Source: a virus
Virus record (IMG/VR): IMGVR_UViG_3300021392_000010
Coordinates: 1 to 44,646 of that record
Direction: 5' to 3' (one strand)
Length of the DNA: 44,646 bases
Shown: positions 1 to 44,646 of the stretch, in pieces
Layout: the number at the start of each line of letters is the position of its first letter
How positions within the stretch are numbered: the stretch's first letter is position 1
Made by a program: the position numbers and the translations under genes
The notes under the pieces: model-generated
Told to the model about the DNA's origin: nothing
The model's input: the letters and a program-made list of their open reading frames with translations, nothing else
The model's database searches: none

Positions 1-639
1 GCAGGTAAGTGCGACTACACCCTCGAAGAGGTCAAAGGGGAGAAAGTGCAAGTTTATCGGGATACCGCAGGTATTAGTCGGGAGTTGTACCGCAAAGTGC
101 TAGCTTTGCCTGATAGGGTGGAGTTGAAGGGAAAGCGGGACTATGCTCTGCTGCGACTGCTGTGGGATAATGCCCTGCGGCGGGGGGAAATTGCTAATGC
201 GAATATTAGCGATTTTGATGCGGAGGCCAAGACCCTCAAAATTAGGGGGAAGGGAAAGGGGACAGTATTTGAAGTGATTGACCTGTCGTTAACTACTACA
301 GAAGCAATTCGAGATTGGTTGTTAGTGCGGCGGGAGTTAAATACTTCGGCACCGTTGTTTATTTCTGTTGACCCGGTGAAAAAGGGTAATCGGATTACGG
401 GGGCGGGAATTTATTGGATTGTCCAGCAATACTGTAGGGCGGCAGGAGTCAGCAAGCAGATGTCTCCCCACCGCATTCGCCACTCTAGTATCACTGCGGC
501 ATTGGATGCTACCAATGGCAATGTGCGCAAGGTGCAGAAGCTATCTCGCCATGCTCAGATTGATACGCTGATGGTGTATGATGACAACCGCTCCAAGGAC
601 CAATTGGAGATTTCAACTCTGCTGGCGGATATGGTTTAG
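1..639 (+). CDS. tyrosine recombinase (phage integrase), 5' end outside window
   Basis: Catalytic domain of a tyrosine site-specific recombinase, the enzyme that integrates and excises prophages. The frame is open from base 1, so the N-terminal DNA-binding part lies outside the window; the GTG at 46 is probably not the start. The catalytic set is visible in order: Arg in NALRRGE, a beta-hairpin lysine region (IRGKGKG), HRIRH (His-x-x-Arg), SRHAQI (second His) and the nucleophile Tyr in MVYDDN near the C-terminus. It points away from the minus-strand phage genes and ends 27 bp from the hub gene, as expected at a prophage edge. No tRNA or clear attachment-site repeat was seen beside it. The family call is secure; membership of this prophage is inferred from position. 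Confidence 0.9.
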   Translation, partial: AGKCDYTLEEVKGEKVQVYRDTAGISRELYRKVLALPDRVELKGKRDYALLRLLWDNALRRGEIANANISDFDAEAKTLKIRGKGKGTVFEVIDLSLTTTEAIRDWLLVRRELNTSAPLFISVDPVKKGNRITGAGIYWIVQQYCRAAGVSKQMSPHRIRHSSITAALDATNGNVRKVQKLSRHAQIDTLMVYDDNRSKDQLEISTLLADMV

Positions 640-665
640 CAACATTTAATTATAGAGATGCCCAA

Positions 666-1673
666 TCAGCCTGGTGACTCCTCATACAGTTTTCTCCCCT
701 TAACCTCTGTCAACCAGCCATTGTCAGAGAGTGAATTTCGCAGTTCTTGCACTTGGTAGTTACCATCAAATTTTCCGTAACCACTCAAGAAGAAGTTGTC
801 ACCGAGCTTAACAAGACCATTCCCTTCTATGGTAAATTCTACCAACTGGCTTGATGCATTAGAGCGCCTCCAAAGCGATCTCGCTCCTAATCTGGCTTGT
901 TCAAAGGTTTCATATACAACCGATCCTTTAACTGTATCCATCGAAAACACAAAAGGATCTACAAGATTAGCCGTTCCTCCACTAGTACCATATCCTGCCT
1001 CAAAATTCTTATAAGTCCTGCTGTTAGACAGAGTAAATCTGAGTGATGGCCTATCTAAAATATTGCTCTTGTCAAAAACCCAAGCAGTATTAGCATTATC
1101 CAGAAGTTCCCAACTCGGAAAGTAGATCCGTCCTTGGTTATCGAACCGGAAAACATGGTCAAAATCTCTAGCTAAATCCATCAAGAACTCTAAATCTGAC
1201 TTATCCTTCTGCTCCCAGTTGGTAAAATTAATGTTCTCATTGATACCACTAACAGATAAGCCGTGACTAGATGCGATCGCATTTACAACTTGCCCCAAAC
1301 TAACATTACTGAATGTCTTAGTCTTTTTGGTCGAGAGTGCCATATTCAAAGGACGGTTGATGGCTTGCAGATTGATAACATCTGGTGGTGAGGATAACTC
1401 AACCCTATCCAAGTAAAACCTACCTGGGGATAACCTTCTATCAGGAGTGTGGTTCTCGTAAAATAATTCTACATCAAGACTATCCCCAATCCCATTGAAC
1501 ATCGGGTCTTGTTGAAACTTCATTTCATCATCTCGGATTCTTACCGCCAGAGATGTAGCTAAATCTGTTAATCGTTGGGTGATACTTACATCAAGGACAA
1601 AACTCCTAATAAAACCTGAAATATCAAGGTTCTGGGTGTTGTAGATAATTGATAGATAGGGTCTTAGAGGCAT
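666..1673 (-). CDS. phage tail hub, late control gene D-like protein
   Basis: 335-residue protein resembling the P2 gpD / late control D family, which forms the central hub at the tip of a contractile tail, between tube and spike. The N-terminal half has the beta-rich layout of hub proteins (GDSLDVELFYEN, SPGRFYLDRVEL). The middle has the typical stretch in which a helical segment (LGQVVNAIASSHGLS) precedes LEFLMDLARDFDHVFRF. It is the last structural gene of the minus-strand run, after tape measure and U-like genes, matching the P2 order T-U-X-D. A separate small X-like LysM gene is not seen. No spike gene follows, which is odd for a complete phage. Confidence 0.82.
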   Translation of the reverse strand: MPLRPYLSIIYNTQNLDISGFIRSFVLDVSITQRLTDLATSLAVRIRDDEMKFQQDPMFNGIGDSLDVELFYENHTPDRRLSPGRFYLDRVELSSPPDVINLQAINRPLNMALSTKKTKTFSNVSLGQVVNAIASSHGLSVSGINENINFTNWEQKDKSDLEFLMDLARDFDHVFRFDNQGRIYFPSWELLDNANTAWVFDKSNILDRPSLRFTLSNSRTYKNFEAGYGTSGGTANLVDPFVFSMDTVKGSVVYETFEQARLGARSLWRRSNASSQLVEFTIEGNGLVKLGDNFFLSGYGKFDGNYQVQELRNSLSDNGWLTEVKGRKLYEESPG

Positions 1674-1728
1674 TTAGAGAATTTAGAATGAGTGAATTTA
1701 GAATTGTTTTTCTACCCAAGCTGCATTC

Positions 1729-2136
1729 TTAATTTGATACGTGGTGCTCAACGAGCTTGACCTTGACATCGGCAGCTATAGTGGTTGAGCCGTTGACTTT
1801 AGTATAGGCAATTTCCAGATTTTCAAACACATAACTACCCAATGATTTACTACCAATACTCAGCTCAAATACCCCAGCTTCCATATCATAGAGGAATTGC
1901 AATCCAGATAACTGGCTATCAGGTGAAGTGGCGGGTTCAGAGAAATCATCTCGATGAAATCTGGCTCTAATTTCTGCTGTTTTTAGTCCAAATCCTAACA
2001 GTTGAGTACGTGCTTTACCCCGAATTGGTTGTAACTGAGCTACCTGACGTTGTTGTCCAGTTTCAATGCTGAGAACCTGCGATTCTCTGAATCCAAAGGT
2101 ATTAGTTCCGTCTGATAATGTTGCTAGAATAGTCAT
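1729..2136 (-). CDS. phage tail protein, P2 gpU-like
   Basis: 135-residue tail protein between tape measure and hub genes, the position of gpU in P2. The sequence (FRESQVLSIETGQQRQ; ELSIGSKSLGSYVFENLEI) fits the compact beta-rich U family, thought to act in tail tip/terminator assembly. The frame can begin one codon earlier at a TTG, but ATG at 2136 is preferred. The 55-bp gap to the hub gene holds AATTTAG-type filler. Family assignment is by context and general likeness, so moderately sure. Confidence 0.68.
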   Translation of the reverse strand: MTILATLSDGTNTFGFRESQVLSIETGQQRQVAQLQPIRGKARTQLLGFGLKTAEIRARFHRDDFSEPATSPDSQLSGLQFLYDMEAGVFELSIGSKSLGSYVFENLEIAYTKVNGSTTIAADVKVKLVEHHVSN

Positions 2137-2170
2137 CAATTAGGTATTAGGTGTAAGAGGTATATTTTTC

Positions 2171-4282
2171 TCAGGCAAACTCAGTTCTGGTACGCCGTCC
2201 CGCCACCCTCTCAATTAAATCCAAAAACTGCTCATCCCTGGACTCCAAAGCATTAATTATTGCTTGAGGATCAGCACTGCTGTTAATGGTGATATTGGGC
2301 TTATATTCAATATTGACAATATCACTATTGTTACTTCCAGAAGAAGCAGAAGTAAATTCTCTCCGGATATCCCCTGCAACTGAATGGGTTGCTCGAACAG
2401 GAAGATGTGCTGATTGTTTAATACCCTTGCTTATCGTTCCCATCATGCCCTGTCCCACCCTATCAATATCACTCAATGCACCCCATTTAGCAGGAGATGA
2501 TGGTAGTAAACCACGGATACGAGTGACCATATTCTGGACTGCTTCAATCGGAGCAGAAGCAGCGGCAATGATACCTTGAGCAAAGTTACTGACTAATGAA
2601 CGTCCCGCCGCTAATGCTTGACTTGGTAAGGCTTGAATAGCAGCAATTACTCGATTCGCCATTGACTGGGCTTGGGTAACAATGGAGCCAACACGCGATC
2701 GCACAGCCTCTACTATTCCCCCAAAGGTTTCAGTAACATACTGTTTAACTTGGACAAACCTGAACTTAACCTCAGTTACCCATCTGACAATGGTAGCTTT
2801 AACTGCACCAAAGACAGCAGCAGTAGTATCCTTAAGTGCCTCCCAATTGGTAATAACTTGATAGACTACTACCCCAATACTGGCTAATGCTGCCACACCC
2901 AAAGCCACCGGAGCAGCGATCGCACCTATAGCCACACCAGCACCAGCTACCACAGGAGCCAAAGTAGTAAAGGTAGTAATCAAACCTCCTATAGCGGTAG
3001 CTACGGTTCCTGCCACTACTAAAAATCCCCCAGCAGCAGCGGCAACTCCAGCAAAGGCTACCCCAACGGTTACAATCCTGGGATGGGCTTGGGCAAAGTC
3101 GGCAAAGCCAACAATGACCGGTTGGATTGCCTTAAGTGTGTTATTCAGTGCAGGTAGAATAGCTGACCCTATGGTAATGCCAATCTCCCTAAAGTTATTT
3201 CCCAGCAGCTGTAGTTGATTAGCAGTAGTAGCTGAACGAGCAGCGAACTCATCCTGTAAACTGGTGGCAGTTTTAGCGCGATCGCCCGCTAATCCAAGTG
3301 CCTGTTCAAGTACATTGAGGTTAGTAGTAACCAGGGAAATATCATCCTGGTACTCGGAGCCAAACAGTTCCAACAGTATTTTAGGTCTTTGAGCCTCATC
3401 CAGTTGTTGAATCCTCTTGAGAAAATCAACAATTGACTGGGAACCCTTCTCCCTAACACTCCTTTCTAATTCCTCAGCACTCAACCCAATGGCTCCCAAT
3501 GCCTCCCTAAATCCTTTACTTTGTCCCGTGGCTGTCTGCATCTTAGTCAACAAGGCATTAATCCCTGTCGCCGCCACTTCTGGAGGTTTACCCAGTGCAA
3601 TAAAAGCTGCACCCAAAGCCGCTGCTTCTGAGCCCACCAATCCAAAAGTTTTAGCAGTACCACCAATTCTTTGAAGGGTATTGACAATCTCTGGAGCCTT
3701 AGCTGCCATATTATTGGAAAGATGATTAACGGCTCCCAGCAGGTTCTCAATCTCATCGATGCCTACTCCCATAATATTGGAAATCTTACCAATTGATTCC
3801 CCAGCCTGAGCCGCCGTAATATCAAAGGCGACACCAGCCTTAGCAGTGATTTCTGTGAAGCGTAGCAGCTGTTTTTGAGGAATACCCATTTGAGCACCCG
3901 CTGCTGCTATCTGTTGTAAACCTGTAGCAGCAATAGGGATATCGCGAGACAGCTTGAGGATATTACCGGAAAACGACTTAACAACCTTATCAGATGCATT
4001 TATTACCTTATTTAAATCCGCCGTCGCCTCCTCAAAAGCCAAAGCTTCCTTAACTGCTACTCCCAATCCAGCAGTAATCGGAACCGCGATCGCCGCACCA
4101 GCACCTACAGCAGTCCCACCAATACTACTCAGTTTACTAGAAAGAGCATTAGCCTTACTCTCTATCTGTTGGAATCCAGATAGAGCACCCTGCACATTGG
4201 CGTTAAATCTAATAGTCTCGGTAATTGCCATCTGATTAGGTGTTAGGGATTGAAAGTAATGGTTAATGAGTGTAGAACTCAT
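2171..4282 (-). CDS. phage tail tape measure protein (TP901-type core)
   Basis: 703 residues. Tape measure proteins set tail length and are threaded inside the tube. The N-terminal third matches the TP901 core: alternating helices with IAAAGAQMGIP, AGESIGKISNIMG, LGAAFIALGKPPEVAATGINALL and FGSEYQDDISLV. Hydrophobic Ala/Gly/Val-rich segments at about residues 395-480 look like the membrane-active part, followed by AQSMANRVIAAIQALPSQA-type helices. It lies directly downstream of the frameshifting chaperone, its usual place. An ATG at 4231 (MAITETIRF) looks more like the true start, since the first 17 codons derive from intergenic repeat filler; that gives 686 residues. At about 0.15 nm per residue the tail would be short, near 100 nm. 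Confidence 0.92.
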   Translation of the reverse strand: MSSTLINHYFQSLTPNQMAITETIRFNANVQGALSGFQQIESKANALSSKLSSIGGTAVGAGAAIAVPITAGLGVAVKEALAFEEATADLNKVINASDKVVKSFSGNILKLSRDIPIAATGLQQIAAAGAQMGIPQKQLLRFTEITAKAGVAFDITAAQAGESIGKISNIMGVGIDEIENLLGAVNHLSNNMAAKAPEIVNTLQRIGGTAKTFGLVGSEAAALGAAFIALGKPPEVAATGINALLTKMQTATGQSKGFREALGAIGLSAEELERSVREKGSQSIVDFLKRIQQLDEAQRPKILLELFGSEYQDDISLVTTNLNVLEQALGLAGDRAKTATSLQDEFAARSATTANQLQLLGNNFREIGITIGSAILPALNNTLKAIQPVIVGFADFAQAHPRIVTVGVAFAGVAAAAGGFLVVAGTVATAIGGLITTFTTLAPVVAGAGVAIGAIAAPVALGVAALASIGVVVYQVITNWEALKDTTAAVFGAVKATIVRWVTEVKFRFVQVKQYVTETFGGIVEAVRSRVGSIVTQAQSMANRVIAAIQALPSQALAAGRSLVSNFAQGIIAAASAPIEAVQNMVTRIRGLLPSSPAKWGALSDIDRVGQGMMGTISKGIKQSAHLPVRATHSVAGDIRREFTSASSGSNNSDIVNIEYKPNITINSSADPQAIINALESRDEQFLDLIERVAGRRTRTEFA

Positions 4283-4309
4283 TCTAAATTCTACATTCTA
4301 AATTCTCAA

Positions 4310-5010
4310 TTATTCCTTCTTTCTTCTTCCTTCTTCCTTCAATAAAGCTATTCCCTGCTCTACCCAAAACTGAGTATCTTTCATCTTCCCTAATCCTCGT
4401 AAATCATTCAAGTTCCAACCCAAATATTTCAGCAGAAACAGTAAATCTAGGGGACTGGGGAAAACATAAAATTTATCCAGTTCATTAGCGCTACTGCTCC
4501 CCCATAGCCTATCCCTTCTGGTTCAGTAAAATCCTTCTCCTCTATCACCTTGCCGTCAATCATAAATAAGTTTTGTATGGCTTCCTTGTAAGCGATCGCT
4601 CCTTGTCCAGCCTGCTGCACAAACTTGGTATAATAATCTCCAGAATTGGGCTTTTCTGTATACCTGTGTCCCATTACAGAGAAATCGGAGGTTTCAGAAA
4701 AAGGTAAATCATCATGGCAGGTAACCTCTGCATCAAAACTTGCGATCGCAGACTGTAACCTACCCTTCTCCCTAAACTTCAATTCCCCAAACTGTTCATC
4801 AGACAGTCCATAGGCTTCATACATCAACCATTCGATGGCAATAGAAGGACTTTGGGCAGTAATCCTTCTCTGATACTCAAAATAGACATTAGCAGCTAAC
4901 GGTTTCTGAACAAAAACCTTGCCACCTATCTGAACAACAGTTTGCTCCCTCTCTACCGCCTTATCCTGAATTTCTATAGCAGTATTTCTGCCATTCCCTT
5001 TCTTACTCAT
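4310..5010 (-). CDS. tail assembly chaperone, -1 frameshift product (E+E'/G-GT type)
   Basis: Fusion of the upstream chaperone frame (to 4468) with an overlapping -1 frame that runs to a TAA at 4310-4312, about 233 residues. The -1 extension reads FPSPLDLLFLLKYLGWNLND and onward, a compact helical sequence typical of the T/E' part that binds tape measure and tube. In the 0 frame the same DNA stops after MFSPVP. In-frame slippery heptamer A AAT TTT lies 18 nt before the 0-frame stop. Position just before the tape measure gene is where this conserved tailed-phage frameshift occurs. The last residues (KEEGRRKKE) are encoded by a TTCTTCC-type heptamer repeat. Seen: frame, heptamer, overlap. Inferred: that the shift is used. 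Confidence 0.8.
4447..5010 (-). CDS. tail assembly chaperone, 0-frame product (E/G-like)
   Basis: 187 residues from ATG at 5010 (MSKKGNGRN); a GTG four codons earlier at 5022 is possible but less likely. It lies between the tube gene and the tape measure gene, the standard place for the short chaperone that coats the tape measure during tail assembly. The sequence is globular: FEYQRRITAQSPSIAIEWLM, a central acidic region and a C-terminal VALMNWINFMFSPVP. It has no catalytic motif, as expected for this structural helper. Most ribosomes would end here at the TAG (4447-4449), a minority shifting to the longer product. Confidence 0.78.
   Translation of the reverse strand: MSKKGNGRNTAIEIQDKAVEREQTVVQIGGKVFVQKPLAANVYFEYQRRITAQSPSIAIEWLMYEAYGLSDEQFGELKFREKGRLQSAIASFDAEVTCHDDLPFSETSDFSVMGHRYTEKPNSGDYYTKFVQQAGQGAIAYKEAIQNLFMIDGKVIEEKDFTEPEGIGYGGAVALMNWINFMFSPVP
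4468..4474 (-). other. -1 ribosomal slippery heptamer AAATTTT
   Basis: On the minus strand the codons ATA AAT TTT contain A AAT TTT, an X-XXY-YYZ heptamer in the 0 frame. Slipping one base gives AAA TTT, which leads into the 52-codon extension. It is the only in-frame heptamer of this form close to the 0-frame stop. Confidence 0.75.
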
Positions 5011-5026
5011 CACATCTAACACCTAA

Positions 5027-5554
5027 TTAACTCGCCCAAGCATTAACTCCATTCACTTCCCACTTCTTAGCCTGTGGTTCAAAGTAGAAGGTATTAGCTC
5101 CTAATTCATGCCCAAATCCCCACACTGTCATCTGTAATTCCATTTCAGCTTTCTCATTGGGAGTCAAAGAAGAATGGAAAGCATATTTTTTAATCTGCCC
5201 TTTGAGAGTATACTTGATAGTTGCGGTGGTATTACTGTAGCGATCGAGGGCTTTTCCAGTGATTTGAACAGTAATAGAATTACTACCCCCTCCAGTAATC
5301 ATTGTTTGTTTGAGCATCAGATCTATCTCCTCACTAATACCCTTTAAAGTCATTGAAGCTTCCATTGCTTCAAATCCCAGTAGTCTTTGTTGATTCCCCG
5401 CCTCCCCAATCCTAGAATCGGATTCAACCAATCTCATTATTTCAGGCAGAGTCAGTTCAGCAACCATCCCCTTGGCATCAGCTGGATTACCCTGGTAGTC
5501 CAGAAACTTGATCTCAGTACTCTCGTCAGGACGGTACTCAAAGATTGATGGCAT
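5027..5554 (-). CDS. phage major tail tube protein (FII-like)
   Basis: 175 residues. The tube protein stacks in rings around the tape measure and is the channel for DNA. Evidence is the order (sheath, tube, chaperone, tape measure), the usual size, and the family look: an N-terminal strand ending in GNPADAKGMVAELTLPEI, then LKGISEEIDLMLKQ and a mixed beta C-terminus. The ATG directly follows the sheath stop codon, with GGAGGG as ribosome binding site inside the end of the sheath gene, so the two are translationally linked. No oddity in length. Confidence 0.83.
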   Translation of the reverse strand: MPSIFEYRPDESTEIKFLDYQGNPADAKGMVAELTLPEIMRLVESDSRIGEAGNQQRLLGFEAMEASMTLKGISEEIDLMLKQTMITGGGSNSITVQITGKALDRYSNTTATIKYTLKGQIKKYAFHSSLTPNEKAEMELQMTVWGFGHELGANTFYFEPQAKKWEVNGVNAWAS

Positions 5555-6679
5555 TTACCCTCCTACTTTAATTGAAATTTTAACAGTGGCTCTAATCAGT
5601 TCAATAGGCAACCACGGGGCAAATTCAATTGCATAGTCAAGTATTCCAGCATCAAAATTACTCAGAGACTCGTTAAACACTACTTGATAACCACTCTTGA
5701 TTGCACCCTTGCTAGCTTCTTCTGCCAGACAATTGATAAACGACTCCCTGAGTAAGCTAGCAGTAGCCAAGTTGGACTCTTGGGACAGGAATTTGTACGA
5801 TCGCACCTCAACTAATCGGGTAATCTCATCCCTGGATCTAACAGCATTGATGAAAGTGAGGACATCTGTCAATCCTTCTGAGTAGCTACTATTCCTGCCT
5901 CCCCAGACAACATACTCCCCGTCAAAATCACGGTTAACTGTTAGCACTCCCACATCGTTGAGCTTCTCATTATCGGATGTTTCGGAAGAATAGCTGAGGG
6001 ACATAGCAACATCCGTCCCATTGACTCCTTTTAATGGCTGGTTAAGGGGAGATTGTCCATAGTTGCCAAGATTAGCTAATATCCCTGCCAAATGTAAGCT
6101 GACTTCCTCCAATTTAGTCGGATCATCAGTATTTTTCAGATGGGGGAAACAGGCAACGATGCGATTATCTTTGATTCCCACCCCATCGTCGGCATCTCTA
6201 GCAGTAAGAGCATCAGTAACGGAGGTAGCAGCGGTAAAGTTAACAAGTGCGATTAGCTACGCTAGCCTTCGGATCGCACGAATATTATCTACCAGTGCCT
6301 TCAATGCAGCAACGATATCGACACTATTGAATGATGGACATACGACTACTTGAGGAGCCACCCCCAGCTGAGTACTGGAGTTAGCCAGTAAGGGGATAGC
6401 TGCCAATACTCCTGCTTCATCTGCTGTTGCCCCTTTGATGACAACCAGGTTACCACAACCATAACGCTGTAATAGAGCAACTGCTTGAGGTAAAGTATCA
6501 GTAGCTCCCCCCGATCCTAATATGGCTGTTGCCTCATCAGCAGTTCTAATCCGAGTAGGAGTACTTGCAGCAAGAGTCCCCGTGGTACAGGTTCCCACTA
6601 CAGCAATCTCTAATTGCGCCTTCAGGGGAATTGTTGTAGATGTCGTCTGCTTGACGATTACCCCCGTATTAGTCGGCAT
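5555..6679 (-). pseudogene. phage tail sheath protein interrupted by an in-frame amber codon
   Basis: Two open pieces in one frame make a sheath of about 374 residues, close to the P2 FI size. The N-terminal piece (6257-6679, MPTNTGVIVKQTTSTTIPLK) has a strong AGGAGG site. The C-terminal piece runs to 5555 and includes IKDNRIVACFPH, the domain bearing the sheath C-terminal strand, ending in RATVKISIKVGG. Between them is TAG in an extra 21 bp lodged inside a HIP1 site; without it the text reads NIRAIALVNF with no break. Sheath forms the contractile outer layer, so a functional block here would abolish contraction unless the codon is read through. A GTG at 6181 could start the distal piece, but it would lack the N-terminal linking strand. 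Confidence 0.85.
6254..6274. repeat. 21-bp insertion splitting a HIP1 site in the sheath gene
   Basis: The plus strand reads GCGAT, then 21 bp, then CGC. Removing the 21 bp restores GCGATCGC and an uninterrupted sheath frame. The insert has a partly palindromic centre (TAGCTACGCTAGCC) and ends in AT. On the coding strand it adds seven codons, one of them TAG. The same junction type occurs at 13124-13150. Confidence 0.75.
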
Positions 6680-6803
6680 TTACTACCTCCTCTTGAGCTT
6701 CTGGTTCCTCTATTCTCCTATGAGTAATAAGTAATAAGTAATGAGTGATGAGTATGGATTCTCCTCAAACGGTATTCTTCTGACTCCTAACTCCTGCCTG
6801 CCA

Positions 6804-7310
6804 CTAGCTTACCTCGACTTTTTGCTGCAAGACATCAGTTGTTACCTTAGTTACTAAAGGCATTGGTTCAATTTCATCACTGGGTACAAGCTGAGTAGTG
6901 AATTGAAAGCTTATTTCCTTGTACCATTGCCCCATATTGGGAGCGAAAAGCCTACCTGATACCAATCTCAGGGGGGAGATTGAAGGGGGTGGCAGACGAA
7001 ACCCAGGTAAAATTCTTAAGATTTGTTGCTCTGCCCATTCCAAAGCAGCCTTGAATCTCTCAGGATCATCAGTGCGGCGCTTTTGGAAATACAAGCGCAC
7101 CACCAGCGTAACCGTAATCTCCTGTACTGAATCGCTGGTATCACCTAGGGAGGCGCTATATTCAGGGAACAGCCAATCAATACTTTCAAACTGCTCCTTA
7201 CCAAACTTCCCCGCCTCGTTGGGGAGAGCAGCAACCGGGATATTGTTCAATCCATCTCTGATTGGAGCCAGTCGAGTTGCGATCGCTTCGTTCCAGGCAT
7301 CAAAATCCAC
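6804..7310 (-). CDS. tail terminator/completion-type protein (Mu Gp37-like)
   Basis: 168 residues from a GTG (MDFDAWNEAIATRLAP). The layout, an N-terminal helix, then VQEITVTLVVRLYFQKRR and a late LVSGRLFAPNMGQWYKEISFQF strand pair, resembles the small Gp37/DUF1834-type and terminator proteins that cap the tail tube before head joining. It sits between the virion morphogenesis gene and the sheath, where Mu-like phages put it. No enzymatic motif. Role rests mainly on position; the exact family would need a profile search. Confidence 0.6.
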   Translation of the reverse strand: MDFDAWNEAIATRLAPIRDGLNNIPVAALPNEAGKFGKEQFESIDWLFPEYSASLGDTSDSVQEITVTLVVRLYFQKRRTDDPERFKAALEWAEQQILRILPGFRLPPPSISPLRLVSGRLFAPNMGQWYKEISFQFTTQLVPSDEIEPMPLVTKVTTDVLQQKVEVS

Positions 7311-7342
7311 TTCTCTTTCTTTGGATAGCTCAAATCATAGTA

Positions 7343-7768
7343 TCACTTTCTTCTAATCCACACCCGAATCAGTTTCTTCAACTTCTGTTCCCGCTGATCA
7401 TTCATCCCCAATATGCGGCGTTGGGGCATCTTTCTAGTTCCCTGTTGATGAAAAATAGCATAAGGCACATCTACCCCGATCAAAACACTCCTAGCATCTG
7501 CGATCGCAACCACAGAATTTCTCATCTTCCCAGTGCGGGTCAAAATACTATCAGGATATCCCAGTCTCCGCTTCTGGGCTAGGGTCGAGGGAGCCAAAGC
7601 TGCCCATCTCACCCCATCAGGGTCAGTCTCAGTCGCAAATTGGCGCTCAGTCTCTTGCTCCATGTAATTTCCCCATCCCCTCAGGGGAGGTTCTAAGTTC
7701 CGAACACGAGACTTGTATCGTTTGAGTATCGCTTTAGTTTGGCGTCCATCTAATTCAATCGAAATCAT
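7343..7768 (-). CDS. phage virion morphogenesis / tail completion protein (Mu gpG, P2 gpS type)
   Basis: 141 residues from ATG at 7768 (MISIELDGRQTKAIL). An ATG at 7795 is in frame, but the nine codons it adds match the intergenic filler seen elsewhere (compare 16427-16450). Family hallmarks: a basic helical N-terminus, then RQFATETDPDGVRWAALAPS (the D-P-x-G-x-x-W-x-x-L pattern), RTGKMRNSV, VPYAIFHQQGT and RRILGM near the end. These proteins help complete tails or join them to heads. It sits upstream of the terminator-like gene in the same minus-strand run. Confidence 0.85.
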   Translation of the reverse strand: MISIELDGRQTKAILKRYKSRVRNLEPPLRGWGNYMEQETERQFATETDPDGVRWAALAPSTLAQKRRLGYPDSILTRTGKMRNSVVAIADARSVLIGVDVPYAIFHQQGTRKMPQRRILGMNDQREQKLKKLIRVWIRRK

Positions 7769-7797
7769 CTTGAATTTATAATTGTTTTTCCTCATTC

Positions 7798-7830
7798 AAG
7801 AATCAAGATTCTTGATTCTTGATTCTTGAT
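7798..7830. repeat. heptamer tandem repeat, CAAGAAT family
   Basis: ATTCTTG (reverse complement CAAGAAT) repeated with 7-bp period, with one inverted unit at the left. The same family appears at 10083-10122 and, inside a gene, at 11032-11066. Confidence 0.85.
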
Positions 7831-8021
7831 TACCCTGCGCTTCCTCTCCTAATCCGATAGTCCACCTCAAGGGTACAATTATCTCCCAATATTTTCCGCA
7901 GTATTGGCGATAAGGATGATTGAGCCACAGACTTAACAGTTGCCTTGCAGGGTCTATCGTTGAGCATCCCAGTTCCTACATCCCCTGGCTTAATCTCAGT
8001 AGAGGGTATATTATTACCCAA
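7830..8021 (-). CDS. small hypothetical phage protein
   Basis: 63 residues from a TTG. Function not recognised. The C-terminal half (RKILGDNCTLEVDYRIRRG) has a clear strand pattern and is unlike the repeat filler around it. It lies in the gap between the head gene side and the gpG/gpS-like gene, in the same direction. It could be a small connector, or the remnant of a longer gene cut when the plus-strand gene at 8152 arrived. Low confidence because of length and start codon. Confidence 0.4.
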   Translation of the reverse strand: MGNNIPSTEIKPGDVGTGMLNDRPCKATVKSVAQSSLSPILRKILGDNCTLEVDYRIRRGSAG

Positions 8022-8138
8022 AGAGGGTTTGGGGTATATTTGGGCTTAAACTTCGTTTTAGTCCCACTAGTGGCTTACTGATCCCGACAACCCTACTGTT
8101 CCATCACGCTTGAACATTGCTTCCCAACAATTCAGCAC

Positions 8139-8144
8139 AGGAGA
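8139..8144 (+). promoter_or_regulatory. ribosome binding site deciding the start at 8152
   Basis: AGGAGA lies 7 nt before ATG at 8152. An in-frame ATG at 8110 has no such site, and only the 8152 start puts the signal peptide at the N-terminus. Confidence 0.7.
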
Positions 8145-8151
8145 TACGATT

Positions 8152-8898
8152 ATGCAGGTTTTCTTTTCGCGAGTCTTCGCTTTCATGTTCATTGCAATTG
8201 GAATTTTGCTGATGAATACTACAGACGCCTCTGCAAATGAGCAAATCAACATTCAATACACTTTAGTAGATCATCTTAATCCAAGGAATTTTATTTACAA
8301 TAATAATGATATGCAAGAATGGAATTTAGTACCGGGTATGCCGGATACTGAGGGGCTCTACGCAATAAATCGAGGTGACTCTTGGTACTTTGGATATGCA
8401 AGGGACAGGAACAATCGGTTTGGAGAACGGTATCGTGTATTGAGAGAGTTAGGCTTAGTTACTAATGATTTGCCAAATAATTTGGGAGTATACCTTGTTA
8501 ACGTGGAACATGTGATGGTGGTTAATAACGAAGTACAACCTGAGGAAGTATTGGCAAGATACACATGGAATGAAGTAGGTGATGGAAAAATGAAGCTAAA
8601 TGATGATTTTCCTGTTAACCTAGACATAGGTGATGATGAAGACAGTGGTGATGATGAAGACAGTATTGGACAACTGGATGTGGAGAATGTACTCATTGAC
8701 TGCATTGGGGATGAGATTTTGGAAAATCTCCCTCAGAATCAACAAAGACAGAATAATTTTAGAAATCGACTCCGTAATCGGGCTAAGATTAAACTCAATA
8801 ATACTTTAAATCAATGGTTGGATGAGAACGAACACAGCCTCCATGCAATATTTCATAATTGGCCTGCCGGTTTAGGGGCGGATTGCAACAAGCCATAG
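8152..8898 (+). CDS. secreted protein of unknown function (moron-like)
   Basis: 248 residues starting MQVFFSRVFAFMFIAIGI, a classic signal peptide with basic start, hydrophobic core and likely cleavage after DASA. The mature part is not recognised. It has an acidic tandem repeat (GDDEDSGDDEDS, about residues 160-172) and an Arg/Asn-rich helical segment near the C-terminus. It lies on the plus strand inside a minus-strand structural block, has its own ribosome site and is flanked by convergent and divergent genes. This is how lysogenic-conversion (moron) genes sit in prophages. Export is well supported; function is unknown. Confidence 0.75.
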   Translation: MQVFFSRVFAFMFIAIGILLMNTTDASANEQINIQYTLVDHLNPRNFIYNNNDMQEWNLVPGMPDTEGLYAINRGDSWYFGYARDRNNRFGERYRVLRELGLVTNDLPNNLGVYLVNVEHVMVVNNEVQPEEVLARYTWNEVGDGKMKLNDDFPVNLDIGDDEDSGDDEDSIGQLDVENVLIDCIGDEILENLPQNQQRQNNFRNRLRNRAKIKLNNTLNQWLDENEHSLHAIFHNWPAGLGADCNKP

Positions 8899-8917
8899 TT
8901 AACATTAGGGTAACTGT

Positions 8918-9583
8918 TCAGGGAGTAACGAGAAATTGACAATTTGTCCTGCATTCACACTTTTGTGTAGGCAGGATTAATTCAGATAAAGGAACCCATC
9001 CCATAGCTGCATAAACAGGACAGTGACGGCAATGCTCAGCTTTGCCTAGTATCCGTCGAGCCTCCCCCAATCCCTTATCCTTGGCAATCGCAGCTTTGGT
9101 TCCCCAAAACGTTACCTTCCCCGACTCCCCAAACATCCTGAGGCGGTTGGTGAGTTGGGCACTTGATACCCTACCCTCTGCAATATCAGCGGCCAAGTAA
9201 GATAGTCCAAATCGCTCACCCGTTAGGGGGTCTTTTCCTGAAAAGTATTGCTGCTTGAGGTTACGAGCCACCAAGAGGAATTTGTCAGGGGTCAAATCTG
9301 ACTGTTTGTCTAACCCCCTAATCATTTCAGCCAGATGAATATGCTTAATTGTTTGAGCTGCTTGGCGTTGCAGTTGTTCTAAGTCTATTTTCCCCTCTGA
9401 GTAACTTGACGCCAGCTTGACTAAAGCCTGTTTTTCTTCATTAGCATAACGTTCAGCCTGAGTTCGTACTGCTTCAATAGAAGCAAAGGTTTTGCTATCA
9501 CGATATTTCCACCGACGCGCTCGCACATCGTAATATATCTCTGGAAGTTGATCAACGTTGAGACTCTTCATAATGCTCACCAC
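8918..9583 (-). CDS. phage head morphogenesis protein (Mu F / SPP1 gp7-type)
   Basis: 221 residues. The C-terminus has the conserved block of minor head proteins: CRHCPVYAAMGWVPLSEL, then LPTQKCECRTNC, a cysteine-rich W-x-P-x-x-x-L signature. The N-terminal part is helical (AVRTQAERYANEEKQALVKL). Such proteins ride with the portal inside the head and are needed for assembly. The GTG at 9583 is preceded by GGAGA at good distance, so it is preferred over ATG at 9571. It is separated from the capsid and portal genes by about 7 kb of accessory genes, whereas Mu-like phages keep these genes together. Confidence 0.8.
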   Translation of the reverse strand: MVSIMKSLNVDQLPEIYYDVRARRWKYRDSKTFASIEAVRTQAERYANEEKQALVKLASSYSEGKIDLEQLQRQAAQTIKHIHLAEMIRGLDKQSDLTPDKFLLVARNLKQQYFSGKDPLTGERFGLSYLAADIAEGRVSSAQLTNRLRMFGESGKVTFWGTKAAIAKDKGLGEARRILGKAEHCRHCPVYAAMGWVPLSELILPTQKCECRTNCQFLVTP

Positions 9584-9660
9584 AGTCTTCTCCCCAATGA
9601 AGACCTTCTTCTTTCATTTCGTGGAACTAGCAAGATGCCAGTAATTTATCAGTAAAATTG

Positions 9661-9674
9661 TTGAATATATTCAA
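9661..9674. promoter_or_regulatory. perfect 14-bp palindrome between divergent genes
   Basis: TTGAATATATTCAA, flanked by AATTG and ATTT, lies between the head gene (minus) and the coiled-coil gene (plus). A regulator site is plausible; the regulator is unknown. Confidence 0.4.
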
Positions 9675-9718
9675 TTTACCCACCCTACAATGCTAGGTGA
9701 AAAGGGAGAGAATATTTA

Positions 9719-10042
9719 ATGAGTCCCCACCTCCTCAGAACCATGACCGAATCCAATCACCTAGAATCCATAGACCAACGACTGGCAGCACTATTGGAAA
9801 TAGCAGAGCGCCAGAATCAGAATATTGAAGCCCTGATAGCTGGTGTTGGGCAGTCACTTGAGGGTATTGCAGAACTCAAGATATTAGTTGAACAGCAAGC
9901 TCAAATAGCTGAAAGGCAAGCCCAAACTGCTGAAAGGCAAGCAGCTAGTATCGAGCGACAATCACTCACTATTGATAGACAGTCATTGTCCATTGACCGA
10001 CTATCAATGATGCTAGAGAGGGTTTTGATCCAAACCGCTTAG
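9719..10042 (+). CDS. small coiled-coil protein
   Basis: 107 residues with GGGAGAG 8 nt upstream of ATG; another ATG lies eight codons in. From about residue 15 it is one long helix with internal repeats (ERQAQTAERQAASIERQ, then IDRQSLSIDRLS) that predict a coiled coil. No catalytic or membrane segment. Proteins of this kind are frequent in cyanobacteria next to mobile genes and have no agreed function. It precedes the ParA operon by about 160 bp in the same direction, so a shared role in partition or scaffolding is possible but unproved. Confidence 0.65.
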   Translation: MSPHLLRTMTESNHLESIDQRLAALLEIAERQNQNIEALIAGVGQSLEGIAELKILVEQQAQIAERQAQTAERQAASIERQSLTIDRQSLSIDRLSMMLERVLIQTA

Positions 10043-10082
10043 GTTTGGATGCAACTTGGAACACACCTAACACCTTTAATTT

Positions 10083-10122
10083 TCAAGATTCAAGAATCTT
10101 GATTCTTGGTTCTTGATTCTTG
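10083..10122. repeat. heptamer repeat with inverted units, CAAGAAT family
   Basis: CAAGAAT/ATTCTTG units in both orientations, upstream of the ParA gene. Could act as a centromere-like site for the ParA partner, but the same family occurs elsewhere, so it may be only filler. Confidence 0.75.
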
Positions 10123-10204
10123 CTAAACTGAGTTAGCAGTGCTTGGATATAGACCGTTTGAAGATAATCCATACTCATTACTCATTACTCCTTCCTGACT
10201 TAAT

Positions 10205-10960
10205 ATGACCCGTAAGTTAGCAGTCTTCAACATGAAAGGTGGAGTAGGCAAATCCACAACCGCCTACAATCTCAGTGTTGGGTTAGCCAAATTTCATGAA
10301 AAGCGAGTTTTGCTGATAGATATTGACCCACAGGGCAATTCTGGAGCAGCCCTGGGAGTGCCCATTTGGGAGCTAGACACACAACTCAAACACGCTTTAC
10401 AGCGCCAAGCTCCCATTGAAAAGGCTTGCCTAACCACATCCCATAATGTCGATGTCGTACCTTCCAATATCTTGCTAGCAGAAGAAGAAATTCCTATTTC
10501 TGGTTTCCCTGGTCGAGAACTGCTATTGCGTAAAGCTATAGCTCCAGTAGTAGATCAGTATGATTTCATTCTTATCGACTGTCCCCCCAATATTGGAGTG
10601 TTTTCAATCAATGCTCTGATGGCAAGTGACGAGGTAATCATTCCGGTAGACATGAGCTACCTAGGATTGCTGGGAATTAAAGCTATTGAACGAGCCTTAA
10701 CCTTAGTGCGGGAAGCCCTTGACCACCCCGTCAAAATAAAGGGTGTGTTAGCGACTCGTTTTGATGGTCGCAACAATCTCAGTAAGGAGGTCTTGAAGTC
10801 CCTGCAAGAACACTTTGGCTCCCAGATGTTTTCCACCATCATCCCTGAAACAGTGAAGTTACGGGAAGCACCGAGCCACGGTAAATCTATCTTTGACTAT
10901 GACTCAAATGGAGCAGGAGCAAAGGCTTACCGTCAGTTAGTTGAGGAGTTAGTTAGATGA
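10205..10960 (+). CDS. parA: ParA-family partition ATPase
   Basis: 251 residues. ParA ATPases bind DNA non-specifically when ATP-bound and move plasmids or chromosomes with a ParB-type partner. Motifs: deviant Walker A KGGVGKSTTAYN at residues 12-23 with the signature lysine, LLIDIDPQGNSG (A'), and FILIDCPPNIG (Walker B-like). It lacks the N-terminal HTH of type Ia ParA, so it is the short type. The stop overlaps the start of the next gene by 4 bp (ATGA), so the two form an operon. Presence in the middle of a prophage suggests a phage-plasmid lifestyle or a captured plasmid cassette. Confidence 0.92.
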   Translation: MTRKLAVFNMKGGVGKSTTAYNLSVGLAKFHEKRVLLIDIDPQGNSGAALGVPIWELDTQLKHALQRQAPIEKACLTTSHNVDVVPSNILLAEEEIPISGFPGRELLLRKAIAPVVDQYDFILIDCPPNIGVFSINALMASDEVIIPVDMSYLGLLGIKAIERALTLVREALDHPVKIKGVLATRFDGRNNLSKEVLKSLQEHFGSQMFSTIIPETVKLREAPSHGKSIFDYDSNGAGAKAYRQLVEELVR

Positions 10961-11313
10961 GTAAAAAAAAGAGTTCCTTAGGTAGTAATCCTCTAGCCCA
11001 AGGGATTTTTAGTAAGACAGATGACTCTACCAATCAAGAATCAAGAATCAAGAATCAAGAATCAAGTTTCTTGAATGACTCAGAGAAAGAAAAGGTCAAC
11101 CTGCGGTTACCCATAGAGCTAAACGACTGGCTGGATGAACTACTCAAGCAGGGTAAACGTAAGCATGGTCAAAAGATTGCCAAGGAAATCTGGGTGCAAG
11201 CAGCCCTGGAGCTTCTTAGAGCCGCACCAGTAGATTGGCTTGATATTGATTCCGAGGAAACCCTACGCTCAACTCTCTCTCAACTTGAATCGAGTTTCAA
11301 GAATCAAGAATAG
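10957..11313 (+). CDS. ParA partner, small DNA-binding protein (inferred)
   Basis: 118 residues, translationally coupled to ParA. The N-terminus (KKSSLGSNPLAQGIFSK) resembles the short linker that small partition partners use to touch ParA. The second half (EKVNLRLPIELNDWLDELL, then KHGQKIAKEIWVQAALELL) has a strand-helix-helix pattern of ribbon-helix-helix proteins. Residues about 26-37 (NQESRIKNQESS) and the C-terminal FKNQE are encoded by a CAAGAAT tandem repeat, so the filler repeat has entered the gene in frame. Role is by context; the fold is a guess from pattern. Confidence 0.7.
   Translation: MSKKKSSLGSNPLAQGIFSKTDDSTNQESRIKNQESSFLNDSEKEKVNLRLPIELNDWLDELLKQGKRKHGQKIAKEIWVQAALELLRAAPVDWLDIDSEETLRSTLSQLESSFKNQE
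11032..11066. repeat. heptamer repeat inside the ParA partner gene
   Basis: Period-7 copies of AATCAAG, identical to the intergenic copies at 7798 and 10083, are translated as NQESRIKNQESS between the ParA-contact-like N-terminus and the putative DNA-binding domain. Confidence 0.85.
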
Positions 11314-11356
11314 CTACCTACTCCCTTCTTTGCGATCGCATTTTTGTCTGGTTGCC

Positions 11357-14257
11357 TCAAAAGTTCAAAATGCTCTGGATATTGTCCAGAATCTCATCAA
11401 GTTCAATATCGAAATGAGTTTTAAGGAACTCCATTAACCCAGCTCCCCGCTTGAGAATTGTAGGTAAGGCATCCATAGCGTTTTCTGCCATTTCTCGCAA
11501 GTCAGAGTTATTACGCTCTACTCCTAACTTACCGATAGTATCTAAGTGCTTCAGTGCCTTCTTTTTATCCTTCTCACTCAAGCCAGAATCTGGAGATGCG
11601 ATCGCAGCTTGTAGCTGCTTAAGTAAATCAGCTAGGGTTGGAGCTTCTGGTGATTCTGACTCACTGAGCTGATTAATCGTATTAGTAACCGTACCACTGA
11701 TATCACCACCAACAACATTAAATGTGCCAGTCGGTATCACCAATGTAGCATCCGGTACATTGGTGGCGGCATTGCCGATAATAAAGGGAGTTAGTTCGTT
11801 AGCACCACTATGTTGGATGATGATATTTCCACCGCCAATGCTACCACCTTGGGTATTAATCTCACCCAATTGAATGTCTCCGGAGGACTCAAGGGTGATA
11901 TTACCACTATCAATGGCTCCAGAGGCACTGTTAACTTGATTATCACCTGAGGTGCTAGTTAATTCTATCTTGTCTGAGGCGTTGATGCTTATTGAGCCAC
12001 CAGCAACACCGGAACTAGTGAGGGTAATATTGCCACCATCACCGGTCATTGAGCTACTAATAATAGAATCTGAAGTAATCTCTACCTGGTTCCCAGGTAG
12101 GGTAATATTGCCACCAGTAGTTTCCCCTGGAGCGTTAATCAAGGCAACTTGGATATTACCTGAACTGTTCCTTGGTGGTTCAATTTCCAAACTCAACAGA
12201 CTTCCCAGTTGACTAATCCTAACTAAATTTTCTCCTGACACAGCTGTGATTGTAAAGTTGCCGCCACTGACTGGAATAAGACTATTAATAATTGAGGGAT
12301 CATCGCCCACAACTCGCCCCAGGATATTCTGAACTTGGGAATCAGACAGAAAATTGGCAATCTGATTGGTGGAGAGTAGATTCGCTCCGTCGATTGAGGC
12401 AACCATTGCCTCTCCTTCCTCAATCATCTTGGAGGTCAAGATACCGGACCCTAGGCTGGCAGGAATTCTTGTGCTGTGTGGAAAAGTTGTCTCATCAGTC
12501 GGAAGTTCATCATTTGGGTCAGCGATGATACCGCCTGATTCCGTGGTATCCGCTGTCAAAACTCCCCCCTGACGAGTGCCACTGGCAGTTTCTGTTTGGA
12601 GGATGGAACCATTGGTGAGTTCTAAGTGATTAGCTTGGATAACAATATTTCCTCCATCAGTGGCTGCTGAAGAATTCAGGTTGCCGGTTGCAATTACTCC
12701 TATAGTACTGTTCATGCTAATATCGCCACCATCAGCAACTGTCACTTGACCCCCGTTTTGGATATTTAAGTGACCTGTATTAATACTGGTACGTCCGGCT
12801 ATCAAGTCAGCAGAGAGGCGCACTGATCCGCTGATGAAACTAAAGGTGTTGAAGAATTGGACATCACCCAGATGAACATTATGTGCAATAATGCTGGCAT
12901 CATCTAATCCATCGAGGACGCCACCTGCGGTATTGATTGAACCTCCAAGCGATCGCAAGATTACCGGCTCATCGAAAGTGATGTCACCCGCTAGGGTAAT
13001 TCCACCACCGCTGTTAGTGCGACCAATGCTAATAGAAGTAAAACCATCTTGCAACGGGCTAAATTCTGCCCCTGTCAAATCCAGGATGCCCACATTACCA
13101 TTATCCGTCCCACCAAGTGCGATGGTCGCTTCGCGAACCGCCGTAGGCATCGCTTGATTAGTGTTTAAGGGTTCTAGAGTCAGATTACTACTGAATACTG
13201 GGCTAGTAAAGTCAATTCCAGTCACATCAAGAACATTGGCATTATCACCTGTGCCACCAAGTTGAATATCTTTTACTATAGCTTCACCCTGGACAATCAA
13301 CTGCCCATCTTGGATGGCTATATTTCTCCCAGTTAAAGTATCAATAGTTGAAATATCAGCGGCAGCGGCGTCACCGTTATCATCTTGGGTAGCAGCTTTT
13401 ATTCTGATATCTCTATCATTGTTGACCCCAGAGGTGAGAAGGTCATCGATAGTAATCTGGGAACTATTTAAGACAATAGAGCCAGAACCATTAGTTGTCG
13501 TTGAGCTGCTATTAAGCACCCCATTTGTAGTATCAATGGAACCATTATCACTACGGAGGATGGCTTGGTCACTTGGTGGGACAGAAGCAACAGAGCGTCG
13601 TACACCTCCTGTCCTTTGTCCCCTCCTTCCCCTATCTCTTGGATTAAATTTCACCGAATCCGTGGCATCTGCTGTTAAAACTCTCTCCTGATCAATGCCA
13701 CTAACCAAACTTCTCAATCCACCCAAATTACTGCAATAGCTAACTCCACCTACTCCCACCAAAGCGAGTACTCCTAATACAGCCCCTATCAACTTACTAT
13801 GATTCTCCTGTTTCTTCGCTTTTAATTCAGGCGTATCAACTACTGCTTTAGGTTTTTCTGCGCTCGATTTAATTTCTGCCTCAACACTAGGTTCTGTCAG
13901 ATTGCTCAACCCTGAATTATTATTTTCGCAATAGTCGTGCTGCTGGGTAGCAACCTGAATAATTTCTTCTTCAACTGAAGAGTATTCATCCTGCTCAGCA
14001 CCTAATCTAGGCTCAATAAATTCTTTGATCCTCGCTTTTTGATTTTCATAGTGATGAACACTATCATCGTCCAAGAGATTTAGCTCTTGTAGGACAAAGT
14101 AATCAACTTCATTAATCAGAATGCCGAGCACGTCATCGGACTCGGCAAGTTCCAGTATTTCCCCCATGCGGTCAGCCTCTAGCTCAGATAGCTCAGAGCG
14201 AGCTGCTAGCCTTGCGTACTCTAAAACCAGATTACTTTGTGCTTGTGTTAGTTTCAT
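11357..14257 (-). CDS. membrane-anchored protein with hemagglutinin-like beta repeats, possible anti-sigma partner
   Basis: 966 residues. Residues 1-90 are helical and acidic ([21 protein letters not shown]), 90-150 a linker, 155-175 one membrane helix ([17 protein letters not shown]). The rest is a long repeat region of filamentous-hemagglutinin style ([44 protein letters not shown]), predicting a beta-helix, and a C-terminal helical part. The upstream neighbour, 36 bp away and in the same direction, is a sigma factor, so the cytoplasmic N-terminus may hold it in check. Unusual in having the repeat region behind a membrane anchor rather than a secretion signal. A 27-bp HIP1-site insertion adds nine residues near residue 375. 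Pairing is inference. Confidence 0.7.
13124..13150. repeat. 27-bp in-frame insertion splitting a HIP1 site
   Basis: The plus strand reads GCGAT, 27 bp, CGC. Removing the insert restores GCGATCGC and the protein text NQAIALGG; with it, nine residues (MPTAVREAT) are added. The insert holds the palindrome TTCGCGAA. Same junction as 6254-6274. Confidence 0.75.
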
Positions 14258-14293
14258 TTTGACCTCAGGAATTCAGCAATTATTCTCTTTGAT

Positions 14294-14971
14294 TCAGTCA
14301 AGATTCCCGGTCGTATAGGAAAAATATTTCTTGCGTAATTGCTCTATAGCTCGCTTGCCTCTCTGACGCAACCGCTGCTCTAAATTATTCTGATTATTAT
14401 CAGCCTCCTCTCCTATATCAACTAATTGGTCGCCAATTTCCCTCCAAGATAGACCTTTAATTATTCTTAATTCAAAAATTATACTATTTTTTGAATCCAT
14501 ATCATTTAATGCTTGCGATAGTGATTCAACGTTAGATTCTATTACAGATTCTGGAATTTCATGACGACTTTCTTCTATCATTCTACCCCTATTTGATAGA
14601 CGATTAATGAGTAATTGTTGTCTATTTTCATCTTTTTTTAGCTCTCTAATAACGTTATAACTAGTTGTCCTAAACCAAGCTGGAATCTTGTCTATCACTC
14701 CTCCAGCTTCTATTCTTTTGACTGCACGCGCATAGGATTCAATAAAAATGTCCCGTTCCTCGTAGTAGGAATAAAGCTTAAACTGCCTAAGGACTCGCTT
14801 GATATAGGGAAGGATATGGTAAATATCGCTATCCCCTGAACTCAACAGGACTTCGGTGACTACAAGATCAAGTGACTCTCGCTGTTCCCGAACCCTTGAA
14901 TCCTGACAAACCCTCTCAGAAGAGACAGTTGCGTTTAGCCGAGCCAAAGGATTGTCTTGAGGGCGTGTCAT
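14294..14971 (-). CDS. ECF-like sigma-70 family factor
   Basis: 225 residues. The segment YEERDIFIESYARAVKR then IPAWFRTTSYNVIRELKK matches sigma region 2 (core binding and -10 recognition). ELRIIKGLSWREIGDQL, followed by RLRQRGKRAIEQLRKKYF, is the region 4 helix-turn-helix that reads the -35 element. Spacing is about that of ECF factors, with an N-terminal extension of some 40 residues. It probably directs RNA polymerase to its own operon with the membrane repeat protein downstream. An inverted repeat lies upstream at 15071-15135. Class within ECF factors unknown. Confidence 0.8.
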   Translation of the reverse strand: MTRPQDNPLARLNATVSSERVCQDSRVREQRESLDLVVTEVLLSSGDSDIYHILPYIKRVLRQFKLYSYYEERDIFIESYARAVKRIEAGGVIDKIPAWFRTTSYNVIRELKKDENRQQLLINRLSNRGRMIEESRHEIPESVIESNVESLSQALNDMDSKNSIIFELRIIKGLSWREIGDQLVDIGEEADNNQNNLEQRLRQRGKRAIEQLRKKYFSYTTGNLD

Positions 14972-15343
14972 AGTTCCTTCAATGTTGACTGTTTACTGAT
15001 GAGCAACCGCACCGCTGATAACACCATGCGATGCAGTTCCTATCCACATCAGTACCTATATATTTATGGTCTTCGAGTAGAAAGCGTGACACCCTAATAT
15101 CAAATTCAGCGTTACTCTTTATTGACTACTCGAAGCTCACTGGCTCTTAATCCCAAAGACTGTAAGGGATGACAGGATTAACTAGACCACTCAAGTGCTT
15201 ATGTTTTTTCGCAGCACTTTAAATTCCTACTGTCACAGACTCCTCTTGGAAGCCATAAAAAAATAGAGCAGCTCGAAACCCAAGTTCAAGAGTTATCGAG
15301 CCACAGCAGAGAATAAATTTTGACCCCAATAAGGAAACTGACT
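14972..15343. other. intergenic region with inverted repeats
   Basis: About 370 bp between the divergent sigma factor and small membrane protein genes. Contains a 10-bp perfect inverted repeat (15071-15135) and a nested arrangement from about 15148, TTAATCC ... GGATTAA around TCCC ... GGGA. No tRNA fold was recognised. It could hold two promoters and a small RNA; none can be shown. Confidence 0.45.
15071..15135. repeat. 10-bp inverted repeat upstream of the sigma factor gene
   Basis: CTTCGAGTAG at 15071-15080 and its exact reverse complement at 15126-15135, with AAAG and CTTT placed symmetrically inside. Candidate operator or transcript stem in the sigma factor promoter region. Confidence 0.55.
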
Positions 15344-15604
15344 ATGGAATCTGACCAGACGCTCAAGACTTCTGACACCGAGTCTGCACAAATCTCCAAT
15401 ACCAGTGAGCAGCTAAGTTGCCCTAAGATTGAAGCCCATACTGAAGAACCAACCTTGCTGCACCTAATCAACAAAGTAGGAGACATTGCTGTTGCCAACC
15501 AGGATGCTGGTCTGATTATTGCCGCTGCTATTGGTACATCAGTTATCCTTTGGGCAATAGCCGATGCCGCAGCCAAACTGATTAGAGCTGCACGCGGCAG
15601 CTAA
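15344..15604 (+). CDS. small single-pass membrane protein, unknown function
   Basis: 86 residues from ATG at 15344, which follows AAGGA; an upstream ATG at 15320 has no site. The first 55 residues are polar and acidic; AGLIIAAAIGTSVILWAIA near the C-terminus is a membrane helix with a basic tail (KLIRAARGS), so it is probably anchored by its C-terminus with the N-terminus in the cytoplasm. Size and topology would suit a holin-like or regulatory peptide, but nothing shows this. A frame on the other strand over the same DNA is less convincing. Confidence 0.55.
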   Translation: MESDQTLKTSDTESAQISNTSEQLSCPKIEAHTEEPTLLHLINKVGDIAVANQDAGLIIAAAIGTSVILWAIADAAAKLIRAARGS

Positions 15605-15748
15605 TTAGTCAGCTATAAAGGGGACACCTCACAAGTCCAATCTACTTGTTCTAGGTGAAATAAGCGCTCGCACCTCTGATCCTAATCTCCAAGTCCAAGT
15701 CTCCAAGCAGGCATTGTGATCTGCTGACCCTCGTTCATTTCCTACACT

Positions 15749-15961
15749 CTATTCCTTACCTCCCTTGCCCTGAGTGGATGAGGAAGCGCTTCTTCTGTTT
15801 CTCCTAAATTCGGCAACCACAGACTGATTTGAAGCTTCCTCATAAAGCCCACGCCTAAGAATTTCCGCTGCTAGAGAGCTTTTTGTTAGTCCAGTTGCTT
15901 CTGACATCTCAGTCAAAAGCTTATCTGTTTCATCACTGATCGTGACGCTAATTTGTGCCAT
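15749..15961 (-). CDS. ribbon-helix-helix (CopG-like) regulator
   Basis: 70 residues from ATG at 15961. MAQISVTISDETDKLLTEMS followed by LTKSSLAAEILRRGLYE is the typical strand, helix, turn, helix of MetJ/Arc/CopG DNA-binding dimers. The tail (EFRRNRRSASSS) is basic. No toxin gene is adjacent, so it may be a lone repressor rather than an antitoxin. A 17-bp palindrome 42 bp upstream is a natural operator for self-regulation and for control of the divergent gene at 16133. Confidence 0.75.
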   Translation of the reverse strand: MAQISVTISDETDKLLTEMSEATGLTKSSLAAEILRRGLYEEASNQSVVAEFRRNRRSASSSTQGKGGKE

Positions 15962-16002
15962 ACACATAGAACTTACTTTCAATACCCCTATTATCAATGT
16001 GA

Positions 16003-16019
16003 TTTCAATGAAATTGAAA
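16003..16019. promoter_or_regulatory. palindromic operator candidate TTTCAAT-N3-ATTGAAA
   Basis: Perfect 7-bp arms with a 3-bp centre between the divergent RHH gene and the gene at 16133; extra CTTTCAAT half sites lie nearby. Suits a dimeric ribbon-helix-helix protein. Confidence 0.55.
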
Positions 16020-16072
16020 GGTGTCTTTACCTTCTATAGACAGGCATAAAGTGTGTTCTCAATGAATATTAC

Positions 16073-16102
16073 TTGACATCTCACTGACAATAACCTTATA
16101 TT
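16073..16102 (+). promoter_or_regulatory. sigma-70-type promoter
   Basis: TTGACA (16073-16078) and TATATT (16097-16102) with an 18-bp spacer, about 30 bp before the ATG at 16133. Confidence 0.65.
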
Positions 16103-16132
16103 AAGGCTATCAACTAAAAGGAGAGGCGAAGC

Positions 16133-16405
16133 ATGAGATTTGACTCAAGTTACTCAAGCTTTGTGACTACGCTTGCCTATAAAGAAGGGCGTTCCCGCCG
16201 CGAAAAGCTGGTAGCACTCCGAGCCATGCCCCGTCCTGGTGACTTAGTTACCTGTATTGTCGCCGGGGCAACTGATTATTTTGAAGTCCTGTTTATCGAA
16301 CATTCTTCTCGCTTCAATGAAGAGCGGTCAGCATTTGAGGCGGGTGGAGTTTGTATCCATGCAAAGCAAATCACAGAGGATCAAAGAAGTGCGAAACTGA
16401 AATAG
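16133..16405 (+). CDS. hypothetical protein with strong expression signals
   Basis: 90 residues with AAGGAGAGG just upstream and a good promoter. Function not recognised. N-terminus MRFDSSYSSFVTTLAYKEG, then a basic helix (SRREKLVALRAM) and PGDLVTCIVAGATDYFEVLF, a beta pattern like a small barrel. It is divergent from the RHH gene and may be its regulatory target. Ends before a long inverted repeat that separates it from the convergent gene at 16454. Confidence 0.65.
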   Translation: MRFDSSYSSFVTTLAYKEGRSRREKLVALRAMPRPGDLVTCIVAGATDYFEVLFIEHSSRFNEERSAFEAGGVCIHAKQITEDQRSAKLK

Positions 16406-16417
16406 AATTTAGAATTT

Positions 16418-16453
16418 AGAATTTAGAATGAAGAAAAAACAATTCTAAATTCT
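16418..16453. terminator. inverted repeat between convergent genes
   Basis: AGAATTTAGAAT and its exact reverse complement around a 12-nt loop, made of AATTTAG-type heptamers, just past 16405 and at the stop of the minus gene. Could act as a two-way terminator, though the stem is AT-rich. Confidence 0.5.
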
Positions 16454-16822
16454 TCATTTTTCCACTGATTTTTCATATTTTACAATCAGTGGGATTGCAT
16501 CCCTCCAACCTGTTGAGGGCTTAGTAATCCCGTACTCAGCTGCTATTTTGCTGATAGCTGCATACCCTTGTGATTCGTACAGCTGCTCAAGCTCCACAGT
16601 ACGCCCATAGGCAGTCTCCGGTTCATCTCTAAAGATGATTGCTCCCTTATCCAAGTAGTACTGTAATCCATCAAATTGTCTCAACTTTTGAATCTGAGAA
16701 TCCGATAACTCATTCAGCCCCTTCCTCAGTTCAATGCGCCAAAATTGTTGCTCTAAATAGCCACTAATATAATGGCTATTGGACATTTCTCCAATCTTTT
16801 TTGGGTTAAATTCGACTATCAT
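16454..16822 (-). CDS. hypothetical protein near the capsid gene
   Basis: 122 residues, not recognised. N-terminus MIVEFNPKKIGEMSNSHY; the middle is helical (LRKGLNELSDSQIQKLRQ); the C-terminus (YAAISKIAAEYGITKPSTGW, then IPLIVKYEKS) is a helix plus strand. It lies downstream of the major capsid gene in the same direction, where head completion or connector proteins often sit. The 142-bp gap to the capsid gene holds AATTTAG-type repeats. It may be a phage head protein, but context is the only support. Confidence 0.55.
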   Translation of the reverse strand: MIVEFNPKKIGEMSNSHYISGYLEQQFWRIELRKGLNELSDSQIQKLRQFDGLQYYLDKGAIIFRDEPETAYGRTVELEQLYESQGYAAISKIAAEYGITKPSTGWRDAIPLIVKYEKSVEK

Positions 16823-16964
16823 TTGAAAATTGCTAATTGCTAATTGCTAATTGAAAATAGGAGTCAGTAACCAGGAGTCAGGATAGATTGATTTTCATTC
16901 ATAGTGGTGAAAAAATATTTTATTGGACTGCCTTCTAAATTCTAAATTCTAAATTCCCAACTCA

Positions 16965-17897
16965 TCATGCTTTCACCGGGATATCAATATAGCGACAATC
17001 GGTAGGATAATCAAAGATTGCAGGAGTGATACAAGAAAACATCGGGTAGATTCTTCTTAATCCATCCGTCCGAATGTACTCCTCTGGAGCTAGCATTGCC
17101 ACCTGCTCCTCAATGTGGCGATTAATGATATCAGGCTCCTTAGGATAGAGCATGATGCGGTCTTTCCCAACCCCTGGTCTAGTTATCCCGGAGCTATCTA
17201 TTTGGGCAGCTTCTAGTTCTTTGATCTTAGTAATCATCAAATCAGGATAAAGCTGCTCCAACCTTTCCTTAACACTAATAGTTCCTAGGGAATTTTCCAA
17301 ACTAACTATTAGATGGTGAGGGTCTTTTGGCAGTAGTAAATCTGTAGGGTAGTCGGTAACAAAGTTATCTGTAAGACTCTCGATAACGTCTACGAAAAAA
17401 TCCAAACACTGCTGATAGGTTGAAGTGTAGATGTTAAATGCACTGTTATCTGTAGCAACTAGTCCATTGACCAAAAAGCCAGGGAAGTTGAGGTTAGGAA
17501 CACCCAATGCCGTGAATTTATTGGTTCGTTGAGCGATCGCTTTTCTCGCTACCGCCATCCGTCGCTGAAATCGATCTAGATTGAATGCGTGGTAATGCTG
17601 AGCATTGTAAGCCCTTTCTTCCTGCAAGCTCAAGGGGAACCCAGATGCAACCATGTAGATTGGGTATCTATCCTCATCTAGGGATATATCCACTACTGGA
17701 ATATTGGTAGCAGCATCAGATACCAAATCTGCATCCCCAAATTCGTTGATCTTTTCATAGGCGATTTCTTTCATGCCTGGAGCAAGATCAACCATAGTTG
17801 GGATTAAGTCCCCATTCTCAAAGTACATGGTTCGGTATCTCGGTTCTAATACCTTCTCCATGCGTTGAGTAAGGTCTTCATACAAAAAAGCAGGCAT
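16965..17897 (-). CDS. major capsid protein (DUF2184-type)
   Basis: 310 residues with AGGAGGA before ATG. Layout is that of a HK97-fold capsid of the DUF2184 kind: an N-terminal segment with YRTMYFENGD, ARKAIAQRTNKFTALGVPNLNFPGFLVNG in the centre (the glycine-rich loop after the long spine helix), then TDLLLPKDPHHLIVSL and a late block LAPEEYIRTDGLRRIYPMFS that is typical of the family's C-terminal strand pair. Context agrees: just downstream of a cement-type protein and a DUF2213 protein, which accompany this capsid in many prophages. Confidence 0.85.
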   Translation of the reverse strand: MPAFLYEDLTQRMEKVLEPRYRTMYFENGDLIPTMVDLAPGMKEIAYEKINEFGDADLVSDAATNIPVVDISLDEDRYPIYMVASGFPLSLQEERAYNAQHYHAFNLDRFQRRMAVARKAIAQRTNKFTALGVPNLNFPGFLVNGLVATDNSAFNIYTSTYQQCLDFFVDVIESLTDNFVTDYPTDLLLPKDPHHLIVSLENSLGTISVKERLEQLYPDLMITKIKELEAAQIDSSGITRPGVGKDRIMLYPKEPDIINRHIEEQVAMLAPEEYIRTDGLRRIYPMFSCITPAIFDYPTDCRYIDIPVKA

Positions 17898-17954
17898 CAG
17901 TCCTCCTGGAAATTTAGAATTTAGAATTTAGAATTTAGAATTGGAGCATTCCCT

Positions 17955-17996
17955 ATTCCTCATTCCCCATTACTCATTACTCATTACTCATTCTTC
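17955..17996. repeat. heptamer repeat, CATTACT family
   Basis: Tandem CATTACT units with 7-bp period between the capsid and cement-type genes, after an AATTTAG array at about 17910-17942. Confidence 0.8.
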
Positions 17997-18531
17997 ATAT
18001 CATTCTCAATTCCAAAATTCCCACTCCCATTTCCCCAGCCACTGGAGCAGGTGAAGATTTAAGGAAAGTAGCATTAGGAATTGCGCTCGCATTTGCAGTA
18101 TCCGCATCCTTCCTGAAACACCCTGTAATCCCCGTTGTTCCAGGCGTTGCTGTGTGCCTCAAAAATACAGGATCTCCACGACTTACATCAGAATCAATAA
18201 ATACAGCTATTCCAAGGGCACGACGACAGATGGAAACCTCCCTATCCTTGGGATAACCAACCCATCCCGTAGCATCATCCAGGGTGTAGCCGCTGCGTTT
18301 CTCAAAGGTGTCAGTGCAGTAGGTAATCCCCTCAAACTTCCCATTAGCATCAGCTGGTAAAATCACCTTCCCCGTCGCACCTTCCCCAGTACCAGCAACC
18401 ACACCTAAACCAAACGGCAGAATTACGCCTGTGCCGTTAGTGAATGTCCAAATTTGAGCATCATCGAGGGTAACTAGTTCCCCTGGCTCATAGGACTTTT
18501 CAATAATCAGGTCATAATTAGTTACTGGCAT
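17995..18531 (-). CDS. capsid cement/decoration-type protein
   Basis: 178 residues, AAGGAG before ATG. Sequence rich in Gly, Thr and Asp with short strands (GVILPFGLGVVAGTGEG, GDPVFLRHTATPGTTG, MGVGILELRMI), in keeping with DUF2190-like or similar small-barrel proteins that lock capsomers together. It lies between the scaffold/protease-type gene, which it overlaps by 14 bp, and the capsid gene. The overlap indicates coupled translation. Family is suggested by pattern, role by order. Confidence 0.65.
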   Translation of the reverse strand: MPVTNYDLIIEKSYEPGELVTLDDAQIWTFTNGTGVILPFGLGVVAGTGEGATGKVILPADANGKFEGITYCTDTFEKRSGYTLDDATGWVGYPKDREVSICRRALGIAVFIDSDVSRGDPVFLRHTATPGTTGITGCFRKDADTANASAIPNATFLKSSPAPVAGEMGVGILELRMI

Positions 18532-19684
18532 TACGTCTACTCCTTAAATATGCTCCTTCGTAATTAGCTACCACTCTGGAACGTTGTCTAGGTTCTACCC
18601 CATCTGTCCTCTGGTTGTTTTTCTTGGTTAAAAATCGGTCTGTTTTTCTCGGACTTCTACCTTTGACCCCTTCCCAAAGACCATCAATATAGCTATCACT
18701 CTTCCCATCTAAGTCAAGCTTAGGATCGATCAGTGCGATCGCAGCTGCTTTAATCTGTGATGGGGTTAGTTTACTATCAATCTCAAGTTTGTCAGACCCA
18801 ACTACCGGAATAACTTGGTTCCAGGCATCAAATCTAGCTTGTACTGCTGCCTCTATCTCCTCAGAACCATCACCCTGACTCTCAGCTGCATCCAGCCTTC
18901 CCTGTAATTGGTCTTTTTCCGTTTGCAGCTCCCCAATCTTCCCCTCTGCTCCTTCTAAATCTTTGGTGAGACTGTCAATTCGAGTTTGTAAGGCTGTAAT
19001 CGCATCCTTCACATCATCAGCCACATCCTTTAAAATTCGCTGATCCTTCTCATCAATCCTTACTATTAGATCACTCACATTCAGCTTCTCCTCTTTACTA
19101 TCGTTATTAAACAAGAAATACAGAGGTTCTACTACGGCGTCTCCTGTATCAAATCTTAGGGTTAAGTTTTGTCCTCCTCTACCCTGTCCTGGTAGGAGTG
19201 GTGCTGCTATATGATCATATAGCCATCTGATTTGCTCAAAAACCCCATCATCTCGCTCTCTCAAATCCTTCAACAAATAGCTAGAGCTAGCTTCTGGAGT
19301 TTTCCCTTCTGCCAGCAAGCGATCGATAATTTCCACCCCTCGGTAATCATCAATGATAGCTTCAGCAATCAGCTTGCCATCCTCCCTGCCAACTGTTCCC
19401 AGCAAATGCCCAACCTTTAAACCATCGCGGTTGAGATTATAGCGGCGACTCTTGGGGTGGGTAAGAATAATCGGCAAACCAACGACTGAACGCACCGATT
19501 CATCATTGAGCAAGCCTTCTTCAGTAACAACCTCTACTCGCTTTTGAACCTTACCATTCTCACCTGGAGAAAGATACGTCAAAGGAACACCCACCTCCCC
19601 TAGGGTGATGTGAGTCCAGTATCTGCCATCAGCCTTCTTCTCCCACGGCAAAGGGGTGTATTTGTCTAAGCGTAGTAAACTCAT
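18518..19684 (-). CDS. DUF2213 protein, putative prohead protease/scaffold
   Basis: 388 residues. The N-terminal 160 residues match the DUF2213 type: LPIILTHPKSRR, KVGHLLGTV, GKLIAEAIIDDYRGVEII and KTPEASSSYLL, thought to be a maturation protease. About residues 205-270 form a coiled coil (ITALQTRIDSLTKDLEGAEG), a usual scaffold feature. The combination upstream of the capsid gene is the head-assembly arrangement of many siphoviruses and myoviruses. Protease activity is not proved by a triad I can place with certainty. Confidence 0.78.
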   Translation of the reverse strand: MSLLRLDKYTPLPWEKKADGRYWTHITLGEVGVPLTYLSPGENGKVQKRVEVVTEEGLLNDESVRSVVGLPIILTHPKSRRYNLNRDGLKVGHLLGTVGREDGKLIAEAIIDDYRGVEIIDRLLAEGKTPEASSSYLLKDLRERDDGVFEQIRWLYDHIAAPLLPGQGRGGQNLTLRFDTGDAVVEPLYFLFNNDSKEEKLNVSDLIVRIDEKDQRILKDVADDVKDAITALQTRIDSLTKDLEGAEGKIGELQTEKDQLQGRLDAAESQGDGSEEIEAAVQARFDAWNQVIPVVGSDKLEIDSKLTPSQIKAAAIALIDPKLDLDGKSDSYIDGLWEGVKGRSPRKTDRFLTKKNNQRTDGVEPRQRSRVVANYEGAYLRSRRNASN

Positions 19685-19724
19685 CCCTTTAAGCTATCAC
19701 ACCAGTTAAGCTATCACAATCACC

Positions 19725-19761
19725 AAAAGATCTGTGACCAATGATTGGTCATAGATCTTTT
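19725..19761. terminator. two-way intrinsic terminator-like hairpin, contains TGACCAATGATTGGTCA
   Basis: AAAAGATCT and AGATCTTTT arms surround the perfect palindrome TGACCAATGATTGGTCA (19735-19751), giving 18-bp arms with one mismatch and T runs on both strands. It overlaps the last codons of the portal gene, so it would end or attenuate transcription between portal and DUF2213 genes. Confidence 0.6.
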
Positions 19762-21620
19762 GCTACTTCCATAAAGTCTGCCGCTGTCACCGTCGCCAGC
19801 TGCTCCCATTCCTCGTCGGTAAGCAATTGATCTGAATCATTCCTTATTTCTATTTGAGATCTCATCACTTCCCTAATGCCACCAAAAAACTCTTCTGGCA
19901 TTACCTGTTTGTAAATCGCCTCAGCTTCGGACTTTGACTCAACACCAATGAAGAGTTTCTCCTCATCAAACTTTCCATCAATATATTGTGCGATCGCAAA
20001 TATCTTCGGTGAGTTCAACTTAGTCCCCACATAGACATCCAATGCCATACCATCAGCACCCTTAGTCTTCTGGATATGTCCATAGCCAACAGGCAGCATT
20101 TTGCCGTGGCGTAACTGAAAGGGAAGATATTGTAGTCCTATCTTCAGTCCATTCCACTCAATAATCCGTTGTACTGGAGCAGCATCATCTGTCCGAACTA
20201 CTACATTCCGCTGCTCTATCACATCCTCTCTATCAGATTCTCCCTTCTCAGACAAAACATAATGCGGGGAAAACTGGGAACCTTCATACCCGGTGCGGAC
20301 TTCTTCTGGTGCGATCGCTCCAATTTCTGTTAGAATTTTTGACCGCTCAGCTGCTAACTTTTCATATTCCATCCTCTCACTATCAGTTAGTTGTAGGTCG
20401 AAGGGCACTTCAATATCCCATAGTTCAGGAAGCTTGCCTTTTGATGGGGAATCCTTAGCCAAAAAAGCATAGGTTAGCAACTTCCGCAGATTACTAACCC
20501 AACCATAAGCATAATCCTGTACCAAAATTGCCCATTCCGATCGCATCGCTAACCCTTGATTATTGGTTAGTCCCTGGCTCCCTATCTCCCCAAACAACTT
20601 AAACTTGGGAATACCTGACACCGCCGCCCAACGATTTTCCAAGGATTCCATAATATCCTTAGCACCACCGTAGGAACGGTTCACACTCCCTGGCTCCTCA
20701 TTTTCCAAATCGTAGTAGATACCCCGAACCACAGACTTACCCATATCCAAAGCAAGGGAGCGTTTGATGATCTGCTGCTCTCCTTCATTGGTTCCCTCCT
20801 CCTGGTCTTGTAGAAGCCTCTCTCCTAATCCCTTCATACCAAGGGTGAACACATCATAATCAGCTAGCATCGCAGAACCCGCCTTGATGCCTTGGAGCCA
20901 ATCAACATAAGCATCGTACATACTTTGGATCACACTCACACCGTCGTCATTTAATCCAGTCCTGAAGTGATTACGGCGACTATAGATTCTGTTTCCCCAA
21001 AAAGGTAGGATTCGAGATTTGTGGATTTTTTCCCCATATTGTTGGTCTGATACATGAGAATAGAGACGGTAGAATAATGGTTGTCTAGTCCTGTTATTCC
21101 CCCAATCTGGATATAGTTCCCAACAATCGTAAACCTGTAACCACCTCACAGATTTAATATTATTTTTATCGACGGGTTCACTAAATTCCGTACCATCATC
21201 AATACCAATTAAGATATAAGCCTTGCCAAACTGACGGGCTAGGATAGCTGCAATCGGAAAAGCATCATTAGCACCATAAATTTCTGCTTCATCTTCTTCT
21301 TGAGTTTTGTCCTCCCTGTTGCCTAATTCTGCTATATACTCCATCATTAAATCAGGGAGATTATCACCAGATTTGTTATTAGCTATTGCCAATTGAAACC
21401 AAGCTTTAGCAGCACATTCAGGGTATAAACAGACAGTTTTTCTGAGTAACTCATCCCGATAAGGTAAAGCTTCTAAAGAATTTCGGTTGAGGCGAGACTT
21501 TCCTATATTAACTTGGGCATTCTCTGTTTTGGAGCGGCTTGTTCCAATCCCAGTATAAGGATTGCCCAGAGCAGCAAATGCTCTAAATAAACCCTCAGAA
21601 TCAGTGCGAAGTTCACTCAT
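19749..21620 (-). CDS. phage portal protein (DUF1073-type) fused to a pyrophosphatase-like domain
   Basis: 623 residues. Residues about 1-465 are a DUF1073-type portal: a dodecameric ring at the capsid vertex through which DNA passes. Visible: RILPFWGNRIY, SVIQSMYDAYVDWLQGI, a LENRWAAVSGIPKFKLFGE stretch and NNQGLAMRSEWAILVQ. From about 473 to the end is an extra domain with LPVGYGHIQKTKGADGMALD, VYVG and FIGVESKSEAEAIY, like the InPase domain known from phage polyvalent proteins, then a helical tail. Portal proteins lack this domain in classic phages, so the fusion is unusual. The portal family's naming after the anti-CBASS protein Acb1 is not evidence of that activity here. Confidence 0.83.
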   Translation of the reverse strand: MSELRTDSEGLFRAFAALGNPYTGIGTSRSKTENAQVNIGKSRLNRNSLEALPYRDELLRKTVCLYPECAAKAWFQLAIANNKSGDNLPDLMMEYIAELGNREDKTQEEDEAEIYGANDAFPIAAILARQFGKAYILIGIDDGTEFSEPVDKNNIKSVRWLQVYDCWELYPDWGNNRTRQPLFYRLYSHVSDQQYGEKIHKSRILPFWGNRIYSRRNHFRTGLNDDGVSVIQSMYDAYVDWLQGIKAGSAMLADYDVFTLGMKGLGERLLQDQEEGTNEGEQQIIKRSLALDMGKSVVRGIYYDLENEEPGSVNRSYGGAKDIMESLENRWAAVSGIPKFKLFGEIGSQGLTNNQGLAMRSEWAILVQDYAYGWVSNLRKLLTYAFLAKDSPSKGKLPELWDIEVPFDLQLTDSERMEYEKLAAERSKILTEIGAIAPEEVRTGYEGSQFSPHYVLSEKGESDREDVIEQRNVVVRTDDAAPVQRIIEWNGLKIGLQYLPFQLRHGKMLPVGYGHIQKTKGADGMALDVYVGTKLNSPKIFAIAQYIDGKFDEEKLFIGVESKSEAEAIYKQVMPEEFFGGIREVMRSQIEIRNDSDQLLTDEEWEQLATVTAADFMEVAKDL

Positions 21621-21701
21621 GGGAAAAATTTAGAATTTAGAATTTAGAATTTAGAATTGTTTTTTTTCTTTTCTACGAGAGGCTACGCCAACATTCTTCA
21701 T

Positions 21702-22112
21702 TCATATCACATTTGCTCCTAACAATCCCGTTACAATATTGCCAGTTTCAGCCTTACAGCCACAGTTGAGCCGCTGCCTAAGCGTATTCGTCTGCCAACA
21801 CTGGTCAATTTTCAACCCACAATCAGCTGATTCTTGCAAGGTAAGTAGTGAGGTGATTATTGGAGTTAATTCCTCTGGTTTTAGCCACTTTGCTCCATCT
21901 CCTTCTATGAGCTGCGATCGCGAGATTGCACTCCACAAGGGCAAGAAGTAAGCTGCTACTAAGTAAGGTCGATAATTAGTAGTTCCTGTACTATCAGTAC
22001 CAGCTGAAGCAGTCAAAATAGCTGTTATTTCAGCGTCCTTTGAGGTATCAGTTACACCAAGGTTAGATTTAGCGATCGCAAGGGCTGTCGTTATATCGGT
22101 AAACATTGTCAT
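21702..22112 (-). CDS. head-tail connector-like protein (tentative)
   Basis: 136 residues; ATG at 22112, with a second ATG two codons in. Helical N-terminus (TDITTALAIAKSNLGVTD) then a long helix region (YLVAAYFLPLWSAISRSQ) and a Cys-bearing C-terminus (LNCGCKAETGN). Size, helix content and place between terminase and portal genes recall gp6-like connectors or head completion proteins, but no signature proves it. The neighbouring 217 bp toward the terminase hold a large CCTGCCT array. Confidence 0.5.
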   Translation of the reverse strand: MTMFTDITTALAIAKSNLGVTDTSKDAEITAILTASAGTDSTGTTNYRPYLVAAYFLPLWSAISRSQLIEGDGAKWLKPEELTPIITSLLTLQESADCGLKIDQCWQTNTLRQRLNCGCKAETGNIVTGLLGANVI

Positions 22113-22215
22113 TGAATACTACATTATCGTTTCGAGAAACTAAAAATGAAACAGGATATCTGAATACTTTGATATGACTAGTTTCTAACTTCTTTTTGGC
22201 AATAAAAACTCTTGT

Positions 22216-22289
22216 TCCTCCTGCCTCCTGCCTCCTGCCTCCTGCCTCCTGCCTCCTGCCTCCTGCCTCCTGCCTCCTGCCTCCTGCCT
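22216..22289. repeat. CCTGCCT heptamer array
   Basis: About ten perfect tandem copies of a 7-bp unit between the terminase and connector-like genes. Typical cyanobacterial STRR. Confidence 0.92.
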
Positions 22290-22312
22290 TCTAATCATTA
22301 CTCATTTTCCCA

Positions 22313-22328
22313 TGACCAATTATCGGTC
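22313..22328. promoter_or_regulatory. operator-like palindrome TGACCAATTATCGGTC
   Basis: Near-copy of the palindrome in 19725-19761 and of the site at 28714-28728. It lies just beyond the stop of the large terminase gene. Confidence 0.4.
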
Positions 22329-22329
22329 G

Positions 22330-23946
22330 TTAGGTAAGGAGCAACGGATTGATTGGTGGTGAGGCATGATATCCATAGATAGCAGCATCTCCACAATTAG
22401 GACTTCTTCCTAATCTTTGTTTGGTTTTAGCTTTATCCTCAATTTTAATCTGACCCTTGGCTGTTTCCTCATAGAAAGTATTAGCCCAATCTTCCATCAG
22501 TTCCTCCTCATAATCACCCAATGGTGCGATCGCTAGTTCCCTTTTCTCCAGCGCTTCTCTCACTTCCCAAAACTGCTCAGCTTTGAGGTTAGCAAAGCGC
22601 TCTTTGTCTTTAGCTGCCAATCCCCAGCGGATACCCCTAGCATAAACACGCTCTCTCTTGATAATGTCAAGGGCTCCAGCACCTACCCCAACGTTATCAA
22701 CCCCAACAGTACCTGATCCATGCTGCTTGATATCAGCAGTCACCATAGCAGCGGCTCTACCTGTATCAAGTTCATCACCTAATGTTGGTTGCGATCGCAC
22801 AGACCATAATACCGAACCCTGCCAGCGGGATAAAGCATGATCATCTCCACCATCCCCTACATCTAATCCATATCGAGGTTTGTGACGTTTCAGCTTCCCC
22901 TTCCATTCTGATGGTGTAAGCTGGTCAAACTTGACCCTTGCCATGAGGAAATAACGACGAGGGATGATAGACTGTCCAGAATCAAGAGGAAACCTTGCCT
23001 CTACCCGTGATTCCCAAAAAGCACTGCCCTCCCCATACTTAATCCTGGCATTCTCAATCCACTCTACCGAAATAGCTCCCTTAATCTCAAAGGCTCCAAC
23101 ACGAGCTAAATATTCCTTCATCGTTGCTCGTGCCGTTTTCCCCCAATTCTCCCTATCTAGCACTTTCCCTTGATCATCAAATAGATACTCTTGCAACTCT
23201 GGCTTAATCCTGTGAATGCCATCCGATTCCTCTCGATATGCCCATGCCACATTAGGATGAGTCCAGGCGGGAATTCTAATATGCGATCGCTTACAGGCTT
23301 GAGCAAAGGGTGTCCCATCAGCTAATGGGTTACCAATCCTTAGCATCCGGTTGTTGCTTCCCACCAAACAGGAATCAGCACCCTCATCAATCTCTGGGGA
23401 AATACCACAAGCCTCATCCTCTATCAGTAATAACTTATCCTTGTGGATACCCTGGAAACCATTAGAGTCTGTACTCCTGGAGGTAAAACCAAATGCTCTA
23501 GCATCCTCATTGAGTTTAATAAATAGCTCTCCCGAACGCCCACCAAACTTGTACTTGTTGAGTCCATAGCTTTTCCGAGCCTCACTCCAAAGAATCTGCT
23601 TCACTTGCCTCTCAGTAGGTGCTGTAGTGATACACAACCCCTGTACAGCAAACACCCAGTAAGGTATTAATACACTACCCGAAACATGAGATTTCCCTAT
23701 GCCGTGTGATGCCTGAACATTAGTAACCTTGTTATCGCGCACACTGTGGAGAATAGCTATCACATCTGGTGTGAGGTAGGGTATCCCTAAAACCTCATAA
23801 GCAAATTCAACTGGCTTACCCTCATAATGGGAGAAGTTGCGACCCTTACTCGATAGTTCCAGGGAGTTCCTGCGTAGTATGGCTACCGTTTTGGGAGTGT
23901 AGCCGACTTTTTTGGGAGTCGAGCCATTCTTGGATAAGTGCCTCAT
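22330..23946 (-). CDS. terminase large subunit
   Basis: 538 residues. The packaging motor: an N-terminal ATPase drives DNA into the head and a C-terminal nuclease cuts it. Walker A is ASHGIGKS at residues 79-86, Walker B with catalytic Glu is LLLIEDEA at 172-179, and a coupling-type SNNRMLRIGNP follows. The nuclease domain opens with RYGLDVGDGGDDHA, giving a first metal-binding Asp; a later LKAEQFWEVREALE and RSPNCGDAAIYGYH fit the family. It overlaps the small subunit gene by 101 bp, which is long, but no better downstream start was found. Confidence 0.9.
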   Translation of the reverse strand: MRHLSKNGSTPKKVGYTPKTVAILRRNSLELSSKGRNFSHYEGKPVEFAYEVLGIPYLTPDVIAILHSVRDNKVTNVQASHGIGKSHVSGSVLIPYWVFAVQGLCITTAPTERQVKQILWSEARKSYGLNKYKFGGRSGELFIKLNEDARAFGFTSRSTDSNGFQGIHKDKLLLIEDEACGISPEIDEGADSCLVGSNNRMLRIGNPLADGTPFAQACKRSHIRIPAWTHPNVAWAYREESDGIHRIKPELQEYLFDDQGKVLDRENWGKTARATMKEYLARVGAFEIKGAISVEWIENARIKYGEGSAFWESRVEARFPLDSGQSIIPRRYFLMARVKFDQLTPSEWKGKLKRHKPRYGLDVGDGGDDHALSRWQGSVLWSVRSQPTLGDELDTGRAAAMVTADIKQHGSGTVGVDNVGVGAGALDIIKRERVYARGIRWGLAAKDKERFANLKAEQFWEVREALEKRELAIAPLGDYEEELMEDWANTFYEETAKGQIKIEDKAKTKQRLGRSPNCGDAAIYGYHASPPINPLLLT

Positions 23947-24430
23947 CTTGAATAATTACCTTATATCCATGCTTCTCCAGAAATGCGATCGCAGCATTCA
24001 CATCCTCTTCAATTGGTCGGGGTATCACCCGCTCAATTGCCCATTTCGGAGTAGGTCGATACTCGGTATGTTCCTCGGTAACTGTTTCCTCATCATACCA
24101 ACCCAACTTTGCCGGTTGCTCATCCTTGCCAGGAATGAAGTGATCTAATCTCCTAGTTTTCTTAGTTGTCCACTTGATCTTTTGTCCACCCTCCAAGGCT
24201 TCTGTCAATCTTTCCAGCGCCAAGCCTTTTTGATATTTGGGGCATCTTCTCCGAAAATTCTCCCTTGCGCGTACAACCGCCTGCAAGAACTGAGGATGTC
24301 GATTCATCCAAGTATAAAAAGTCCTTTCAGAAATCCCTCCAGCCAACCAGCCTACCTCATCGCCTCCCTCTGTTGCGATCGCTTCACAGATTATTTCCTG
24401 TATCTGTTGGCTGTATCGAGATCGTGCCAT
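23846..24430 (-). CDS. terminase small subunit-like protein
   Basis: 194 residues. N-terminal helix-turn-helix (IICEAIATEGGDEVGWLAGG then ISERTFYTWMNRHPQFLQAV) for recognising the packaging site, a middle oligomerisation part (LERLTEALEGG) and a C-terminal tail. It overlaps the large subunit gene, as terminase pairs often do. No catalytic site, as expected. Family call rests on the HTH, the size and position. Confidence 0.8.
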   Translation of the reverse strand: MARSRYSQQIQEIICEAIATEGGDEVGWLAGGISERTFYTWMNRHPQFLQAVVRARENFRRRCPKYQKGLALERLTEALEGGQKIKWTTKKTRRLDHFIPGKDEQPAKLGWYDEETVTEEHTEYRPTPKWAIERVIPRPIEEDVNAAIAFLEKHGYKVIIQDEALIQEWLDSQKSRLHSQNGSHTTQELPGTIE

Positions 24431-24488
24431 GTTAAAAAACTGGGGTATTCTATCCTCCCCAGTTTAACTCGATACTATGTGATTTATA

Positions 24489-25019
24489 CTACGCAACCTC
24501 TAAAGCATCCCAGACAAAAGACTTATTTGTCCCTATAATGCAATTCTCCTGATCCTCTAAAAAGTAAATCGACACTCCTTTTAAAGATAGAAAAAATGCT
24601 AGCTCCTCATCTGTTACTGAATCTAACTCCTTCTCAAAGTAACCAACCACTTCACTAATTGGTACATATGTTTTAGTTGTCCACTCCTTAATTTGCTTGT
24701 CTTCCACAGTCTTGTCTGGTAGAAAGTGAGTTTCTATCCCGTTTTCTATGATCAGAGTCACATTCCTTTCTGGGAGCTTTTCATCTTCTACCTCATCAGC
24801 TTTCTTCGGTTCTGTTTGTTCTTTCTCCGGTTCTGTTAGTTGTTGAACTTTACCCTTATTTTCCTTTAACCACTCCTCAACCTTAGCCAGGTTCTGTAAT
24901 TCCACATTCCCTTTCTTTCCTTTTTGCTTTAGGTTGTATCCTCCCCCTTTCTTCTTCTCCAAGGTGTACCCTAATGCACTAACTTCTGACTTAAGAGTTT
25001 CAAAATTTTTCCTTGCCAT
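24489..25019 (-). CDS. hypothetical phage early-region protein
   Basis: 176 residues from ATG at 25019, supported by AAGGAG; an earlier in-frame start exists but lacks a site. Not recognised. N-terminus is basic, with LKSEVSALGYTLEKKKGGGY, a short strand-helix shape seen in small DNA- or RNA-binding domains, then a Lys/Glu-rich linker (about 60-90), then a C-terminal domain with ITEEL-like helices (VTDEELAFFLSLKGVSIYFL). First gene upstream of the terminases. Confidence 0.65.
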   Translation of the reverse strand: MARKNFETLKSEVSALGYTLEKKKGGGYNLKQKGKKGNVELQNLAKVEEWLKENKGKVQQLTEPEKEQTEPKKADEVEDEKLPERNVTLIIENGIETHFLPDKTVEDKQIKEWTTKTYVPISEVVGYFEKELDSVTDEELAFFLSLKGVSIYFLEDQENCIIGTNKSFVWDALEVA

Positions 25020-25062
25020 TTTATTCTCCTTGTTTACGCATCTCAATCAAAATCGGTGTATG

Positions 25063-25094
25063 CTAACCCACCCCTAACCCCTCCCAGGAGGGGA
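25063..25094. repeat. dispersed GC-rich repeat (second copy inside the RT gene)
   Basis: CTAACCCACCCCTAACCCC followed by TCCCAGGAGGGGA, with an inverted CCCTCC/GGAGGG core. An almost identical copy, in reverse orientation, lies in the reverse transcriptase gene at 33872-33905. Confidence 0.8.
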
Positions 25095-25103
25095 ATTAGA
25101 AGC

Positions 25104-25223
25104 TCTCCCTCCTGCCTCCTCCTGCCTCCTGCCTCCTGCCTCCTGCCTTCTGCTGCCTTCTGTCTTCTGCCTCCTCCTGCCTTCTGCCTCCTGCCTCCTG
25201 CCTTCTGCCTCCTCCTGCCTCCT
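25104..25223. repeat. CCTGCCT/CTTCTGC heptamer array
   Basis: About 120 bp of tandem variants of CCTCCTG and CTTCTGC; its end touches the stop codon of the DUF932 gene. Confidence 0.88.
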
Positions 25224-26260
25224 CACAAACCCCTAAGAGAAACGGGAACAGTTGTACTTTTGGGTAATCGCGCTAACTTAACCAAACTGCTATAAACCTG
25301 ACTGGATGATTTCGCCGCAGTTCCATTCAACAAGGACAGCACATGATTGGTATTAGAACCAGTACCTGACATATGGTTCCTGTAAGCAGTCACACTCTGC
25401 AATAGACCATATGCTGTTCGGTACGCTGCCAAGGTTGTTGTGCCTAAATTTAGTCCCTTTTCTTCCATTTGCTCATCAAAATGACCTAAGAACAATTCCA
25501 GACAAGTCTGCACAATTTTCGGTTGCTTATTCAAAGGTTGTCCTACATATCCAAATTCCTTAATTAGGACTGCCAAGGCTTCTTCTGGAGACATGGGAAA
25601 ATCAGCTAATGCCTCCATATCATCGGTATATTTGTTAAATGCTCGTTTGACATTATTCAGAGACTGTAAAATTTTCTCCTGATCTCCTATCTGGTTCTGA
25701 ATATGACGTATTAAACTGTTGTTTTCTTTGACAGTAATCGTCATCCCATTAGAACAGATTTGTCGGCATGTCAGGAGATAGCTGCCAGCACCATAGCCAT
25801 AGGTATGGTGGTTAAAAAAGATGATCCTACTATTGAGCACCTCATCTGCTGAAAGGTGATAAATACCTCCTTGCTCTTTGGGAATTTTGGCTGAAATAAA
25901 AGCCATATTAGAGGCAATGTGAGAGCGACTATTAGGTTTTCTGCTAACAAATCCAGCCCAATCCGGATTTAATCCAACTTGCTGACAGAAAAGCCAAAAA
26001 TCCTCAAGTAATTGATAATTCTGATAAGGTTTCCAACTAGTACCAACAACCGTTAGCAGTTTTCCTGTATCAGACCTGAATGCCGCCAAGGTGTTAGCAT
26101 GAGAGCTTTTCATCCTGCCTATTGGCGTATCGTATTCAAAGGGAGCAGTAGTTACTGACCAATTCAGTCCAGATTTCTCCAGAATTTCCTGTTGACTCAT
26201 TCCCGGAGAAATTGCACTTCCTAAACCCCGAAATAATTTGGCTTCTTCCGTTAATTGCAT
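25223..26260 (-). CDS. DUF932 phage/plasmid-related protein
   Basis: 345 residues from ATG at 26260; a TTG five codons earlier is also in frame. Recognisable DUF932 features: VGTSWKPYQNYQLLEDFW, RIIFFNHHTYGYGAGSYLLT, RQICSNGMT and LGTTTLAAYRTAYGLLQSVTAYRNH. The family is frequent on plasmids and phages and is of unknown role. It is part of the minus-strand early run. The last codons abut a heptamer array. Family is secure, function not known. Confidence 0.85.
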   Translation of the reverse strand: MQLTEEAKLFRGLGSAISPGMSQQEILEKSGLNWSVTTAPFEYDTPIGRMKSSHANTLAAFRSDTGKLLTVVGTSWKPYQNYQLLEDFWLFCQQVGLNPDWAGFVSRKPNSRSHIASNMAFISAKIPKEQGGIYHLSADEVLNSRIIFFNHHTYGYGAGSYLLTCRQICSNGMTITVKENNSLIRHIQNQIGDQEKILQSLNNVKRAFNKYTDDMEALADFPMSPEEALAVLIKEFGYVGQPLNKQPKIVQTCLELFLGHFDEQMEEKGLNLGTTTLAAYRTAYGLLQSVTAYRNHMSGTGSNTNHVLSLLNGTAAKSSSQVYSSLVKLARLPKSTTVPVSLRGL

Positions 26261-26303
26261 TTTCTTACGATCCAATCTGCTAGAGCGTTTTCATCAAGGA
26301 GTG

Positions 26304-26330
26304 AGGCAGGAGGAGGCAGAAGGCAGGAGG
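26304..26330. repeat. GGAGGCA heptamer repeat
   Basis: Short tandem array of GGAGGCA/GGCAGAA units between the DUF932 and four-helix-bundle genes. Confidence 0.75.
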
Positions 26331-26349
26331 TTGGGGGTTGGAGGGGAAA

Positions 26350-26700
26350 TCAAGACTTTAGCTTTTGAATAGTAGAGACTAAAATTCCTTGCATCCTATC
26401 GACTTCTTCTAAAACTGGTTCAAATAACTCAGGAGTAGCTAACTTTACCTCTTTCGCTATAATTAACTGCGTATCTAGTTCTCTAAGAGAGCCTAATGCT
26501 ATGTGAAGAAACTGAATGTACTCATTTTGAGTTTTTCTTCCGTAACCCTCAGCAATATTAGATGGGACTGAGACAGAAGCCCTTCTAATCTGGCTTGTTA
26601 GTCCATATAATTCCGATTTAGGGAATTTTTCGGTCAATTGATAACAGTTAATAGAAAGTTGAATTCCACGCTTCCAAATAAATTGGTTTCGATAACTCAT
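26350..26700 (-). CDS. four-helix bundle protein (S23/23S rRNA-intervening-sequence family)
   Basis: 116 residues, entirely helical, with the family signature LTSQIRRASVSVPSNIAEGYG followed by FLHIALGSLRELDTQL. Members form homopentameric bundles. Many occur inside 23S rRNA intervening sequences, but numerous copies are free-standing in cyanobacteria, as here. Function unknown. It lies between phage early genes and may be an independent insertion, as both its sides are heptamer arrays. Confidence 0.9.
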   Translation of the reverse strand: MSYRNQFIWKRGIQLSINCYQLTEKFPKSELYGLTSQIRRASVSVPSNIAEGYGRKTQNEYIQFLHIALGSLRELDTQLIIAKEVKLATPELFEPVLEEVDRMQGILVSTIQKLKS

Positions 26701-26794
26701 AGATAGAAGTTTTAAGGCATAAGTTTGAAGTCAAAGGATTATATCATTTTTCCTCTTTCTCCCAAGGAGTCTCTTTTATTTACTTCTACCTCCT

Positions 26795-26887
26795 ACCCCT
26801 TTATTTACTCCTGCCCTTTTATTTACTCCTGCCCTTTTATTTACTCCTTACTTCCTCCTGCCCCCTGCCTCCTGCCTCCTGCCTCCT
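26795..26887. repeat. 18-bp tandem repeat followed by CCTGCCT array
   Basis: About three copies of CCCTTTTATTTACTCCTG, then CCTGCCT copies up to the stop of the next gene. Confidence 0.85.
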
Positions 26888-28695
26888 TATTTAAAGGGAT
26901 TGTGAGTAGAAAGACTCTTAACAGCTAGAGCGATCGCAAATGTTTGAGCCTCATTAGCATCCACCAAAGAATCCATCGCATCTCCACCTGCCCTGGCAAT
27001 CCACAAACCATCTTCTGCTTGCTCAACAGATAAGTCACAATCAAGGAGCCTGGTTTTATTATCTTCCCAAACTAAATCCAATGGGTTTTGATTGAACAAG
27101 TAATAGCTAACATCATGATATACTTTCCCATAGGGAGAGAAAATATCACTAAAATGTCGATGGAAAGCTGGATCTTCTGAATAAAATAAGAACAAGGAAT
27201 TGATACGAGAAGCATTACTACCAGCATTAGGGTTATCGGTTATTAGCAAGTCCCCAGGTACAAACTCTATCCTGCCATTCCAAGCACATATAGACATTTC
27301 GTGCTGATCAATAATATTCTGAGTCTTCTTGTTGAATAAAACTCCAGAGTCACACAAATAAATCGCTTTTTTCGTGTAACCTTCTACTATCTCCTTAGAA
27401 GCTCTTTGCATACACTTTGCCAAATCAGAGTAAAGAATATTGGCAAAAACCCTACCTTCCCAATGATTATGGGGTTCAAAAGCACTATCTGCGATCGTGT
27501 AATGCTTGTGAGCAGGAATGCGTTTACTCAGGTCAGAAAAAGGATCTACGTCAATCTCTCCAAGAACCTCTAAGACTAAATCCAAAATCTCTTGGGGAGT
27601 ATACCAATTATCAGAAGGTTTGTCTCCTAGTTCCCTCTGAATCTTTAAATGCTGAACCCTTAAATTGTCTGAGTCGTTAGTCTCTCCATCAACAGCTTCA
27701 CCAGAAGCATCATTACTATTACCGGAAGATTCTCGTTCAGCATCTATCAGTCGTTCAGCTTTGACTTCATTATAAGCACGTTCAACAGAGACTTTCTTCC
27801 TCAGTTTTCCTTCTGGGTTATAAAGCTGCTCGATCACAGCCTCACGATCTTCGGTCGGCACTGATAAGATGTCATAGGCCATCTTGTTTGTTCCTTCTTC
27901 CAGAAGTTTTGACCACTTTTTGGCAAGATCAGCATTCTCCTCTTTTTGAATAGCCTCAACCACATTGAAGCCAATTTGTAAGGTAGTTCTACGAGTACCA
28001 ACTGTGGCTGCAACTCGATCAATCGATCTGCCATGTCTGGCGATCGCAGTATCCTCTCCTCTTCTCTTTTTCCGCTCAACTTCCTGTTTCTCAATTTGCA
28101 GCATTAGTTGAGCTTCTATGTATTGCTGCATCTTGGTCTTGACTCGATAGCTATTTCGTAACTTGAGTTGCCTTAATCGTTCTAGGTTGTCGGAGAAAGT
28201 CCTGATCTCTACGGGGACTCTTGGGAATTTATTGCCATCTGAACCTGCATTTAAGGCTTCAACTGCTGCATGGCGACTATTGCCATCGATAATTATTCCC
28301 CATTGATCAACTAAGAGAGGGACTATTTCTGGATTCTCTACATCCAAGTCCTTGATCAATCGTTCCACATTTCCAGAGTTGTTGATATAGATCAGTTCAT
28401 TGAATGGGAGTCTGATCAATAACTCTGGGTCAACATCTGCTAGTCCTTCCTCAAAGAATAATCGGAAGTTTCGATTATATGACATGACTGCCATATTTCT
28501 CGCCTTTTTGGAGTTGGAAACATAGCCACCACACCAGACAATTCCCTGGCTATCCCACAGGGATGGGATGAATTTGTCTTCATAACTGGTGACTTTTAAG
28601 ATTGAGTCTCCGATTACTTTAGTCCAAACCTCTGATTGCTTTGGTTTGGAGCCACCTTTTTTTTCAGTCATTTCTTCTGCGCACTGTACGTACAT
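26887..28695 (-). CDS. ParB-like domain fused to phage Dam-type methyltransferase-like domain
   Basis: About 600 residues; ATG at 28695, with other in-frame starts at 28701 (TTG) and 28671. Residues about 85-150 are a ParB/Spo0J-like domain with IIIDGNSRHAAVEAL. A helical DNA-binding part follows to about 310 (HGRSIDRVAATVGTRRTTLQ). From about 363 comes a segment like the phage DNA N6-adenine methyltransferase family: SDNWYTPQEIL, VDPFSD and HWEGRVFANILYSD. The catalytic NPPY of that family is replaced by NILY, so it may bind DNA without methylating it. An operator-like palindrome lies 20 bp upstream, so it may head the minus-strand phage operon. Confidence 0.75.
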   Translation of the reverse strand: MYVQCAEEMTEKKGGSKPKQSEVWTKVIGDSILKVTSYEDKFIPSLWDSQGIVWCGGYVSNSKKARNMAVMSYNRNFRLFFEEGLADVDPELLIRLPFNELIYINNSGNVERLIKDLDVENPEIVPLLVDQWGIIIDGNSRHAAVEALNAGSDGNKFPRVPVEIRTFSDNLERLRQLKLRNSYRVKTKMQQYIEAQLMLQIEKQEVERKKRRGEDTAIARHGRSIDRVAATVGTRRTTLQIGFNVVEAIQKEENADLAKKWSKLLEEGTNKMAYDILSVPTEDREAVIEQLYNPEGKLRKKVSVERAYNEVKAERLIDAERESSGNSNDASGEAVDGETNDSDNLRVQHLKIQRELGDKPSDNWYTPQEILDLVLEVLGEIDVDPFSDLSKRIPAHKHYTIADSAFEPHNHWEGRVFANILYSDLAKCMQRASKEIVEGYTKKAIYLCDSGVLFNKKTQNIIDQHEMSICAWNGRIEFVPGDLLITDNPNAGSNASRINSLFLFYSEDPAFHRHFSDIFSPYGKVYHDVSYYLFNQNPLDLVWEDNKTRLLDCDLSVEQAEDGLWIARAGGDAMDSLVDANEAQTFAIALAVKSLSTHNPFK

Positions 28696-28713
28696 TACCA
28701 ATGTAGCACCATT

Positions 28714-28728
28714 ACCGATAATTGGTCA
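28714..28728. promoter_or_regulatory. operator-like site ACCGATAATTGGTCA
   Basis: The reverse complement, TGACCAATTATCGGT, matches the sites at 19735 and 22313. It lies 19 bp upstream of the first phage gene of the minus-strand run, where a repressor would act. Confidence 0.45.
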
Positions 28729-28785
28729 CGTTGGAGTTAATTAATTGGGTGTAGGGTATAGGGTGTGGGGTGTGGTGAAAATAGT

Positions 28786-28820
28786 CAGGAGGCAGGAGGC
28801 AGGAGGCAGGAGGCAGGAGG
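28786..28820. repeat. CAGGAGG heptamer array
   Basis: Five near-perfect tandem 7-bp units in the 330-bp spacer between prophage and eCIS genes. Confidence 0.9.
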
Positions 28821-28915
28821 TTCTAAAGGAAGCTGAATAGTCATTACGCACAAAATGTATAATCCCCTCGTTGTAGAAGGACGGTACGAAAAGACAATTA
28901 ATGGTTGGCATCCCC

Positions 28916-28937
28916 CATCTTTCCTAGGGGAAAGATG
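28916..28937. terminator. hairpin at the prophage/eCIS boundary
   Basis: CATCTTTCC and GGAAAGATG form a 9-bp stem with a 4-nt loop. It lies past the AAA+ gene stop, so it could end the eCIS transcript; no long T run follows. Confidence 0.45.
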
Positions 28938-28969
28938 AGCATCAAGTATCAGGGGTTGCATTTGGTGTT

Positions 28970-29008
28970 ATTTTTTGCTATTATTCAAATAATGGAGTAG
29001 GTGTGCGC
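28970..29008 (+). repeat. 39-bp inverted repeat, left copy
   Basis: 34 of 39 positions match the reverse complement of 32486-32524. Together they flank the AAA+ ATPase and Uma2 genes. Confidence 0.75.
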
Positions 29009-29027
29009 ATATATTCTATACCGAAGA

Positions 29028-31313
29028 TTATCGCAAATCCACATATTGGCCTAAATCCTTATCCCGAAGAATCCGTCCCATTTTCTGATACTCCCTACCT
29101 AAGGCACGAATTAAATGGGCCATCTCGATTACTCCCCCATCGTCGGCGGCGAAAAATGCAGCTGTCAGGGCGATATTGCGTATATTCGCCCCGGTAATTT
29201 CCAAATTCTGGGCCAGAAACTCGTAATCGAGATTGGGGCTACAGGGTGCATCTTTGGGGAAGACCTTTTGCCAAATTTGCTGACGATTTTGGGCTGTGGG
29301 TAAGGCAAACTCCACGATAAAGCGCAGCCGCCGTTCAAAAGCTTCATCTAGATTATTGCGGAGATTTGTGGTTAAAATAGCTATACCTTCATACTCTTCC
29401 ATTTTTTGGAGCAGATAACCAACTTCGATATTCGCATAGCGATCGCGTGCGTCTTGTACTTCGGAACGTTTACCAAACAAGGCATCAGCTTCATCAAATA
29501 AGAGGATGGCATTGGAATTAGTCGCAGCGGTAAAGATGCGGTTGAGGTTTTTCTCCGTCTCGCCGATGTATTTACTGACTATTTGGGATAGGTCTATTTT
29601 ATAGAGGTATAGTTGCAAGTGCTGGGCTATTACCTCCGCCGCCATGGTTTTGCCTGTACCAGAAGCACCAGAAAACAGTACATTGAGTCCTTTACCTAGG
29701 GATAATTTCGCTGCAAAACCCCATTGTTGGTGGACTAGATCCTGATATTCCGCTTCTTTGCAGATATCTTGTAGTTGGGTGAGCTGATTGGGGGGTAGTA
29801 CAATATCATCCCAGGTATATTTGGGCTCAATTTTCCGGGCTAGGGTTGCTAAATCGTGACCGGATTGAGCACGGGCGGCAGTACAGAGGTTAGCAAAGGA
29901 TGGTTGGGGTTGGGCTGATTTGAAGTGGCCGTTGTTTGGAATTGAAGTAGGATGGGAATATGCGGTTTGAGTAGATTGCCAACGAGCGGTATTATAAGCA
30001 GTAGCCACGGCATCGGCAATTTGGTCTGGAGTCAGTAGAAAGCGATCGCTCAATTGTTCGAGTTCTTTCTCCTCTATGCTGATTTGCGCTGATTGGAGGT
30101 GAGATTGCCAGCATTCTCGGCGTTGGTGAGACTCTGGAATGGTAAAGGGAATGGTAATTACTCCCATTGCTCCCGTGGCTGGGGGTTGCCAATCTTGGAC
30201 TCCGGCGAGGATGGTTATGGTGCGATTGGTTTCTACTTGGGTAAGGAAGGTGGAATAGGAAGTATGATGTTCGGTGAGGTAGAGGAGATCGAAGTTATCT
30301 ATATATAGGATATGCCCAAAAAACCAGGCTTCTCGCCACAATAGTCGTAATTGCTCCTCACAGTTTGGTTTATCCTCAATTAGTTTGGCGATATCCGCTA
30401 TTAATAAGGATACGGATAAGCTTTGGGCAAGACATTTGGCAGTACGGCGTTTACCGGTGCGTCCGGTTCCTTGGAAATACAGTAGCAGGGGTCGTTGTTG
30501 TTGCCAATCTTCGATTACTAATGCTTGTAGTTGTTTTTGTACCTCTGGATGGAGGGATAAAGTCTCCTTCAATCCGGTAGATTCCCACCGTTGGCTACCA
30601 GATGTGATCTCAAGTTCGGACTTACTCTGGTCTTTTCCGTCTCCATTGCCAACAACTTCCTTCCCTTCTGCCTTCTGCCTTCTGCCCTCTGCCTTTATTC
30701 TCTCCTGGTGAAAGCATTCTACCGTACATGATCTGAGTCGCCCATCTAACCCCGGTTGTTGCAAGAGAAACCTCACCACTTGGGAGTCGAGGATCAGTTG
30801 CTGTGATAGTAAAGTGGGGAGTTGTTGAGGGGATTCACTAGTGAGATGGAGTAAGTGATGGTGGATCAGGGGTGCATTGCTGGAAAAATGCTGGCGTCGG
30901 GCAAATTTTTCCGGGATACTAGAGCAGAGTAAATTTAAAACTAAATCTACAGTTGGTCTTTTGCCGCTTAGGTCATCCTGGAGATAAACATAGACCTTTT
31001 CATAGTGACGGTCTAATTCTGGTGCTAATGCGATCGCGAGGATATATAAATCAAAGGCTGATAAGCTATAGGTGGTTATTAACTTTGCTAAGAGGGAATC
31101 GGACCGAATAGTTAAAGCTGGTACCTCTGATAACCCATAAGTAAGTAACCTTGGTACTGTAACATCCCCATCACCTACTTCCGAACCTTGGAGTAGGGAA
31201 ATCGCTTCTGCTATCAAATCATCTAATCCTTGCAGGAGAGGTTGCAACCCATTTAAATCTGGACTCATTTCCTCTTCTGGAGTAATGGGTATCGTAAATA
31301 CAGCGGTTTTCAT
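29028..31313 (-). CDS. eCIS AAA+ ATPase (Afp15/Pvc15-type)
   Basis: 761 residues with two ATPase lobes. The first is weak: GTGRTGKR at 282-289 stands in for Walker A, with ILYIDNF at 335-341. The second is complete: GASGTGKT at 549-556, LLFDEAD at 604-610, [16 protein letters not shown] (sensor/arginine finger). An N-terminal helical domain of about 250 residues precedes them. This is the conserved ATPase of eCIS clusters, thought to act in tail assembly or terminator loading. Residues 208-218 ([11 protein letters not shown]) are encoded by a GGCAGAA heptamer array. It is the last eCIS gene here, cut off from the fibre gene by plus-strand genes. Confidence 0.85.
30663..30695. repeat. CTTCTGC heptamer array inside the ATPase gene
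   Basis: Tandem 7-bp units like those in spacers are read in frame as [10 protein letters not shown] in the linker between the N-terminal part and the first ATPase lobe. Confidence 0.85.
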
Positions 31314-31340
31314 CTAAGTCAAGTACAGAGTTTGTCGCTT

Positions 31341-31454
31341 GGAGGCAGGAGGCAGGAGGCAGGTGGCAGAAGGCAGGAGGCAGAAGGCAGGAGGCAGAAG
31401 GCAGAAGGCAGAAGGCAGAAGGCAGAAGGCAGGTGGCAGGTGGCAGGTGGCAGG
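31341..31454. repeat. GGCAGGA/GGCAGAA/GGCAGGT heptamer array
   Basis: About 16 tandem units with 7-bp period and point variants. The 385-bp spacer 31314-31698 holds this, a CCCTATT array (31603-31633) and no other gene; frames such as [10 protein letters not shown] in it are repeat artefacts. Confidence 0.92.
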
Positions 31455-31698
31455 TGTAAGATGTACCTTATTCAGGAGGAAAGTGCTGTATTCCCGTTCC
31501 ATCTGTATTATGGTGCTCTTATTTCAGGGGGTCATTTAATTTCTAATTTTCGTAGAATGTGAGTTAGTTGCTGCAACGCGGGATTTTCGGTTTAAATTTC
31601 CTTCTATTCCCTATTCCCTATTCCCTATTCCCAACAAGAATTTATACTATTCCACATCAGAGGTTATTTTGTATTTTGTATTTTGAATTGTTTCAACT

Positions 31699-32265
31699 CT
31701 ACTTACTTGACATCTTCAACCAACCAAAAATCTGCTCTACCGTTAATTCGAGGTGAATATCCTTTAAGATGGGCACAAGAGCACTACCTTGCAAGAGTTC
31801 GTCTTGTACTCCTGGTCTAAAGACTAGTATAGACCTATCAGCTGGATCTATTAACCAACCCAGCTGACAACCATGTTGGATGCAATAAAGAATATTGCCG
31901 ATTACCCGATTGGTACTCTGTTCTGGTGAGAGGATTTCAATAGTCCAATCTGGGTAGAGTAAAAAATCATTGGGAACTTCACCATCGGCATCAAAGGGAA
32001 TTCGTGACCATTTGAAGACTGCTATATCAGGTACCATGGAGCGAGAACCAAAAGTGCAGCGCAATTCAGGAAAGGCAGAGGCTAGATTGAGGCTTTCTGC
32101 TTTCTCGTTGATTTTATTGCAAAGTACCAGCTGCAATCGACTATGCTTGACCTTCGGCATTGGTTTGTCTACGATATCGCCGTTGATGTATTCCCTGACT
32201 GGTTTGGTTTCTGGGAGCTTCAGAAAAGCTGACAGGCTTATTGTTGGGGTAATTATTTCTGTCAT
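31699..32265 (-). CDS. Uma2 family (DUF820) restriction-endonuclease-fold protein
   Basis: 188 residues from ATG at 32265 (MTEIITPTISLSAFLKLPE); upstream in-frame codons come from repeat filler. Uma2 hallmarks: EYINGDIVDKPMP, VPDIAVFKWSRIP (with the metal-binding Asp), PDWTIEILSPEQS (catalytic E-x-L), LYCIQHGCQLGWLIDP. These proteins are very abundant in cyanobacteria, of unknown role, and have a PD-(D/E)XK-like nuclease fold. Its place inside the eCIS cluster is probably incidental. Confidence 0.93.
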   Translation of the reverse strand: MTEIITPTISLSAFLKLPETKPVREYINGDIVDKPMPKVKHSRLQLVLCNKINEKAESLNLASAFPELRCTFGSRSMVPDIAVFKWSRIPFDADGEVPNDFLLYPDWTIEILSPEQSTNRVIGNILYCIQHGCQLGWLIDPADRSILVFRPGVQDELLQGSALVPILKDIHLELTVEQIFGWLKMSSK

Positions 32266-32289
32266 GGCTCCAAATTTTAGAAAATTCAA

Positions 32290-32665
32290 AATTCAAAATT
32301 CAAAGTTCAAAGTTCAAAATTTGCCTCGCTTTGCTGCTACGCACCATGCTTTGCAAATGCTCACCTGGGCGAAGCATCCCGTAAGGGTATTGCTTCGTAA
32401 ACAAAGTTCAAAAGGGAGCCGAATCAAAACAAGCCCTGTGAATCGAATGTCTTGTTAGGTAAACCATGTATTTGATACCTTACAGGCGCACACCTATTCC
32501 ATTATCCTAATAATAGCCAAAAATGAGCCAACAAACAAGCCTCTCCTTCGACTATCTACACAATTTGGAAATAGCACCCTACAAAATCTGCGATCGCGAA
32601 GCGCTGCTGCTCTTCAGATGACACTAAAATAGCTAAGGACTTACAAAAGAAAAAAAATTGACTAA
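32290..32665. other. gene-free spacer with mixed repeats
   Basis: Holds an AAAATTC/AAAGTTC heptamer array (about 32281-32320), a GC-rich palindromic patch (about 32325-32400, gcttcg-type), the right copy of the 39-bp inverted repeat, and a HIP1 site at 32588-32600. No gene recognised. Confidence 0.6.
32486..32524 (-). repeat. 39-bp inverted repeat, right copy
   Basis: Reverse complement matches 28970-29008 at 34 of 39 positions; the differences are at one T/G, a block of three, and one G/A. Confidence 0.75.
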
Positions 32666-33046
32666 ATGAGTAAGCTAAGTGTTAAATATGATGAGGTGAG
32701 CGACACGCTGAGAGTTTGCTTTGAACCTGGGTTGAAGGCAACGGGAATCGAACTGACAGCTCATATACTGTTACGAATTAATCAACAACAATGCTCTTGC
32801 GTAAGTATTGTTTTTTTAGAATATTCGGTGTTGGCACAAAAAACCGAAATGGGAACCCGTAGTTTTCCCCTAACAGGTTTATCCCAGATATCAAGTGACC
32901 TCAAAGATATGGTCTTTGATATATTGTTGAAGGCCCCTGTTTCAGATTTTTTACAGCTTTCAGCTTACAATGTTTCCGTGGGGGAAACTATTCCCATTGT
33001 GTCGCTGCAACCAATGCTTTCTGGAATCAGCCAGTTCAGTGCTTAA
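32666..33046 (+). CDS. DUF2283-like protein
   Basis: 126 residues, MSKLSVKYDEVSDTLRVCFE being the family-like opening (a strand, a D-x-x-x-D turn, a strand). The remaining 100 residues are longer than usual DUF2283 domains and not recognised. It lies on the plus strand, 218 bp before the reverse transcriptase gene, so the two may share a promoter, although a heptamer array sits between them. A role with the reverse transcriptase is possible but nothing shows it. Confidence 0.6.
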   Translation: MSKLSVKYDEVSDTLRVCFEPGLKATGIELTAHILLRINQQQCSCVSIVFLEYSVLAQKTEMGTRSFPLTGLSQISSDLKDMVFDILLKAPVSDFLQLSAYNVSVGETIPIVSLQPMLSGISQFSA

Positions 33047-33221
33047 AAATCAATTAAAATTCAAAATTCAAAATCAATTCAAATGAATTCTCACCAAATA
33101 TCGTGTCAAAAGTAAAGCTATGGTGGTGTCTCTTGCAAAGGCGATCGCAATTTCGGTGTCTTCCCTGGCATTCAATACAGTCGCGATGATAAGATATATT
33201 CTTCTTCAATTACTGGTAGTT

Positions 33222-33263
33222 CCCTATTCCCTATTCCCTATTCCCTATTCCCTGTTCCCTATT
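33222..33263. repeat. CCCTATT heptamer array directly upstream of the RT gene
   Basis: Six tandem units, one variant, ending one base before the ATG of the reverse transcriptase; no Shine-Dalgarno site can be seen within it. Confidence 0.9.
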
Positions 33264-33264
33264 A

Positions 33265-34299
33265 ATGATCGAACAAATCGCCTCCGATGAAGTATTAGAA
33301 GCCGCATATCAATGGTTGTGTGACAAACGCGCCCATCACCATTTTAATGCCGATGTCTGGCAGGTGAGGCGCTGGTGGCACGAGAAAAAACCGATGTTAC
33401 AGCAGCTACTACTCTCCGGAAGATATCTGTTTCGGGAATTGCGCTTGTTTCGGGGAGAAGACCAGATGATCGAGTGTTGGTCATCTATGGATGCTTTGGT
33501 GCTAAAAGCGATCGCATTAGTGTTGGGGGAACACCTTAAACCCCATCTTTCCCAGCGCTGTTTTAATGTAGCTGGTAATGGAGGGATGAAGGCAGCGGTG
33601 CGGGAGGTGGGGGCTAATCTGTCTAAGTATAAATTTGTGTTTCGCACTGATGTTAAGGGCTATTATGCAAGCATTAATCATCACATTCTGATGGAGCAAG
33701 TAGGGCAATATGTGGAAGATGATGCAGTTAAGGCTTTGCTTTGGGGTTATTTACGGCGGTATGTTAGTGATGGTGGCCATTATCTCGATATTACCCAGGG
33801 GATCTCCTTGGGTTGTCCCCTCTCCCCGTTGATGGGGGCGCTTTACCTCAAGCCGTTGGATGACCGTATAGCTCCCCTCCTGGGAGGGGTTGGGGGTGGG
33901 TTAGGCTGCTATTATGTCAGGTTTATGGATGATTGGGTTATCCTAGCACCGACTCGCTGGAAGTTGCGCAAGGCGATTAAGGCGGTAAATGAGGTTATGT
34001 CGGACTTGCGGGTGGAGAAGCACCCGGATAAAACCTTTATTGGACGGATTGCCAAAGGATTTGATTTTCTCGGATACTGGTTTTCTCCCGATGGATTAGG
34101 TATTGCTCGGAAAACGGTGGAACGGATGTTGGAGAAGGTGTCTCGGCTTTTAGAGCAAGGTGCGGATGAGCTTCGCATTGAGACCTATGTCCAGCGATGG
34201 TGGCTATGGGTTCGGTCAGGTGTGGATAGATGTTTGTCAGCGGATAATTGCTTTTGTTCACGTTTGCTCTCTTTTTCGAGTCTTCGCTTATCACGCTAA
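33265..34299 (+). CDS. reverse transcriptase of an unassigned class, beside the eCIS fibre gene
   Basis: 344 residues with a full RT palm: FRTDVKGYYASIN (first Asp, D129), GISLGCPLSPLMGALYL (motif B, about 179-195), YYVRFMDDWVIL (catalytic FMDD, 220-223), and EKHPDKTFIGR then GFDFLGYWFS (thumb side). It is not a DGR enzyme: those have GxxxSQ in motif B. It is not a typical group II intron maturase: no X or endonuclease domain, and FMDD instead of YADD. Residues about 205-214 (LLGGVGGGLG) derive from an in-frame dispersed repeat. It converges on the tail-collar gene, 42 bp away. Its template is unknown; see findings. Confidence 0.9.
   Translation: MIEQIASDEVLEAAYQWLCDKRAHHHFNADVWQVRRWWHEKKPMLQQLLLSGRYLFRELRLFRGEDQMIECWSSMDALVLKAIALVLGEHLKPHLSQRCFNVAGNGGMKAAVREVGANLSKYKFVFRTDVKGYYASINHHILMEQVGQYVEDDAVKALLWGYLRRYVSDGGHYLDITQGISLGCPLSPLMGALYLKPLDDRIAPLLGGVGGGLGCYYVRFMDDWVILAPTRWKLRKAIKAVNEVMSDLRVEKHPDKTFIGRIAKGFDFLGYWFSPDGLGIARKTVERMLEKVSRLLEQGADELRIETYVQRWWLWVRSGVDRCLSADNCFCSRLLSFSSLRLSR
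33872..33905. repeat. dispersed repeat inside the RT gene, between motifs B and C
   Basis: Reverse complement of 25063-25094 with few differences; adds about ten Leu/Gly/Val residues between KPLDDRIA and CYYVRFMDD, keeping the frame. Confidence 0.8.
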
Positions 34300-34306
34300 T
34301 TGAAAA

Positions 34307-34319
34307 GCTGCGATGCAGC
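34307..34319. other. small GC hairpin between RT and fibre genes
   Basis: GCTGC-GAT-GCAGC, 5-bp stem, 22 bp past the stop of the fibre gene. In known DGRs a short hairpin just beyond the variable region aids homing; here it may equally be a terminator remnant. Confidence 0.4.
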
Positions 34320-34341
34320 CTACACCCACCCTCATTCGCCT

Positions 34342-36228
34342 TTATAATTTCATTATGAAACATAGTGCATATGATGCTGGCTTGTAGGTGAGCGGCATTT
34401 GCACCCCCCGACTTCCTTTGAGCGCCGCCTCCCTGCCTTCGTACACCACCCCCGGACCCATCACAACCCGTCCCCTATTATACGTTCCTATGTCGGCAGC
34501 AATCATTCCCTCCTTTACCTCACTATCCTTTACTACTCGGAACCTCATCTTCTCAGCGCCCTCCTCGCCGAACCAATCCAACGCTTGCCAATCGACCACT
34601 CCATCTCCCATTAATAAACTTCCACGGATTGCTGACCAACCCTGCGTAGTATACCGCACCCCCAGGGCCGTCCCCACTCCCTCTAACCCCTTGGCATCAC
34701 CGCCCACCCCCATTGTTAATTCGTCTAAAGGCAATTGATTAGCGCTTATCATGCTCCCTTCGCTGGCCTTCGCTCCTGCCTCACCCTTCTTGCCAACGCT
34801 CGATATAAAACGGCCTCGCAAGTCCGGCGTTCCATTCTTTCCATCACACAAACTCCACCCCGTTGGTACTTGCTCTCCCTCGCCTGTACTGTGCCACATG
34901 ACGATGGTGCCCGATGGGATCACACTTTCTCTGTATCGTCCACCACTGTGTAGCGTCCCTCCTGTTCCTATCTTCAGCCCTTTCATCCCTTCCCCATTAT
35001 AGTAGCCCACCAATAGGCGGTTGCCCGCAACTTCCCCTTTGCCCGTTTTGAAATTGATAATCTTGTACTCTACTGTATTCGTCCCTTCGTTACCGTTGGT
35101 CTGCACCTCCGCATATACCGCATCCCACGGTTTCAATAATATGCCCTTTTGTAAATTTACCTCTCGCTCTTTTTCGTCATATACGTTCTTTGCTGCTATT
35201 GATTTGCCTGGCATCGGAAGCTCTATTTTGTACTGCCTCCTTTTTCCGTCTCCTCCATCGAATATGCCACCTGCGACGAATTTCTCCCATTTGAACCATC
35301 CCACTCTGTCACCGTTTGCGCCTCCCGCCTCCAATTTCCAACTCACCTCACCGCCTCCTGTCATGGTATATTGCGCTTTCATAAAATCGTTGACTGGACT
35401 TCTCAACTCACCTTTTATGAACGCATTCCCATCGACAACTAGCTTGGCCTCGCCTGAAGGATACTCACTCCCTATGCTTAAGGCTCCTTCTATTCTTACT
35501 TTATCGCCCTGCCATGATGTAGTGCATATTTGACTATCACCTTCTACTTTCAAGCCTCCTGCCCCTTCAATACTATTATCTCTGCCCAATACTCTTAGTT
35601 TGCCCTCAATCTCTAACGGTCCAGATAAAACGGCTATCTCTAATTTTTTCTCACTTCCTCCAACGTTCTTTCTCTCTTGGGTTCGCATTGTAATTCCGCC
35701 ATCACGCTTATTGCTCGGTAATTTGATGCCTGAATACTCCCCTGTTGTCCATTCGGGGTTGGTTTTTCCTCCCTTTGTATCCCGCTTCGCTATCGTGACA
35801 CCATAGGCGGAAGTCGTTTGTGCATATTCAATTTTTGGAGCCTCTTTCCATCTTCGGTATCCCTCCTTCTCTCCTTTCTTTCCTTTTTGTTGCTCGTCTG
35901 GATTTTCATTATATTCGATATAAATCAACCCGCCAATATTGTTCGCTTTCTTCTTTATCCATTCTTCTGAATTCCAAGTTACCTGCTTTTCTAAAACAAT
36001 TAACCTTCCTTTGATATCTATAGCCGATCCTGGTTGTATAGTAACTTTCTCCTTATCCTCCTTTACTTCTAGTCCTTCAATTATTCCGCTAACATAAAGC
36101 CGACTTGTTTTGTACCGTTGGCGAGCTAGCAAATAATTTTGTTGCAGGTTAAAGTCTTCTGCTAATAAATATTGTCCCCCAAAATAGTTGGGTCGTGTAC
36201 TTAGCACATCATCTGATTTATCTGCCAT
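34342..36228 (-). CDS. eCIS tail-fibre-like protein with tail-collar domain
   Basis: 628 residues. The N-terminus (RPNYFGGQYLLAEDFNLQQN) is an attachment domain seen at baseplate-linked proteins, about 1-85. A long beta-rich shaft follows. From about 440 comes a phage tail-collar domain: IPSGTIVMWHSTGEGEQ, then GWSLCDGKNGTPDLRGRFI; the end YKPASYALCFIMKL is its conserved last strand. Such proteins bind surface targets. The gene follows tail protein I, the usual fibre position. It changes from host-like A-rich codons to G-rich ones along its length, except for the last 13 codons, which are A/T-rich again. Role as fibre is inferred; the domain is clear. Confidence 0.8.
   Translation of the reverse strand: MADKSDDVLSTRPNYFGGQYLLAEDFNLQQNYLLARQRYKTSRLYVSGIIEGLEVKEDKEKVTIQPGSAIDIKGRLIVLEKQVTWNSEEWIKKKANNIGGLIYIEYNENPDEQQKGKKGEKEGYRRWKEAPKIEYAQTTSAYGVTIAKRDTKGGKTNPEWTTGEYSGIKLPSNKRDGGITMRTQERKNVGGSEKKLEIAVLSGPLEIEGKLRVLGRDNSIEGAGGLKVEGDSQICTTSWQGDKVRIEGALSIGSEYPSGEAKLVVDGNAFIKGELRSPVNDFMKAQYTMTGGGEVSWKLEAGGANGDRVGWFKWEKFVAGGIFDGGDGKRRQYKIELPMPGKSIAAKNVYDEKEREVNLQKGILLKPWDAVYAEVQTNGNEGTNTVEYKIINFKTGKGEVAGNRLLVGYYNGEGMKGLKIGTGGTLHSGGRYRESVIPSGTIVMWHSTGEGEQVPTGWSLCDGKNGTPDLRGRFISSVGKKGEAGAKASEGSMISANQLPLDELTMGVGGDAKGLEGVGTALGVRYTTQGWSAIRGSLLMGDGVVDWQALDWFGEEGAEKMRFRVVKDSEVKEGMIAADIGTYNRGRVVMGPGVVYEGREAALKGSRGVQMPLTYKPASYALCFIMKL
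34381..36180 (-). other. A-to-G composition gradient along the fibre gene
   Basis: Coding-strand base counts per 300 nt, made by hand, from the 5' side: 35881-36180 G 71, A 122; 35581-35880 G 88, A 116; 35101-35400 G 99, A 103; 34681-34980 G 112, A 85; 34381-34680 G 126, A 73. Coding T is 69, 48, 55, 52, 59 and C is 38, 48, 43, 51, 42. The last 39 nt (34342-34380) have G 4, A 15. Confidence 0.85.
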
Positions 36229-36239
36229 TTTTTCCTCTC

Positions 36240-36947
36240 TTATTTATGGCCACCGACCGTTGTTCCTATAACCGTGTTTCCGGTATATACACCAGGGCTC
36301 TTTTGTTTACAGATTATTAGCGGTTCCTTTTCTTCCAGAATTTTAGATTTACTTGGTATTCTCATCGTTGGCACAAGGATTTTGAGGGCATAAAAAGTAT
36401 CTGCCGCCTTCTCCCGATCGATTATTGCTTTGGCTATCTTCCATAATTGCCAATATTTCTCATAATTATGGTCTTTAATTGTTAATATGACTTGAAAATA
36501 ATACGGTAAATTGTCAAACTGATCAAAGACTTTAATTTTTTCTTCACTTTTTAATCCGGATACCTCCAAGTAAAGCTCCAATATTTTTATTAATCCTGCT
36601 TTTGTTCCTCGCATATGATAGATTCCCACCATTTGCTGAATAAATGCTCTTTGAACATCTATTGACCAATCTTCTCGTAAGCTTAACGCTATCCAACCCG
36701 CTAACCAAGGTAAAAATTCCTTAGGTGTATGTTGAGAATTAAAATAGAGATAAATTATATCAATAATCTCTTCTAATCCAGGTGGCTTCTGTTGTTCCCC
36801 TGTTAGGATAATTGGCGCGGAATTATCGTTACCTCTGAGAATTTTTTCAAATGCCAGTAAAAACTTACCCAAGAAGATATCTTTTTGGAGAGTAGCTGGT
36901 AAATATTGGTTATAGATACTGGATGCTTCAGTATTCCTTTCTTTCAT
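36240..36947 (-). CDS. eCIS phage tail protein I-like (baseplate-fibre linker)
   Basis: 235 residues. Matches the tail protein I style: LAFEKILRG, then FLPWLAGWIALSLREDW, RAFIQQMVGIYHMRGTKAGL (the family's conserved W-x-x-R and R-G-T-x-x-G-L blocks) and IKILELYLEVSG. It links wedge to fibre. It overlaps the preceding J-like gene by 20 bp and ends 11 bp before the fibre gene, so the three are one operon. No irregularity. Confidence 0.83.
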   Translation of the reverse strand: MKERNTEASSIYNQYLPATLQKDIFLGKFLLAFEKILRGNDNSAPIILTGEQQKPPGLEEIIDIIYLYFNSQHTPKEFLPWLAGWIALSLREDWSIDVQRAFIQQMVGIYHMRGTKAGLIKILELYLEVSGLKSEEKIKVFDQFDNLPYYFQVILTIKDHNYEKYWQLWKIAKAIIDREKAADTFYALKILVPTMRIPSKSKILEEKEPLIICKQKSPGVYTGNTVIGTTVGGHK

Positions 36948-37926
36948 TTCCTATTTTTTCGACTATTGTAAATTGGCTACCTTCGAGTTGGATTAATTGA
37001 TTTGGCTTGAGAGATATTTCGGTTGATGTGCTACTACCTTGATTCTTAGACTTTTCCGCACTTGTTATATGATATTTATTATTGGTAGTATCTTTGGTTA
37101 TTTGTAGACGAGGAATATAATCTACTCCGTCTATATCTTCTAATACTTTATATAATTCAGAAAGATAAACACTCTTGCCAAATGGCCATCCTTTGCCCTG
37201 CCAATATTTTCCAGAATTGTAAGGAGCAAAAAAATTTTGGATTTCGTATTCTGCCTTCTTTTTTACTTCTTTTGCAAGGGTACCATCTTTAGTTACTAAT
37301 TTAGCTTTTATTGTTACATATACATACTCTGGTTCTACAATATGTATTATAGTCGTTAAAAGCCTTCTTGGGTCTAGGAACTCAAATAAAGGTTTATATT
37401 TCTTCTCGTCGAAGTCTTGATGATTATTTTCCGGAACAACTAGTAAGCTAATATGTCCTTTGGCTGGGGAATCCTTATTAGCTTGAAGATTGCGTTGTGG
37501 AAAGCACTTAGCCTTGGCGATTCTTAGGTCTTTGCTTTCTTCTTCTTTATTCCATACTTCTAGGACTAATTTCTCATAGTCAGATGTTGAAACTGCCCGA
37601 TAAGGCTGGCGTAATTCTTCTAAAGTATTCTGAATTTCAGATTGTAAGTTTTTTCGTCTATCGGATAGTGTAATATCTTTAGTAGATGATTTTAATTGTT
37701 CACCTTTGAGTAAGCTAAGAAAGCTGACATAATTTTCATCAGGAATTTGATCCACTCGATAAAGAGTCATTTCCGTTAACCATGCCAACAATTCTATCAG
37801 AATTATTCCCGTATCTGTTGGGTTATGATCTGTCCATTCAGGATATTCATCATGAATTTGAGAAATTGCCTCGGCTACTAAATCAGCATAGCTGCGATTG
37901 TCCAGGTTAGGTAAGGGGAGAGTCAT
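36928..37926 (-). CDS. eCIS baseplate J-like protein, short form
   Basis: 332 residues. Opening LPNLDNRSYADLVAEAISQI and EWTDHNPTDTGIILIELLAWLTEMTLYR is the conserved N-terminal part of the wedge J family, and PYRAVSTSDYEKLVLEVWN with VYVTIKAKLV is the J core. Afp and PVC clusters carry two J-like wedge proteins of unequal size (Afp11 and Afp12); this would be the shorter. The start overlaps nothing; a 328-bp spacer of AAATTC and CCTCAAG repeats separates it from the long J gene. Confidence 0.82.
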   Translation of the reverse strand: MTLPLPNLDNRSYADLVAEAISQIHDEYPEWTDHNPTDTGIILIELLAWLTEMTLYRVDQIPDENYVSFLSLLKGEQLKSSTKDITLSDRRKNLQSEIQNTLEELRQPYRAVSTSDYEKLVLEVWNKEEESKDLRIAKAKCFPQRNLQANKDSPAKGHISLLVVPENNHQDFDEKKYKPLFEFLDPRRLLTTIIHIVEPEYVYVTIKAKLVTKDGTLAKEVKKKAEYEIQNFFAPYNSGKYWQGKGWPFGKSVYLSELYKVLEDIDGVDYIPRLQITKDTTNNKYHITSAEKSKNQGSSTSTEISLKPNQLIQLEGSQFTIVEKIGNERKEY

Positions 37927-38254
37927 AAATCATAAGCGCCTAACGGCGAATTCAAAATTCAAAATTCAAAATTCAAAATTGATGAACCAGCTAAAAAAAA
38001 GGTTGTTATTAGTCTTATCAAGGAATTTAGCCATATTGATTGTTACCATTTCTAGTTTCTCAAGAGCTCCCCAGGAGCGCTTCGCACCCCCAATTAATGG
38101 GAGAAACATATCTCTTACCTCCTCCTGCCTCAAGCCTCAAGCCTCGCCTCCTGCTTCAAGCCTCGCCTCCTGCCTCAAGCCTCCTGCTTCTCGAGAGTAA
38201 TGAACATTAGTGGAACATCAGCCCCCAATTGAATGTAAGAAACAATTCTGTTCC
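37927..38254. repeat. repeat-filled spacer between the two J-like genes
   Basis: AAAATTC heptamers at about 37951-37980, an ECF-type GC patch (ggagcgcttcgcac) near 38067, and mixed CCTCAAG/CCTCCTG units at 38119-38190. A small open frame from 37982 has a hydrophobic start but runs into the repeats and is not accepted as a gene. Confidence 0.7.
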
Positions 38255-41200
38255 TTATTTCCTTAAATTAACAACATGATGACCAGAATAAATTAGAGTA
38301 TCTGCATCTAGTTTTTGACTGGGATCTGGCTTCACCACTAGGTGATCCACATGATCTACTCCTGCTATAGATTGAATAATGGCGTAAAACTCCGATTTTG
38401 GGGGGTAGCGCCCAAATTCCCACCCCTCACCAGTACTCCCGCTTAAGGGATGTAGAAAGCGCTTTAATCGTTCTTTAACCTGGTTTCTCACAATGTCTGC
38501 GCCATCAAGAGACTCAGGAGTTATAGTTGCAGTAACACTGACTTCTTGCCACTTGGGAGCAGTAACTACTAAATCCACCGTCGCTTCGCAACGGGAACGA
38601 ATATAGGTTTCGACTTGCTCTAGTAAAGCCAAACTAGGAACAGGTTGGCGGCAGTCTTTACCATCAGGCAGAATAATTAACTTAACTTGCCCTGCTTGAT
38701 TTTTTATTTTATCCCATGTATAGTCTTTAGGTTGCTTTTGATGCGGCTCGTACCAAAATGTTGGATTGACCACACTATACTCAGAAACCAGCAAATCTGG
38801 TGTAATTACTCTGACTCTAGCTACATCTGTAGAAGCCTCATAAGCCAAATCCTCAAAGTCTTCTATTGTAACAGCACGATCACGGTGACGCAGTTGCTTT
38901 GGTACTCGTTTTTTGAGTCTATCTAAAGTTTCTTGCTCTCCTCCTCCTGCTGCTGCTTCTAGGTTCTCTACCTTATCGATATAGGGAATAGTGGTTTTCA
39001 GTTGGTTAATGGTGGGTGAAGTGATGTTGCCTTGTTTTCCTCCTCCTGTACGATACGACAATCGAATATTATTGCGTCCCCTGGGGGGAATCATCCCTGC
39101 TAGTCCATCCCCAAAGCGAATTTTTCCTGTTTGCCGGTCTAAGGTATAATGGCGTTCTGTGGCCTTAGAACAGTAAAAATTTGGTACTTCTTGCCAAAGT
39201 ACCCAAACTGCTTCAATGTTTCCTACATCATCTCGAATTACTTTGACTCGATCTGATTCAAACTCCTGGGGAGTTCGTCCTTCTTGCACTTCTAACCGCT
39301 GTCCCATCAAAATCGGGCTATTGTTGGCCACAAAAACCTGATTTAGCTCCTCGTTACTTGAGCCCAAAACTTCTTCGGTGAGAGTAGTTGCTTGCTTTGC
39401 CCAAATGGTATTAGTTAGGATACGACGCAGACGGGGTTTAACCCTAAAGTTACCAGCTTCCCAACGAACTCGCAACCAATATAATTTTTTACCAAAGGTT
39501 TCTAGTTGGCTGAAATCTGCGGGAGCGATAAATTTAATTAAACCGCGTTGAGAAAATGCCTTGGTTTCATCTTGCACTCCCAATGGCTGCCAACCCTGAG
39601 GACCGGAATATTCCCACACTAATTTGGGTTGGGTGGTAGGACGAATAATTGTGGTTGGTGAGTTGTAAGTTTCTCGTGAAGGTGGTGATATTGTTATGGT
39701 ACTATTATTTATTTCTGTAATGACGTAGACGTCATGCTTTGTGTCGTTGGATTTTATGGCGATGCGATCGCCTTGTCTCCAACCTGTGATATTGTTTAAG
39801 TTCAGTGTTGTTTGTCCCACATTCACACCCTCTGTGTGGTCGGTTTCTGTAATCTCGGTTGAAAATTCATCGGGTAATGGTGGTTCAACCTGGGCATAGA
39901 GAGTAACGGGTTTATTATCAAAAGAGTTATCAAATCCCAAGTAAAGGGTGGGGTCTTTGTCTACTGTGGGAGTAAAGGGTCGAAAATCCTTACCATCTTC
40001 AGGATGTGAATATTTATAGTCATTATTAGCCAGATAGATAGCCTTTTCTGTAATCGTAAACTTATAGGTTAACTTTAAGGATTTAACTAGAGGTGGATCG
40101 TAAGTTGGGGGAATCGTTTCTGTGAGAATTGACTTACGCATAACCCGAGTTCCCACCGCTAAAGTCGTATTAAGAATTCCCTCATTTAGGGTCAGTGTTT
40201 TCTCATTGTTATCGATTGCTGTAATTTGATGCTCTTCCGGAAATCCCTCCGTATTTGGGAAAAGACGAATTTTATCTCCCTTTTGGAATATATCAACACT
40301 ATCAACTTTTATTTGCTTGACATCTTTGTTAACTTTCTCTGTCAACACTGCTGAATCATCATAAACAGCATATTGACGCTCTGAAGCTACTTTTCCATAA
40401 TGACCTTGGGTAATCCGAGCACGAATCCAGTAGCGAGTTTCTCCATTTACAGTACTGGGTAATGGTATTTTTTCCTGAATCTGTAACTTAGAGTTAATAT
40501 CCTTAGTAAAATTAGGGGATTCGCTGCTCCATTTTACTATGCCGTTATTTTCAGTGGTAATTTCCTGCCATTCTTGAGAGTTGCCCATTTCCCAAGTGAT
40601 GGTTAAGTCATCAGAAGGATTAACCGCTTTAGCAATCAATTTTAAAGTGATCTCAGTATTTGGTTTAATAAAGGAGTCGTTTAAAGCGATATAAAATGTA
40701 TCATTAAATTCTGGCTGTTCGCCAAAAGGATAAAAATCTTTACTGAGGTCTAAGGGACTGGAGTTAAATAAACATACTTCCGGGATTAAATTAGATTTGT
40801 TAATATCTATACTGCCTTGAATACCAGTAACTTGAGGTAAACTTGCCGTATCCGAAGATAAATTAGTAAACTTGGCTTGCAACCATTGTGCTGTTTTGCC
40901 GTGAATCTCAGCAGCAGTCAGGATAGGTAAATTGGTAAAAGTAAGTTGACCATTTTCTGATTTTGGTCTTGGAGTATAGACTTTCCACTGAGAACCATGC
41001 CAATAAGACCAATGAAGGGAGGAACTCTCAAACAGACTGGCATTATCAGTAATAATTGTCAGTTTGAATTCCGGTAACTCAGGTAAAGTAAAAATTTCGG
41101 GAAAACTAAGATAAAGAGAATGTTCTATAGGGAGATCCCCTGCAAAAGCTAAGAAAGCTTCATTTTTTTCTCCAGTCGCTGCCAAAGTGCAATCGCTATA

Positions 41201-41638
41201 CATATCCTGACTCGGTTCTCGGACAAATACCGCTTGCAATTGCGCTGTTGTCACCACCAAGTCCCCATCCGTTTCAAATACAATTTCCTTATCTGAACCC
41301 TCTGCTGGTGCAGAAACTTGGGTTTGAGCCGGAACGAATCCATCTGTAGGACTCCCTGCTGCTAAAGTGAAGGTTAAAGGGACTTTTGCTGATAGGGGTG
41401 GTTTGAGTTGTCCCCCGATTAAATCAAGGAAAGCTAGGAAATTTTTCTCAGGTACTTGGTTAAGGCGATCGCTTACCGATTTGACCATCTTAGCAAAGAT
41501 ACGTATCAAAGCTTCACCGGCATCGGTTTTTCCCTGAGTTGCAGGTTGCCAATCGGTAAATTGTTGTGCCAACTTCTCAGTCTGCTGAACAATGTCCTCA
41601 TAGGTACGCTGGTCAATTTTAGGAGGTAAAGAAGTCAT
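38255..41638 (-). CDS. eCIS baseplate J-like protein, long form (Afp11-type)
   Basis: 1127 residues. N-terminus PPKIDQRTYEDIVQQTEKL and DAGEALIRIFAKMVKSVSDR is the wedge-fold opening. A long middle with repeated carbohydrate-binding-like beta domains follows (for example LVWEYSGPQGWQPLGVQDET). The C-terminal third has the J core: TGKIRFGDGLAGMIPPRG, RLSYRTGGGKQGN, VTIEDFEDLAYEAS and FLHPLSGSTGEGWEFGRYP. It starts 6 bp from the gp25-like gene and belongs to one operon with it. Confidence 0.88.
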   Translation of the reverse strand: MTSLPPKIDQRTYEDIVQQTEKLAQQFTDWQPATQGKTDAGEALIRIFAKMVKSVSDRLNQVPEKNFLAFLDLIGGQLKPPLSAKVPLTFTLAAGSPTDGFVPAQTQVSAPAEGSDKEIVFETDGDLVVTTAQLQAVFVREPSQDMYSDCTLAATGEKNEAFLAFAGDLPIEHSLYLSFPEIFTLPELPEFKLTIITDNASLFESSSLHWSYWHGSQWKVYTPRPKSENGQLTFTNLPILTAAEIHGKTAQWLQAKFTNLSSDTASLPQVTGIQGSIDINKSNLIPEVCLFNSSPLDLSKDFYPFGEQPEFNDTFYIALNDSFIKPNTEITLKLIAKAVNPSDDLTITWEMGNSQEWQEITTENNGIVKWSSESPNFTKDINSKLQIQEKIPLPSTVNGETRYWIRARITQGHYGKVASERQYAVYDDSAVLTEKVNKDVKQIKVDSVDIFQKGDKIRLFPNTEGFPEEHQITAIDNNEKTLTLNEGILNTTLAVGTRVMRKSILTETIPPTYDPPLVKSLKLTYKFTITEKAIYLANNDYKYSHPEDGKDFRPFTPTVDKDPTLYLGFDNSFDNKPVTLYAQVEPPLPDEFSTEITETDHTEGVNVGQTTLNLNNITGWRQGDRIAIKSNDTKHDVYVITEINNSTITISPPSRETYNSPTTIIRPTTQPKLVWEYSGPQGWQPLGVQDETKAFSQRGLIKFIAPADFSQLETFGKKLYWLRVRWEAGNFRVKPRLRRILTNTIWAKQATTLTEEVLGSSNEELNQVFVANNSPILMGQRLEVQEGRTPQEFESDRVKVIRDDVGNIEAVWVLWQEVPNFYCSKATERHYTLDRQTGKIRFGDGLAGMIPPRGRNNIRLSYRTGGGKQGNITSPTINQLKTTIPYIDKVENLEAAAGGGEQETLDRLKKRVPKQLRHRDRAVTIEDFEDLAYEASTDVARVRVITPDLLVSEYSVVNPTFWYEPHQKQPKDYTWDKIKNQAGQVKLIILPDGKDCRQPVPSLALLEQVETYIRSRCEATVDLVVTAPKWQEVSVTATITPESLDGADIVRNQVKERLKRFLHPLSGSTGEGWEFGRYPPKSEFYAIIQSIAGVDHVDHLVVKPDPSQKLDADTLIYSGHHVVNLRK

Positions 41639-41644
41639 AAACCA

Positions 41645-42031
41645 TCACTGTAAATAAAAGGGATAAACCAAATTAAAAATATTATTCGTTGTCCGAATTT
41701 GATAATTTACCTGAATTAAAATAACATTCGGTTGCTGGGGGTCGGGAATTGCATCTACATCTAAAACATCAATACGAGGTTCCCATTCAATTAAGGCATC
41801 TCGCACGTCACTGATAATTTGACCGATTGTTCCTGAACTATTAGGGAAAAACACCTTTTCCTGAATATCACAGCCAAAATTAGGACGCATTACCCGTTCA
41901 CCTTTGGCTGTACTCAGAATCATCCCTATAGACTGCCGTACAGCTTCTTCATATTTTGCTACCTTAATTTGACCTTTGGCATTAAGTTCAACCGGGGAAG
42001 TCCATCCCACGCCTAAAAAATCAATATCCAC
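41645..42031 (-). CDS. eCIS gp25-like baseplate wedge protein
   Basis: 128 residues from GTG at 42031. GKGERV-type core: VRQSIGMILSTAKGERVMRPNFGC followed by IQEKVFFP, then LIEWEPRIDVLDVDA, the hallmarks of the gp25/lysozyme-like wedge family (Afp9). The TAG of the spike gene and this GTG share one base, indicating coupled translation. The protein is a sheath-initiator and wedge component. Confidence 0.92.
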   Translation of the reverse strand: MDIDFLGVGWTSPVELNAKGQIKVAKYEEAVRQSIGMILSTAKGERVMRPNFGCDIQEKVFFPNSSGTIGQIISDVRDALIEWEPRIDVLDVDAIPDPQQPNVILIQVNYQIRTTNNIFNLVYPFYLQ

Positions 42032-42741
42032 TACATCACCTCCAACGAACCATCATTGACTTTTACACCAGCAGAACATTTAAGTCCTAAAGCCGATTGT
42101 GCTTCTAGTTCGTACTTTGACTTAGCCTTGATTGTACAATTGGCACCGGTCTCTAATTGATAATTTTTATTGGTTTTGATTGACAAATTGTTACATTCAA
42201 TTGACAGATCATCATCACTACTTTTGAGGATAATTTTCCCTTTAGTCTCTATCGTCAAATCCTTTTCCACCTTAATATCCATTTGATTGGCTTGAGAATC
42301 GATCGCAATCTGATTCTTACCAGTTTTATCTTCAATAATAATTTTTTCTTTCCCCTCAGTATCATCTAAAATAATCTGATGACCGCTGCGGGATTTAATA
42401 ATTCTTTTATTATTTTTACCATCATCATTTTTACCAGGTGGTTGGTCTTTCCCATTCCACAGAGAACCTAGAATATAAGGATAGTTAATATTACCTAGTT
42501 CAAAAGCAACTAACACTTCATCATCAATTTCCGGCAAAAAGTAAACGCCTCGGTCTTTTCCTGCCATAATTGTTACTACTCTTGCCCAGTAACTTTCCTC
42601 GTCGGGAGAAAGCCAAGGAAATTTTACCTTAACTCTTCCTAGTCCATCGGGGTCTTGATTGTTGGTCACTATGCCCACGGTTACACCATAAAGGTTATTA
42701 TGGTTTGGAACATTATTCATTAATAAATCATATCCATTCAT
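42031..42741 (-). CDS. eCIS spike protein (gpV/VgrG C-terminal type)
   Basis: 236 residues. N-terminal OB-fold of the gpV/VgrG type: VTNNQDPDGLGRVKVKFPWL, SYWARVVTIMAGKDRG, VYFLPEIDDEVLVAFE, YPYILGSLWNG. The second half is a repetitive beta segment (KIIIEDKTGKNQIAID, DLTIETKGKIILKSS, SIKTNKNYQLETGA), the needle-like prism that pierces a target. In many eCIS hub and spike are joined in one Afp8 protein; here they are separate neighbouring genes with an intergenic repeat between them. Confidence 0.9.
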   Translation of the reverse strand: MNGYDLLMNNVPNHNNLYGVTVGIVTNNQDPDGLGRVKVKFPWLSPDEESYWARVVTIMAGKDRGVYFLPEIDDEVLVAFELGNINYPYILGSLWNGKDQPPGKNDDGKNNKRIIKSRSGHQIILDDTEGKEKIIIEDKTGKNQIAIDSQANQMDIKVEKDLTIETKGKIILKSSDDDLSIECNNLSIKTNKNYQLETGANCTIKAKSKYELEAQSALGLKCSAGVKVNDGSLEVM

Positions 42742-42838
42742 AAGTAATGTATCCTAATATACGAAATATGGAACAGGGAATAGGCAATGGCGATAGGTCG
42801 TTTAAAGTATGTTCATTCTAAATTCTAAATTCTAAATT

Positions 42839-43912
42839 CTAGGTAGCATTTCTCCTGACAGTAAACGAAGTTTGATAGCCTTGGTCTGGGGCATAAGAAT
42901 GTTCTGCACTCATGAGATAATAAAGGCCGCTAAATTTTTTACCCACTCCAGTAATTTCGATAACTTCTCCAGCCCGTATATCGGGATTGCCTTGACAAGT
43001 TCCCTCCCCTGAAATGTAGGTGAGTAACCTATCTTTAAACTGTCCCAATGCCATACTGTCAGCTTCTTCTTTACTGGATACTGCTTGCTTTACTATGGTA
43101 TAACTAGATTTTCCAAAGGTTTTTTGTACTTCCTTGGCTCCCGAAATTTCTCCTCCCATTTTTTTCCCTTCTCTACCTACTCCAGCCATCGCCACAACTG
43201 GTTCTTTTTCCTTGGGTGACCATCCTTGTACCTTAACTTGATACACTTGGTTCATGGTACTTAAACGAGGTGAAAATTCTTGTAAATTTCCTTGATAAGT
43301 GAGGGTTACAACTTTGGCTTTGGCATTTTCATGGGGACGAAAATATAAGGTTTTATTATCCACCGCTACTTCATAACCAATACGCGCTGCTCGCTCTTGC
43401 AAAAATTCCCAATCCGTTTGATTATGTTGCAGGACGTATTCCAATTTGACTTTAGTATCTTGGACTTTGGGGGTGAGTCCCTTGCCTTTAGCAATTTCAC
43501 TGACAATATCACTATCTTTCATTTTGGTAAAAGATTTTGTCTGGTTACCCCGCAACAGTCGGTGACGCAAATCATGACCCCGCACGATTAACATGGGGGT
43601 TGTCTCTTCTCTAAAATCTGGTTCGAGTCCCGTAATTTCACCAATTATGACAGTTTTTAGTTCCTTGTCATATCCCATCTGAATTTCAACTTTGTCACCT
43701 AAGCCAAACAGATCCTCATCAATCCAAGTAAATTGCATCTTCTCATTATCCCAGGTGACAAATTTCAACTCAAACATACTGGGTGCTTCTAAATCCTCAT
43801 ACACCGATACTGAGACAAAATCTGCATCCGCTTCTGGGGAAAGAGGTTTACCTTGAAGCAAAATTTTAATATTGGGATTGAGTAGTAAAGTACCACTGGC
43901 TGATTGAGGCAT
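42839..43912 (-). CDS. eCIS tail hub (Afp8 N-terminal/gpD-like)
   Basis: 357 residues. Hub domains of gp27/gpD type: VSVSVYEDLEAPSMFELKF, GDKVEIQMGYD, MLIVRGHDLRHRLLRGNQ, LQERAARIGYEVAVDNKTLYF, and near the end EVIEITGVGKKFSGLYYL with the S-A-E-H-S-Y strand. It forms the trimer between the tube adaptor and spike. A 97-bp spacer of AAATTCT heptamers separates it from the spike gene. Related only at fold level to the prophage hub at 666. Confidence 0.86.
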   Translation of the reverse strand: MPQSASGTLLLNPNIKILLQGKPLSPEADADFVSVSVYEDLEAPSMFELKFVTWDNEKMQFTWIDEDLFGLGDKVEIQMGYDKELKTVIIGEITGLEPDFREETTPMLIVRGHDLRHRLLRGNQTKSFTKMKDSDIVSEIAKGKGLTPKVQDTKVKLEYVLQHNQTDWEFLQERAARIGYEVAVDNKTLYFRPHENAKAKVVTLTYQGNLQEFSPRLSTMNQVYQVKVQGWSPKEKEPVVAMAGVGREGKKMGGEISGAKEVQKTFGKSSYTIVKQAVSSKEEADSMALGQFKDRLLTYISGEGTCQGNPDIRAGEVIEITGVGKKFSGLYYLMSAEHSYAPDQGYQTSFTVRRNAT

Positions 43913-43920
43913 GGTTGGGA

Positions 43921-43976
43921 ATGGAGAATGGAGAATGGAGAATGGAGAATTGGGAATTGGGAATTGGGAATTGGGG
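43921..43976. repeat. GGAGAAT and AATTGGG heptamer arrays
   Basis: Four GGAGAAT units, then four AATTGGG units, both of period 7, just before the LysM gene end; an AAATTTT run follows. Confidence 0.9.
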
Positions 43977-44010
43977 CTCTTAAATTTTAAATTTTAAATT
44001 TTGAATTAAA

Positions 44011-44646
44011 TTACCTTGGTGGAATAGTTAGCACGGTTCCAGGTGGTAATTGGCGCGGATTGACTAAACGATTGGTGTCAGCAATAATACGCCAGAGGGA
44101 AGGGTCACCAAATTCTTCATTGGCAATACTACTTAAAGTTTCTCCCCTTTTGACAATTCTCACCGGGTCATCTATCGGATTTTCTATTTTTTTCTGTTTG
44201 TTTGGCTCCTTCCACTCTTTAAAAGAGCAATCTAAGGTTGCTCTTACTGGAGTTCCATCTTCGAGGAAATGGGTTAACTTTTTGGTTACCGTTTCTAAAA
44301 AACAATCAGCCAACAGCACACTACTATTGCCAGATATGGTTCCCCAGATAAGTTGACAACGAGGGGGTCTTTTCTTGTCTTGACCAATCCGAGGTTGGGT
44401 TAAACTAACAATTTTTTTGGTATATTTTTGTACGTTTTCTGGTGGATACTTGGTGAGAGTGGTATCAAAGAACAGATTCAGACTTAAGGTAACTAATTCT
44501 TTGGTAGTTGCCAGTCCATATTCTTCTAGTCTTCCACCAGGGATGGTCATGGTAATCTCACTGGGATTATAAAGAACTTTGATTGTCTCGTCAAAGTTTC
44601 CAGGGCTACTTTTTTCGGCTTTGATAGTTAATTTTTCGAGGGTCAT
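44011..44646 (-). CDS. eCIS LysM adaptor protein (Afp7-type)
   Basis: 211 residues, ATG exactly at the window edge, so the start is likely but cannot be checked upstream. N-terminal part (VLYNPSEITMTIPGG, then LSLNLFFDTTL) is the adaptor domain between tube and hub. LysM at about 160-211: VRIVKRGETLSSIANEEFGD, then IADTNRLVNPRQLPPG and VLTIPPR, which may touch peptidoglycan or the hub. The gene order LysM, hub, spike, gp25, J agrees with eCIS clusters. Tube and sheath genes should lie beyond the window. Confidence 0.88.
   Translation of the reverse strand: MTLEKLTIKAEKSSPGNFDETIKVLYNPSEITMTIPGGRLEEYGLATTKELVTLSLNLFFDTTLTKYPPENVQKYTKKIVSLTQPRIGQDKKRPPRCQLIWGTISGNSSVLLADCFLETVTKKLTHFLEDGTPVRATLDCSFKEWKEPNKQKKIENPIDDPVRIVKRGETLSSIANEEFGDPSLWRIIADTNRLVNPRQLPPGTVLTIPPR

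Follow-up and report, generated by a model that had tools for sequence, protein, structure and literature searches.

Why does a fibre gene of an extracellular contractile injection system (eCIS) trade adenine for guanine along its length, and does the reverse transcriptase (RT) gene that faces it have a part in this? The question is raised by a 44.6-kb viral record, called the window here (the whole stretch of DNA that was analysed, 44,646 nucleotides), which carries an eCIS locus with baseplate, spike, hub, Tail_P2_I and AAA genes. In this locus the fibre gene and the gene for an RT of 344 aa are convergent, with 42 bases between them. A sequence-only reading had described a smooth A-to-G gradient along the fibre gene with a sharp 3' edge, and had attributed it to repeated A-to-G change tied to the RT.

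The fibre gene and its locus

The features of the locus are collected in Table 1. Residues 14-113 of the fibre match NF053767 (E=9e-12, under the equivalog cutoff of 370 bits), and residues 275-628 match phrog_1800, a tail collar fibre family (E=1e-19). The N-terminal anchor, residues 1-215, is homologous to other cyanobacterial eCIS fibres at 32-44% identity. The fibre has a CIS13-family N-terminus inside an eCIS cluster, with Tail_P2_I, baseplate J, spike and AAA genes alongside. The gene order AAA, RT, fibre, CIS12 recurs in Hormoscilla (L015), and a Moorena-like host for the window is compatible, not proven. No relatives of the fibre or the RT were found among the viral contigs scanned. 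An A-T rich repeat, AAAATTCAAAATTC, lies at window positions 33056-33074, upstream of the RT, and again at 37954-37972, past the baseplate gene; a sequence resembling it is found exactly at the edge of a truncated RT at another locus (L069:5230-5260).

Table 1. Coordinates of the fibre gene, its parts and its neighbours in the window
Feature	Positions	Strand	Remarks
eCIS AAA ATPase	29028..31313	(-)	profile match
UG4-class reverse transcriptase	33265..34299	(+)	convergent with fibre; PADLOC RT_UG4, RVT_1
eCIS fibre gene	34342..36228	(-)	628 aa; CIS13-type N-terminus and tail-collar C-terminal module
Last 14 fibre codons	34345..34386	(-)	conserved collar terminus, composition back to A-rich
Fibre collar module, aa 275-628	34345..35406	(-)	distal part G-rich; aa 397-614: G 40%, T 19%, fourfold purine 0.68
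Fibre N-terminal anchor, aa 1-215	35584..36228	(-)	A-rich, T-poor; G/(A+G) 0.40, fourfold purine 0.65
CIS12/Tail_P2_I gene	36240..36947	(-)	silent differences versus RT-free homologues balanced
Baseplate J-like gene	36928..37926	(-)	outside footprint

Base composition along the fibre gene

The trade between A and G along 34342-36228 is significant, third positions included. By sixths of the gene, coding-strand G runs 23, 28, 34, 31, 38 and 37% and A runs 38, 40, 33, 36, 28 and 26%, with C at 13-17% and T at 15-25%. A logistic trend in A/G gains 14.6 log units over 1235 purines and 9.0 at third positions, where G/(A+G) climbs from 0.34 to 0.60. By thirds of the gene G/(A+G) is 0.40, 0.49 and 0.58, the largest rise among the 33 window genes, and none of the other entries in a set of about 37 cyanobacterial CIS13 fibres has as steep a slope.

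The trend described in the sequence-only reading was thus found again, but its strict monotonic smoothness was not: a single step at about nt 1191 of the gene (0.43 to 0.59) matches the linear fit in quality. Since one step fits equally well, a smooth gradient is not demanded. The sharp 3' edge fared in a similar way. The final 42 nt do return to an A-rich composition (A 38%, G 12%), and they encode YKPASYALCFIMKL, a collar-fibre end; the Hormoscilla fibre ends similarly, in YYSLCYIIKV. Because these nucleotides encode a conserved collar terminus, the edge is most simply read as a conserved protein motif.

The next-steepest slope belongs to another fibre gene (L047/L069), whose 3' end is faced by the last 32 codons of a UG4 RT. 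In Hormoscilla the RT is broken and the A/G slope is absent. With a slope beside RT sequence in the window and in L047/L069 and none in Hormoscilla, the gradient alone is therefore suggestive, not consistent.

Silent sites of the fibre and of its RT-free homologues

The poverty of T at the silent sites of the fibre is visible only against other genes and relatives. Fourfold-site T is 0.15, the lowest of the 33 window genes. Homologues without an RT next to them (L072, L074 and L071, the last with an RT fragment about 9 kb off) served as comparators for the collar module. The module has 40% G against 21-25% in these comparators, 19% T against 28-31%, and 26% A against 27-33%; at fourfold sites its purine fraction is 0.68 against 0.40-0.44, and its G/(A+G) is 0.60 against 0.39-0.48. 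Judging by these RT-free homologues, domain chemistry or codon choice alone is insufficient to explain the composition of the fibre, as had been argued before.

Counts of silent differences from the homologues at fourfold sites reuse sites over several homologues and are unpolarised, so they show the direction of difference only: at identical residues, T to purine against the reverse is 53:12 in the C-terminal half of the fibre and 69:22 in the N-terminal half, and is balanced (20:25) in the CIS12/Tail_P2_I gene next to it, while A to G against the reverse is 16:6 in the C-terminal half and 16:25 in the N-terminal half. The main feature of the fibre is a loss of T on the fibre strand, which is a loss of A on the RT strand, spanning the gene, with the A/G slope on top of it. 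The excess of A to G is confined to the C-terminal half.

These counts bear on the mechanism that was proposed first, an RT-driven, repeated replacement of A by G on the fibre strand that is most frequent at the 3' end. Such a change would explain a slope that is real and is steepest in two fibres facing an intact RT or an RT remnant, and it would explain the A-to-G excess in the C-terminal half. It would not explain why T to purine dominates the whole fibre, why a step fits as well as a trend, or why Hormoscilla has no slope. Beyond the window, a first comparison of eCIS_core genes found silent purine enriched beside the RT with G/(A+G) unshifted (0.41 v 0.37, p=0.35), and G/(A+G) pooled over 34 loci is not monotonic towards the RT. 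We consider this mechanism very unlikely.

The fibre could instead be an ordinary mosaic in which the RT had no part, a foreign Gly-rich collar module on a host-like N-terminus. The module structure of the fibre and the step at about nt 1191 are what such a mosaic would give. However, the silent-site shift is missing from homologues of both modules that have no RT next to them, and the association with a UG4 RT recurs in many unrelated genes, which makes an ordinary mosaic an unlikely explanation.

A UG4-class reverse transcriptase

The best PADLOC profile for the RT is RT_UG4 (E=1.5e-114, 380 bits), with the next profile at 1.6e-36 and 124 bits. The conserved part of the protein stops at about aa 321 (base 34227), and the fourfold A of its gene is 0.19. 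Its closest relatives are in filamentous cyanobacteria, for example Symploca, Nostoc and Okeania; in 2014 UG4 was described as restricted to Proteobacteria (PMC4244168). UG4 RTs have been reported as a class without known function, with fimbrial genes adjacent to them in 66% of cases (PMC8934634). The window neighbours that were tested, which are the eCIS genes, a Uma2 gene and an unassigned small ORF, include no fimbrial genes.

In sequence the RT is also related to group II and group II-like RTs. A domain profile search detected no maturase or endonuclease domain in it, and a search of the UG4 RT loci for Rfam introns found no match in the window and a single match, about 4 kb from the RT, at L128. 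The features examined do not place the RT among the diversity-generating retroelements (DGRs): the class is UG4, and by inspection QGISLGCPLSP stands where the SQ motif is expected. The window contains no template/variable repeat pair, and no match to the fibre gene in it is longer than 25 bp.

Two other UG4 loci have features of their own. At L005:4552-7875 the UG4 RT is split near aa 252, and the insert bears a second RT on the opposite strand that is probably group II-like. At L013:7947-13756 (Legionellaceae) about 4 kb separate a UG4-like RT from a protein whose C-terminus reads NSFRVRCSRAF, in appearance a DGR-type variable domain; an ORF between the two (10671-11876) was flagged by a YxDD motif only.

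A silent-site footprint at cyanobacterial UG4 loci

The footprint was studied at 34 cyanobacterial UG4-like RT 3' ends, with simple open frames as gene calls. These loci share ancestry in the RT part, and their slots are more independent and mostly non-homologous. Most of the RT 3' ends are followed by a convergent open frame within about 40-480 bp. Fourfold A on the RT strand, for which bootstrap intervals were computed, is 0.11-0.17 in the RT ORF. In the convergent gene it is 0.13-0.20 for the first 1.25 kb, which is about half the background of 0.24-0.33 found in most of the bins that lie upstream or past about 2 kb. When values are paired within each locus, sense T is 0.162 near the RT and 0.318 far from it, the near value being the smaller at 20 of 21 loci (p=1.9e-6); for A in the RT gene the figures are 0.129 and 0.279, and it is reduced at all 14 loci compared (p=1.2e-4). 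Mean T was 0.334 in 30 control convergent pairs away from RTs (p=1.5e-8), and T in eCIS_core tips was 0.14 beside an RT and 0.33 in RT-free paralogues, mostly from the same genomes (p=7e-4). Nearness to a UG4-class RT is statistically tied to altered silent composition, and in this sense, as an association, the suspected involvement of the RT is borne out.

The footprint is not uniform in kind. The bases that replace the lost A on the RT strand are G inside the RT and C and T downstream, with no uniform change of A to N. Other cyanobacterial RT classes, tried as a control for A loss, are widely scattered in fourfold A, and Ti/Tv counts in the anchors, low and noisy, carry no weight in the argument. 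UG4-like loci outside cyanobacteria (L006, L013, L017, L018 and L020) show no skew.

General strand asymmetry from replication or transcription would produce a strand-specific bias such as this one. But window neighbours on the same strand are normal, and the footprint, seen in many genomes, has the RT at its centre and dies away over about 2-3 kb, so we give this explanation almost no weight.

The purine-rich region was also considered as a conserved 3' UTR. This was rejected, since blast among the downstream slots gave no common element body that reaches further than about 50-160 bp past the RT. Copies of a 58-bp sequence that directly follows the Nostoc UG4 RT (L004:8973-9030) are scattered through about a dozen Nostoc genomes, with identities of about 80%, and a DNA search of the Nostoc slot within the genus returned only a short dispersed repeat.

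Replaced gene ends and truncated RTs

The genes that converge on UG4 RTs are eCIS fibres (the window, L069 and L015), eCIS_core effectors (L008, L022, L143, L141 and L134), and other partners: an SpvB/TcdB/Rhs-type gene (L002, with L010 sequence-related), M35 metallopeptidases and a VWA protein. When related species are compared, identity is about 85-97% in the RT end and in the anchor, but the intervening 0.7-1.3 kb align no better than chance. At one site by a sigma-factor gene, sister genomes have an intact, a truncated or a missing RT and unrelated slot genes, with flanks 87-98% identical. Gene ends or whole slot genes are replaced here, which is beyond the reach of point mutation.

Large sigma-factor-like genes (ECF type by inspection) are recurrently found upstream of the variable slot (L128, L021, L003, L139, L009, L025, L129 and L004).

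The RTs themselves are often incomplete. The 52 distinct copies include 12 full ones and 23 that are 5'-truncated but retain the 3' end; 6 were scored as 3'-truncated, and at least 2 of these (L005 and L138) retain RT 3' sequence further on. In L144, downstream of 5126, a second degenerate RT 3' end lies about 150 bp after the first, and in L130 two RT 3' ends are about 2.2-5 kb apart; these tandem ends look as if left by successive events.

A passive cassette pool could produce much of this. Polymorphic gene ends would move by ordinary recombination and bring their own purine-rich, T-poor codon usage, and the UG4 RT fragment would be a hitch-hiker or a homology arm. The slots are indeed non-homologous replacements, RT fragments that cannot be active still keep their 3' ends, and the sigma-factor anchors past the slot, which served as a test of spread beyond it, are unshifted in composition, so the shift stops with the slot. 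This explanation remains strong, and we regard it as quite possible. It is set against the RT ORF, which is itself A-depleted on the same strand, the N-terminal anchor of the fibre, which is homologous to RT-free fibres and is also T-poor, and the eCIS_core anchors beside RTs, which are purine-shifted.

A proposed retroelement for gene ends

The reading we favour, at a probability of roughly 0.48, is that a UG4 retroelement has the fibre gene as its variable partner and would copy or exchange convergent gene ends by way of RNA in the RT sense, losing adenines as it does so. It builds on the composition footprint, the truncation of the RTs and the replacement of gene ends, and from these we infer an RNA, a cDNA, adenine errors and installation at an anchor. 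A transcript in the RT sense would continue past the RT and cover the end of the facing gene in antisense. Reverse transcription would begin in that gene end and often halt inside the RT, giving 5' truncation, and the cDNA would then be installed at an anchor gene, where it replaces the gene end or inserts one. Through errors at adenines of the template, the RT strand would lose A and the fibre strand correspondingly T. The outcome in the window would be a T-poor fibre gene, and the A-to-G slope would be a local mosaic of A-rich anchor and G-rich collar module on top.

A more specific version is offered tentatively. In it the cyanobacterial UG4 RT would be a self-templating retroelement: it would reverse transcribe the RNA that encodes it, along with the facing toxin or fibre tip in antisense, and place the cDNA at anchor genes. 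Tips would spread or be exchanged through RNA, and each round would erode A on the RT strand and leave 5'-truncated RT scars. Several observations speak against a retroelement account: the non-uniform replacing bases, the Hormoscilla fibre with its broken RT and no A/G slope, the wide variation of fourfold A in other cyanobacterial RT classes, and the unshifted sigma-factor anchors, which also fit imported cassettes with their own codon usage.

Comparison with known systems

The proposed retroelement shares its profile match with known UG4 RTs; here a cyanobacterial branch faces eCIS fibres, effectors and other polymorphic genes, and has a silent-site footprint. As in a DGR, an RT adjoins a surface-binding gene that is variable in its C-terminal part, and the loss of adenine from one strand resembles template-adenine errors (PMC12875486, PMC3240598). 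The UG4 RT may work in a manner similar to a DGR. Unlike in DGRs, the RT is UG4 and faces its target, a template repeat is absent from the window, whole domains are replaced where DGRs make point mutations, and the footprint spans the RT too.

The conserved N-terminus and exchangeable C-terminal domain are shared with polymorphic toxins (CDI/Rhs, eCIS_core effectors), and several of the convergent targets are themselves eCIS_core or Rhs/SpvB proteins. What differs from polymorphic toxins is that the 3' end of a convergent RT marks the downstream edge of the variable tip. The 5'-truncated copies with 3' ends kept are as in non-LTR and group II-type retroelements; unlike in group II elements, intron RNA near the searched UG4 RTs and maturase and endonuclease domains were not found. 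A search of the open-licence literature found no paper that connects UG4, or an RT of any other class, with eCIS fibres or effector tips.

Together, the silent-site scar and the swapped gene ends point to an undescribed route by which gene ends are exchanged or rewritten. The sister-species sites make the hypothesis directly testable, and the silent-site footprint is a cheap genomic assay for past action of such an RT. So far no function has been assigned to UG4 RTs. Should they indeed write or swap the ends of fibres and effectors in injection systems, this would be a retroelement route, distinct from DGRs, for diversifying binding and delivery.
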